NCBI GenBank assembly: GCA_015499995.1
Contig: JADNRV010000028.1
Location: 124,001 to 188,000 of the forward strand
Source of the DNA: Flammula alnicola
Lineage: Eukaryota; Basidiomycota; Agaricomycetes; Agaricales; Strophariaceae
DNA: 64,000 nucleotides
Reading direction: 5' to 3'
Shown here piece after piece: positions 1-64,000 of this stretch (position 1 is its first letter; every line of letters begins with the position of its first letter). Under the pieces are notes generated by a model. That model saw only the letters and a list, made by a program, of their open reading frames with translations, was not told the DNA's origin and searched no databases. The position numbers and the translations under genes are program-made.

Positions 1-354
1 CTCGCCAAATTGGAATATATGTACGTAATACTTTCACACGATATTATCACTGCAGGGCCCAGGCCAAGTTACTGCCAAGCTACTCGAGTACATAGGCGAT
101 CGAGCCGATACTCTCCCCCAACTTTTGTTTTTGCCAAGATATCTACATACTCGCGAATGTCCTAGCTAAAGCTATCCAGCAAGACTGTGTCAATATTCCC
201 GAGGCCATGGGTATATGCAATGTCATTCGACTACCCTTCGGTAATTTCGCGGTGGAATAGGGGTTACCAGTAACTTGAGTCATCGAGGGTCATGCGTGTC
301 TCTAAAAGTAGCGACAGTTGTGTTACATAATATCATTTTGCCCCCCCATCAACC
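1..354. other. Left edge, no gene seen
   Basis: No reading frame with recognisable content is visible here. It is probably upstream or intergenic sequence of the kinase-like gene that follows. Confidence 0.4.
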
Positions 355-1486
355 ATGTCCGCCTACCGCCTGACCCGGCGAGTGAAATTCCCCACTCACT
401 GGCCTGCCATAGGTGTCAATCCAAAAACTCCTTCTCAACGATTATCTCCGACTCCGTATGCCTTCGAAAATCTCTGCAACTCACATTATTTCATCGCAAC
501 AGAGAGCCTTTATGTCGGCCCACATAAATGGTCGCAGGTTTACTACGGGTCCCTAACCTCTCCATCCTCCCCGTCTGTCAATTACAAAGCCTTAGACAAC
601 ATTGTTCTTAAAGTGTTTTCCTCGTCATCATTCCCTTTCCCTGGTGGCGATCCGCGTTTTAAGGCTTCTCCACCGGGTCTTAATACATCAGCCAATTCAT
701 ACAGATATACAGACGAGCTCATGGCATGGACAGAAGTTCACGCTTATTCCAAATTATTTCTTCTACAGGGTACGGTGATACCTCATTTCGTAGACGCTTT
801 CATGGTTTGTATTCGCCCTTGCAAGGACAGAATGAGTGAAGATTCTAATCACCTCTCTGTTCATTGACAGGTGAGGTCTCCGGAATCCGATCAGGAGAGC
901 ATTGGGATTGCCATGTCGCATATCCAGGGACAGCCCATCGTTGCGTGATGTCGGGAGCTAGGCAGTGAGGTTGACAGCGATATGAGATGGTACCCAATCG
1001 TCAGTAACCTCATTTACCCTTCAACCTTCGTATTTCTATGATAAGTCTGACGAGGCAGCGCCATAGGCTATGCAGTTGTTCCGCAGAGTTCATCAAGTAC
1101 ATCAGCTCGGAATCATTGGCCTGGACATACGCGGCGCCAATATCCTAGTCGTTGGGGATCCCAACGCATCCGAACGCTCAGCATCCTCGAGCTCATACTC
1201 CGTTATGCTGTTCGACTTTGCGTTTTCGCGGCCACGTTCGTTTCCCACCTCGGAAGAACAAAACAGGCACAGAGTTTCGCTTGTTAGTGCGCAGGATGTG
1301 GACAACCTGCAAGATCTTCTCCTCGAAATTTGCGGAGACGAAATTGGAGTCCGACGCGAAGCTAATTACGATTATCTTGGACCTGGGGCTCGTAGGTGGG
1401 CATTTTTGCAGTGGGCTCGACGAGAGTGTCCGCATGAGCCTTGGGTTTGCGATTGGTGGTCTCAATTTAATGGCCTCGAACCATGA
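355..1486 (+). pseudogene. Protein-kinase-like gene, probably degenerate
   Basis: The first part (355 to about 800) reads like a kinase N-lobe: a strand with a candidate ATP-binding lysine (IVLKVF), then a helix with a candidate glutamate (MAWTEVHAY) and a following hydrophobic strand (VIPHFVDAF). The second part (from about 1070) has a catalytic-loop-like motif, GLDIRGANILV. It keeps the Asp and Asn of the kinase loop but lacks the usual His/Arg before the Asp. The motif FDFAFS then stands where DFG is expected. One or two introns must lie between about 800 and 1070. The stretch after the first likely intron, containing MSHIQGQPI, runs into a stop codon near 946. This resembles the many lineage-specific fungal kinase-like proteins. 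The altered HxD and DFG motifs and the internal stop suggest an inactive or broken copy, although a missed intron could rescue the frame. Confidence 0.5.
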
Positions 1487-2709
1487 CTCGGGAGGAAATC
1501 AGCATAGCAGCATTATCTAGCAGGGTTTGATGTTACTTTTACTGTCTCTTAATAGTATTCTTATTTGCTGGTCATGGGTTCTAACCGGCGACGCGACGCG
1601 TCCCTGCCGACTATGGGATTAAAGTTGAGTAGCATGAAACGCTGGATTTACGACGACTTACGCAGGAGGGAGCCGCACACCACCATAATGCAAAGAAATG
1701 TATAAGATGTGAAGAGAAGTGAGGCCCAGTACCGAAACGTACTTTCACGGTCTGCAAGAATAATAATATTGAATTGGGCGTAAAAGCTTTCACCTCTAGG
1801 AATGTATGTGCCCCGTTAGCGTTCATTTTGACTTTTGTGCCAACCATCGCGAAAATAGCTGGCTGGATGGTCCCACCGATACCAAGGGGCCGGATGGAAT
1901 TGGTCATTCCAGGTGTTCGGGCAATCTGTGCGCTTTGGGGGTTTTCGTCTATTCAGAGATGCATGTGCTTTTTAGGCCTTTCTGCTGCTTTGCTGTTTGT
2001 GCGCGGTTTTTTTTTTTCCTGTTTTGATGTCGTCGCTTTCACGTCAGGATCCTATGGCGGCCGGATGGAATAGCGCATGTCCATCACGTGACCGTCGTAG
2101 ACAGATTCACGTAGCAATGTACGTGTAGACACCGCTTGGTACGAGCAATCCACCACCATCTCTTGAGCCAGCAGCCTGCTCGGGACGCCATAGGCCTCTC
2201 CAGCGGCCAATACTTCGAGAAATAAGGGCCTCCACTAGCATCCGTTATGAACTTTGAGCGTCCTGCAGGGACGTCTAAGACGGAGACAACCTCTTTCCGG
2301 AGAGACTTTCCAAAGACTTTCGGCTTTGGGAAAGTCTGTAGAAAGCCGGAAATGGACCAGGAATAATGGACCAGGAGCACATCCACAGCAGAAGAGTTTC
2401 ACAAGGCATTTTCGATGACGCAAATGGCCTGAAGTATTGTGAGTTGTCTGTAGCTTTTTTTCGATGTCAAGTTGATTACGATATCTCTACTTATTACAGA
2501 GTGCCCCCAAGTCGCCGAACAATATATCGTTTCATTGCGCGGAAGAGGTTTCCGCGACTCAGCCTTGAGCGCTGAGCGCTGAGCGGCTGTAAGTACATAC
2601 CGTATTGAATATTCCCCAGGGTTCCCCCATGCATGGGACTCCGGGGTAGTTGACTTAACGAAATGTTCGGGGGGAAAAGCCCCTTGATGGGAGCCATTCA
2701 GCTGCCTGA
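1487..2709. other. Gene-poor stretch
   Basis: Only short unrelated open frames occur on both strands, none with a recognisable domain. A small tandem of GAGCGCT units lies near 2567-2585. I see no supportable gene. Confidence 0.4.
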
Positions 2710-4685
2710 GTGGTCTGACGTTAGCCCATCACTTGAAAAGTTAGCGCTGCGAAAATCAACGTAAAATGATCAGATGTTTGTAGTCACTCAGTGAACTTTG
2801 AAGGGCGAGTATGCTATGCCGACGAGGTTCCCGAATCCCAATGGAGCGCAGCCATTTAATGGAGAACTCGGTATGTGTTGACATTCCATGTACCTTATTC
2901 CTGTGCTTCCTGACGTTGAAGTAACTGTTAGATTGGAGACAATACAGTCGAACCCTGAAAAGTCACCAGTCGCCAAATATTAATGGATTATGTCAACTGC
3001 CTGTGAGCTCACTGGTATGCATATAAGAAGCCGGGTTTGCCCTGTAAACTGATATTCTTCCGTGGCTGGCAAGCAGTGGTTGAATACTGGGGCCTTGCTG
3101 GACTGCTGGCCATGATTCTGCCTCGTCAAAACTATCTCGCATGGAAAAGTACGTCTACTGTCTGTCTTCTCCGCCATTTTCTTTTCATTCAAACCTACCA
3201 TTGTTTCTAATAGTATGCGTCACGCTGCTTCATTTTGTCTCAATCACCTTTACGCTCGTCCGAGTTGGATACCGATGGCGGACCAGACGTCTATGGTGGG
3301 ATGACCGTATCGTAATCATACCCATGGCTGTAGACTGCATATACATCGTCACAATGTGGTTTAAGCTCAGGAAAGATGGTACGTAGCCATGTTTCGAAGT
3401 TGTATAACTTCTTGGTGACGCGATGCTTGTTAAGGACTCTCCTGGGTTGAGCCAGACTCCCATACTTTTGTATACTCCGAATGGTTCAGCTCCTTTTTAA
3501 GTTCCACAATCATGTGGTGCGCGAGTTATTTCACCCGTCTTCTGCATCGCTGCTGACATTGTTTGCACGACGTAGGGCGTCCAAAATATGCCTTGCACTA
3601 TCCGTTGCAAGGATCTTTCTTCCTGGTCATCCTTTTAGAAGATGGTCCTTCTACTTCACTGGCATCCTCTTCCTTTTCTATCTCGGAATCACGTTCACCC
3701 TCACTTTCGCCTGTGAAGGATCGCCATGGTGGCAGCTCAATTACAAAAGGTGCACAACGGAAGCTCATTCCTTAAACGCCGGTGCACTCATCGGCGCCGT
3801 AATTCGTACGTGGCCATCTGTCTCTGTAATACTTCACGAATTTATTTGGCCATCTTTCGGCATAGTGGACATTCTCACAGATGCCGTACTTGTTATAAGT
3901 CCGGTCATCATGCTTTGGCGAATCAAGCTCCCACCAAAGCAGCGTATCCTTATTCTGGTCCTGTTCTCGAGCAGTATTTTGACAATTATCGGCTCTGTCA
4001 CATATGCTATATTGTGGTTTACAGTCGCTGGTCATTTAGGACCTGACTCACCTTGGGTTTTCACGATGACGGCCTACATCCAGGTAAGCAAAGAATGAAT
4101 TACATTTCCAATCAGTTGATCAGCTCATTTATATTGTGTCTAGGCCGCTTTCGCCTTGCTCGTTTCGAACATACTTGTCATCACGATGCTGATATACCAT
4201 AAACTACGTAGAGTCGGCGATAACGATGATTCGCCAAGAGCTGCGCGACGCGAGGCGGAGGATGCTGAGAAACCAACTACTCATGACCAACCCGGAAATA
4301 GGATCCAGGCAAGCAATCTTACCAGCACGGACTCGGAGGCGCCCTCGTACACGGTGATTACCCAGCTGTCTGAGGACGCTTCCAACCTGGATCCTCGGAA
4401 CAGTCTCAAAGTTCTGATAACCAAACTTCGGGATCTTCAAGCGACCCGTACTTGACTTCAGGAGAGAGAGGCACATCTGCTTCGTACTCGGGTCAGCCCC
4501 AAATGCTTCAGTCGGGCACCGCTTCTTCTTTTGCATACTTGTCATCACTCCCTCGCGCCTTATAAATTGCTCTACGCAAAGATATCGATGTGTACTATAT
4601 CATAGGTCTGCTCTTTTTATTCAGTAGTCATCGTTTACTTGGCAAGTCAGTTTAACCAACTATCCCATAGACGTATCATATTAGC
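2710..4685 (+). repeat. Segmental duplication block, copy A
   Basis: This block is highly similar to 6430-8445 in the same orientation, and to about 18000-20115 in inverse orientation. It covers some 400 bp of upstream sequence, the whole rhodopsin-like gene with its intron positions, and about 120 bp after the stop. Beyond the shared 3' flank, copy A jumps straight into a fragment of the orphan gene found intact at 9035-10819. Copies B and C instead keep about 600 bp in between. Confidence 0.85.
3112..4455 (+). CDS. Fungal rhodopsin-domain integral membrane protein, copy A (frameshifted tail)
   Basis: Exons are inferred at 3112-3148, 3214-3378, 3435-3516, 3576-3805, 3866-4083 and 4144-4455. 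They join in frame to about 347 residues. Family hallmarks are a short N-terminus, a first helix (LLHFVSITFTLVRVGYR) followed by the basic/WWDD motif RRLWWDDR, several further hydrophobic helices, the motif ALSVARIFLPG, a Cys-containing PWWQLNYKRC loop and a hydrophilic Ser/Thr-rich tail. This is the multi-pass fungal rhodopsin-type domain found in many uncharacterised fungal membrane proteins; ligand and role are unknown. Relative to copies B and C, one C is missing near 4387. The last ~24 residues are therefore out of the ancestral frame and end at 4455, while the ancestral stop is still present at 4563-4565. The transmembrane core is intact, so it may still be functional. Confidence 0.75.
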
Positions 4686-4724
4686 ATCTAGCCCAAAAAA
4701 GCAAAAAGAGAGATAGGAATGGAT

Positions 4725-5012
4725 AATCACAGCTGCGCAAACGTCTGCATCTGACTCAACGCCCTCTTCATCGCCTTGCGCCTGTCCTGGCCCGGGTGCG
4801 ATCTCCTTGCGCCCATTCCAACCGTGACGGCGGTGTGTCCGACCGCTCCTGCAGGACAACGACAGGCCGCGGATGCGACGACGACTGCGGATGACTCAAT
4901 GGTGCTCGCCGCCTCGCGGTGCTACTCGGGGTTATACGTGTGCAGCGGCGCCGGGTATTGTTTCGTTGGGGGGACCAACGTCGTCTGCGAGTGGCCGCCT
5001 TGCGACGACGGT
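4725..5012 (-). pseudogene. Truncated 3' fragment of the orphan gene at 9035-10819
   Basis: On the minus strand this matches the last ~90 codons of the orphan gene, including the region coding for the terminal RTQTFAQL-like end and the IAPGP segment. It has several small indels that break the frame, and it lacks the segment just before the terminal basic stretch. It ends abruptly near 5012. It follows rhodopsin-like copy A exactly as the complete gene follows copy B, so it looks like the broken edge of a block duplication. Confidence 0.75.
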
Positions 5013-5231
5013 TAATACGCTATACATATCAAGTATCACTTTCTTCCTCTTATGTCAATGTTTTCATTTGAGATATTTGTGTTATACGGTACATTTCGCA
5101 TTTTTTGCTGTAGTTGCCTTCAATTACTATGTTACTCAACAATAGACTCCAATTTTCCTCTTGACGTTCTCCCTGCCAATCATCAAGCCATTGCTGCGAT
5201 ATGCAGATGTCCGATCCCTGATACCTTGAAA

Positions 5232-5480
5232 TCAGCTTTTGCCTGCGTGGTGACAGTGTCGGTCAACGACACTTCCCTCTCCATCGTGATCACAGGCTGC
5301 TCGATCTCCACCTCGCGGGTTTCATGGAATGGGCTGTGGAGACCAGTGGGGTACAACCAGAAATTCAGACTGACGATGGTCTTGCCCGTGGTAGCGTCGA
5401 CTCCGTGCCCTGTTTGTGGATGTAGGTCTCGAGGGCGGCGAAGTCTTCGGCACTGAGATCTCGTCGAGGCCGCCGAGTCT
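5232..5480 (-). pseudogene. Decayed fragment of an unidentified repeated gene family (fragment 1)
   Basis: Minus-strand translation in two frames gives pieces matching the fragment at 26881-27165: RRDLSAEDFAALETYI in one frame, then SLNFWLYPTGLHSPFHETRE and IEQPVITMEREVSLTD in another. At least one frameshift separates them, and stops follow the downstream part that resembles the YRGNGLMIR segment of other copies. I do not recognise the protein family. It is one of four such remnants in the window, none complete. Confidence 0.65.
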
Positions 5481-6425
5481 CAATCGAGTTGGGAAATAAT
5501 ACTTGTCATCAATTTTTACTAATCTACACAGAGCCGTAGATATTTGTCCCCAAGTAGACTGGGTTCGAGTCTACCTCCCAGCCAAAATGCTTGTAAAGCC
5601 GTGAGAAAATCAAATTTATATAATCGACCTCTGTTCCTACGATCGATTCCAATCGAACGCCATCGACAATCGTTTCATCTCCCCACCATCTCCCACAATC
5701 GCTTTCCTTCTTTCTCAAACAATATTTAAAAGACATATTGTAGCCCGATTTTAATTAAAGGTGGGGCAACATCCCAGGTACACTCTATAATCGTCATCCA
5801 TGAAATAGGATATCTAGGCTACATTGGTGAGGCTTTGCGCAATTCGCAGACGCCACATCCGTTGCTGGCAGGCGACACTTTCTGCCCCTCGTATATGGTA
5901 CTTATAGACAACTCGTGCGTAAGCAATCAGTTCAATTCCTTTCAAAACACCCTACGACCAAGAAGATTATTAATAAAACTGCGCATGGAAGAGTACTAGA
6001 TAGCTATAGATATTGTAAAAGATGAATTATGTAAGGCTGAGATTTCTGGAAAAGAAGAGAGTCGGGGCGCCGTTAGCATTAAGTAATTGGCGCTGGCGCT
6101 GAATATTGAATGGCGGTGGGTTATCCATTCCATCAGTTGTGGATATCGATAATACTGTTCTGTACTTTTTATCTCTAGCCCCAACTATCCAACAACTCGG
6201 TGGGTGGGGATTTGCATACCATAAGTTTCCTTTAGCAGCAACACCCATACATTTTAGGTACAGTACATTTTAGGCCTATGTAGTATTGTATATTTATGGT
6301 CAAATAAATGTTGCATCGTGTTCCGACGCCCTGATGCGCCCACAACCCAGCACGAGCAAAGAAAAGGTGAAAAACATATTTTCACTTGACTTAACAATAT
6401 GCAAGACTGTAAGAGGGGTTCGACT
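5481..6425. other. Gene-free stretch between the duplication blocks
   Basis: AT-rich intergenic sequence. Short open frames on both strands have no recognisable domain, and I see no supportable gene. Confidence 0.4.
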
Positions 6426-6429
6426 GTAA

Positions 6430-8445
6430 GTAGAGTCGCCATGGAACTTGCGATCAAGTGCTCTGACGTAGTACCCCATCAATTGAAAAGTTAGCGCTGC
6501 GAAAATCAATGTGAAATGATCCAGATGTTTGTAGTCATTCAGTGAGGGGCGAGTATTCGGTACGTGTTGGCATTCCATTTACCTTTTTCCTTTGCTTCCT
6601 GACATCGAACTAACTATGTTAGATTAGGCACAATACAGTCGAACCCTGAAAGTCACCAGGATTGACGCGGGCAACGCATTCTCAATCCCAACTTACATAT
6701 GGATTCTGTCAACTGCCGTGAGCTCACTGGTATACATATAAGGTTCGCCCTGCAAACTGATATTTTTCCCTCTCTAAGTTCCGTCCTTCTAAGGTAGCCG
6801 GCAAGCAGTGGTTGAATACTGAGGCCTTGGTGGACCGCTGGCCATGATTCTGCCTCGTCAAAACTATCTCGCATGGAAAAGTACGCCCACTGTCTGTCAT
6901 CTCCGGCATTTTCTTTTCGTTCAAACTTTCTATTATTTCCGATAGTAAGCGTCACGCTCCTTCATTTTGTTTCGATTACCTTTACTCTCGTGCGAGTTGG
7001 ATACCGATGGCGGACCAGACGTCTATGGTGGGATGACCGTATTGTGATGATACCCATGGTTGCAGACTGCATATATATCGTCACAATGTGGTTCAAGCTC
7101 AGGAAAGATAGTAAGTCACCATGTTTCCAATTTGTATAACTTCTCGGTGATGAAGTGTGTTTTTTTTTCTTTCAAGAAATTTCCTGGGTCCCCTCAGACG
7201 ACCATACATTCCTGTATTCCGAATGGCTCAGCTCTTTTTTATGTTTCACAATTCAGTGGTACGCAAATTATTTTTCTCCGTCTTCTGCATCGTCGCTGAC
7301 ATTGTTTACGTCGCATAGGGGGTCCAGAATATGTCTTGCGCTGTCCGTTGCAAGGATCTTTCTTCCCGGTCATCCATTCAGAATATGGTCCTTCTGCTTC
7401 ATTGGCATCCTCATCCTTTGCTATCTCACAAGCACGTTCATCCTCACTTTCGGCTGCAAAGGATGGCCATGGTGGCAGCTCGATTACACAAGATGCACAA
7501 CGCCGCCTCATTCATCAAACGTTGGTGCACTCGTCGGTACCTTAATTCGTATGTAGCCATACCTCCTCTGCGATGCTTCACGAATTTATTTGGCTATCTC
7601 TCGACATAGTGGACGTTATCGCGGATGCCGTGCTCGTAGTAGGCCCGGTCATCATGCTTTGGAAAGTCAAGCTCCCACCAAACCAGCGTATCCTTATCCT
7701 GGTCCTGTTCTCGAGCAGTATTTTGACAATTCTCGGCTCTGTCATATACACTATATTGTGGTATACAGTCGCTCGTCGTTTAGGACCTGATTCTCCTTTG
7801 ATTTTCACGATGACGGGCTACATCCAGGTAAGCAAAGAATGAATTACATTTCTAATCGGTGTTCTATTGATCAGCTCATCTACACTGTGTCTAGTCCGCT
7901 TTCGCCTTGCTCGTTTCGAACATACTTGTCGTCACGATGTTGATATACCATAAACTACGCAGAGTCGCCGACAAAGATGATTCGCCAAGAGCTGCACGAC
8001 GCGAGGCGGAGGATGCTGAGAAACCAACTACTCATGACCAACCCGGAAATAGGATCGAGGCAAACAATTTTACCAGCACGGACTCGGAGGCGCCCTCGTA
8101 CACGGTGATTACCCAGCTGTCTGAGGACGCTTCCAACCCTGGATCCTCGGAACACCCTCAAAGTTCTGATAATCAAATTTCGGGATCTTCAAGCAACCCG
8201 CACTGGACTTCAGGAGAGAGAAGCGCATCTGCTTCGTACTCGGGTCAGCCCCAAATGCTTCAGTCGGGCACCGCTTCTTCTTTTGCATACTTGTCATCAC
8301 TCCCTCGAGCCTTATAAATTGCTCTACGCAAAGATATTGACGTGTACCATATCGTACATAGGTCCGCTCTTTTTATTCAGTAGTTATCGTTTACTTGGAA
8401 AGTCAGTTTAACCAACTGTCCCATAGACATATCATATTAGCAGCA
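6430..8445 (+). repeat. Segmental duplication block, copy B
   Basis: Direct copy of 2710-4685 and inverse copy of about 18000-20115. The shared 5' flank is recognisable from the AAAAGTTAGCGCTGCGAAAA stretch at about 6486 (2738 in copy A). The shared 3' flank continues past the gene stop through the CAGTTTAACCAACT segment near 8404. Copies B and C share still more sequence downstream, up to the orphan gene. Confidence 0.85.
6844..8317 (+). CDS. Fungal rhodopsin-domain integral membrane protein, copy B
   Basis: Same six-exon layout as copy A, starting MILPRQNYLAWK and splicing after the first 37 nt. The RRLWWDDR motif after helix 1, SRICLALSVARIFLPG, PWWQLDYTRC and the helix SAFALLVSNILVVTMLIYHKL are all present, with a complete hydrophilic tail ending SSLPRAL. 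All inferred exon joins keep frame, so the gene looks intact at roughly 380 residues. The tail is rich in Ser, Asp and Glu and would face the cytosol if the seven-helix topology holds. The family sits in the plasma or internal membranes; substrate or signal is unknown. Confidence 0.8.
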
Positions 8446-9034
8446 CAGGAGACACCAGTCGCACACCAATTTACAATTATTATTACTATTTCCTATTCCC
8501 AACCTCAGCAAGTCTATGAATCCCCACCACCCACCACAACCAAGTACAAGTACAACAATCTGCAGTACGTACAAAACCCCTCCATCGTACAAGTTCTATC
8601 TCCCATAAGTACTAGTAAACTTCCAATTCCGAATCCAAGGCCGATCCCAAGTCCCAAGCCGTCCAATCCCAAGCAACCAACCAAGCGGCGCAATCCCCAA
8701 GAGCTCCCAGCAACCACACACATCGCACGGAGGGAGGGGGGGGGGCAATCCTACACTATCCTACAAGCACATCTCAGCATCAGCATTACAGAACAACAAT
8801 GGCGGAGAAGTAGAGTAACAAGCACGTCCATCTCGTGTCTTATAGCATGTAATGTCCGTCAGACCCGTATGCATATACAATCGCACGAGATCCAGATCAA
8901 AAAGCACCAGTGACAGATAGCCGCCTCGTGTCTTCTCTTATAGCATGTCATGTCCGTCAGACCATATGCATAAGGTATTCCACCGCATGAGACCCAGATC
9001 ACCCAAAAAAGCAGAAAGAGAGAGGAAAGGATAA
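8446..9034. other. Intergenic/3' UTR sequence shared with 17330-17990
   Basis: No gene seen. This sequence, low in G on the plus strand and ending with the 3' flank of the minus-strand orphan gene, recurs in inverse orientation at about 17330-17990 beside rhodopsin copy C. It is absent beside copy A. Confidence 0.6.
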
Positions 9035-10819
9035 TCACAGCTGCGCAAACGTCTGCGTCCGACTCAACGCCCTCTTCATCGCCTTCCTCTCCCTCGGATG
9101 CACCAACTTGGCGCCCTTGCCTGGACTCCACCCTTGCCCCTGCGATGGCCCGGGCGCGATCTCCCTGCCCCCCTCATCCAACGGCGGCGTGTCCGACCGC
9201 TCCGGCAGGACAACCACAGGCCGCGGCTGCGACGACGACTGCGACGACGACTCGATGATGCTCGCCGCCTCGGGGTAGTACTCGGGGTTATATGTGTGCA
9301 GCGGTGCCGGGTATTGTTTCGTCGGGGGCACCAACGTCGTCTGCGAGGAGGGAGGACCGCCTTGTGACGACGGCTCAGGCGTGAGCCGACGTTTCTTCAG
9401 GTCGCTCCCACCCTCCGCTGATAGACTGCCATCCCCATCATCGGTGGTATTCATCGCATCCTCCTCGCCCTCAGCCACATCCCCCAGCCGCCTCTTATTC
9501 CTGCCCGGAGAAGTGGGGCCATGAGCGAAAGCAAACAAATCCCTCGTAATCCTCTCCGACCGCTCCCTCTCCTCCCTCTCCCTTCTCTCAATCTCCTCCA
9601 TCTGCGCTGCAACTACCGCCGCCTGCGCCGCCTCAACCCTCCTCCGCGCCTCCGCGCTCTCACTCGCCGCCCGCATCCTGTCCAGCTGCATAAACATCCC
9701 CCTTCTCGCGTTGGCTATATCCTTCCGCTCCGCCAGGCTCGGTATCGACGTCCAGCGGAAGGGCCGCCAGGGGTAGTGCGGGCGCGCATCGTGCCTGCGC
9801 AGGTCCTCGAGGTCCATCAGGTGCGCGCGCGCGTCGACTTCCTCTTGGGTTAGCCATTTGATGTCGAGCAGCCGCCGCAGGGTTTTGCCTGACACGGGAT
9901 ATATGCGCTCGGGCTGTGTCCAGCGGTACTCGACCTCCGCGAAACCTTTGTATTGGTCGAACATCTCGGTGGCAGGTGTGAAGGGTGCGTGTGTGGAGGA
10001 TGCAGGAAGTTGGATGGGAGTTTCGGTGGTGGTGGCGGTGGCCATTGAGGGGGAGGGAGCAGGTGGAGCCGAAAAGGCAAAGTCGCGTATTTTGATGCCC
10101 CTAGCTTGGATATCAGCAATGATATCTTGCGATTCGGGGTCGTCGACCTCTGTCGCTGCAGGCGACGGCGCACGCGGGCGCTGAGAAACACCTTCACTAT
10201 CTTCTTCGGCCTCCACCGCCTCCTCGTCTTCTTTCCCCCCTTCTGCTCCGCCTCCTTCTATTACGTTTGCTTTAGGTAGGGTTAAGGTCTGTATAACGAA
10301 ATTAGGGTTATCCCGTACGAAGATCAATCGATCCATGCTTACATCGTGTCTAGAAACCTGGACAAGGTCTTCCTCGGGTATTATGATAGAGTATTCGCTG
10401 CGCGCACGGGGAACAGGCTCCGGCGCGCCCATCTCCACATCTTCGTCATCCCGCGGAGGCAACGGCTCGGACTGCGCCCGACTGCCCCTGTTAAAGGTAG
10501 GGAAAGAGATGGTCAATGTGCCGGGGACATTGGTGGTAAAGGCGGCGTTGAACCCGAAGAGGCCTCGGACTTTGAAGGTGCGCATGTCGATTGGTGTGGT
10601 ATAGCTGGGGTTGTGTATAGGGGGGTTTATCGCCAATGAAGATGAAGATGACGCTGGAAAGGTAAAGCTAGCAGAACCAGAACTACAAGTGGGGTCGTCA
10701 AGAAGAGAAGAATAGGGCCTTTTATAGCTGGTCGAACTAGTTGCTATTGTGTTGGTTGAAGGGCCACTGGGCCATTGAGTGGCACGATCTGGATCGACAT
10801 GGCCCCCTGCGCTTTTCAT
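9035..10819 (-). CDS. Orphan basidiomycete protein, intact copy
   Basis: A continuous frame of about 594 codons with no clear intron. The first ATG lies at 10819; the open frame continues upstream to 10909, but an internal start at MKSAGG is more natural. I do not recognise the family. Visible features are a Ser/Thr-rich N-terminus, a motif FKVRGLFGFNAAF near residue 80, a short acidic segment near residue 210-225, a conserved-looking block with YRWTQPERIYPVSGKTLRRL and PHYPWRPFRWTSIPSLAERK, an Ala/Glu/Arg-rich predicted coiled coil (EARRRVEAAQAAVVAAQMEE onward), basic clusters RNKRRL and KKRRL that could be nuclear signals, and a Pro/Ser-rich tail. The basic clusters and coiled coil hint at a nuclear or scaffold protein, but function is unknown. 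Its 3' end was duplicated twice with the rhodopsin-like blocks. Confidence 0.7.
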   Translation of the reverse strand: MKSAGGHVDPDRATQWPSGPSTNTIATSSTSYKRPYSSLLDDPTCSSGSASFTFPASSSSSLAINPPIHNPSYTTPIDMRTFKVRGLFGFNAAFTTNVPGTLTISFPTFNRGSRAQSEPLPPRDDEDVEMGAPEPVPRARSEYSIIIPEEDLVQVSRHDVSMDRLIFVRDNPNFVIQTLTLPKANVIEGGGAEGGKEDEEAVEAEEDSEGVSQRPRAPSPAATEVDDPESQDIIADIQARGIKIRDFAFSAPPAPSPSMATATTTETPIQLPASSTHAPFTPATEMFDQYKGFAEVEYRWTQPERIYPVSGKTLRRLLDIKWLTQEEVDARAHLMDLEDLRRHDARPHYPWRPFRWTSIPSLAERKDIANARRGMFMQLDRMRAASESAEARRRVEAAQAAVVAAQMEEIERREREERERSERITRDLFAFAHGPTSPGRNKRRLGDVAEGEEDAMNTTDDGDGSLSAEGGSDLKKRRLTPEPSSQGGPPSSQTTLVPPTKQYPAPLHTYNPEYYPEAASIIESSSQSSSQPRPVVVLPERSDTPPLDEGGREIAPGPSQGQGWSPGKGAKLVHPRERKAMKRALSRTQTFAQL

Positions 10820-11188
10820 TGTTACTGTCTCGCTTGGTACGAAGAGGATATGGGCCAAGCGTGCGTGCGTGCGTGCGTCGGAAAGGGAAGGAGCAAAGCG
10901 GCAACCCAACCCTTGCTTTATAACTAAGCTGGGAACTGTGGGAAAATTCGCCTAATCCAGCCGAGGAAATTTGTTGATGACTCGGCGCGCCCCACCGGCA
11001 AGCCGCGCTTAGCCACATCCGGTAACTCTCCGCCAGAACGCGGTCACGGGGCATCAACACACGTCCCGCACGGCACAATGCACGTCTCTCGAGTCTCGTT
11101 GCTGTGCACCATGGCCGGTGCTGATAGTACATACATCCATTGCATTTTGTCCATTGTTCACATCCCCGTATGTAATCCACGACCAGTC

Positions 11189-13048
11189 CTACGACTGCCT
11201 CCGCTCAAGCGCCTTCCACCCCTTCCTGAGCCCCTTGGCTTCGATGATGCTCGCAGGCATGCAATACACAGGGTCCAAATCAACCAGTCCCGGATACCCC
11301 AAAATGGATAGCCCTGTCCGACACCAAGTTTTCAGCAACAACCTCACCAAGATGGGACAACGAACGAATAATGACTCGACTTACCAGCAACCCCAAACAG
11401 CGTATGGAACACATCCACCATATCTCCTGGTCTGTCGGCGATTCCACCGCCTTCCGTATCCTACACGTTTCAGGGAAAGCCAAAATGAAAAATGACCCGT
11501 TTAATCTTATCAGAAACGCGTGTAATTACTGGCCTTCGGACGGAGTCACCCACCTGGGCAGATAGAATGAACGAGGACAGCATGTCCGCATCGATCCACG
11601 GCACCTTGTTGAGTATAGACAAAGCAGACAGCACCCAGAAGCTGTAGCAAACCTGCAGGAGATAATAATGACAAAAATCAGCCGTCCATCCGTCAGCCAG
11701 CCATTCAGTCAGTCAGTCAACCAGTCAGCTGCTACGCCACCCAAACAAACACTGCAACGCCCGCCCTTCACACGTAAATATGTGGGAAAAGGAGCATAAC
11801 AAGCCGAAATGACTCGACCACCAACCCGAAGGGAGATCAAACAACCAGAATCGGAAAACGAAAACTCACATCCTCAAGTTTCTCCGGTCGTCCGTTCAAT
11901 CCCCCATTGGGCAGCTGTCGTTCGGACAACCACCACGCCAGCGTATCGACGTCCACCACGTCGAGCCGGTCAAGGATAGCCAGCGCCGCCACGCACACGA
12001 ATACTAAACGTATGATTGGTACGAGTTAACGTTAATTAGCAGCAATGGCATCGATAAAAGGATGACGGGATTCGAAAGGCAAAAAGGCCCCAGGAATGGA
12101 ACAACAACTCACCTTGCGCCGCATGGCTCTCCGCACCCACACTACTCCCAAATCCCCCATCATAATTCCTGCACCGCTCAATATACCTCACCGCTTTCTC
12201 CTTATCCAGCGCATCCAAGCGTCCGAGGAGGGATAGCGCGTTGACGGCACAATACAAGAACCTGGTATCGACCTCGCCGAACGAGTCACCGGAGAAGACA
12301 CCGGAGGGCTGTTGCAGTGAAACGATGACTGCAAAGACGAACCGAACACCAGATAGAGATGGAGATCAGAGGAAGAGGAAGAGGCAGAAGGATAGGCTTG
12401 GCTTGAACGCACATTTAACGACCCGATCGACATCCAACCGGTCCAGCGCGTCCTGCATGACCAAAATCTGGATCGCGCTCGTCGTCGAGAGTAGATGTGC
12501 GTCATGGTCCGGGTGTGCGCCGAACCCACCTATACCAAAAAACCAAAACGAAAGTAGGACAAATCAGTTCGCAGTCTAACCAAAGGATCAAAAAATGAAG
12601 CGGCCGTAGAATAAGTAAAGAAAGAAGAGTCCATGTAAGGGACGTGAGTGGAGAGAACAAGAAGATGAAAGACCGAGAGAGCGAGAGAGAAAGACCCAAC
12701 AATACCTGCCTCCTCATCCCAACAGCTCATCACAAACTCCACCATCTCCTCCCTACTCAGCGCCTCCGGCCGTCCCATCACACATAGCGCCGTAAAGCCC
12801 CAATATATCGCGTTCAGCCGCAGGTGCGAGGTGAGGTGGTACGCCAGGTCGTCTTTGTTCTGCAGTAGTAGTAGTAGTAGTTGTAGTAGTAGTAGTATAG
12901 CAGGTACCATGAGCAAAAGAACGAGGATGGTATGCACTAGACCCAAACTCACCTGGCCCAGTTTCTGGATATACGACACATGGAGATCGGTGAGGAGCTT
13001 GTCTGTCCCCGGAGGTGCAGGTGCTTTCGCGGCGGTCGCAGTAGCCAT
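11189..13048 (-). CDS. BET2: Rab geranylgeranyltransferase beta subunit (type II)
   Basis: Transfers geranylgeranyl groups to the C-terminal cysteines of Rab/Ypt GTPases, together with the alpha subunit and Rab escort protein, in the cytosol. Several exons encode successive prenyltransferase repeats: [96 protein letters not shown] and [19 protein letters not shown]. The Asp and Cys in EDVCYSF and the His in VFHTLFG correspond to the zinc ligands of the family. The start is the ATG at 13048 ([10 protein letters not shown]); an upstream in-frame codon is only TTG. The C-terminus is [17 protein letters not shown]. Introns are short and one carries a (TAG)n microsatellite near 12865-12895. The gene looks intact and family-typical in length. 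Confidence 0.9.
12864..12898. repeat. AGT/TAG trinucleotide microsatellite in a BET2 intron
   Basis: An interrupted run of AGT/TAG units with one TTG interruption. It lies in the first part of BET2 between coding segments, so it is likely intronic and length-variable. Confidence 0.7.
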
Positions 13049-13679
13049 AGATTCAAATAGATTCAAGCCCTGAATTTGCGTTAATATGAAGGTGTGGTTC
13101 GCCTTCCGAGTCGCAAGGCGTTCGCAGTTTTGTAGTTGAAGAGCCGATGGTAATTATACCAATCCTAATTCGCAAGCAAGATAAATTTATCGAAGAGGGA
13201 AGAAAGTTCGTGGGGGTGGGTTTGAGAGCAGAGGGAGAGGTGGAACTCATAATCAGGATTCAGAAAGTGAGGAGTGTACTCATGTTTACCAAAGCCTTGG
13301 CACTCGGATCGGGCAAGTGCAGGGCGGCCACAAGCTTGAAGCACTTGACTAGCGCTTATGGCTGCAGCAGATCAACTCGGGATTGGTACCGCGGTGAAAA
13401 AAACGTTCAAAGTACAACAGAACTATGCTAGAAGATTCCGTTTAGAAACCCGAAACCTTTACGCAATCGAAATCCGAAGAAAGACACGAATTGGCATCCA
13501 AGAATAATTGTAATGATTGAGAGGGGTATGGTATAAATCTACAGTAGACCCAGTCGCATGCCAGTCGTGATTAAGTAGCAAAGACCTGGGTAAATACGCA
13601 AAGAAAAGTATAGTGATAATGGAGTCATTAAGACTCGTTATCTGCAATCCGCCTCAAAAGAATTCCGTGGAATATGAGA
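13049..13679. other. Intergenic between BET2 and the permease
   Basis: Promoter side of BET2 and 3' side of the permease, both genes on the minus strand. No recognisable gene. Confidence 0.4.
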
Positions 13680-16547
13680 TTAGACCTCCGACGAAACTTT
13701 CTCGGTAGCGACCTTCTCAAACTTCTCCGCTTCAGCTGGATCCATAACATCGATGCCCATTTCCTCCGCTGATAAAGGAAGGTAGTCAATAATTGACTTG
13801 CGCAGGCGAGGCAGCAATAATTTAAAAAAACCTACCAGCGATCTGCTTAATAGGCCCAGTAAACCACTTCCTGGCACTCAGGAGCCAGAAGCCCACGCTG
13901 TAGATGACGACGATGCCGACAGCCACGATGGAGTAGTTGAATGTCAACGAGTCGACGGGCTGTCATGTCATTGGTATGGGAATGAGTGCAAGATAATAGA
14001 ACAAAAAAATGCTCCCTTACGTTGATCTGCGGCAGGATAAACACAATCGAGATAAAAGCGATCCATAGCACGGCAGTGATGGCCACTGGGAACGAAAATG
14101 ATCCAAGGTGAAATGGCCCGCGGACGAACTGGTCGCGGTATATCACCCGGAGAGCGATTGGTATGCCTATGAGTCATAGTGAGTGCCGCGTTGTCGATGC
14201 GGAATCGTCAGATACTTAGAGAGTGGTTTGACATACCATAAGAGATATACAACCCTATGGTAGCGATCGAAGTTGCAGCAGCGAAAGCCACAGAGCTCCC
14301 CAAACTTGGGAGACCAAGGATAAAGCTGAGGGTGCATGCGAGCCATACTACAATCGCCATGATATGTATCAATTCCTCTCAGTTGGAGCAGACAATTGAA
14401 TGCAGGCATACCAGTACGAATGGGGGATTTCCACTTGGGACTGACTTTGGCGAAGAACGAGTGTCCCGGAATACCGCCATCACGAGCGAATGCGTACATC
14501 ATGCGCGAGTTAGACGTGATAGAGAACGTTCTAAGCGGAATCAGTTTGTCGTCCTTCTCATCTTCACGCAGAGGAACTTACCCGCAGAAATACATAGCAC
14601 CAATAACAATGACCTACCATCAAACCGAATTAGCTCAACGAGCTTGATTCCCCAAAAGAAATCCTCACCATCAAGACGATAGCGCCTTTCTCGCCAACGG
14701 TATCCAAGAAGATCTGTGTAACAGGCTGGCCGGTTCCCGAGGTCAAAGTACCGTTTAAATCCTGGATAGAGAAGAGCAATCCTAGAATAAGGAACCATCC
14801 AAGCACTGCCGAGACCCCGATTGCCATTATGATTCCGATACTACCTGACATGGCTGCATTATGGGTTTCTTCCGTCATCTGTAATTTATGGAGGCGAAAT
14901 TATGGATATAGCAAGAGACTTAGGGGAATAGACGCACGTACATGGGCGCTAGCATCAAATCCTAAGAAAAAGACGAGTAAGGACTAGAAGAAAGAACATG
15001 AATAGGACGCGTACCAGTCAAAGTGTACTAGAGGATTAAGAAGCCCTTTAGTATGACACGTAGTTTAAGAAAAATGAAGGTACTCACTTGAGCCATCAGA
15101 ATCTAGAGAAGTGTACTAATTTCAGCGGTGGTAATCCGTTACAAGAGAAAGAGCTTACACCGATGACAACCACGTATACATGGCTAGCCCTATCACCCCA
15201 TCCCTCTCCCGGCGGTCCCGTTCCGTCAATAAATGTCTGGAACACAAACTTTGCAGATTGATGGCTCGGTGCCTTGGCGAGAATAGCAATGACAAGGGAT
15301 GTTGTTCCAACGGCGTGCCACCACACGGAGATGTTGTTGAGGTAGTGAAGCAGATGGACACCAAATGTATTCGTGAGTCCTTGAGTGAACAAAACGGCAG
15401 CATAAATCCCTACGATTCCAAGGGACATTGGTTGAGAGAGGTATCAAGAAACAGGAACGTATAAAAACACACCAATCGTGGTCTTTGGGGTTGGCACAAA
15501 TCCGGTATTACCGAGTGTGCAAGCGGTCGATATGAAGTTCGCACAGGCAAAACTACGGAGCAATATGAGTTGGGGATGCGATATACGGATTCACGGGCAA
15601 ATAAAGCATAGACGTGCCTGATTCCTGTCGTTACAGCTACCTGGCCGAGCAAGTTGAACCACCCTAACAAGAGTTCAGAGACGCGATTTCCATGCGCCGA
15701 GAAAAATATACCATAGGTCAAGACGCACCAGTGATCCATGACGCAAGCGGTGCGTTCTGCTTTCGCGACAACATAGCAGCCCAGAAATATGGCCCTCCGG
15801 AAGTTGGATGGGCGCTACGAAGTAAGAAGTGATGAAAGAAGTCAGTCGAATCGTGGGGTACGATTCACGTCCTCTACTACATACCTGCAGATTTCTAAAG
15901 AAGGATGATTAGACGCGCTCGGCCTTCAGTATGTTGGGCAAGAGGCATAATTACCGGCCATTGCGAGACCAACGAGCATCGTAAAGCATGCTAAGAGGAC
16001 ACCGTCATCAAGAATCCAACTTGGAAAGAAGCAATAACACATACCGACAACTATCCACCCCCAAACCATTACCGCTGGTCCGCCTGTATTCTGCACGCCA
16101 AGATTCTATTAACACCCACAACCTCAAACACAGGTCCCCAAGCCTACTCACGAGACCATATAGAAATAGTGATGGGATACCGGTGATGACAGAAATGATC
16201 GAGAAAGACACCTATAAGATAAATGCCTCAGTCGACGTCCCGACTGATCATGTCGCAATAAGGCCTCATCGACGATGGACATGACATACCCCGAAATTCT
16301 GTCAACGGGTGGTAATGACGCATTAGCGTATAAATAGGACGCGTTTGAGTAGAATCGTACCTGCATAACACTTAGCTCTCGTCTTCAAAAGAGCTCACAA
16401 GTCAGAGACGATAATGATACGTATTCAAGTGTGTGGGAACGCTCACTTGAGCTCCTGCTTGTATCCCATCCTCGCCAACTCTGCCTCATCCGTCTGCATT
16501 GCATTGCCTTTCGTCGTTGAGGGTGAAGGAGAAGGAGAGTCGCTCAT
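13680..16547 (-). CDS. APC-superfamily permease (amino acid/choline/GABA type)
   Basis: A multi-pass plasma- or vacuolar-membrane permease of the fungal amino acid/choline transporter group. It begins MSDSPSPSPSTTKGNAMQTD and is split by about ten short introns. Readable helices include FSIISVITGIPSLFLYGLVS, SGGPYFWAAMLS, GWFNLLGQVAVTTGI, the helix around QPMSLGIVGIYAAVLFTQGL and GGIPGHSFFAKVSPKWKSPI. The MTEETHNAAMSGSIGI segment after helix 6 is characteristic of this family. The C-terminus (EKVATEKVSSEV) is short and charged. Substrate cannot be read from sequence; relatives carry GABA, choline, polyamines or other amino acids. Exon joins appear to hold frame, so I treat it as intact. Confidence 0.85.
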
Positions 16548-17124
16548 CGTAAAACTGCGCCGTCACGAAAAATGTGAGAAGAGCAAGGAGAGCTGAGAAC
16601 CTGGCTTCTCGGAGTGGGACAGGTGCTCCATGTGCTTGTGATAAGGTGGGGATAAGCTCTGATTGGCGCTATGCTTTGTGAGCCTCCGCAGGCACTGGAA
16701 CTCAAACAGATATCAGAGTTCAGGTCTATCTTCAGGTCTATCTCTCACGGCCGCCCGGATTCCGTACTCTTCTGTTCGTTGGAAAGATAAGTAGTATATA
16801 GATCAACGTTGGGTTTTATTTGTGTCCTCGAATCGATAGATAAGCATTCAGTGGGGTCACGATTGAAAGAAATGAACATGCTCACATGTTTACAGTGTCC
16901 ATATCCAGGGGAGTTCTCCCAAACACTGGGCATACATACGACTTGCGATTGCACTTCGTCATGATCATCAATCTTCCTGTAGAGGCTAGGCCGGTAGTCA
17001 ATTGAAGATATCGTTGAAGAATATTAATGAAGAACATAGAATGTAGCGGTAAACAGTGGCGTCTTCATCTTCAAAGATTCGGAGTGCGGGTGTGATTTAT
17101 GTTGGATTCATGATTTTCTCGAAG
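16548..17124. other. Intergenic, permease promoter side
   Basis: Upstream region of the minus-strand permease, bordering the truncated orphan-gene fragment. No gene seen. Confidence 0.4.
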
Positions 17125-17300
17125 CAAGCGAGGCTCTCGGCCGGTCGGACACGCCGCTGTTGGACGATGGGGGCAAGGAGATCGCACCCGGGCCGGGACA
17201 GGGGCAAGGGTGCCCGGACTCCAAGTTGGTGCATCCGAGGGAGAGGAAGGCGATGAAGAGGGCGTCGAGTCGGACGCAGACGTTTGCGCTGCTGTGATTA
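17125..17300 (+). pseudogene. Truncated, frameshifted 3' end of the orphan gene, copy C
   Basis: Plus-strand sequence matching the last ~55 codons of the gene at 9035-10819, in the opposite orientation. It includes the equivalents of SDTPPLDEGG, EIAPGP and the RERKAMKRA tail, up to the stop near 17298. Frameshifts break it, and homology ends at about 17120. It lies downstream of rhodopsin copy C just as the intact gene lies downstream of copy B. Confidence 0.75.
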
Positions 17301-20115
17301 TCCATTCCTCTCTTTTTGCATTTTTTTTGGGGGGGTTCTTTTTTGATCTGGGTCTCTGATCTAATGTGACGGAACTTGAGCGCTTGAGCGCTTGAGCTTG
17401 AATACGCATATGGTCTGACGGCTTCTGACGGACATGACATGTTATAAGACAAGACACAAGAGGATATCTGTTACTCTATTTCTCTGGTGCTTTTTACTCT
17501 GGGTCTCGTGCGGTTGTATATGCATACGGTCTGACGTGCCTGTTACTCTCCTTCTGCGGTGTCCTGAGTGTTGTTCTGTAACGCTGGCGGCTGATGCTGA
17601 GATGTGCTTTGTTTGGTGTTTGTAGGATAGTGTAGGATTGCCCTACCCCTCCGTGCGATGTGGGTGATTGCTGGAAGCTCTTGGGGATTGTGTCGCTTGC
17701 TTGGTCGCTTGGGATTGGAAGGCTCAGTGGGACCTTGGGATCAGCCAAGTTGGATTCGGAATTGGAAGTTTACTTATGGGAGATAGAACTTGCACGATGG
17801 AGAGGTTTGTGCGTACTACAGATTGTTGTACCTGGTCGACGTAAATTGGTGTACGACTGGTGATAGTACTTGAGGAAGAAAGTGATACTTGCAATTGATA
17901 TGTAGAGGTTATCTAAATCTGATTATGGTTCTGTGAGCGACTCGGAGCTCGAGGTAGCTTCTACTTTCCGGGTTACAAGTTAAACATTAACACTTTAAGA
18001 GAAATGGCGCTCCAATGGCGCTAGATGCTAATATGATATGTCTATGGGATAGTTGGTTAAACTGACTTGCCAAGTAAACGATGACTACTGAATAAAGAGT
18101 AGACCTATGATATGGTAACATCAATATCTTTGCGTAGAGCAATTTATAAGGCTCGAGGGAGTGATGACAAGTAAGCAAAAGAAGAAGCGGTGCCCGACTG
18201 AAGCATTTGGGGCTGACCCGAGTACGAAGCTGATGCGCTTCTCTCTCCTGAAGTCAAGTACGGATCGCTTGAAAATCCCGAACTTTGGTTATCAGAACTT
18301 TGAGAATTTTCCGAGGATCCAGGGTTGGAAGCGACCGAAGAGAGCTGGGTAATCACCGTATACGAGGGCGCCTCCGTGCTGGTAAAATTGCTTGCCTCGG
18401 TCCTATTTCCGGGTTCAGGTTGGTCGCCAGTAGTTGGTTTCTCAGCATCCGAGTCCGCCTCGTGCCGTGCAGCTCTTGGCGAACCAGTGTTATCGCCGAC
18501 TTTATGCAGTTTATGGTATATCAGCATCGTGACGACAAGTATGTTCGAAACGAGCAAGGCGAAAGCGGCCTAGACACAGTATATATGAGCTGATCAATAG
18601 CACACTGATTGGAAATGTAATTCGTTCTTTGAATCTTTGCTTACCTGGATGTAGGCCGTCATCGTGAAAAACAAAGGTAAATCAAGTCCTAAACGACGAG
18701 CGACTGTAAACCACAATATAACATATATGACAGAGGCGATGATTGTCAAAATACTGCTCGAGAACAGGACCAGAAGAAGGATACGCTGCTTTGGTGGGAG
18801 CTTGACTCGCCAAAGCATGATGACCGGAGCTATAACGAGTACGACATCTGTGAGAGTGTCCACTATGCCGAGAGATAGCCAGATAAATTCGTGAAGTATT
18901 GCAGAGACACAATGGCCACGTACGAATTAAGGCGCCGATGAGTGCAGCAACGTTTAAGGAATGAGCCTCCGTTGTGCACCTTTGGTAATTGAGCTGCCAC
19001 CATGGCGATCCTTCACAGGCGAAAGTGACGATGAACGTGCTTGCGAGGTAGCAAAGGATAAGGATGCCAATGAAGTAGAAGGCCCATATTCTGAACGGAT
19101 GACCGGGAAGAAAGATCCTTGCAACGGACAGCGCAAGACATATTTTGGACACCCTACGTGATGTAAACAATGTCAGCAACAATGCAGAAGACGGGAAAAA
19201 TAACTTGCGTACCACACAATTGTGAAACATAAAAAAGAGCTGAACCATTCTGAATACACGAATGTATGGTCGTCCGAGGCGATCCAGGAAATTTCTTGAA
19301 AGAAAAAAAAAACACACTTCATCACCGAGAATTATACAAATTGGAAACATGGCGACTTACTATCTTTCCTGAGCTTGAACCACATTATGACGATATATAT
19401 GCAGTCTGCGACCATGGCTATCATAACTATACGGTCATCCCACCATAGACGTCTGGTCCGCCATCGATATCCAACTCGCACGAGAGTAAAGGTGATCGAG
19501 ACAAAATGAAGCAGCGTAACGCTTACTATCAGAAATGATAGAAAGTTTGAACGAAAAGAAAACGCCGGTGGCAGACAGTGGACGTACTTTTCCATGCGAG
19601 ATAGTTTTGAAGAGGCAGAGTCATGGCCAGCGGTCCAGCAAGGCCTCAGTATTCAACCACTGCTTGCCGACTACCTTAGAAAGATGAGACTTGGAGATGG
19701 AAAAATGTCAGTTTACAGGGCAAACCGCCAGGCTTCTTATATGTACACCAGTGGGCCCACAGGCAGTTGACAGAATCCATTTGGGGTTGAGAATGCATTG
19801 GCCGCCTCAATCTTGGTGACTTTTCAAGTTTCAGGGTTCGACTGTATTGCGTCTGACCTAACATAGTTACTTCGATGTCAAGGCATAGGGTGCGTTGAAT
19901 GCCAACACGTACCGAGTTCTCCGTTAAATGGCTGCGCTCCATTGGGATTCGGGAACCTCGTCAGCATAGCGTACTCGCCCTTCACTGAATGACTAGTACA
20001 AGCAGCAATCAATTGAGTCTGGAGTCTGGATCTTTCCATAACATTTCACGTTGATTTTCGCAGCGCCAAAATTTTTAATTGATGGGCTTATGTCAGATCA
20101 CTTGATCATAAGTTC
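17300..20115 (-). repeat. Segmental duplication block, copy C (inverted)
   Basis: Inverse copy of 6430-9030. It contains the rhodopsin-like gene with both flanks plus about 600 bp of spacer shared only with block B. It runs to within about 170 bp of the left end of the transposon at 20282. The longer match to B than to A suggests that B and C share the more recent common ancestor, or that A suffered a deletion. Confidence 0.8.
18144..19624 (-). CDS. Fungal rhodopsin-domain integral membrane protein, copy C
   Basis: Minus-strand paralogue of the genes at 3112 and 6844, with the same exon boundaries and start (MTLPLQNYLAWK). It keeps the VGYRWRTRRLWWDDR motif, the ALSVARIFLPGHPFR segment, WWQLNYQRCT, and the helix AAFALLVSNILVVTMLIYH. 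The tail is intact to SSLPRAL. It has a few in-frame changes, for example an extra SD before the AEKPTT segment and a Pro-Glu-Pro insertion. All joins stay open, so it is likely functional. Ligand and function are unknown. Confidence 0.8.
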
Positions 20116-20272
20116 CACGGCGACTCTATAACTTATAAGTTTAAATCCACTGCGCATGCGACAGACTCCGATGTCCACTAAGTACTAGCGTGCGTATATA
20201 AATACATAAATAACGCGTAACTTTCCACTCAAATCTGACTACAGAACAGTATTATCGACATCCGAAACTGGT

Positions 20273-20281
20273 GGAAGGGGT
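20273..20281. repeat. Left 9 bp target-site duplication
   Basis: GGAAGGGGT stands immediately before the left terminal inverted repeat and recurs exactly at 25490-25498, immediately after the right one. The bases outside the two copies differ. Confidence 0.9.
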
Positions 20282-20395
20282 TAGTCTCGGACCAGCTCTC
20301 TTAACCGTCCCAATTTGGATGTGACGGTGTGAGAGTCTGGGACACTTCCAACCAAGTAACCGGGACTTTGCCTTACGCGAATTCCCGGATTATGT
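20282..20395 (+). repeat. Left terminal inverted repeat of the transposon
   Basis: Begins TAGTCTCGGACCAGCT and pairs with the reverse complement of 25375-25489. The first 37 positions differ at only two. A divergent stretch of about 14 bp follows, then long identical runs such as GAGTCTGGGACACTTCCAAC and CCGGGACTTTGCCTTACGC. Confidence 0.9.
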
Positions 20396-20486
20396 CAGCC
20401 GTGAACGCGAACTTTCCGTCGCGACGCATTCCTCTTCTCTTCATTCTGCATACCCTATTTCCTTACCTCTACCTGTGTATATAGCA

Positions 20487-23084
20487 ATGAATCAAGAAAA
20501 CCTTTGCCCAAATCCTCCTGCTTCCCAAAGACAGCCACGTCGATCTGATACTGAGAAAGCCAAGGATGTTCTTCGCTACATGGCCGATAAATGCAGTTAC
20601 TTCTCACTTCGACAATTTCTGGAAACAGTATTCACTTCACAAGATGGTGACATTCAAAGGTCGGCAAATACATTCCTCACAAGTGGAAGAGCCTGTGGGG
20701 TCATGGATGAATGGGCAAAGAAGATACCGAGCGAAGAGATGCTGGAATGGGTGATGAAGAAGGCAACCAAGGCCTGCCGTCAGGAGTTTAGTTTTTTGAC
20801 GGATAGAGCCTCGCGGGGACCCCATCAAGACGATGCCAACTTTCTGCGTCTCTCAGCAGACCAGGTTTCGGTGTCGCTGCTCGAAGAATTCAAGCTCGAC
20901 GATCTGAATTCACGCTACATGCGTGTAACCCCGCAATTCCAACGTCTTCTGAAGGGAATCATTGGGAAAGATGGCGACGAGGAGAACCTAACAGAGGAAA
21001 TGAAAGTGCGAGTACGAGAAACTGCTCCAGTGAGTTGAGATATTTTACTGCCTTGTATAACTGTTTTAATGGAGGAGAATTCGTAGGGTCGTACTCTCGT
21101 CACCTCCATGGTTCTGAATCTTCGAAGCCGACGTACGAACTACCACAGTGTAATCAACGGGCTCGTTCTCTGGGATAACCGTGTTCACAAGCGCGTCCAC
21201 CAAGTCTTCAATCATTACGGAATATCCTCGTCGTATCCATTCCTTCTCAAAGGACTCAAAGCTCTTAGCCGCGACGCACTTCGGATGGCGCGAACAGCAG
21301 CAGCAGATGAATCAAAGATTAAAGCCTTTTTGTACGACAATTTCAATTGGGTATCTCGTGCTTGGGAAGCGACAGCAGCACACGGCAATGTTACCCATGA
21401 CGAAGTTTCTGCAATCCTTCTAGTACTTCCTCATGGCGCACTACCCGCTGGCCACATTGCAAGTCGGGCTCGCTTTTCAGCTACCTTCGGAACACGGCAT
21501 AGCATTCCTCCTGCCCGTGCATTAAACGAAATCTCACCAACTCCAGAAGATGTCACGGCCTTCCGGTCGAACGCTATCCTCCATATGCAGTACATCTTAT
21601 CTGAGGAGGTCAAATGTTTTCATCACTTCCGCTCCTCTCTCCCAGACTTTGAGGATCCTAAACGGATTACACCGTCCGTCACCGAGGAATACTGCCTACC
21701 TACATTTGATCAAGAACAAGGCTCGACTAGAGGCAACATGATTGTCCTACGACATTATTTTCTCGAAGTTCTTCGTCTGCCGGTCCCTATTTTTGAGCGC
21801 GTCATGTTTTTTGTCATTGGAGACAGGCTTACAACTGTTCGTGACCGTGCAGCTCAAGACCAGCGCGCTGTGGATCGGTCACCGCATTCTATTGACCGAC
21901 TCACTCCATTTACAATGACGAATGGGCTTATGCATTCGTGTTTGAATTACATTGACAATATCGGGCGTAACGCTTGGGGCGGCACTTCTGCGGATGCTGT
22001 CAGTCTTATCACCCTTCGCGATAAACTACCAAATCGATCTGGGCTTAACTTGAAGAAAATTGACTACTACGCTTGGCTCCGTTTCTTTGACGTCATACTC
22101 CGTGGTCTTGTAATAAAGGCCGCCATGACGATCCTAGGTTTAACCTGTGCATCAGACTGGGTGACATATAGCGCCGAATCTCTCGATAAATTCTCCATCT
22201 TGTGCTCTTCAATTTCGGATAAATTCCTCATCCCTTCTATGAACCGACTAGAGGCCGACGGCATCAAAACCATAGCAGGAAACACGAATTCTGGACATGC
22301 AGTTCTTCTTATGCATGACCTCATGCTTCTTCGAGAGATGCGTCATGCAATTAAACATGGGCATCCAACGCGAATCCACCGAATAGTTCGCTTCTGGACA
22401 CCTATGTTCTACGCTGGGGGTAGCTTCAACTACGCTAACGAGTTCATGGAGCTTCTCCATAATATGGAGCACGATTGGCCAAGCGATTCAGCGCAGGTAG
22501 CCTTCAATGGAATGCTTGTCAACAGCACTGGGAAACCTGGAAATTTCAAGGAGGCCGATATCCGGTGCGAGCACTTGAATGACGACATCAAGGCTCACGC
22601 ACATGGTGTAAATGCCACCCCAGAAAGCTTAGAAAAGTCAACACCTGCGCTTGGACATATCGGTAAACTTACGGACCAGCTTTATCACGATCTCGGGATT
22701 GAAGATCAAAATCAGCACCACGCAAAGGTTTCCCAACACAAGGACGCGGAAATTCTTGTCAACCATTTCGTCAAGAATGGTATATTTGATTTTTCGAAAG
22801 ACAAAAAATCGGAGCATGCTGTTATTGATCTTTATCGATACGGCCAACAGAGGCTTTCCGGTCTAGATGGCGGACACGCAAAGCATTTGTCTCGACATAA
22901 ACTCCGGCTTCGAACACGGGAAGCCCAAGAAAATCCTGACAATATTCAACAAGTTGAAGCAAGAGATGACTCGGAACTCATTGGCGGCCGTGATCGACGG
23001 TACATTGAACGAATTGTCAACGAAGAGAGTGACGAAATTAGAGATGTCGTTATGAGTACAGCAGATAGTATTGATGTAGAATAA
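20487..23084 (+). CDS. DUF6589 protein, putative transposase
   Basis: Exons 20487-21029 and 21087-23084 join in frame to 846 residues. The ATG at 20487 is the first in frame; upstream codons offer only GTG. The N-terminal ~190 residues are helical and unassigned. The C-terminal half carries the features I associate with DUF6589: an acidic strand FFVIGDRLTT (Asp about residue 427), NYANEFMELLHN (Glu about 633) and the block NSTGKPGNFKEADIRCEHLN. A strand ending in Asp, followed by later acidic residues in a helical setting, fits an RNase H-like DDE/D transposase fold. Which residues form the triad is inference. The protein lies between the element's terminal repeats, convergent to the helicase gene. 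It would act in the nucleus on the repeat ends. Confidence 0.8.
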
Positions 23085-25250
23085 TTACAAGTCAATTAGT
23101 GTTTCATATGGGGCCAGTTTGGTTGGCTTTGGATTCCTCTTACGCTTCTGTGAAGTAGTTGGCTCCAATATTATAGCTGGCGGAATCCGCGATGATGTAT
23201 CAACCTCGAGTTGAAGTGGTGGAGTAGTTTCAATGCATATATCAGCAAGAATCCGCTTGACTTCGCAAAAAAGAGGGAGTCCAAGAGCCAATGCATGAAT
23301 AGTGTGGAGTTTTCCGACAAGCTCATCTCCAGAGAGAATGGTACGGGCGTGCTTTGCAACCTCATCCAAGTCCAAGTTGGGAAGAATGTCCTGGGGTCCA
23401 TAACAAGGCCATTTTTCCTTCCACCCGTCTGTACGCCATATCGTGTCACGCCATTCGACCAGCGCAACAAAGATCTTCTTTTTCTCCGAGTCAAGCAGCC
23501 GAGGAACTGGGAGTGCGCTAGATGAGCTACTCAATGGATTATATGCAATGAACTGGCGCTCTTTTCCAGGTAATAAAGTGGGAAGACAGTTTCCGCAACA
23601 TCCGTTAGGGCGCAACGGTGAAGGTGAAACTCGAGGAGGATTTTCAAGCCATTTATCGATGACAATGTCGCAACAGCTGAGAGGAAAAGGAAGTGTTGTT
23701 GAATAGATCAGATCAAGAAGTGCGGGATCTTCAAATCCAGGTTTGTCGACAGTTAACTCGCCGCCGGCTGCCATTGACTTCTCCACCATGAGGATCCCAG
23801 TAGATATATCGCCTTGTCTCCGTCCACCTCGACCCCGTCTTTGTTCCCATTGAACCAGAGTTATTCCACGGCACCGGTACTGAATCACCCATCGAACCTT
23901 CGGAAAGTCAACTCCAGCGCCAATCTTGTCCGTCCCTAGAAGGATCTTTGTACGACCAGCCTTGAAATCTTCGACAGACTTTAGTTGGTGATCTTTCGAG
24001 AGGCCAGCGTGTAGTATGTCCAGCAAGCTTGCTGGGAGACTCATCGAGGCGAGGCGCGTATAGTACCACCAATACATATCCGTAAGCAGATCAATATCAT
24101 CAGAATAGATCAAGGTTTCGTCAATATCCGAAGACGACGTGGTTCCAAGCCGCAAGGTAAAAGCGAGATCGAGGAATGAGGACGAGTCGTGTTCCATATT
24201 CATGGCAACAACCGAGAGCTCTGGGCGAAAGTTTCCAAGATTGATCAGTCTGTATTCGGTTTTGAGGCCCGCATAGAGAACGAGAGATTTCCGATATCGA
24301 TCTGGCAGAGTTGCAGAGAGCGCTACAATGGGAACATCCTCTCCGATAATTTCACGGAGTTTATGGAGTCGAGTATAAGCAGGCCGCCAAGAATTGTGTT
24401 CGTGTACGCAGTGGGCCTCGTCAATGTAAACCGCAGATAATCTCAATCTAAACACGTCAGAGAACAGAACTCTTGCAAACGCAGGTGTTTCCAACATTTC
24501 AGGACATGCGAAGATGAGACGAAAGTCGCCCTGAGCAGCGCCTATCAGAATCCCCTCGCTTTTCTTCTCAGCTGATATGAAAACCGAAGGAAGAGATGAA
24601 TTTGTGTGTCTAAGATACAGAAAAGTTTAAGTACATGTATGTATGTGACGAGAACAATTTCACCTCTCCTCTCCCTGATCACCAAGAGTTGTAAACGGCA
24701 CCAGAACCAGAGAGATACTCCCTGGTTGCACTAGCAATGGAAGGTCCCAGACCGTAGACTTCCCCATCCCTGTTGGAGCGATAACAACTAGATCCCCCGA
24801 GCGCCCAAGTATGAAATTCGCCGACTCCATCTGATATGGATGAAGTCTCGACCCGGCCTTCAAAACACCTGCCTCCAGCGCAAGTTCATTCCATCTTTCC
24901 TCCGTTAGAGGTTTCAGAGGTTGGATAGATAGAACTTCTCCAACGGCGAAAGCAGCGCGCGTAGGACGACCTCGGCTGGAGAGGGAATAAGGCGTGTATC
25001 CCGGGGCTTGAGGCGTGACCTCGTAACCATTGCGCCTCTGCTTCTTTGGCTGTCGGTCTGGAAGTGACAATGGTGCAGACGTTGAGAGAGATTGAGAGCC
25101 GGAAGGGGTTGTTGGAGTAGAAACAGAAACGCCCGGCGTGAGGAGTGGGGCGTTGAGCGTGTTGCCTGTGATGGGTGTGAGAGGTAACTGGCGAGGGCGA
25201 TGTTGACGAGTAGGGGGCCAGACCAGCTGGGAACGCATGTTTTCGGACAT
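23085..25250 (-). CDS. RecQ-like SF2 DNA helicase of the transposon
   Basis: Exons 24664-25250 and 23085-24609 on the minus strand, with a 54 bp GT-AG intron, give 703 residues. Residues 1-100 are Pro/Ser/Thr-rich and low complexity. Helicase motifs follow in order: HPYQMESANFIL (RecQ motif 0-like), Walker A APTGMGKS (158-165), DEAH (259-262), SATL (from 294), LLGTDKIGAGVDFP (motif V) and QWEQRRGRGGR (motif VI, near 455). A Cys cluster with CC and GCCGNC lies C-terminal to the helicase core, reminiscent of the RecQ zinc-binding region. It is an ATP-dependent DNA-unwinding enzyme by family. In this element it likely assists excision or repair-coupled replication of the transposon. Its stop codon directly abuts the stop of the convergent DUF6589 gene. 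Confidence 0.85.
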
Positions 25251-25374
25251 TAGAAGATTGTAGAATAGAAATATATAGATAGTAAGCTAAAGAAAATGAA
25301 AGAAAGAGGGCAGACGCGTCGAGGAATGGGGGAAAAGGAAGACGGCGCGCTCGGAAAACATATCCTAAAAGCTT

Positions 25375-25489
25375 ACATAAGTCCGGGAATTTGCGTAAGG
25401 CAAAGTCCCGGTTCTTTGGTTGGAAGTGTCCCAGACTCTCTTAGCAGGCCCGCCAAATTGGGACTGTTAAGATAGCTGGTCCGAGACTA
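25375..25489 (-). repeat. Right terminal inverted repeat of the transposon
   Basis: Reverse complement of 20282-20395 with few differences. It ends CCGAGACTA at 25489, directly followed by the 9 bp target duplicate. Confidence 0.9.
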
Positions 25490-25498
25490 GGAAGGGGT
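25490..25498. repeat. Right 9 bp target-site duplication
   Basis: Exact copy of 20273-20281 (GGAAGGGGT), directly outside the right terminal inverted repeat. Confidence 0.9.
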
Positions 25499-26880
25499 GT
25501 GACATCTTATAGAACATATAAAACCCATGGCCAATATTCAGCGCCAGCGCCAATTAATTCTCCTAGTTCCGTATGGCCCTTCTCTTCCCGTCCTCCGCCG
25601 ACAATTTGAAGCACTCAAGCACCCTTTATATCGCAACGACCATGTCCGCGAGCCAGCAATACCCATTCGCCGTCACTGTGAAAGTAAATGAAAAAAAGTA
25701 TCGGGAAAGTGGCACATCCATGGGATCCGATCCCTCTCCTTCCTTTATACCGAAACAAACCATGCCGAGAGGCTCACGCAGCCACTCATTCCATTACATA
25801 TTCAGTGTCGCTCTGTCAAAGGGAACCTTTGACTCCGCCAAGGGATGTTAGTCCGACGTTCCTTTGTGCAGTGTTCAAATCACGGGGTTCCAGAGAGTGG
25901 CACCTGCAAGTTCGCCTCCTTGGTCTGTATCATTTCCATAGCCCTTTACCGACGAGGTCTGAGGCACGAGATTTTTCACAAATTCTCAGCCCAACCGCGC
26001 ATCGCAAATATCCCGGTATATTAGAATCCCGGCCACCCTCTCCCTGAGTTCCTAGTCGCAAATTCGGTGCGTTCTGTGTGCTAGAAGATGTCGGAGGAAT
26101 CTTCTTGATTGGGCCATCTTCCCTGCAATAGCCGTTTTGGCGTCCCTCTTGTCCACAAGAAGTCTTCAGGAAGAAGTTAAAGATAGTATATTCTGTTTAG
26201 CCTTACAGATTTTTGAGTTGCGGAACGTGATTTTGGCGTTACTGCTATTCATAAGGATAGGTAGCTAATGATGTGATATGTAGCCCACGGGCGTGGATGA
26301 CAGGCACTTTCCTGATATGAGCCGTGCAAAAGCCTGCGTTCAACAAAACCATTTGCGCTAAGCGGTGAAAATTCTCTCCTTGTGTCTTTGCGAATCTTAT
26401 TTATATTCCCTCATAGGTTCCCATCTCAAATCTGTATTTCACAACTAACTGACATACTGCTGTGGTCTACTTGCCGACTTTTCGTGGGCCTAACTTACTA
26501 AGTGATAAAACCTAGGGGCGGAAGATCGCTGCGATGTTCACCAAGACCTCCTCACACGGATGTTATAACTTATAAGTATATGTCACAAAATGCTTTTCCA
26601 TTCAGTACGTAGTGAGACAGTAATCCTTTCGCGTTTTTAACTCATATTACCTAGTAGCTCATTTCACATAGAACGATTTTAAAGATCACTGTGTGTTCAA
26701 GGCGATAGCACTCATTAGTAAGAGAAATGGTTGGAAACTGTAGGAAGGCAGAAACCATCCATATCTCAGCTAATTTCAAACCACGCCGCTCACAGAGAAT
26801 TATCTCGACATAGTGCCTGGCTGGAAACTAACGACTTATACCCAGTGAGCTAGATTCGACACTGTTGAATCAACCAATGG
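25499..26880. other. Gene-poor stretch right of the transposon
   Basis: A TATA-like TATAAAA at about 25519 precedes a small open frame, 25573-25851 (+, 92 codons). It contains a second start, MSASQQYPFAVTVKVNEKKY. I recognise no family and call no gene. The rest holds no supportable coding sequence. Confidence 0.35.
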
Positions 26881-27165
26881 TCAGGCCAATGTCAACGACG
26901 CGCCCCTCTCGATCGCGATCACAGGCTGCTCGATCGAGTCCTCCTCCCGTCTTTCATGGAATGGACCGTACAAGCCAGGGGGGTACAGACAGAACATCAG
27001 GCTGACGGTAGTCTTGCATGTGCCAACATCGACACTGCCCTGGTTGCGGATGTAATATATCTCGAGGGCGGCGAATTCTTCGGCGCTGAGATCTCGTCGA
27101 GGCCGCGGGCGGCGAGGGTCGAGGAGAGGAGGGCGTCGCTCTCGCTGTGGATCGGGTGTATACAT
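26881..27165 (-). pseudogene. Fragment of the unidentified repeated gene family (fragment 2, open frame)
   Basis: An uninterrupted minus-strand frame of 94 codons. It has an Arg/Pro-rich start, RRDLSAEEFAALEIYYIRNQ, then TVSLMFCLYPPGLYGPFHER and IEQPVIAIERGASLT. Compared with the fragment at 45769-45955 it stops just after the ERGASLT motif, missing the downstream AYRGNGLMIR part. It is probably a 3'-truncated copy. It could be expressed as a small protein, but I cannot assign a function. Confidence 0.55.
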
Positions 27166-28028
27166 TCAATGGCTGATTTTCTCTAACTTTCGTGCTTCGC
27201 GAGATAGTTATTATACTACAAGAAGAGAAGTATCACTGCATTTAAAATTTTCGACGTTCGTTTCGACAATATTGATCTATGTGCCGTTCGCTTGGGAGAA
27301 CCGATTTCGCGCGGCAGAGGACAAAAAGCTTGCCTGTTTACCCAGTGTGTATGGTGTGAAACGTAGCAACTATAAGCGGCCGCCATATCGGGAGCACAGC
27401 GAATGGACAACACGTCGAACCACATCTCTTTCTTAGCTCTTCCCCGACTTTCCGGAGGAAGAGGAGTATCCTGAAAGTCTCATTACCTGGAAGCAGTTGA
27501 GTGTGTAGAAGTTGAGTGGACTGGGTGGAGGCACTTAGTCGTAGTCTATCGCATTTGACGGGGCCCGAGGCCTGGGTTGGGCCTTCATTGGAATGCAGGA
27601 ATTGATCCGTTTAACATTGGAGTAACATAAAAACGGGACGATCAAGATCGTCTGTCGGCAACAGTCAGATTTCTTACTAAACGAGGTCAAAACTCACTTT
27701 ACTCACAGGTCGAGAGATTTGCGTCCCGAATAGGGAAATCGTCACCACTGTTTGCTGTTTACCCTCTCTGAGAACAAGGGCAGCGACAAATTGTCTGCGA
27801 GGGCGTGAGCCATCGCAGTCCGACCCTTCCAAGATGGGTTTCAGTGTTTGTGTGCCTACCGCCGGCTACAAGTGTGCTCATACCGCACTTGCAGCTGGAA
27901 AATGTAGTTTGAGTCCAGACAGGGTGACTCCACTGGCAGAGTATATATATGCACCCAGCTAACAATTCTAATATCCCATCGCTCCCTCAGCTAGGACTTC
28001 TCAATTACCCAGGCGCTTTCGGATTAAC
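27166..28028. other. Intergenic, upstream of the DUF6593 gene
   Basis: No gene seen. A TATATATATG stretch at about 27942 lies some 85 bp before the start of the next gene and may be its core promoter. Confidence 0.4.
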
Positions 28029-28757
28029 ATGTTCGTCAACAACCCATATGCTCAGGCGGGATGGTACAACCCACAGAACCCTCATTCAATCAACCAGGGA
28101 CCGTGGCGTCCTAACTCTTCTCACCCACCCACATTTGGCGCCCTCCCTCCGTTGAACGACAAGCCAGCATCCGTGTTGACGTTTGAATTTACGTCTTTCA
28201 ATCCAGACGTATTCAATTGCATTGTAACTGGTCCGAAAAATCGCAAATTCTTTGAAGTTCGCACCGCAGGCAGCACAACTGTGGTGTCGAAGCCTGGAGA
28301 AGAATTTGCATCTATTCGATGGGCTCGACACCCTGCTGTCGAGGCGAGAGGAGCCCTAGCTCGTCAGCTCACGAAGGATTTTCTGAAACTCTCCGACGAT
28401 CAGACGTGAGTTAGATTTTTTTGATCCAACGGCTGTTCGCTGATTAGCTTCCTGATTGCAGCTATAGATCTATGCTGATCGGTGGCAAGCTGTACGCCTG
28501 GATTCCCCGGGGCTCAAGTGGTATTTATGTATGTGGTATTATCGTTTCTGTACTGGACCCCATCCTTATACTCTTCTCCGTCTTCCCAGTTATACAGCTA
28601 CGGCCCTAACCCCCCAGAACAGTTCGCACGAATCAGCTTAGCGCAGGATAATAGCAAAATTATCCTCGAGATTACGAGCGAGGCGTTCCAGGCCAGCCTT
28701 TTTGAACCCTGCGTCATATCCACCATTCTTCTATTCAGTGCTCGAAACATTGACTGA
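28029..28757 (+). CDS. DUF6593-type protein
   Basis: Exons 28029-28405, 28462-28528 and 28590-28757 join in frame to 203 residues. The N-terminal ~40 residues are rich in Asn, Pro and Gly. Then comes the domain: LTFEFTSFNPDVFNCIVTG, a strand pair around RKFFEVRTAG and TTVVSKPGEE, IRWARHPAVEARG, RSMLIGGKLYAWIPRG, LYSYG, RISLAQDNSKIILEITSEAF and a hydrophobic end VISTILLF. This strand-rich layout with a central IxW motif and a GKxYxW motif is what I know from the DUF6593 family of mushroom-forming fungi. Its function is unknown; no signal peptide or membrane helix is seen. A likely cytosolic protein, intact. Confidence 0.75.
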
Positions 28758-29559
28758 GGGTTTCGTATGTATTATTTATCTTCTTCCAACTCACATAACC
28801 TTTGTAGCAAATAGATCTCCGTACCGTTTTCGTTCATACTAGACACCTTTGTATCTACGAGTTTCACTCTGGCCTTGCATCGTAGTTATCCGATCTCCCT
28901 CTGTAGCCCTTAGTCTCTTCACACCTTCGCTTCTTGTATATTAGACTTCGTTTGTAATAAGTTATTATAAAATTAGCCCAAATGCATAGAAGCCGTTCGG
29001 GGTGCCTGAGTGTCATTAGTAATTGAGGGAAACACAAACGGAAAGCTGAAACGTGCTCCATCTGGGAAGTAGCATGCGCCCTGAAAACATTGTCGAATCC
29101 ACAGGTACAGAACGGCAGATCCTGTCGCTTGACATCTAATTCGCCTACCGGGTCTCAGTTCGTCGGAGAGAAAGATATCGCGAACGTGAGCACTTGTCGA
29201 TACTCATGCATGCATAGGGTAGCGACATACTGTATCATGAGATTAACATTCTGAGAGGTCGTTTATCCGTTGAGAGGTGATTCACAAGGACGAAACTGAG
29301 GCTTAGAAATCCGAATGAGGGCGAACATACTGTCGTTCCAAAAATAAACTCTGACCAGCGCCAAACCGGCTTTCGATGTTGCCGGGGGCCGATTGGAGGG
29401 CCGTCTTGTACTGTACCTCCGCGCTATGCACTAGAAAGAAATTATAAAGCACTAGTGTGATTTATTCTGGGAAAGAGCATTTCTATAACATACTATGCGA
29501 CAAAATTGCCGGAGCTGAGCCGTCCGGACCACCTGGTACGAGACACTTCAACCAGGTTC
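28758..29559. other. Gene-free stretch
   Basis: AT-rich intergenic sequence after the DUF6593 gene, with no recognisable coding region. Confidence 0.4.
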
Positions 29560-29710
29560 AAACGCACTCATGGCACTTGACCGACGGTAGCGCAGGCGCA
29601 GGCGAAAGCGCTTGGTTTCAAGGTGTCAGGGATTGGACATTTGCATATCGCGGCAACGGCTTGATGATCAGGGAGAACTTTAAGAGAAAAATCGGTCTAT
29701 TATTGACTAA
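29560..29710 (+). pseudogene. Fragment of the unidentified repeated gene family (fragment 3)
   Basis: The plus-strand frame contains LTDGSAGAGES and, after a divergent stretch, FAYRGNGLMIRENFKRKIG. This matches the C-terminal part of fragment 4 at 45769-45955. No upstream domain precedes it. It is joined directly to a rhodopsin-like tail fragment. Confidence 0.6.
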
Positions 29711-29731
29711 CATAGTAATTGAAGTCAACTA

Positions 29732-30065
29732 AGTAATGATGATTCGCCGAGAGGTCCACGACGCGAGGTGGAGGATGCTGAGAAATTAACTACTCGCGAG
29801 CAACCCAGAAATGGGATCGAAGCAAGCAACTTCAGCAGCACGGAGGCGCCCTCGTATACGGTGATTACCCAACTCTCTGAGTTCGGTTCCAACCCTGGAT
29901 CCTCGGAACAGTCTCAAAGTTCTGATTGCCAAACTTCGGGTTCTTCAAGCAACCCGTACTTGACTTCAGGAGAGAGAAGCACCTCATCTTCAGTCCCGTC
30001 CCCCCAAAATACTACAGTCGACCACCGCTTCTTCGGTGGCATAGTCGGCACACCCTAGCGCCTCA
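29732..30065 (+). pseudogene. Tail-only relic of the rhodopsin-like gene (copy D)
   Basis: Matches only the last ~110 codons of the genes at 3112, 6844 and 18144: segments corresponding to RREVEDAEK, EAPSYTVITQLSE, GSNPGSSEQSQSSD and YLTSGERS. It ends with a shared 3' flank (CTCATAAATTGCTTTGCTCT near 30060). An in-frame stop precedes the AEKLTT segment, and the transmembrane part is absent, so this is a pseudogene fragment. Confidence 0.75.
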
Positions 30066-31149
30066 TAAATTGCTTTGCTCTCCAAAATAAAGATGTTCCT
30101 ATGTACCATATCATAGGTTTGCTCATTTTATTCAGCAATCATTTTTTAGTTGAGAAGCCAGTTTAACCAACCATTCAGTAGAAGCATCTTATTACCATGG
30201 TGGTAACATTTCTGTTACATAATGGGCTACCGTCCCTGGACGAAATTAGAATCGCATTTTTTGCTGTAACCCCAGCAATTTCATACGTCAATGAGAGCCT
30301 GCTAATATCGTCTCCTGTGATCCATAGGTTGCAATGCAATTTCGCCCCTCTGCAATCGCATGGTATTTCTCGGCATCGGAATCTCGATACAGCCCACAGA
30401 GTGTGGACCGTACCGTAAGCGCCTCCCTAATGCGACCACATACGCACAGATTTATCGTGGACCTTTTCACTTCCATCACGAACTTTTCGACGGCTCCTGA
30501 GTCCCAGCATACTTTACATATCGCTCGAAAGACCGCAATGTGAATAGGTTAGATGATATTTACGTCTGTCCATCCAGCTTGACGTTTGGGCCCATTGATT
30601 CGTTCCCTTCAGCCAAGCATGCATAGCTCCCGTACACTATGGCTACGAATTCCAAAGGACGAGCAAACAGGTCCAGCGTGAATTCTCTCGGTACCTGTAT
30701 GATTGTGGCAATGGATCATTCCGACTGTCGGGAAGTATGCCGTCATGCTCTGTACATACAACAAAATGACTTTCACTTGACCGAGGGACCCTGGTTACAG
30801 TAACTTTCCATCGCAATTGCACCCAGTGAAGCGCGTTTGGAGAAAGACGGGCCCGCAGTGCATTTTTTTATGTGTGTCGACTGGTTAGTTCCCTGCATTT
30901 CCAGTCATTCAACATCTTTTATATTCCAGATTACGAGTTTTGTGTGTTGTTGACATGCCACACACAATTCTTCCACTCCACCTTTGCCGCTGTCTCTTGT
31001 GCACCAACGCGCCGCCCATGAGACCACCGTGTGGCGTTATGCTGAACCTGCGAAAAAACCGACCTCATGGAAGGTTCTTTCAATTTTCATGACATAAGGA
31101 ATCAAGGATGCATATGTAACGCTTCGCCAATGTCCTATGAAATCGGGTG
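30066..31149. other. Gene-poor stretch before the inverted-repeat arm
   Basis: Only small open frames without recognisable domains on both strands. The first ~120 bp still resemble the 3' flank of the rhodopsin-like blocks. Confidence 0.4.
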
Positions 31150-33800
31150 CCGTATAATTGCTCTGTGCGTCGTCTCCCTGCATTCCCTTTATTTAAATTC
31201 CTGCTTCTGACCAACTTCGAAAAATCAGCTGCGTAGTCGACCTGACGCCCGCAACAGCGAACGCTCGTTGCTCTCGGTCGGACTCGTGACGGTCGCCATT
31301 TCAACAGTCCGCTTTTCAGACTCGCCGTGCTGCTGTCCACTTTGGTGGCCATTCTTCAAGTGACATAATGAGGGTCGTTGATGCTGGCGCCGATGATGTG
31401 CGTATCGTTCATCCTCTCCTAGCTGATGTTTTGCTTACGATCACTACACAACGTCCTCCGGACACTTAATCTGGACGCATTTAAAGCCTGTCGAGGCTCT
31501 CATCCAGCTTGTACGGGATGCGAGGGTTGGGTCGGGTCTGTGGTACGCTACTTACACGCTGCTGGTGAGTTTTGCCAACATCTTGCTTAGTCCGCAATAG
31601 CTGATGTATGGTGGCCTTTTTCCTGTGACAAGGTATATGATTATCTCTGCACTTTCGAGAAAGAGGTCTTTCGGATTCTGCTCGTGTTCGCTTTCATGAA
31701 TTAACTTTGTCCCGCCCCTTGTAGGTGACATACGTATGGACGTGTCCGTGGTCAATTGGATTGGTCCTCTTTTACTTAAATCGATATCTCCCGTTCCTTG
31801 ATTTTATTTTGCTATCAGAACGTGAGTCGTTTCCTTTGTCCAGGTGTAAGGAATGTTCTTACCTACGCAAATGCTACACCTACAGTGAATGCTACAAAGT
31901 CAGAGATGGTATGCATATTGTTCAACCAGCGCCTGTCGCAAAGGCCAAGAATATTGCAATGGAGCTGACGGATAAATTGTAGGCTTGCAAGCTGCTTTGG
32001 CCAATATCTCTATGTAGATTTCCAAGTTTCTTTTCTGGACCTAACTCACACATGAATCTTTCTAGGGGTCCTTACTGTGGGAATGCGGATAACCTCAGGT
32101 ATGTTTGATATTTACCACAAGGAAGCGCACCAGCCGAGGTTGAGCATAACCAACAAAAGTCATCCTCGTGCTTCGGACATATGCAATATGGGGACGCCGA
32201 CGACTGATATTCTACATCCTGGCTCCCCTGATAGTCGTAAGCCTGAATCACAACTCTATGTCTCCTTTACCGTGCGCTCACCGCCAATCTCCCTTTGTCT
32301 TAGATCGTCGCTGGGACGGACATTGTGATCATCGGTATACAGAGCTCTGTAACCGCTGGTAATTATTTCGTATGATTCCCATCCGTGAAGTGCGAGGCTT
32401 AAGGAAGGTCCAGAAATCCTTCCGGATCCAAATCGTCCTAACCAGCTAACATGCTTAGTCGGGAATCTGAGCAGCCTGGGTACAGAATTTAGACTCCTGC
32501 TCTTTTATTCATTGGTTTTCGTTATCGAGGCTGGTATGTGTGTCTTCTTACATTCTCATCGAGTGGAAAGGTAATTACATACATTGTATAAACAGTGATA
32601 GTGATTTTGACTATCATCAAAGCAAACCAACATTGTAGGTTTCTCTAGTCTGTTCTCTACTACACCCTGTTAATTGTCATCTTTAATTCAGTGCGACAGT
32701 CGTCATCGAGATGGGTCGTCCAGTTGTACCAGAATGGGATAATTTATTGCATTGCTATACTCTGTGAGTAACAATCATGGCCTTTTTAATCCTGGACTGA
32801 CGCTGACCTTCGCTATTACAGTGATGAGTCTTACAAATGCTATTATGGCGATCACAGCGCCGGTGAGTTGATACCCAATGAATTACCGATTTTGCTCTTG
32901 CGGCTTGCCTGAATATGCACCGTGAACCCTCGTCCAGCCTGCGTTAAAAACCGTGTTCTTGCAGTGAGTCCCAACCGAGTTAATGAATAATCAACTCGGT
33001 GACCTGATGTACCTGCCAAATATCCAGGATGCAACGCAATCTACACTCCATCTTCTGCAATCGTGTAATGTTCCTCATTCTCGAGAATCGCACCGCGCGC
33101 AGAGCCCCAGAGGATTTAGACCCGAGAGCGCAACCATTGTCGCACGCCGCTAGTACCATGGAAATATTCACGACGGTCGACTTGTACACGGTCGACATCG
33201 ATGAAAACGGGTCAGATACATGGCAGGAACGAGCAAGAAGAGAGTGGATCAGATGACGCCGTTCAGGTCTGTGCGCTGGTCTATACTAATAATATTTGGA
33301 AGTCGATTCCCCAACTAACGATATTCTTCCAGGAATTCATTCATATAACGGACATACTCTCTAGGTCCTTATTATCTATCATTATCTCTCACTATCGTCA
33401 TCGCCACCCGTCGACAAAGGGCACCTCGGATAGAAACACTTATACACGGTTCACCGGGATCCCCGCCGATCGCCTATGACTACCTCGCATTGCTTTCCAC
33501 ATTTCATGTAGAGTACTTGTTATAGACCTCTTGATGTACCCCTACATACACCCACCGCCCTCCACTCAAAATAACTTCTGTGTGCGATATAAATAAGCGC
33601 CAACCATTCATGATCATGATCATGATCATATTGAAAAGCCATGTGCATACGTAGGTAGGCACGCCGATCATCCATCAAGCTTGTTCGACGCAACTATCAC
33701 GAATATTAATATTCTATGTACCCCGGTTGATATATATCGCATCGGGCAACTTCGAAGCAGCTTCTCTTCTCTTCTCTTCCCCTCGAGCGCTCTCGCACGT
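31150..33800 (+). repeat. Left arm of a large inverted repeat
   Basis: Pairs with the reverse complement of about 39300-42150. Matching continues outside the genes: upstream around 31170-31340 (a GTCTCCCTG stretch and a CGCCATTTCA stretch), across all DUF6533 exons and introns, and downstream from 33600 (repeated GATCAT, AAAGCCATGTGCATACG, GCGTCGAACAAG on the reverse strand) to the TTCTCTTCTCTTCTCTT run near 33770. Arms are clearly diverged, so this is an old inverted duplication. Confidence 0.8.
31368..33256 (+). CDS. DUF6533-type seven-helix membrane protein, copy 1
   Basis: Starts MRVVDAGADD at 31368 and is split into about a dozen small exons. Spliced segments include ALIQLVRDARVGSGLWYATY, VYDYLCTFEKE, VTYVWTCPWSIGLVLFYLNR, YLPFLDFILL, ILVLRTYAIWGRRRLIFYIL, VAGTDIVIIGIQSSVTA, FRLLLFYSLVFVIEA, QLYQNGIIYCIAIL, LMSLTNAIMAITAP and the end NLHSIFCNRVMFLILENR. 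The YDYLxTxxxE / W.CPWSxxxxLFxxNRY block is the DUF6533 signature I know from Agaricomycete membrane proteins. The LRTYAIWGRRR loop after a later helix is also typical. Seven hydrophobic helices and a hydrophilic C-tail ending at 33256 are visible. Function is unknown; a receptor-like membrane protein is possible. One or two exon joins are uncertain. Confidence 0.75.
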
Positions 33801-34882
33801 TCATGAGAGCGAGTGGCAAATCACCGCTCTATAAATACGAGGCAGGTGGAAGTTGATAGATGATGATGATTCTTGGCCCGTCCTAAGTAAGAATAAGTCT
33901 TTCGATGGTTCTTGACTCGGACGGGGCGGTACTGCCAGTGCCCTTGTATTACTGAACAGAACAAGCAATGCGCGATGCGATGTGCGATGAGTCACGATAT
34001 TGAGCAGCATCGTGGGGGCACTGTGAACTTAGCAAAGTATGTATGTACCATGTACTTGCATTCGGCACGCATCCCTGGCACTTAGTTTTCTTAGCTGTCT
34101 CTCTATGTAACAGATCGAGTGAATTTGGGCACAGGAACACTTGTACTTGGTATGCTACTTTTCCTCAGGAATTGGAGGGTGTACAAACGGTGGAGCACTA
34201 GCGAATTCCATTGACTCTGGTCTCCTGCCAATGAGGTCGACGCGTCAGACGCAATTAAATGGGATGACGCGCCCTTTCGAAATTTAAATAAAACGCAATG
34301 CAGCTACGTAAATTATTTCATGAAACCTCCAACTTGAACTTGTCATTTACTATGAGAAGTGCTTTGGCTGCTGTCTTGTCGCATGCTCAACGGCGTTGCA
34401 ACGCTCAACGACAATCAGTCTGCCGATGATGCGCCATCATATCGCTCAAGGAGCCCGACGCTCTTGGCCTCCGTCGTCCGGACGTCCAGCCCTCGTCGAC
34501 TGAGAAACTGGGTTTCCAAACGACAAAAAAAATTTGAAAGTTGGAGTTTCTCACCACAACCCGGGTTTCCAGATATGTAGGGTTATCCTAAAACGTAGGC
34601 CGCCATTCTCAAATTTGATCAACCTGTACTGTATTAACTAAGTACTTAATAGTAAGTACAGACAATGAAAGCGAAGGGGCTCGAGCGGCTAGAACTTGTA
34701 TCCAGACTTCCTGAGTCAGTCCCGACTGTTACATAGCCACCTGCGAGCGGGCGTCGGCGCGTCGCCCTCGGGTCCGCGCTTCCTCCGTCGTCCGTCGCCA
34801 TGTACGTAGCGTAGCGACCGAATGGCCGACTGGAGTTAACCGTCCGTTGGTTGCCAGAACACGCCAAGTCCCAGGACCCAAA
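33257..34882. other. Inverted-repeat edge and gene-poor spacer
   Basis: The first ~540 bp belong to the repeat arm; the rest is unique spacer. No supportable gene. Confidence 0.4.
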
Positions 34883-35010
34883 CGGTATGTAAACAAATGA
34901 ATGAAATAATCTGTCGAGCTCCATCCACTGTTAACATTTCGTATGTATGTAAACAGAATGAATGAAATAATCTGTCGAGCTCCATCCGTATCCATTGTTA
35001 ATATTTCGAG
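34883..35010. repeat. Two-unit tandem repeat of about 62-66 bp
   Basis: The segment starting GTATGTAAACAAATGAATG (34887) and containing AATCTGTCGAGCTCCATCC recurs immediately from about 34945, with small differences (an extra GA and an extra GTATCC). No gene is affected that I can support. Confidence 0.75.
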
Positions 35011-36478
35011 ATGTCGAATTTGCGGGGTTTCCATAATTAACTCGCTCGCGCTGGCTGCCGCAGAATCCAGATAAGCGTAAGTAAGTAGGTTGAGGTTGGA
35101 GTCACTGAGCAGAGCACTCATTCTGTGGTGCGCAATGCACATGACCGCATGTACTCGAGTATTATCCCGCCCGCTCTCGTCGCCGACAGCCACAAGATGA
35201 CCTGAAGCAAGCACGATTGCCGTCTTCCATGGACATTAAAGTTAAAGCCCACACAGGTCGGACGAGCTCCTCAGTCAGACCGAGACCAATAATCATGAAA
35301 CTCCATAAAGATTGTCTGTCTGACAAAAGAGCCTGACAGACAATAAGCCTCCGATCGAGGTTGGGTGGAGAGCTATAATTATATACACACCTCTTAGACT
35401 GTCAGTGGCACGATGTTGACAAGCAGTACATACATACCGCTCGCCACGGAGGGTGTTGCTGACATTCACTTCCAGGGTCTTTCCGCGATGAAATCGCACA
35501 TGCACGACCTGTAAGGAAACGAGTCGGATCTGTGAGAGGCAAAGAAGGCGTTTGAGGGTGGGGGGATTGAACGAAGACGTACATAAGTAATCAAGAACAA
35601 CTGGACAATCACTGATGCCAGTGATGGTCGACTCGGTCGAGTATCAGTATGTAAGTACCACTGGTAACCGTAGGCTCAATAGAAGTCGAAGTCGAAGTTC
35701 TCTCTGTTGGCAGTGACCGTCGCGCCTATAGCAGATGCAAATGGGTGTCTAAGTCACGACGGAAGCGGAGCAATGAGGATATTTCACAGAAACCAGACTT
35801 TTAGAACACGTTTCATGTAGAAGAAGCACTTCAAAGGAGCTGGCGGGTCCCATTGTCAGAGATGCAGCGGAGTGTGTGGAACCGAAAGTGACAACCTGAC
35901 AGTGATTGTCATCATCAAACGCTGACAAAGCCTGTCAAGGATGGAGAGTAAGAGGGTTTCGTGATGTGGGAGATGGAAGAATGCAGCTGTGAGAGCCTGT
36001 GACGGAGCCGGTTCAGGAGGGCTGGACAGAGCTTCAATCAATTCTCCATTTTCGATTCTCCATTGTTAACAGGCCGAAATCGCCGGCTTGGAGTTGGAGG
36101 CGATGGGTCGAGTTGGTGCTGCTGTGTTCTATCGAGACGGCGATGGGGAATGGTGAAACTGCAGAATGCGCAAGGTCACAACTCGCTACTATGAGAGGCA
36201 TACCGAAGTCGGACGACGCTCCAGCCAGCCATTGAGGCCGCCGAGTCACACGCAAATTTCGAGATCCCGATAGGCATCCCAAAAAAGGAAGTACGTGACC
36301 ATAAAAGGGAATTCCAGGGGGTTTCGAGAACATCACAACGGGGGCGATGCATGGTTACGAAGGGATATATACATAATTAGTGTCCTCGCCTTTCTTTGCA
36401 TACTTCTCCCCTCGACGGATTACTGGCTCTATCCTGCATCAACAGTCTGGAACTGTACACACACACGGTCATTCCACC
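35011..36478. other. Gene-poor spacer upstream of the proline-rich gene
   Basis: No recognisable gene. A TATATA stretch at about 36366 lies about 110 bp before the start of the next gene and may be a core promoter element. Confidence 0.4.
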
Positions 36479-38086
36479 ATGCTCAGAGGAACATTCAACT
36501 ACCCCGACCTCGATGTTCTCGACTCTCCCTTGATGTCCCCCACCCCTCTCACTGGCTTTCTATCTGGCGTCCCCGGTAGCGCCCTCGCTGAAAGGATCTT
36601 CAATGATCCCGAGTCATGGGGCGACGATGACGACGATTATGGCGATTTCCCAGAGGATGTTGATGGCGAACAGCTCGCGTGGCTCGCAGAGGAGCTCGAG
36701 AAAGTCAGGGGAGGGAAGAGTGCAGGTGTCGAGGCTTTCGATGTCCAAACTCCCACAGAAAAGGGCGGCATGAAACTCATCGCGACTCCTCCAGTTTCCG
36801 GCGTGCCCCCGTTTATAAGGAGAGACGCGGGTGCGGGGTGGAAAGGTATCGGCAACAGACGCAGCGTGCGTCCCATCTCACTTGCAGCCCTCTTCGAGCA
36901 CTCCGACGAGGACTTTTCGGGCGAAATCCAACAACAGCTCTCCAAAATCCTCGAGTCTGGTGGCATCCCACACCATATCCGCCCTTACCCCCACTCCTCC
37001 GCCCTCTCCCCACCCTCCACCAGTGGCACCAGCAGCTCCCTCGACTCTCCCCTGCAAATACAAACCGCGTCCCTCGTGGCCACGAGTGGCAGCAGCGGCG
37101 AGATCTCCCCCTCGCCCGTCACCATTTACTCAGCCTCCGCCACCCTGAGCTTCCTGGAATGGTACGGCATCTACCCGGACTCGCCGAGGTTGGATCTCAA
37201 CGGCCGCCGCTCCATCATGCTCCACCCGCCAAAATCCGCGCGCCAGAAGACACCCATGCTGCAGGTGCCCTCCCCGCGACACGCCGCGCGGCGCTCTTCC
37301 GTGCTCGACACGCCGGTCATCCCGCCCTCGATGAAACGCGCATCTTCCGTGCCCCCGCCGGGACTTGATATCCCTGCGGACGTCAGTAGTAGTAGTAGTG
37401 ATTCGAGGGCTACGACCACCCCGCCTGTCCGCACACGATCGCCGGAGCCCATGCAACCCCGCCGCCAGCCTACACCTCCGACGCAGCAGCAGCAGCCGAC
37501 GCACTCGCGATCAGAATCGGGATCGTCTATCAGCGAGCGCGGGCGGCCCTGGCATACCTCCGCGCCTCCGCCGTACACGCAGACGCAGACGCAGACACCC
37601 CCGCCCCATCCCCATCCTCATCCTCATCCCCCGCACGCGCCCATGTCGCGCTCGAACTCGGGCGCCAGCTCCGTCGCGCACTCACGGGACGGCACACCGC
37701 CCCCGCGCCGCCTGCCCTCCATCCCTCCTCCCGCCAGCGAGTCGGCTACAACGTCGCGCTCTTCCACCCCACCGCATCAATCGCAATCACAACCACAAGG
37801 AGTCCATGTCCACGTCCAACCCGCACCCGCACCCACGCCCACCCACCGACGCACGCCCTCACGCACCGCGCGCACCCGCACGTCCTCGCCCGCCCCCGCG
37901 CCCATGTCCATGTCTAATAGTACACTGTCACTGTCGTACCCCTCCCGGCCGCTGTCGTCCATCCGCTCCCCACAGGGCGGTCCCGCGGGCCCGCGCACGC
38001 GGAGTCGCGGGAGTCGGGATTCTGCGGGTGGTGCCCCGGGTAATAACAGTATGGGGGGATTGGGGGGCAGAGGCCGCCTGGGTTGA
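36479..38086 (+). CDS. Proline/serine-rich low-complexity protein
   Basis: A single uninterrupted frame of 535 residues. The ATG at 36479 sits in a good context (CCACC before it); the open frame upstream has no better start. Residues 1-60 hold LSGVPGSALAERIFNDPESW followed by an acidic run DDDDDYGDFPEDVDGE. A compact conserved-looking segment lies around residues 120-170, with RRSVRPISLAALFEH and EIQQQLSKILESGGIPHHIR; near residue 225 is SFLEWYGIYPDSPRLDL. The C-terminal half is low complexity: PHPHPHPHPP repeats, poly-Gln, Ser/Thr-Pro and Arg-Ser stretches. The region is GC-rich compared with its AT-rich surroundings. I do not recognise a family; regulatory or scaffold roles are common for such proteins. 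It lies in the spacer of the inverted repeat. Confidence 0.7.
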   Translation: MLRGTFNYPDLDVLDSPLMSPTPLTGFLSGVPGSALAERIFNDPESWGDDDDDYGDFPEDVDGEQLAWLAEELEKVRGGKSAGVEAFDVQTPTEKGGMKLIATPPVSGVPPFIRRDAGAGWKGIGNRRSVRPISLAALFEHSDEDFSGEIQQQLSKILESGGIPHHIRPYPHSSALSPPSTSGTSSSLDSPLQIQTASLVATSGSSGEISPSPVTIYSASATLSFLEWYGIYPDSPRLDLNGRRSIMLHPPKSARQKTPMLQVPSPRHAARRSSVLDTPVIPPSMKRASSVPPPGLDIPADVSSSSSDSRATTTPPVRTRSPEPMQPRRQPTPPTQQQQPTHSRSESGSSISERGRPWHTSAPPPYTQTQTQTPPPHPHPHPHPPHAPMSRSNSGASSVAHSRDGTPPPRRLPSIPPPASESATTSRSSTPPHQSQSQPQGVHVHVQPAPAPTPTHRRTPSRTARTRTSSPAPAPMSMSNSTLSLSYPSRPLSSIRSPQGGPAGPRTRSRGSRDSAGGAPGNNSMGGLGGRGRLG

Positions 38087-39299
38087 GGTTGTAGGGGTTG
38101 GAGGTGGACGACGAGTTGTGCTTTCTTTTTTTGACTTGACATTGCATATTCACTGGCATCCCATCCACTCTTCCTCCCCCCTCCTCTCCTTTCAACGTTC
38201 TCGAGCTCTCAAGCTCTCAATGTGTTTTATATATTTTACGTCAACGCATCCACGCATCGCTCTCTTTTTGAATTCGCTTCATGTTCCATTGTACCCACCC
38301 GCCCCTCTTCGAAATTTCTTCTCGTTGCATTCGTCATGTATGTGCTCTACTACTAAACTTGTTCTCAAGTTTTCAAGTTTTCTTTTTTTTTTTCTTTTCT
38401 ATTCGGACGATTTTCTTACGATTTTCGCATTTCGCGCTTCTTTAAATTTCTTATTGTAGCTCATTCTAACTTACTTACTTACTTACCCCCGGCACACTCC
38501 GATTCTGGCCGCCGTGTTTTGATTTTGATTTTTTCTTGCCACCGGAAAAAGCTTGAACTTGAACGAGTCGTGGCTTTGTTTTTTACATACTCATTCTAAG
38601 TACGAATCTACAAATTTGGTTATTATTCGACGAGTACATACTTGGTTTCGATTTTCGATTACATGATTGTCCCGCGCACAACCATAACATGCATAACAAG
38701 TTGAGTTGAGTATATGAAACGCATATCGTTGTCATGCATTGCTACGTAGTAGGCTACTTACTCCCGGTCTGAGATACATACACATCATCGTGATAGATAT
38801 CGAGGTCCGTTGCTACATAACAGCCTGAGCCTCAGATAATCGTTTCATCCATGGACGCAGTGCATCATGCATCAATGCATCAATATGTACATATGCATGA
38901 TGGAAGAGATTGAACTCGCGGCGAACACCTTCCTTCAACGGGGGAAGGCGTCATACATACCCTACCTACGCACAACCTACGCACCTACTTTAAAGTTAAG
39001 CTTATCGGCCGTCCGTCGTCTGGCACACAGCAGCGCTCAGATCATTTGATTCAAGTACTACTTCATTCGACTCTGTGCAGTGTGCCCGTTGTGACTCCGC
39101 GTTGCTTGGTCTGCAGTGTTCCGAGTCGTGAATATTTGAATCGTCAGTACTTACACGACTCGACGGAGCACTGGCACTGGCGGTACCTGGACATCGAAAG
39201 ACTTGACTTATTTCGATTAGGATGGGCCAAGAATCATTATTTAATCAAGCTTCCACGCTGCATGTCTCGTATTCCTCGTATTTATGCTAATAGAGCGAT
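38087..39299. other. 3' region of the proline-rich gene and gene-poor spacer
   Basis: T-rich 3' flank with a short (TTAC)n run near 38470-38486. A cluster of ATGCAT words lies near 38867-38900. No gene seen. Confidence 0.4.
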
Positions 39300-42150
39300 G
39301 ATTGGCTCGCTCGCACAGTGAACGTCACGGTGCGAGAGAGCCGGAAGGGAAGGGAAGAGAAGAGAAGAGATGCTGCTTCGAAGTTGCGCACCTGATGCGA
39401 TATACATATGTATATCGACCGGGGTAGAATATTAATACTTATTCGTGATAGTTGCGTCGAACACAAGGATGGATGCCAGTGATCGGCGTGCCTGCCTACG
39501 GTAACGTATGCACATGGCTTTTCAATATGATCATGATCATGATCATGAACGGTTGGGCGCTTATTTATATCACACACAGAAATAACCATCAATCATTCTT
39601 CGTGGTCAAATTCGCTCTACATACTTATATGCATCGGTATAAGTTCCCCGACGCTATCCGAGTGTGGGCTGCGCACGGTCACCATCGCGCGTTGTCCGGC
39701 CCTCCAAGTTTCTTGGCCGAGGCCCGTCGGCATACATGTACATGAGGATCGCATCGGATACTGTGAGTGGTCGTGATCCAAGAGTGATCTGTGTGTTTCT
39801 CTGTTGTTGGGCTGACGCTGCCGCACGATAGTATAGTAACCCTTCTCTTCCAGGCGCGTGCGTGGTTATGGGTTGGGTGGTGAAGCTATTAGTCGGGAGA
39901 CTTGTGAGTAAGCATTGTAAAGGTATGGTCTCGACTTTCATCACTGCGATCACGCAGCTCCTAGTACGTAGAGGATCTTTTGTCTTTTGACTCGTTTCTA
40001 TCGCTAGTTAGACTATCTAGGAAGCAATTGGACGCATTGTATATGTGTACTTACATGATGAAGGTTTGATGAGGTCTGAGAAATACTACCCAAATATCAT
40101 TTAGACCCAGCGGACGGACTAGGGCGACGTCAACGTTCACTCGACCCACTCTCTTCTCGCTCGTTCCTGCCATGTATCCGACCCGTCTTCGGCGCTGTCG
40201 ACCGTGAAAAAGTCGACCGTCGTGAACGTCTCCATGATGCTAGCCACATGCGACGATGGTTGCTCTCTCTGGCCTAGTGCATCCTGGGTTCTGCGCGCGT
40301 TGCGATTCTCGAGAATGAGGAACATCACGCGATTGCAGAAGATGGAGTGTAGGTTGCGCTGGAGCCTGGATATTCAAAAGGAACCTCATGACATTGAGTT
40401 GTTTATTGGTAAATGCGGTTGAGACTCACGGCAAGAATATGGTGTTCAAGCCAATCTTCAGAGGTTCAAGATACGTGTCAAACAAGAGAAAAATCAGTAA
40501 TTCGTGGGATATCGACTCACCGGCGCTGCGAACGCCATAATGGCATTTGCAAGACTCATCACTGGTAGCAAAGGTCAGCGCCAGTCGAGTGTTAAAAAAA
40601 CGAGTACAGCTGTGACTTACCAAGGATAGCAATGCAATAAATTATCCCATTCTTGTATAGCTGGACGACCCATTGCGACGACGACTGTCGCACTGAGTAA
40701 AAAGACAATTAATGATGTGGAATAAGTAAAGCAAGTAGAGAGAACTTACAATGTTCATTTGCTCTGATGATGGTCAAAGACACTACCACTGTTTATAATG
40801 CCCGTGTGGTTTTAGTTACCTGTCGCACTTAGTGACAGTGTAAGAACACATACCAGCCTCGGTAACGAAAACCAATAAATAAAAAAGCAGAATTCTCAAT
40901 GCCGTCTCCAGGCTTCTTGGATTCCCGACTATGCATATTAGTTTACCTGGGTGAATTGGATCTGGCAGAATTTCTGAACCTTCCTTGAGCCTGGAATTTC
41001 ACACATAGAAATCATACGAAATAATTACCCGCGGTTGCAGAACTTTGTATACCCAATTGCACAATGAGCACAATGTCCGTCCCGAAGAAGATCTAAGAAG
41101 AAGGGTAGTTGGCAGTGAGCACACTGTAAGGACGATATAGACATATGGTTCAGGCTTACGACTACCACGGAAGCCAGAATGTACAATATCAGTCGTCGGC
41201 GTCCCCATATTGCATATGTCCGAAGCAGGAGGATGGCTATTTGTTATTATGCTCAACACACTTCCTTACGGTAAATCCCAAACATACCTGAGGTTATCAG
41301 TGTTCCGACAATCATAATCCCTAGAAGAATTCATTTGTACATTCGTTCTAGGAAATAAACGGACTTGGGAAACACACCTAGATATATTGGGGCAAGCAGC
41401 TTGCAAGCCTGCAATCAATGCGTCAGCTTCATTCTAGCGAACGCGCTGATTGCAAAACCACACCATCTCAGACTTTATTGTTATCTCAGTTACTGTGGTA
41501 TAAATATATAAGAACGCTCCTTATACCTGGGAAAACGAAAGACTCACATCCTGATAGCAGAGGAAGATCGAGGAAGGGGAAATACCGATTCAAGTAAAAG
41601 AGGACCAATCCTATTGACCACGGGCATGTCCATACGTATTTCACCTGCAACGGGTGAGACAAAGTTAATTCAGGATTAAAGTAATCATGAAGGCTGTCTG
41701 GACAACCTCTTTCTCGAAGGTGCAGAGATAATCATATACCTTGGAACAGAAAAGGCCACAGGCCATACTCCATCAGCTGCTGAGGACGAGAATGGGATTT
41801 TGGCGAAGCTCACCAGCAGCGTATAAGTCGCGTACCACAGACTCGAGCCAACCCTCTCATCCCATGCAAGTTGGACGAGAGTCTCGAGAGGCTGCGAAAG
41901 CGTTCAGATTATTCAGGCGATGGTGAGCAAAACGTGAGCTGGGAGAGGATCACGATACACACATCATCGGCGCCAGCCTGAGCATCAACGAGGCTCATTA
42001 TGTTACTTGAAGAATGACGATTGGTAAACGCGGATTGCTGAAATGGCGGCGGTCAGAACTGAGGACGAAGGCGCATTAGCTGCAGGAAGCTTTAGTTAGT
42101 CGAGAAAAAATCAGGAATTTAAAAGGAATACAGGGAGACTAATCCCAGAT
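39300..42150 (-). repeat. Right arm of the large inverted repeat
   Basis: Reverse-complement partner of 31150-33800. It starts with the GAAGAGAAGAGAAGAGA run near 39352 and the GATCATGATCATGATCAT block near 39530. It continues through the DUF6533 gene and its upstream region to about 42150. Confidence 0.8.
40137..41998 (-). CDS. DUF6533-type seven-helix membrane protein, copy 2
   Basis: Minus-strand paralogue of 31368-33256 with the same exon layout. It starts MSLVDAQAGADD and then has PLETLVQLAWDERVGSSLWY, VYDYLCTFEKE, VKYVWTCPWSIGLVLFYLNR, YFPFLDLPLL, AILLLRTYAIWGRRRLILYI, FFGTDIVLIVQLGIQSSATA, LRILLFYLLVFVTEA, SLTIIRANEH, QLYKNGIIYCIAIL, MSLANAIMAFAAP and NRVMFLILENRNARR. The C-tail ends DTWQERARREWVE at 40137, as in copy 1. 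The DUF6533 signature is complete. No stop or frameshift was found in the exons I could join, so it may be intact. Function is unknown. Confidence 0.75.
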
Positions 42151-43283
42151 CAATTGTAAAGCGCCCGATTTACGGACATAGTCGACTGTCGAAGTACATT
42201 TAATTTTGATATGCATCTCTGGTTCCAAGTTGTATTATGAAAACTGTATAAAGAATCGTCTGTGAGATCGTTTCAAGGGCTTTTAGCAAGGGGCGATTAC
42301 CAGGGGTACGAGTCGTTAAAACCGGTATAAATTGAATTGCATCCGTAGCATACATGTATGGCTACCATGTACGTAAGTACGAAATTACTATGCACGAAAC
42401 CCAGCGGGAGCCTGCTGGTAATTTCACATCACCGGAAAATTCCGCCAGATACACTCATCGTGAATCAGGGTCTGATCGACGATCCTTAGAAGCTCACAGG
42501 TGACAGAAGGGGGTTTTTTGAATGAATCTTTTTTCTTCAGCTCATATGAGAGGCTCCAAACGTTCGGTTCAACACACAGACGAGTGTGTATTTTATCGTC
42601 GTTTTATCACGTTTTAGTTAACGTCGTCGGATTTGCGACGGATCCCTAGGAAACTACGACCAGTATGCACTCGATCCTAGTATTTACTTATCAAAATAAC
42701 CGTACTTATTATGATATTTGCTGGTACTACTACGCTCAAATACTGTTTGTGGATTGGCAGTAACCATTAGAGTAAGTAATTGGGAATTCACAGCCCCCGC
42801 CGCAATCTCGATAGAAACTGGATCACTTGCTTGAGGACGAGGTAAAGACATTCCCATATAGACGGTGTACGTTAAGAAAGAAGACGGAGATGAAGAATTT
42901 GGTGAAGAAGATAAATTTCGACACATCAACGTCCATAGTACTAGTACTTAGACTATATACACTGCATTGTTCGTATGCACCGATTTGTTCAAATCAATGG
43001 TGGTAGCACCTTAATCGTTTTGCTTCGAGTTGGGGACTGTCCGACTGCTGGTGTATACAGTATAGTGGTGCTGACTCCTGGCTAGCTCTTGGAGGGATAT
43101 CTCCTTTAAGTTCTGATGATATCTACTTATCAAAGAGCGAGAAGATAGGGTAATAGTTGACGGGCGTCCTGCCCCGAAGCTGCCGCCGATCAAGCAGCGT
43201 GCCTCGAGGATAGGGGACGGAACTCCGGCCCGGAAGTAGGTTCGCTATTTCCAAGGTCACGTCGAGGTCTGTCCGCAACTTCC
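42151..43283. other. Intergenic before the FAD oxidoreductase
   Basis: AT-rich sequence with scattered short open frames and no recognisable domain. Confidence 0.4.
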
Positions 43284-45768
43284 ATGACACGACCTCGTCT
43301 CTTCTTGTTATGGTACCTTACGACGTGTACGTGCGGGGTGCTGGCCAACGCTTCGACTCTGTCTTTAGATGCGAAGTCTTCGCCGTCAGCGGCAAAAGGA
43401 TCAGACTCGGGTGAACTTGCTCCTGGCTTTCTGGGCAGTACGCCTCTGAAAGCGTTCAATAACTTATCTGGCTCTCAAGGACATCGACATTTCTTGCATC
43501 AGCACCCTGAGATTTTGGAGCGTGTAGGGAAAGCTCATCCTGAATTGCGGCGGCCGATCGTCTCTTTGCCCGTGGACAGCCCCACCAAGTCTTTCTGGCT
43601 CGACACGCCAGGTGCCAACCCCCTTGCGGAGACGGGGAGCACAGGCGAGCTTACCCGAGGTGCGGATGTCTGTATCATCGGTGGTGGAATGACGGGCGTC
43701 AGCGCCGCGTGGCATCTATCGAAATTATTACACGAGGAAGTGTTAGAGTCCGAAGGAGATAAGCAGAAGCCGAGCGTCGTGATATTAGAGGCTCGTCAAT
43801 TCTGTAGGTCTTCCACACCTTTTCCAATAATCTTGTAGAGCTGAAAATATATTATCCTTATTCCAGGTTCTGGTGCTACAGGTATATCCTAGCTCAAATA
43901 AGAATACCCAAGTTCCTTCCTGAATCCTGATACCTCCGCTCCAGGACGCAATGGGGGTCACCTCACGCGCAACGTGTTCTCCTCGTTCTTATCTCGCCAA
44001 GCCGCGTACAATACCTCAGAAGCTATCAAGTCGTACCTTATAGAAAAGTACACCGCCGAAGCTCTCCTCCAGTTCATCACCGACAGACATTTGGAAGATG
44101 AAGTAGATTTAGTGGAGGGCGGGCATGTCACTATATTTAGGACGGAGGAGGAAGAGTCAGATGCGAGGAAGGATTACGAGGCTGCGAAAGCTGCCGGTTT
44201 GGACGCTGGCGGTGATATGGGAGTCAAGTGGATTGGGAATGAGGAATTGACTGAGGTGGGTCTGGTGCTTTGTCGTCGCTTTGGATACCTACCAACTGCC
44301 TGATTCGCCGAAATTCCCAGAAATACGGACTCGATCCCAAGCTGAACTATACCGGCGTATTCTTTGTTGGACACAACCTCTGGCCGTGCAAACTCGTCAC
44401 GAAACTCTTCCAAGACGCGCAATCTTCCCCCAACAACGTGGATGTGTCTTTGCACACAAAGACGCCCATTACTGGTATTTCGCGGCGGCACATCTTCGAC
44501 GAGGGCGACACACAGCCAGTACAAACGGCGTATGCTTCCGACCAAGTTCCAATATCTACACAAACCGAACACAACCGACGACGATGGACACTGGACACAC
44601 CACGCGGACGCATCGGCTGCACGTACGTCATCCACGCGACGAATGGGTACGCAGGGCATCTCCTGCCCTTCCTGTCGGGGATAGACCCTCCGGAAACATG
44701 TCCTGCACCCTCTGACGTTGCTAGCGGCAGCAACGGAGGTCGCCCACCGCCTCCAGGAGAAGAGCACCCGCCTGTCCCTCTTCCTCACCCACACCCTGAC
44801 CGTCCGGACGCCGAGCACCCCTTCCCGCGTGGCGTATACGGTATCACACCCACGCGCGGCCAGGTCGGCGCTGTGCGTGCCTCTGTTGGCCCGTCTGAGC
44901 TCGGATGGCTCAACTCGTGGGATGGCGGAGGTGGTGGATGGGAGTACTGGTTTCCTAGGTACCAGGACACCAATGCACTTGCAGCCGCAAACGGGATCGG
45001 AGCCGGCGTGGATATGAACAGCAGCAGCAGCAGTGGCGGTAGTAGTGATAGTGCTAGTGCTAGTGCTAGGAACCCGCTAATCATCCTCGGTGGTGAGAGA
45101 GAATTCGCGGGGGGAGGCTGGAGATGGGCATCGCGGACGACTCGGTTTTGAATCAGCGTGTGTCGACCGCGCTGAGGGAGTTCCTGCCGCGGTTCTTCCC
45201 TGGACAGTTTGCTCCTCTAAGTACCGAAGAGGAGGAGGCGGCGGAAGTGATTCAGCCATTAGGTGGAGAAGACCCGTGGGAGATGGAATGGGTGCGTACT
45301 TTCTCTCTCATGGAACAACGAGAAGGTTGGCCTGTTCTTATTTATATGGTGCTTTTTGTAGACTGGTATCATGGGGTTCACGAAGACTGGCGACCCATTT
45401 GTACGTTCTCGTCCCCTTTTACGTTCCAGCTTCTGACATCTGTTAATGACTCTTCTCTCGTGCTCTCTTCTAGGTCGGGCCAGTTGTTCCTTTCCCAGAC
45501 AGCTTTGGTTCAGAAACAGTCAGCGAGAACGAATACGAAGGGCAATATATCGCGGCGGGGTATACAGGCCACGGCATGCCTAGGGCATACGCTTGGCACG
45601 TATTTGTTACTTCATTGCTTTGAAAGCGTGCTAACGCAAAGCATTATCGTTTGCCCCTTTAGCGCTGAAGCTGTCGCTGGAATGATCAAAGCTAAGATCA
45701 AAGGAGAAGAATGGGCAATACCTGAGTGGCTTCCGGAGAGATATTTAACTTGGGCTACACATGCATGA
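43284..45768 (+). CDS. FAD-dependent oxidoreductase (DAO family), apparent frameshift
   Basis: Inferred exons are 43284-43803, 43867-43881 (15 nt), 43945-44255, 44321-45291 with one frameshift, 45362-45400, 45474-45595 and 45663-45768. The N-terminus has a hydrophobic stretch compatible with a signal peptide or anchor. The FAD-binding Rossmann motif is CIIGGGMTGVSAAWHL, completed across the tiny exon by SGATGRNGGHL. The middle holds VIHATNGYAGHLLPFLSG and GVYGITPTRGQV; the end holds GIMGFTKTGDPF, YIAAGYTGHGMPRAYAC and EWAIPEWLPERYL. The family oxidises amines or amino acids using FAD; the substrate here is unknown. A G6 run near 45108-45115 appears one base short: the frame before it hits a stop at 45151, while the conserved EMGIADDS continuation lies in another frame. 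The fifth intron uses GC-AG. It could be a pseudogene, or the shift could be a sequencing error. Confidence 0.75.
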
Positions 45769-45955
45769 GGATCTTCCAACCCGCGAGGAGGAGATCGAGC
45801 AGCACGGGTTGCTAATCACGATCGAGAGGGGCGCGTCGTTGACCGACGCTGTCGCGCAGGCCAAAGCTGGATTCAAGACCTCAGCATATCGCGGCAACGG
45901 CTTGATGATCAGGGCGAACGTTGAGAGGGAGATCCGAGTCCGAATCTACCCCTGA
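45769..45955 (+). pseudogene. Fragment of the unidentified repeated gene family (fragment 4, C-terminal part)
   Basis: Begins directly after the stop of the oxidoreductase and stays open: an REEEIEQ segment, TIERGASLTDAVAQAKAGFK, then SAYRGNGLMIRANVEREIRV and a stop at 45955. It overlaps the C-terminal end of fragment 2 and continues beyond it, so it defines the likely natural C-terminus of the family. It lacks the N-terminal half. Confidence 0.6.
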
Positions 45956-46295
45956 ATAGCAAGTGTAATTTAAGTCTACAGCAGAAATAGGATTGAATGA
46001 GGAATGTATCAGCACCAATGCAAACTGATATCTCTAGTGAAAAGAAATTGAAATGTTGTCGCGATTCCTGAGCTATGGGTGGTACAGCGTGTATGAAATA
46101 ATACATGTACAGGTATTCCCCTCCCTTGTTGCGGCCATTTTACATAGCACCACTAATACAGAAAACATACAGAAAACATACAACAAGCATAAAGCTACAA
46201 TGCCCCTCACATACACTAAAAGGTAATACATTAGAAAGAAGGAAAGCTAATGCCCCTTCAAGTTCCCCTCGCTTCACATCCTTGAACTGTACCAG
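45956..46295. other. Intergenic
   Basis: Short AT-rich spacer containing the 3' side of the F-box gene. No gene seen. Confidence 0.4.
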
Positions 46296-48659
46296 TCAAG
46301 GCGGGCCCTCCAAACCCGTCCATGGCGATGGATTCATATCATCATTAATCGGCACTTGGTACGTGATGAATGCATCCAGCCCCTCCGTCCTGAACCGCTG
46401 CATGCACTCCTTCACCTTCTCGTCCTCGAACGCGGTGAAATTGCACTTGACGGTCTTGATCTGCGCCACCCCCTCTGGGAGGTCAGTCCACCGCGAGGAG
46501 ACGAAGTCGCACAGGAGGTTCTGCGATGCGTCGCATAGTGTGAAATCGAAACGTTGTAGGTTGGGACAGAGAGGAGTGTCATCGTCTGGAGGAGGAGGAG
46601 AGGAGGAAGAGGAGGAGGAAGAGGGGGAAGAAGAGGAAGAAGAGGGCTCGCGAGGTTTGGCCATCTCAGAAATAGTAGTCATCGCTATCTCTCCTTCTCC
46701 AACATCGGCGATTACAGCTGCTGCTACGGCGTACTCTCTGGGGATCTCATCAACCACAGTTTCCTTCAAACCATCCGTCTTCTGAATCCACGAAAGAGTA
46801 AGCGCAGTATCGTCTTTTAGGGAAGACGTGTGAGGTTCGATGGGTATGGGGGGCTTTGTTGTTAACTCTCCTACTCCAGTATCTGCGACAGCAACTGGTG
46901 TTGCTACTGCTACGCTGGACTCTCCAGGTATCTCACTGGTCAAAGTCTCCTTCCTCCGCGAAAGAGTAAGCGCCTTCAAAATCTGATTCTCTGCAACCTC
47001 ATTACTATCGAGCGCCGCTTCCTCTTCCCCAGTCACAGGTGGACCCATAAGGACCCTCACAGACCAATTATGCACGACCAAGTCCACCAGGGACGGTATC
47101 AGCCTCAAGCACACAATGAACTCCTCCGGCAGCATCGTCATCGACTCAATGTTCAGTTTCTCCAGCGGACACTTGCTCCTCTGCAGTAGCGTCCTAATCG
47201 CGCCGAGCGGCTCCGGCGCCATACTCCCCTCCGGCCTACCCGAGCGCCCCAGGATCTCGAGCTTGCGCAGCTTAGGCGCGCACAAGTTCATCAGCGTGTT
47301 TGACATGTGGAACGTGTTGTGCAGGTGCTGGTCGCCGTCGACGCACAGCACCTGCAGCTGCGGGAGGACGATGGGCATGTCCAGCTTGTCGTACGCTGGC
47401 AGCGATGCTGTGTGCGAGAGCGGGAACTTGAGCGTGCAGCTCTGCAGGCTCGCGCACTCGGCGAGCGTGGAGAGCATCTCGCGCGAGTCGCGGAAGAAGA
47501 AGGCGATGTTGGATTCAAGGTAGAGGTCCGTCAGCTGCGCCCACGGGATAGTAGGCAGCCGGATCCCGCCACTGAAGAACGTCAGCGTGAAATTGCGCAG
47601 CTTCGTGGCGCTCTCTGCGAACTTCAGGCTCTCCGGCCAGCGATCGACCGCGTCCGCATCCAGTGGGGTCCTGTTGTCCATTAGCGACATGCCCTCGAGG
47701 AGCGGTACGTCCTTCACCGTCAGCCCTATGAACGGCTTGAACATCTTCAGCGGGACCTGAAAGTCCAGCACCTTCCACCGTCCACACAGCGGCACCAGCA
47801 CCTCCAACAAAGTCCCACACAGCTTGATCTCCTCCTCCGAGTCGCCTGCGAACCACACTAAGGATACACTGAGTGGGCAGGCACCCGAGCGGCCCAGCCA
47901 CATCTCAATCAGGTCGCGCTTGCGCTGGAATCGCGCCGTGGAGGATGTGGGGTTTGAGAAGTTGACGTTGGGCGGGACGATATGCAGTGACGACCACACT
48001 TCGGGCGTGCCGATGGATATCCGGCGCCATTCGCTGCATACGCGGCCAAGGAGGACAGGCGCCTCGGAGGCGTGCATGACGGCATTCCGGTTCTGCGGCA
48101 GACACCAGACGAAGATGTCCTGCAGGATCTCGGGGGGCAGGCGTCGAAGCGGTGAGACGAGCCCCTCATGCGCTCTCGCCACCTCCTGCAGCCTGGTGCG
48201 CTTCTTAGTCATCTCCTGTAGCGCGGCCTCGAGCTCGGCGATGCGTGCGTCGTACGCCGACACTTTATCGTTGACGGACGAGACGTACTCCTTGATCTCG
48301 GTTATCTCTGTCGTGCTCGGAAGGTAATTTGTGTGCAGCTTGTCGGCGAATTTCGAAGGCTGTGTGGGGATATCGTCGGGGAGATTCTCAGGTCCGTTGT
48401 GGGCCTCAGGTGAAGATGAGATCATAGGGGGTGGCGCCCACTGCAGGACATAATTGTCAATAGTAGCTGAATGCAGCTTCTCGTAATGGCTTACTGTGGC
48501 GTCGTTATTGGGCTTCGAAAAGGCATGGTTCTCCATCACGTTCCTTGTCACTGACAAGTTAAAGCTGGGGCTAGTCAGGCTGCTGGCATCGTATTCAGGA
48601 GGAGGCGGGGTGGGTGGGTTGTCGCTGTCGCTGTCGTACGCCTCACTGGTCTGCGACAT
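46296..48659 (-). CDS. F-box protein, large
   Basis: One long minus-strand frame. The likely start is the ATG at 48659 (MSQTSEAYDSDSD); the open frame reaches 48917, but the upstream part looks like 5' UTR. That gives 787 residues. A coiled coil (KVSAYDARIAELEAALQEMT, about residues 150-175) precedes the F-box at about 183-235: SPLRRLPPEILQDIFVWCLP, then LLGRVCSEWRRISIGTPEVW. The following ~350 residues have irregular leucine-rich repeats such as LRNFTLTFFSGG and LRKLEILGRSG. The C-terminal third contains a long Ser/Pro run encoded by GGA repeats on the plus strand. By family it would be the substrate adaptor of an SCF ubiquitin ligase, binding Skp1 through the F-box; targets are unknown. This F-box plus LRR type is strongly expanded in Agaricomycetes. 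Confidence 0.85.
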   Translation of the reverse strand: MSQTSEAYDSDSDNPPTPPPPEYDASSLTSPSFNLSVTRNVMENHAFSKPNNDATVSHYEKLHSATIDNYVLQWAPPPMISSSPEAHNGPENLPDDIPTQPSKFADKLHTNYLPSTTEITEIKEYVSSVNDKVSAYDARIAELEAALQEMTKKRTRLQEVARAHEGLVSPLRRLPPEILQDIFVWCLPQNRNAVMHASEAPVLLGRVCSEWRRISIGTPEVWSSLHIVPPNVNFSNPTSSTARFQRKRDLIEMWLGRSGACPLSVSLVWFAGDSEEEIKLCGTLLEVLVPLCGRWKVLDFQVPLKMFKPFIGLTVKDVPLLEGMSLMDNRTPLDADAVDRWPESLKFAESATKLRNFTLTFFSGGIRLPTIPWAQLTDLYLESNIAFFFRDSREMLSTLAECASLQSCTLKFPLSHTASLPAYDKLDMPIVLPQLQVLCVDGDQHLHNTFHMSNTLMNLCAPKLRKLEILGRSGRPEGSMAPEPLGAIRTLLQRSKCPLEKLNIESMTMLPEEFIVCLRLIPSLVDLVVHNWSVRVLMGPPVTGEEEAALDSNEVAENQILKALTLSRRKETLTSEIPGESSVAVATPVAVADTGVGELTTKPPIPIEPHTSSLKDDTALTLSWIQKTDGLKETVVDEIPREYAVAAAVIADVGEGEIAMTTISEMAKPREPSSSSSSPSSSSSSSSPPPPDDDTPLCPNLQRFDFTLCDASQNLLCDFVSSRWTDLPEGVAQIKTVKCNFTAFEDEKVKECMQRFRTEGLDAFITYQVPINDDMNPSPWTGLEGPP

Positions 48660-50077
48660 GGCTCGATCTTCTGGAGAGGTCTTTGCCGACCCAGGTATGA
48701 AAAAGCTGGGATGGACCAAAACGGCTTTGAAGATTGAATTAACCTGCTCTTCCTCTTCGTGAACACAGTGATCGATCTTCGACGACACGAAGGGGTAGAT
48801 GGCGATCTTCTCTTTATAGTGGGGGTGGTATAGTGGGGCGTTATGTGACCTGGAAAGTTGATATACACAGAGGCAGCGCTCGGGACGAAGGAATCGGACG
48901 ATCGAACAGCAATTCACAGCGCACGATTATAATCTCAGGCTGTTGTCCCTTCGGAATGCCGCAGAATTAGCCTAGCTATTCCTACTGGTAGAATACAGAC
49001 TCACATAGACAAGTAAGATATTTATCCTTCCAGTCGATGATGATATTCCAATGAACTTTGAGATGAGAACGAGATAGAGTGGCCCCAGCGCAGTGGCCCC
49101 AGATTCTACTCGGATTCTGCGGCTGGATTCCCAAATAGGTCAAAACTTCGAGCACTGCTTTTTGTGTGCCCCACTCCAATTCCGCTCTTTCAAGTTTCAA
49201 CGCTGGCATTTACTTACTACGTGGCGAGTGGGTTATATAAAACAGGAAAAGAAGGACCGAAAAGCAATGGCAGCCGTCGAACTCGCAGAATCATATGAGC
49301 ATATGGACGTGCGGGACGTGAGCTCGGCTCGTCTGCCGCGACTCGTCTGCCACTGCGTATTGAACGACAAGCTTTGAATCATCAATGAATGAGACTCTGT
49401 TCTACAGTACCGTCCGTATTACGTTTCCGCAACTGCGGGGGCAAGGCTCGCTTCGCCATCCTATTAGTGCGTGACACAATTGTACATCACCATTTTCGAA
49501 AAGTCAATAGAAATTTGCATTCACATATTGCTAGAAGTATACTGCATATGTCTAGACATGTGCATATGCTTGCCCCCCCAAGTATTCCTGGTCATTAGCA
49601 TGATCCATCGAGGCTTGAGAAATGTACAAAGTTAATCCGTTATTTTTTTCCTAGGGTTTTTCTTCAGTGACCTGTGGACTCACCTGTGAACGACCTGAAT
49701 TGAAAATTTGATGTGAAGAGGCGGTATAAGGCACTGCCATCACGACTGAGCAGAGGACGGAGGAGAGTAAAGAGGGGTATCTCCAACAGGAGGAAGCTGT
49801 GCAAAGTCACCCACATTCAAATTTCCGAATGCCATATATCTAGATAGACGGATGATATGTCTGGCTAGAAGTCGTCCATAGTGCACCTCATCCATCATGT
49901 ACTTAACGAGTTACACTAACATGTTATCTTCGTGTTACCCTCTGGATATTAGGGAATAACGTATTTATGTATCGAGTACAAATGGAAAATAGAGATAGAG
50001 GCCCATGCATGTAATAAATAAGGATCCCACATTGATCTATGCATATGTAACGTGTGGCTTGAAAGGGAGCTGAAGCA
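48660..50077. other. Intergenic between the F-box gene and GPI1
   Basis: Upstream region of the F-box gene and 3' region of GPI1, both on the minus strand. Short open frames without recognisable domains; no gene supported. Confidence 0.4.
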
Positions 50078-52611
50078 TTATTCTTCCTTTTCTTTTCGTA
50101 GCAAATCCGGCCCTGATGCATATCGCATCGAGTAACGAGGTATAGAAGCAAGATGCTGCCCGGCCAAGACTTGGTATAGGAGCCGCAGAGGGTTGTAGTG
50201 CTGTGCCAAACGCTTCCAAAGCTCGACTAGAGGGACAGCGTCAGCATCAGCGGTGGGTTAAGCATAGGCAAAAAGATAGGCGTACTATACTGGAAGAATA
50301 TGGCAGATAATGTGATTGGTTGGTTCTGGATAAGTATGGCTGAGTTCGACCTTCTGTTGATAGTTGAGCCACGAGATAGACGAACCTCTAGTACGAGATA
50401 TGAAGGTAATCTATCATCCTCTGCGTTGGTCCGATTCGCCTCTCCTTTCCTCCTTGATGGAATATGAAGGGTAAATATACTCCTCCTAGACATCGTACCG
50501 AAATGAGATGCTTGAGCAGATTCAACAATGGCAAAATCTACCGAAATATCTTACCAGGTAGCCTCCACGGATCTTTACCTCTAAGCATCAATGCAAAAAG
50601 CGGGAAATGATGCATAAAAGCAAGGAGAGTTTCGATAGATGCTTGGACAAGTAGCGTCGCGAGACGAAGCTAAGCAACCAGGTCATCAGAACGATTGTGG
50701 GAGTAGGTAAGTTATGAAGAAAAGAAGTAGGATTTACCCCAGCAAAGAGCATATAATAAACCAGGGCCGTCGGGAATAAGAATGCCAGCAGCGTGAAGAG
50801 AACCGTTCCAAAGAGGAGTTGGTCGATATCGTAGGACCAGGTGTCGGTACGATTACGCAGGACGTTGAGTCTTTTTCCTTTTGGGCGCAGTCAATATCAG
50901 AGGTCAACTACCGGGTGATGGGTGCAGTAGAAATACCTCTGAAAACACCCCATAGGAGCCCTCCGCCGAGTCTGACGCCTGCAGCCCAGTATACTGCCTG
51001 CGCAAGTTCGTATCCTATCCGGAGATGCACGATCAAGAAGAGGATAGAATATCCGAGAGCACCGAGAGGAGGAGCGTCAGGCCGCCGAAGGAGGAGAGAA
51101 AGCCGAGAGTTGTGAAGAGGTACGGGGTTAATGGTGGTAAAATGGCTTGAAGCGAAATGGCATTGAACACGGAAAGACATACGTGGAAAAAGAGAATACA
51201 CTCACAGTCCCACGTATCAATAACTCCGATGAAGGTGTTCACATAAAATCTACTTAATTGCGTGTTGAGTTTGAGACCTGCAGGCCACGCGTCGAGCCAG
51301 TATATAGCCTCTCTAGGGAAGCGAAAGAGCCATTCCTAGGATGAGGTTGATTTAAAATCTTGAAGACAAGCAGTTGGACAAAACATATGAGGTACCTGGA
51401 TAGCCTGATTCGCATATTCGGCAAGAAGGATGCTGTTTTCTGACAGAAACGCGCCACAGGCCAGGCCGAGAGTCATGTCGTTCATGATTAGCCAGGCGGT
51501 GTTGAAAAAGCTGTAAATGAGACCGAGTGTCAAAAGAAGAGGACAAGAAGAGCGAAAGAAATGTCCACGGACTTTGTGTATCTTACAGAGTAAGATGCAA
51601 TGTCGCATGTATTTTGCCTCTTGAGAGTTGTGACGTGCGTAATGAAAAAGACCGCTTGCTCAACTCGAACGTCGATTTGCTGCACTGATACGAAGTTGGT
51701 AAAAAGCAGTTAAATGATCGAGAAAGAAAGATGACCAGACCTATAGCTGATATATCCTTCAGCCGGGCATAACTCGGAGCCTTTGTCGAGGCGGAAGTAT
51801 TCATGAGGTAGTGGACGTCAGGAAGGACAGGTAAATTAGCAAAACTTGAAACAAATTTAGATAGCCAGAGAAAACCTGCGGAAAAGGATCCGAGGTACGA
51901 CGCAAGCGAGAGCAAAAATGTTGCAGTTTTAGGAAGGAGTTTGGGAGGTGACACGGGCGAGTACAGAAGGATTTGGATGAGAGAAGCAGCATTGAGCTAG
52001 AGAGAAAAAAGGTGTCAGTAAAATCGTAAGTAATTGGCGATGGAAGGTAACATACCTGGTTGATGGCCACGTCGTTCATAGCCTTATCAATGTCACGACA
52101 TTGTGGACGAGTGAAGTCACAGCGTGCAAGAGCATTATATGGATCGCGAAGGGAAGTCGCTATTAACGGCGAAGGACGATCATTTGGCGTATTCACGACG
52201 TAGAAACGGAGGGAATCCGGAGTATGCGGGGAGTAGAGAACGTAGGAGAACGTGGGTTCGCGTTGTCCAAAATTCCACAATGTTAGGGAAGTGGGGACTG
52301 GTGAACGTCTCGCGCGGTCGAACTTGCACACCCCTAACAGCGTAGGATCACCCCCACACAATCTCTTCACCGCGTTCCACGAGGGCGACTTAGAAAGGGT
52401 GAGAGACAACGTGTCTACATTCTGGACATCTGGCAAGCCCTGAGTATGGATGAGTTTCCGTTAAAAATAAGACACAGATGCTTACATCAAGGACACCTGC
52501 AATACATATCGCAGGCTTCAGCCATCCGTAGCATATGCCGTCCTTTGTAGATCCATGAGGCCAGAATACCGTCGTGGACGTCGATGGCGGCGACGAGGAC
52601 GATGGGAGCAT
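50078..52611 (-). CDS. GPI1: GPI-GlcNAc transferase complex subunit GPI1 / PIG-Q
   Basis: Component of the ER-membrane complex that transfers GlcNAc to phosphatidylinositol, the first step of GPI-anchor synthesis. The start at 52611 gives MLPSSSSPPSTSTTVFWPHG. Many short introns follow. Recognisable PIG-Q segments are LFTTLGFLSSFGGLTLLLSV, VHLRIGYELAQAVYWAAGVR, GGLLWGVFRGKRLNVLRNRT-like sequence, SYDIDQLLFGTVLFTLLAFL, TALVYYMLFA and the C-terminal LWKRLAQHYNPLRLLYQVLA. Several membrane helices lie in the C-terminal half. The stop is at 50078-50080, after RKEKEE. The N-terminal third (DPTLLGVCKFDRARRSPVPT and following) is less conserved. Exact exon edges in the middle are approximate. It starts only 89 bp from the Rho GTPase gene on the opposite strand. 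Confidence 0.85.
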
Positions 52612-52700
52612 GTCATGAAGGAGAAACGGCCACGTGACGTGCGCCCATTTGAAGTTGACGCAGCTCCCCCTCCGGACCTTTCAAAGTTGAACTGTACACG
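52612..52700. promoter_or_regulatory. Very short divergent intergenic region (GPI1 / Rho GTPase)
   Basis: Only 89 bp separate the start codons of GPI1 (-) and the Rho GTPase (+). Both 5' UTRs and core promoters must be compressed here or extend into the neighbouring gene. A CACGTGACGTG sequence at 52630-52640 combines an E-box-like CACGTG and a TGACGTG CRE-like core; it could act on either gene. Confidence 0.6.
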
Positions 52701-53521
52701 ATGGACGCCACCTCAACATCAATACCCTCAAGACGCCCGGATGCCAAACGCAAGCTAGTTGTTGTAGGAGATGGTCAGTTCTTACGCGTATTTCCTTGTT
52801 CTGGCCTTTTGCGGGGTAGCTGATGGCCATACTAGGCGGATGCGGCAAAACATGCCTGCTCATTGTCTATGCTGAGAATCGATTCCCAGAAGTACGTCAA
52901 TGGATCCAACACACAGATGAATTCGTCTCTTATCTTGTCATTCTTTTGATCTGCAGGCATACATCCCAACTGTATTCGAAAACTATGTTACTCTCGTTCA
53001 ACACGACTCCAAACTCATTGAGCTGGCTCTCTGGGATACAGCCGGTCAAGAAGAGTACGATCGACTTCGACCGCTCAGTTATCCAGAAAGCGATGTAATT
53101 CTCATCGTCTTCTCTGTCGACTTCCCAACCAGCTTGGCTAACGTTCTGGATAAGGTACACTTTCTTTCACCGTACATTCGATTGCTAATTTGTCTCGTTC
53201 GTTCTCTTCCTCTCCTTTCCATGTACACAGTGGTATCCAGAAGTGTCACATTTCTGCCCCTCAACGCCGCTGCTTCTGATCGGTACGAAGACCGACCTGC
53301 GATCCGATCCTACGACCGTCCGCATGCTTTCTGCACAAGGCCAGGCGCCCATTACCCCTGAACACGGTGCGGCAGTTGCCAAAGACATTGGCGCAGGCTA
53401 CAGGGAGTGCAGCGCGAAGACAGGCAGGGGAGTCAAGGAGGTGTTCGACGCTGCACTCCGAGAGAGCTTTAGAGGCCGCTGGGGGCGAAACATGAAGCAG
53501 AGGAAATGCGTGGTCATGTAG
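52701..53521 (+). CDS. Rho-family small GTPase
   Basis: Exons 52701-52773, 52836-52891, 52957-53154 and 53231-53521 join in frame to 205 residues. It controls polarity, actin and wall synthesis by family. P-loop GDGGCGKT (about residues 23-30), switch [10 protein letters not shown], switch [21 protein letters not shown], nucleotide motif GTKTDLR, the Rho insert region and SAK motif [10 protein letters not shown] are all present. The C-terminus is basic and ends in the CaaX box CVVM, predicted to be prenylated; the terminal Met would favour farnesyltransferase. The P-loop has Gly where most Rho proteins have Ala. It looks closest to the RhoA/Rho1 type, but I cannot assign a named subfamily. 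The gene seems intact. Confidence 0.88.
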
Positions 53522-54330
53522 GGTCGCCGGACGTTGGAATTTTCACAATTTAGGAAATCAAGGGGACGACAGAATGTTCCTTTGATGGTTTATTTAATTT
53601 GTTCGTCGTTCTCCTTGTTTCTCCTCATTCGTTGCTTTCCTTTTCTTTTTTGGATATTACTGCTGCTCGCCAGCCGTTGTTGTACTTTGACCATGCCCAC
53701 CGGGGTCGCGTTTTCGTACTTTCCTCGTCGAATATTTTCGATAAGCCGGATCCATCTTTCTTCACTTTCCTGCTTCTGGACACCCATCTCCTGCTTTTTC
53801 AAGATTTCGGACCTTCTATCTCCACGACCTTTGTCCAAAATACCTGAATGCATCTCCATAGCTGTCTTTTTTTACCCTCCTCTGTGTACTTACCATTATC
53901 GACATGCTCGCATATATCCCACGTACATATCTTTATAGCAATCAATCCTATACTCTAGACATCCAACTGCCTCTGGATTCATCGATCATCGACGTCGCGG
54001 AACTGCTTGATAATTGGGACAACAAAATATGTAATGATACAGGGATACAAGGCTCGCCACATCTGCAGGACAGATCGGAGAGTAAGGATGGGAGTATTCT
54101 ATGTACAGGACAGCGAGAAATATACGATAACTACTTTGTAGGCGGGTCATTGTCACCAACCCGGCCGACTATGGCTAGAGGATCGCCCTAAGCTCTGGCA
54201 GATTGAGGTGGCCATTTCATCGCGCCATTCTAAATATCCATCCAGATATCCGTATATCGGGCCCTCTGGACTGGATATTTCCGCAGAGCATTAAAGAATT
54301 AACCGACATCATACCGCCAACGTCCGCAAC
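53522..54330. other. Convergent 3' intergenic region
   Basis: T-rich 3' region of the Rho gene and 3' region of the convergent lysine gene. No recognisable coding sequence. Confidence 0.45.
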
Positions 54331-57300
54331 CTATACCTCCTCCTCCCGCCAATTACTGTCAGAGTCGAGGTCATGCGCATCCGGGTCAAGAGATGTCGGC
54401 GGACCCCTGAGGCCCTTACGCAGATCAGGCGCCGCAAGCAATGCACCCTCGACCGTCCGCTTGCCTTTAAGGATCGTGTTCGTCTTCTCAACCATGTGCA
54501 AGCCCACCTCAGCGAGACCTTCCAATACAGGATTGTAGATGGCCGATGAAAGCGGTCCTTGGACGCCCGCCAGCTTGATCTTGCCCTCCGCCACGAGCAG
54601 CGCGGCGATCGCGACCGGAATGCCCACCGTGCGCGCCATGGCCGACGCAGGCCGCTCTCCTTGGAATCCCACGTTGGGTGTCTTCGTCCCGTACGTGATC
54701 AAAGTCGAAGTATGCACCTCTCGCTTATTGTGCCCTCGAGTGCTGTCCTTCGTGATAATCTCGTGCGATAGGACAACCATATCCCGCTCGTGCTGCTCGT
54801 ATTTCAGCTTCTGCGAGAGGAGATACGCGAAAATGTCGAGGGGGGTCAATGGGCCTTCAGGCAGAGGCGGCATAGGTGACCTTTGTGCTTCTCGAATCAT
54901 GGGAGACTTGACCAAGCCTAGCCACTCAAGGGCATCTTGAAGAGGTCCTAGATATGGCACAGGGACGAGTGACGACAAAGACGGGAGGACGCCTTCCTGA
55001 GTTTTGAGTTTGAGTGAGAGACTTTGAGCGACGAAGGTTTCCCAGCTTTCGAGATTGGTGATAGGATGAACGCTGTTGAGGAGGCCAATCTTAGAAAAAG
55101 AACCCATCAAAGAACTGAAGCCTGGATATCTAAAGATATGAGCAAATCAGCATGGTCACGAAAGGCTCCACGGGATCGATGCTTGGCAAAGAAATTACCT
55201 GAGGGTACCACGTACAAAAGTCGAAAGTTTAGGCTCCTGGTTAAGTTTATATTGGTCGATGTAATGAAGACTATTCCGATTTGGCAAGCCTTCAAGTTCG
55301 AAATCCGGCGTGATGGGTATGTCAGGGAAGTACGAGGTAAGCAAGTATCTGCTCGGTATATATTCCTCCTGCAGCCACTTTTAGGATGAAACCGGTACGC
55401 ATGGCATTGACACTTACCTTGGCGTTTAAGAGGTATCTGGCGTCATTCAACGCTGCAGTCAGCACGCCCTGCGGCCGCCAACTAAATTTATACCGTAGCG
55501 GCACATGCGAGTCTTCAGGAGCAGGCAAACCTCCGCAGAAAGACGTGAAGGACTGTATTTCTTTGTTACTCTTCTTCAGCCTGGAAATCAGCTCTCTCGC
55601 CGAGCAATGGTCGATGCCCGGATCAAGACCGATTTCGTTCAGCAACAATACGCCCTTATTCACAGCACTGTAAAATAAAACGTCAAATTCAACACAGTCA
55701 AAAGGAGCCTAATGGTCAGACTTACGCTGAATGGAGTTTAGACATATCTCTGCTGATATATGACGCTGTGACCAAGTGCTTCCCATGGTTGATACAATCT
55801 TGGGCAACCTTGTGATGCATAATCGCTGGCAACAAGCTTTATCATGGAATCTGAGTTAGCCTCCCAGCCACAAGGCGTGCAAGATAGCCACGTGGCATAC
55901 CTTATGACCACATCACTTTCTTGGACAAGCGACTCGTAGGATTTCAGGTCATGAAAATCGATAAGTCGGTACTTGACATTAAGATGCGGAGCGACCAAGG
56001 CCTGTAATTCGAGAAGTGAATTACTGGCTGCATAGCATAAAGTCAATTCCATTGAATTTCAGGCGCATGTAAGGAACTCCATACCAATAACGAGTTCAAT
56101 GTCAGGTCTTCGCGCAATCATGTCCACTGCCGGTTGTGCGACCATCCCACTTCCCAACATGAGGATCTTCTTTGGCTGCGAACGAACGACCTTGGGGGTA
56201 GTAGGGACCTCGTCGGTGCTACCTGCTTCCGGGGTATCCGTTTGGAAATACTGGCGAACTGATGGGTAGAGCCACTCGTGTTTTTCCGTGAGACGTCCGT
56301 CTGCAGCAATGGTTGCCTTCTGTAACGCTTTCGGATATTCACCACGAGGAGACGAGGTGTGGTACGTGATGAGATCCTCCAGATATGGTTTCAGCGCAGA
56401 AGAGAAGTGGTTTGACGCATCCAGTGGAATTGAAGCAGGCAAAATATCGACAGACATCATTTGAACGGAGGGCAATTCCGAAGGCAGAGTTTGGGGCCGC
56501 ACTTTGTAAAAAGGAGATGTAAGGGTAGTTGCTTGCGTGAGGAATTCGAGTCCGCCCTGTCCAGAGAATCAGATATGGTTGATAATCAAAGGTTTGATAG
56601 AAGAAAAACCTGGACGTCACAGCTTATATCACCGATATTAGTGAACCGAGCGCCACCGAACGTCTTTGCGCGGGCAAGGGCGACAGGAAGTTGATCGTTG
56701 GTCATTAGCCTTGGGAAAGAAGGAGACCATCCAGTACCATTAAGAAAGAGTGTAAGGTACGGAGCAACCTGCCCACAAGGTCAAAAAAATCGCAAAGAAG
56801 TCTAAGGTCATGATGTATTTCACCTTCTCTGCGAAGACCGAGGTATAGGATTGAGGCGACTGGTAATAATGGTCTCTATCATACTTGCCGCCGTCGATCC
56901 TGACGAAGTAGTCTGCGGGTTTCGCGTGAACAAGGTATATCTATGGCTCGTTATAGTGAGGTTTTTCTCTATTCATGGGGTGAATGTACCTTGTTCAGAT
57001 CGACGTTCGACCCAGTCCCTGAGATACTGAGAGTAAGCGGGAGTTCAAAAGACCAAGGTATGGAAATTATTTACTGCAGCCTTGCATGAGGGAAGGGAGG
57101 TCAGTCACTTGGACTTTCTCGATCGGAAGCTCGGATAACATAGAGAGACATCCTTCAGCAACCCGCCCTGTCCTACACTCCAACATTAAAGTCATATCAT
57201 AAAAGTGCGTGAGGATGCGTACCCAGTAAGTCCGAAGATAAAGGGTCCTAGTTGCGGTGGAGTTCCTTCATTCGCAATGACTGTTCCTATTTGGCGTAAA

Positions 57301-58315
57301 GCAGCGCGAAGTTTGTCCAATGAAGGAAGGGTATGAGGACGAGGGGTATACTTCACAACGGTAAGGATGTTATGTTAGACTTTCAATGCCGAGAAAGAAA
57401 AAGTTAGACATGGACGCACGAGAAAGGGAGACGCCACCCCGATTTCAAGATGTGAATGTGCCATCGATGAAAGAGCTTCAAGAACTCCGGCAACTGTGAA
57501 AGGGGTTAGGTATAGCATATATATGCTTCATTGGATCAAGAAAGACGAACCTCCTGCAAACCAACCAAACCCGACCGTTCGTTTGCCGTCCTCTTCGTTT
57601 GTAAGCAATTCGTAGTCAATTAACCGCGGACGAGGGCTTTGCGCGGGATCAACTATATTGACGAATTGAGCTAGAAGTGGTGTGTTGTATGGCTGTCCTT
57701 TGGCGGTATGAGAAAACATAAGATGAGTCTGCGGTTCGTCGCGACTGTAATCTTCGGAACTGTCATATTGGACTTCTTCCAAAGGAGGCTCCTTGATCCC
57801 CAGAATTATAGTTGAATCCCTCAACGAAGTAACTACATTGGCGCCTGCCTGTAAGCAAGAGAAATGAATTAGCATCATGAATTGAGGTTGAAATTAAACC
57901 AGAGAAGAAAACACTGGATACCCAGGGTGTGTTCAACCGTCTGCCTGGCAGAATTTGAACCTCGAGTCCCTTCCTCACAGCACCGCGGACTGAACCCCGT
58001 ATAAATTTAACTACTCAGACGTAGGGACAAACGTACTTTTCTGTATTCATCATCGTTGAACACTCGTCTGGAAGATGTCACGACATCGACAGTCGCGCTA
58101 CCAGACGACGTTAGCCCATACACTGCGTCTGGGGTAAGAGGCGCACGCCGTTCCCATATCCTCGCGGGATCCTCAGAACTAGATGTTTGAGCTTATCAGG
58201 ATTGTAAAGTGGACAAATGCAAGATGACGTACCGTATTCCAATCTTCACTGGTCGAACACGTCGACCACTGCGTGCAGCATTACGAGCCAAAGCATAAAC
58301 TGGGTGAATATCCAT
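54331..58315 (-). CDS. Bifunctional lysine-ketoglutarate reductase / saccharopine dehydrogenase
   Basis: A multi-exon gene starting [20 protein letters not shown] at 58315. The N-terminal half has the lysine-ketoglutarate reductase (AASS-type) features: [20 protein letters not shown], the AGANVV and [12 protein letters not shown] strands, [49 protein letters not shown] sequence and GTGRVAEG. The segment [20 protein letters not shown] closes this half. The second half is saccharopine dehydrogenase: Rossmann motif [14 protein letters not shown], the [20 protein letters not shown] block, [22 protein letters not shown] and the C-terminal [20 protein letters not shown]. The fused enzyme interconverts lysine and 2-oxoglutarate via saccharopine to glutamate and aminoadipate semialdehyde, as in animal and plant lysine catabolism. 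No break was found. Estimated size is 900-1000 residues; some exon edges are approximate. Confidence 0.85.
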
Positions 58316-59014
58316 GGTCGATGTCCTGCACTGATCTTGGTATGTGGGTTATATACTTATTGGCAAAGAGCCTTGAGATCCGAGCCGACGGGAGTAACAA
58401 AGGATTAGCTAAGTCGGCACATACGACCTTGATGGGCAAGCGTTTTGACAAGCTTGGAGTAGGATTCTTCAATACGTCACCACGTGAGGTTTCGTGATAT
58501 AGGGTTATATGGTGATGGTCAGGGAATAGACGCCCTTAGGACGCAATATAACGCGTTGAGGTTGGGGGTTTGCAGGAGTTTGGAATGGATGAGATCAATC
58601 CCGAGGGTGAGCGTTTGACCGTCTCGAAGGAACCCTAGTCTTGAAATGTGAATGCCGTACGCGTCACTGGTTATATATATATTCGCGACGTGAATGAGAA
58701 ATGTTTCTGACAACCAAGTGGGGGGAAGTATGCTTGTCCTGGAAGTGAGTGAGCGGGGTTGTTAAATTTGCCTTAGTGTCTGAGAGTCCACGTGCAGAGA
58801 CAGGGGCTTATCATCAAAAAAGGCAACACCGCCTGCTTAAAATCATTATCTCAACCCAGACGTATATCATCTCTAGGATAAGAAGTTCGAGGCATTTGCA
58901 AAATTAAGGCCAGAGTTCGTATTGGAGTTGATAGCGATAACAGCTCCCAATCTTCCCACAAACCCCAGTGGTGGATCCGAAAAGATACGACGCGTCGTGG
59001 AACCTCCGATGTCA
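58316..59014. other. Intergenic, promoter of the lysine gene and 3' end of NOC1
   Basis: A TATATATATA stretch at 58672 and a CCACGTG sequence near 58789 lie upstream of the lysine gene start. No gene seen. Confidence 0.4.
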
Positions 59015-62000
59015 TCAAATGTCGTCCTCAGGCCCGTCCTCTATCATCTTCGCATAGTCCTCGTAGCTGGCGAATGTCGGTAGCGAGCGCAGCTTCTTCC
59101 TCTTCTCGCTCTTGGTTTCCTCCCTCTTCCGTTTGTTACCTATGGAACCGCTGATACCACCCCATACCTCTTCTCCTTCAGGATCATCGTCAGCATCGGA
59201 TCCGTCATATTCGATGAGGCCATCAGGTATATCCCCGTCCAAAGAGATAAGGTCCTCGTTGTCCGATCCTTCGACTAATGAAAGTCCGTTATCGTCTTGT
59301 TCTTCCTCGTCCTCGTCCTCATCTTCACCATCAGAGTCCAAAAGCTCCTCTTCGTCATCATCAATATCGACATCGCTATCTGCCATGAGATCGTCGTCAT
59401 CTCCTGCTGCTTTGGGCATAGTAGCTTGCATAGCCTATTGATAATGATTAAGATCCCGGAAGAATGAAAATCATGAAAATTACGTACTTTCCAGATCTCT
59501 GCTTCGTCTAAGTCACTGTCTTCGTCTTCGTCTTCGTCTCCATCTTCATCCGCCTCGGCAATAGGCTCGGCCACCTCTTCATCGCCAGACTCGGCGGCTT
59601 CTTCTAGATCAGCTTCATCTTCATCTTCATCCTCGTCCTCCGACTCGTCTTTACCGTCCTTCCGCTTATTGACTTTAGATGCCTTGGCCTTTTCCCGCTG
59701 GCTTTTCCTCGTAAAGTATTGATAGAAGAACATCTAAAACAAAACAAGAAATAATATAAGATCAGTATTAACCGTCCAAGCACTGTGTGTGAGCGACGAA
59801 CCTGGTCCACAGGAACATCTTGTGGCTTTTTGTTCAAGAAAGCTACATTGTTGACCATCGATTGATTGCCGACCTCGCCCTTCATCAGCTTCACACCTTC
59901 AACGGCACTAGCGGCCGGCTGCATCGCGCTGGCGCCTTTGCCTGCAGTTTCACCTCCCTTGAGCTTCTTGGGGTTCTTGTACACAAACCGATCGAGGAAA
60001 TGCGAGAGTGTATTTTGTGAGAGGTCTGCTGATGCCGTGAGTGGTTGGGAGGAGAGCAGCTGGCGTGCGTGTAATGATACTGCGGGGTGGTAGTGGTTAA
60101 GCAGGGGTGTCTAATGGGACGCAAAAAATAGGATTTTAGCAGGGAGAAGATGGGCAAAGTTAGGGATCATTTACCAGCTCCCATAGAGGCAAGCAGGACG
60201 CATGCGCAAACTGGGGTTCTCGCTTCCGAGGGTCGTATGTCTCTGAGGTCTCTTTTGGTGCTTCGTTTATCATGGAGCGCAACCCGGGAATACTGCTGAA
60301 CAACTAATAGAGAATGAGCCGTAGATCGAAGATTACGTTGAGACACAACGTACCTCTCCAAGCAAGAAGAGACCACCAGCAACAAACTCAGTAGCACCTC
60401 CTCCGCCGCTAACGAGGACCTGAACGAATCGGCGAATCAAAGCTTTGACCCGTTCTCCATCTCCGCGACCAACATCTGCCTTGACCGATTTGAAGAAAAG
60501 GTTCAGGTACATGGCCTGTTTAGACGAGGTCACTAAGCGTGTGTCGAATAGGGAGGTGTAGAGTGTACGGTAGTATCGATCCGTTATTGATTTAGCTGTA
60601 GCCGAGGAGGATGAGGACGAGGATGCATCGGAGGGAGAAAGCGAAGCTGTAATTTGTTGTATCAGGACCAAGGCCTGGAGAGAGATATTGAAGGTCGAGG
60701 TGTGCGTGATGAGGAAGAGTGTATCGATGTGTTTATTGATTCTAAAGAACAAGAGGATGTCATGTTAATTGCACAAACTCCGCAAGTAAGACAAACTTAC
60801 CCAGCGTCTCCTGCATCAATTTTTGCGAAAGGTAAAGCACGGTTTACTCCAGTCAAGATGGCAGAGATGAGCTTAGAATTCGAGTCCTCTACCTCCGTAA
60901 ATCCAGCGGCGCCCTTGATTTCAGTCTGTTTGCCTTTGCCTTTGTTCTTGCCTTCCCTTATTCTGCCTCCTTTGTCGGTTTTGAATTTCGTGGCCTCGTC
61001 ATCGCCTTTCGGAGCCTCTTCCTCCTTATCCTCCTCAGACCCTTCGCCCAAGAGCTCCTTGAACATCTCAAAGTACACATCGATCAGTTGCAATGCAACC
61101 TCGCGGTCCGCCGGCGTCAAGACGATCTGGTTGAACGTCACTGTGGCGTAGTAACGCGCATGGGCGTTGCCACCTTTTTTCTCTGGGGAAGTTGCAGCTG
61201 ATTTTGGCTTGGGTTTCGAAGGCTCGGCGTCACCGAAACGGACGTGTTTGTTTGGGGCAGGTGTTGACGAGGAGGCCGCTGGGGCGGCGGAAGGAGGGCG
61301 GAGGATAAGGGATATGATTTCTCGGACGATGACGGCTTTCATGGCTGGATGACTTTGCAGCAGCTGAAGCAGATGATACGATGCGCGAGAGGCCAGGGAC
61401 TTCTCTGTATCTCCCTAAATGGTCAAACAGGTCAACATAACTCGGTATGAATGTAAAGAAGATTCTTTTACGCACAAGTTTATTCACAAGCAGACGCAGT
61501 AGATTCTGCTCTTGTTCGGATTTGTCGCGAAGGAGGGTGAAAATAAGTGTGATCGTTTGTGTTCGAACGTAAGGAAGAGGATCCAATGAGAGAGTCTAGG
61601 TTATTCTTGATTTAGATAACATCTTGTTCGCAGAACCTGAAGATTCTTACCTCCAGAATCTGTAGTACAGAGAAGAAATACTTCTTTAACCAGTCTTCGA
61701 AATACCAGACCAATAAGTGCTCGTCTGTTACCGCAGGATGAAGTAGGGGCTGATCACGGAAATATCTAGTTTTTTCTGTCAGATATAAATAAACCAGTAG
61801 AAGGTTCTTTCCTCACTTGAGTTTCCGATCTGGAGCCCCCCCGCCAACCCACCAATCGACGATACACCTAAGAGCCTTAAGACTCTCTTCGCGACCACCT
61901 TTTCCCTTTCCTCTTTCTGCCATCGTCTTGAGGGTCTCAAGGGCTTTGACGTTATGAAGAGGGCTGCTTTGGACCAGCAAGGTCAAAGCACTCAGTCTGT

Positions 62001-62748
62001 CGGACAAGGTACCGGATTGTATGATTTTGGCAAGGAAGCTAGCTTCAGATGACGACGAGTTAGACGATGACGATGTTTGGAAGGTGCGGATGTCCGTTTC
62101 ATGAAGTTCTGCGGCTTTTGAGGACAATGTAGATAGTTGAACGGGGGAAATTATGGTCGTTGAAGCCGTCGGTGCGAGACGGGGGAGCGCGTTGTACCAT
62201 TGCGATGTGGGCTGGAATATGAAGTGGGATTTCGAGTTGAAGGATATTTTTGTCGGCAGTACCACTTTGGGTTCCTCTGGACGCGGCGGGACGTCTACCT
62301 TCGGAGCAGGTGCTGACTCTGTTTTTGTGGCAGGAGCTTTCTTCTCTTTCTTGGAAGGCTTATTGGGAGCAGCATTCTTGGAGATTGGAGATGTTTCCTT
62401 CCCTTTGCCCTTCGCCTTTGGTGCATCCTGAGGCTTGCTACCCTTAAGACTCAGATCCTTGAGAAACTGCGAAACATCCGTGGCGAGAGTTGGCTAAAAT
62501 ACAATTACTTGAGTAATGAGAAATAACAGAAACGATGCATTCACGTCTTTGTTATCAGAACCAGTTACTGCATTTCTATCCATATCCTTCATCAGCTCGA
62601 CATCTGCCTTGCTTCCCCCGAACGCTAGGACGTGGGCTTTCGGTATGCTCTTTGGCTTCTTGCCATTTTTTGCGATCGGCTGCTTTGCATGTGGTTGCGA
62701 CTTTGATTGGGAAAATGATTGACCTTTTTCTTTGCGTAGACGAGCCAT
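59015..62748 (-). CDS. MAK21: Ribosome biogenesis factor NOC1 / MAK21 (CBF/MAK21 family)
   Basis: Nucleolar factor needed for maturation and export of 60S pre-ribosomes; works with Noc2. Several exons are read from 62748. The start at 62748 ([10 protein letters not shown]) is the first ATG of the frame; the frame is open upstream to beyond 62853 without an ATG, so an upstream exon is possible. A Lys-rich N-terminus ([13 protein letters not shown]) is followed by an alpha-helical repeat region: [54 protein letters not shown] and [20 protein letters not shown]. The CBF/MAK21 core includes [20 protein letters not shown] and [16 protein letters not shown], then [20 protein letters not shown] and [15 protein letters not shown]. 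The C-terminal ~250 residues are extremely acidic (Asp/Glu runs) and end with [19 protein letters not shown] and [11 protein letters not shown]. The family is essential. Confidence 0.88.
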
Positions 62749-63289
62749 AAGGCGGCTGATTAGAACCTCGAAGTCCGAACTTTCAAAAGAAAGCTCGAAG
62801 GAAGTCTTGTGGATGGCGAAACGGCCGTTGCTCAAATCCGAATTCGGCGCCAAAAATTCCTCTTGTACATCACGTGACCATCTACATATTTAAATGCAGC
62901 GACCCTGGCTGACTCCTGAGATTTTAATTATTTTTTAACCAAGGTTCGCGTCAAGTTCGCGTGAATGTTCCAGTAAAAGAACCGCCGTGACTCAGGATGC
63001 TCTTATGGTGGGTGTTATTTAGCAATAAACCTTGAAGAACACTCATGGGTTTTAGCAGAGAGCTTAGCGAGTTTCAGGGTTCTCGACGACGCGATTTATT
63101 CGCGATCAGGCTATTCAATTCCTATATATTGGACTCTCGTAAAATGGAGGCGTCAAATCATATACATTTCACCGCTATTCCTGAACCTGAAGGTCCGCAT
63201 GGATACTATTTAAACCCTAAAATCGCGACCTCTGTCAACCGATCCTCCTATAACCCACCACTTTCTCCACCCACCCAAAACTAATTATC
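62749..63289. promoter_or_regulatory. Divergent intergenic region between NOC1 and the F-box gene
   Basis: About 540 bp between the two start codons. A CACGTGA sequence (62872) and a TTTAAATG stretch (62889) lie close to the NOC1 5' end. No other gene seen. Confidence 0.45.
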
Positions 63290-64000
63290 ATGTGCTCCGG
63301 AATCCCTTGGACAATGCAAGACGCGCCTCAAGAGCTCCTCGACCATATCATACATTTTGCCCATGACGACCGAAGCACTCTCTGTTCTGCCAGGCTCGTC
63401 TGCCATGCATGGAACGTTTCTGCACGAGTGCATGTCTTTCGTCGCCTTGACCTCCTCATCACTGAGACTCCAACACCTACCGACTCATCGCATATCGATA
63501 CCGATTCTCTCATGAAACCCAACCCCGCAAACCCCGGAAATATAGAATGGGGCACCGCAAAGTTTACGCGGTTGTTCCAGCTGTTACATTCTAGCCCGGA
63601 TATGGCTTATTTCGTTCGCGAAGTAATCATCGGAAATACAACCCAGCTGCGTCCAGGACAGTGGGAAGTGTATGAGCTTCTATTCTCCGTGATTTTATCT
63701 CGACTTAAGCGAGTCACAGCGCTCTATTTGCGCGAAGTCGACTGGTGCCAGTTGTCGCCTGCCTTCGCCCATTCCATCATGGGGCTTTGTCAGTCACCGA
63801 ACCTGGAACATCTGGATGTGTGGAATTGTCAGATGCCGAGCATGGAAGGTCTTTTGGATTTTTTGAATTTCTCCTGCGGATTGAGCACTCTTCGCCTTTC
63901 TCATATCCGCATTCCCATTCCACACGATCAGGTATCTGCGGTGATGCCATCCTCAGCGAACATCGGCACCATCAACAAACTCATGCAGAGGCCGAGAAAG
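63290..64000 (+). CDS. F-box protein, partial at the window edge
   Basis: Begins MCSGIPWTMQDAPQELLDHI at 63290 and appears open to the window end (237 codons). The N-terminal F-box reads APQELLDHIIHFAHDDRSTL, then CSARLVCHAWNVSARVHVFR. After it comes leucine-rich-like sequence: RVTALYLREVDWCQ, NLEHLDVWNCQM and LSTLRLSHIRIP. By family an SCF adaptor with unknown target. Since the 3' end lies outside the window, an intron or stop beyond 64000 cannot be judged; a possible donor (CAGGTATC) lies near 63931. Confidence 0.75.
   Translation, partial: MCSGIPWTMQDAPQELLDHIIHFAHDDRSTLCSARLVCHAWNVSARVHVFRRLDLLITETPTPTDSSHIDTDSLMKPNPANPGNIEWGTAKFTRLFQLLHSSPDMAYFVREVIIGNTTQLRPGQWEVYELLFSVILSRLKRVTALYLREVDWCQLSPAFAHSIMGLCQSPNLEHLDVWNCQMPSMEGLLDFLNFSCGLSTLRLSHIRIPIPHDQVSAVMPSSANIGTINKLMQRPRK

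Follow-up and report, generated by a model that had tools for sequence, protein, structure and literature searches.

Several kinds of mobile element bear comparison with the locus described here. AcademH transposons, said to have been treated by Kojima in 2020 as a lineage of the Academ superfamily of DNA transposons, carry terminal inverted repeats (TIRs). Kolobok elements target TTAA, hAT (Hermes) and P elements generate 8-bp target-site duplications (TSDs), and Helitrons encode a Y1 Rep-helicase and have neither TIR nor TSD. We know of no helicase partner in the hAT and P superfamilies. As far as their accessible text goes, one source describes AcademH as the helicase-encoding Academ lineage, with TSDs of 9 or 10 bp, and AcademX as nuclease-bearing, with TSDs of 3-4 bp (PMC10045372), and another reports AcademH at low copy number in Basidiomycota, Ascomycota and Mucoromycota and ascribes DEAD and Helicase_C domains to AcademH, KolobokH or Helitron helicases (PMC10799480). 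The available portion of a third source presents KolobokH as a fungal group that combines a DDD/E transposase with a RecQ helicase, encoded downstream of the transposase domain in KolobokH proper and on the complementary strand in the rhodophyte Kolobok-1_CCri (PMC9587614). Helitrons combine an HUH function with a helicase (PMC12730594).

Within the window, the whole 64,000-nucleotide stretch of Flammula alnicola (Agaricales, Strophariaceae) DNA that was analysed (contig JADNRV010000028.1, positions 124,001 to 188,000, forward strand), positions 20282-25489 form a complete DNA transposon of 5,208 bp (Table 1). The original prediction gave it TIRs of ~115 bp, an exact 9-bp duplication, and two unbroken, convergent, intron-containing genes for a DUF6589 protein (846 aa) and a RecQ-like SF2 helicase (703 aa), and all three features are borne out. 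The TIRs begin with TAGTCTCGGACCAGCT at 20282 on the plus strand and, inverted, at 25489, and measure ~119 bp; the duplication is GGAAGGGGT; and both GT-AG introns are deduced from the reading frames. The DUF6589 protein comes from two exons with one terminal stop, and the stop codons of the two genes abut at 23084/23085. A Pfam search returned PF20231 (DUF6589, E 3e-82) for the first gene, and Helicase_C (E 2.5e-13) and DEAD (E 1.8e-6) for the second, which has DEAH, SAT and QRRGRGGR motifs. Elsewhere in the window, two open frames just left of the insertion (18682-19595, minus strand) contain hydrophobic stretches like those of membrane proteins, and the longer frame had no Pfam match. Positions 54331-55110 (minus strand) encode a Saccharopine dehydrogenase C-terminal domain (PF16653, E 9e-27) and are probably an ordinary host gene.

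Table 1. Parts of the DUF6589-helicase element, in window coordinates.
Feature	Position	Strand	Remarks
Left target-site duplication, GGAAGGGGT	20273..20281	.	9 bp; exact repeat of 25490-25498; single in the C175 empty allele
Left terminal inverted repeat, begins TAGTCTCGGACCAGCT	20282..20400	+	87% identity to right TIR; at least 41 genome matches
DUF6589 gene, exon 1	20487..21029	+	181 codons; mostly helical N-terminal part (homologue model)
DUF6589 gene, putative intron	21030..21086	+	57 bp, GT-AG; removal gives a single 846-aa frame
DUF6589 gene, exon 2 and stop	21087..23084	+	predicted RNase H-like DDE core with helical insertion
Candidate catalytic codon D265, in exon 2	21336..21338	+	
Candidate catalytic codon D427, in exon 2	21822..21824	+	
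Candidate catalytic codon E676, in exon 2	22569..22571	+	
Helicase gene, exon 2 and stop	23085..24609	-	DEAH, SAT and QRRGRGGR motifs
Helicase gene, putative intron	24610..24663	-	54 bp, GT-AG
Helicase gene, exon 1	24664..25250	-	Walker A-like APTGMGKS
Right terminal inverted repeat	25371..25489	-	
Right target-site duplication, GGAAGGGGT	25490..25498	.	exact repeat of the left one

In our view the element is very probably an AcademH-type TIR transposon that is autonomous and has moved recently, with the DUF6589 protein as its DDE transposase and the RecQ-like helicase as a conserved partner. When the genome (a 74.4-Mb assembly in 861 contigs) was searched for further copies, the left TIR gave at least 41 matches spread over many contigs, so the TIR match is the product of neither local duplication nor chance. 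Besides the window element there are two more full-length 5,208-bp copies, C323:53379-58586 and C223:363089-368296, which differ from it by 5 and 8 bases, respectively, and from each other by 9. Both frames are intact in all three, with at most one amino-acid change from the window protein in DUF6589 and at most four in the helicase. Five shorter copies (on C445, C852, C131, C812 and C556) keep both ends and have the interior deleted, and their longest alignments with the window element show 83-95% identity.

The three full-length copies occupy different sites, with the TSDs GGAAGGGGT, TCCGTTGCG and CAAGCACC. Both ends were read for eight elements out of the at least 41 left-TIR matches, and their TSDs comprise five exact 9-bp duplications, one of 9 bp with one mismatch, and two of 8 bp (C223 and C812). 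C562 was left out of this count because its ends have no duplication in common and its right flank is the same as in C556. C634 showed a single end.

Has the element moved recently? Intact frames and an exact duplication had suggested that it has, and the genome supplies near-identical copies and empty alleles in support. Contig C175 matches the window copy on both sides, with the left-flank match ending at 40962 and the right-flank match starting at 40954. The overlap is the 9-bp target, and this unoccupied site carries GGAAGGGGT singly, as had been anticipated. On C166, which matches the C223 copy along the latter's right flank, CAAGCACC occurs once, so the C223 duplication is truly 8 bp. 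An empty allele is thus present for two of the three full-length insertions; for the C323 copy, a left-flank search of the genome matched only itself, and no alternative allele was found. The flanks matched on C175 and C166 at 96-100% identity, and for this reason both contigs appear to represent the second haplotype in an assembly from a dikaryon. Insertions on one haplotype only, together with near-identical copies, argue for recent movement, and to judge from these alignments the two insertions look heterozygous. C175 also carries, at ~41375-41956 (L064/L070; allele of window position ~25900), a ~580-bp insertion that is missing from the window. It has inverted ends AGGACCTCCGAAAATACCCT and, read by eye, an apparent 8-bp duplication CTGCAAGT, and is apparently a second haplotype-specific small transposon.

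The proposed role of the DUF6589 protein rests on its predicted structure and on residue conservation. The predicted fold has an RNase H-like core with a large helical insertion ahead of the proposed catalytic E, and is most like those of the hAT (Hermes) and P-element transposases. In a Foldseek search against the PDB, whose matches are those of a homologue model rather than separately of the window's own model, none reached E <= 0.001 and the best was Hermes (E 0.003). A viral structure library likewise gave none at E <= 0.001, with a hAT-like Pandoravirus protein best (E 0.006), and a profile of 55 sequences matched no PDB chain by sequence at E <= 1. No DUF6589 fused to a helicase or other domain, and no long relative, occurred among 4,190 candidates, and none of the nine pattern matches on viral contigs was a relative.

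Conservation points to D265, D427 and E676 as the catalytic triad. In an alignment of 77 rows (the window protein and 76 of 120 listed DUF6589 homologues), D265 is D in 74 of the 75 non-gap rows, D427 is invariant (77/77), and so is E676 (75/75). The same residues are kept at every hand-grouped locus of the same genome that covers the column (9/9, 13/13 and 10/10, respectively), where D286, E598, E633 and E636 vary. E598 was dropped as the third catalytic residue because it is L at 3 of 12 loci. The choice of E676 follows from its conservation and from the points at which the aligned ranges of Hermes, the P element and RAG1 end, given the catalytic residue numbers of those three proteins. D672 is conserved equally with E676 in the loci read, so position also counted in choosing the third acidic residue. 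At the putative second catalytic Asp, the DUF6589 loci on C64 and C443 have GDGKT in place of GDRLT. The predicted fold and the conserved triad together support the DDE/D-type transposase that had been proposed, and the DUF6589 protein is likely to be a DDE transposase with the triad D265-D427-E676.

An accessory DUF6589, with the helicase or a host enzyme driving movement as in Helitrons, would be in keeping with the presence and conservation of the helicase. Long TIRs and the TSDs of a staggered cut speak against it, the former together with a TSD also setting the element apart from Helitrons. Moreover, the sole large non-helicase gene has a predicted DDE-transposase-like fold and a conserved acidic triad, and neither gene had a Rep/HUH domain in the Pfam search. 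We regard this reading as extremely improbable.

The likeness to hAT and P elements raises a different question, namely whether the element lies outside Academ, either as a separate DUF6589 superfamily or as a divergent hAT/P relative that acquired its helicase independently. The solved folds nearest to the predicted one, an RNase H-like core interrupted by a large helical insertion, are those of Hermes and the P element, and the 8-9-bp stagger of the window family is close to their 8 bp. However, only two of the eight family members have the 8-bp TSD of hAT elements whereas six have 9 bp, the Pfam search found no hAT or P domain in the element's proteins, and neither Pfam nor the profile search against the PDB detected sequence similarity to either group. 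The accessible part of one source assigns to the hAT/P/MuDR/Kolobok/Dada group a C/DxxH motif between the second D and the E (PMC9587614). Near the expected place DUF6589 has GLMH, in which the H is invariant but the first residue is G, not C or D. In addition, a helicase together with a 9-bp TSD in basidiomycetes is what the available text reports for AcademH (PMC10045372, PMC10799480). An origin outside Academ is improbable, and we retain the AcademH-type reading.

The best PDB sequence matches of the helicase are RecQ, RECQ5, WRN and BLM (RecQ/RECQ5 chains, E 7e-13). Its homologues fall into a close group of 48 proteins (E 2e-78 or better), the named members of which are agaricomycetes, and a distant group of 33 (E 3e-15 or weaker). 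Given the gap between the two groups, the helicase looks like a member of a branch of its own that travels on transposons. PF09382 (RQC) or PF00570 (HRDC) occurs in most distant homologues, and the window helicase matched neither.

Of 16 diverged helicase loci in the same genome (23 genome matches minus seven of the window element's own family), 14 have a DUF6589 match no more than 10 kb away, where chance would give 0.15; in 20,000 random placements, at most four helicase loci fell near DUF6589. Nine of these 14 pairs are convergent and five divergent (two on C261, and one each on C112, C113 and C153). Counted from the other side, 36 DUF6589 loci were clustered by hand, and 17 of them, the three full-length copies among them, have a helicase detected within 10 kb. 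None was detected within that distance at the other 19, where the helicase is either absent or too divergent to be recognised. Among these, C300, C79, C64, C335, C779 and C443 may belong to a further DUF6589 lineage that has some other partner or lacks one. On C261 (23929-36853) and C545 (44341-56254), two DUF6589-helicase pairs stand side by side in mirror orientation, possibly as tandem or palindromic insertions.

Contig sizes point to a similar association across species. Of the 48 close helicases, 21 are on a contig of identical base count to that of a listed DUF6589 homologue; identical contig sizes are no proof of linkage, and one of the 33 distant RecQ homologues also matched. Seventeen of the 21 size-matched pairs agree in species, compared by eye, and four are unnamed. 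The adjacent locus tags H0H93_015956/015957 of Arthromyces matolae are an example of a DUF6589/helicase pair. By this genomic association, the RecQ-like helicase is a conserved partner of DUF6589.

Two other elements of the genome have a DUF6589-helicase pair between ends of their own, with TIRs that differ from those of the window element. They are on C667 (5,717 bp, 9-bp TSD GTTATGCCT, TIRs 87% identical over 166 bp) and C623 (5,797 bp, 9-bp TSD GAGTTGGCT, TIRs 99% identical over 142 bp), and the 9-bp stagger is thus no peculiarity of one family. C848, with a 9-bp TSD, is a weaker case and counts less because the duplication was what singled out the pair, whose TIR is weak. The search for ends covered 12 DUF6589-helicase stretches, four of them extended, and reported mainly duplication-bearing pairs, so ends that lack a duplication could be missed among the nine stretches in which none with a credible duplication was found. 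The C856 and C153 stretches cover the DUF6589 side only. Candidates on C12 and C114 were rejected as inner repeats only, and one on C113, with palindromic flanks, was excluded. On C153, a stretch of ~1.1 kb (30468-31558; L014) separates parts of a DUF6589 match and has inverted ends TACCCTCC...ATTCCTGGTGGACTC, 22/25 matching, with no duplication found. It is perhaps an element inserted in the transposase gene.

So, which described lineage does the element resemble most? It shares with AcademH a helicase encoded beside the transposase (here with DEAD and Helicase_C domains and RecQ-family PDB matches), TIRs (119 bp, 87% identical), a DDD/E transposase (here by predicted fold and conserved triad), and 9-bp TSDs in six of eight family members, one of them with a mismatch. 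The 8-bp TSDs of the other two are outside the published 9-10 bp. The element is a close fit to AcademH, a label that rests on architecture and TSD, not on sequence kinship of the transposase. KolobokH, a fungi-only combination of a Kolobok-superfamily transposon with a RecQ helicase, is similar in gene content. It too is fungal with a DDD/E transposase and a RecQ helicase, the window helicase being RecQ-like, and, as far as the source text extends, the complementary-strand RecQ of Kolobok-1_CCri resembles the arrangement in the window (PMC9587614). In KolobokH proper, however, the helicase lies downstream of the transposase domain, whereas the window element encodes it in a gene of its own on the other strand. 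Furthermore, the TSDs of the window family are 8-9 bp and varied, and TTAA is not the TSD of any of these eight elements or of the three other DUF6589 elements. Membership in KolobokH is very improbable.

As an AcademH-type element, it would move by a route in which the DUF6589 transposase binds the 119-bp termini and uses an RNase H-like active site (D265, D427, E676) to cut at the TAGTCTCG ends. Joining of the 3' ends to the target strands at points 8 or 9 bp apart would then yield the 8-9-bp duplications. The helicase probably unwinds DNA at the ends or the target, or aids repair of the gap or donor site. The route would be cut-and-paste rather than replicative.

Pfam gives no function for DUF6589, a protein family found widely in mushrooms, and a literature search for DUF6589 and PF20231, in a partial library, found no relevant paper. 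The idea that the domain, if unrecognised as a transposase, would gain a function here is supported by the modelled fold and the conserved triad. The kind of element is already known, and what is new is a likely catalytic role for DUF6589 with named candidate residues. More tentatively, it is possible, if somewhat short of an even chance, that all DUF6589 proteins are the DDE catalytic domain of Academ-type elements, with a hAT/P-like core and a relict xxxH, and that the RecQ-like helicase sets the 9-bp stagger. If true, a DUF6589 core built like those of hAT and P elements would place Academ in the hAT/P fold group, and the 9-bp stagger set by the RecQ-like partner, usual but not detected at every locus, would stand in contrast to the 3-4 bp of nuclease-bearing AcademX. 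An intact, recently mobile element with two heterozygous-looking insertions would allow experiments on the purpose of the helicase and on 9-bp versus 3-4-bp duplications in Academ-type elements.
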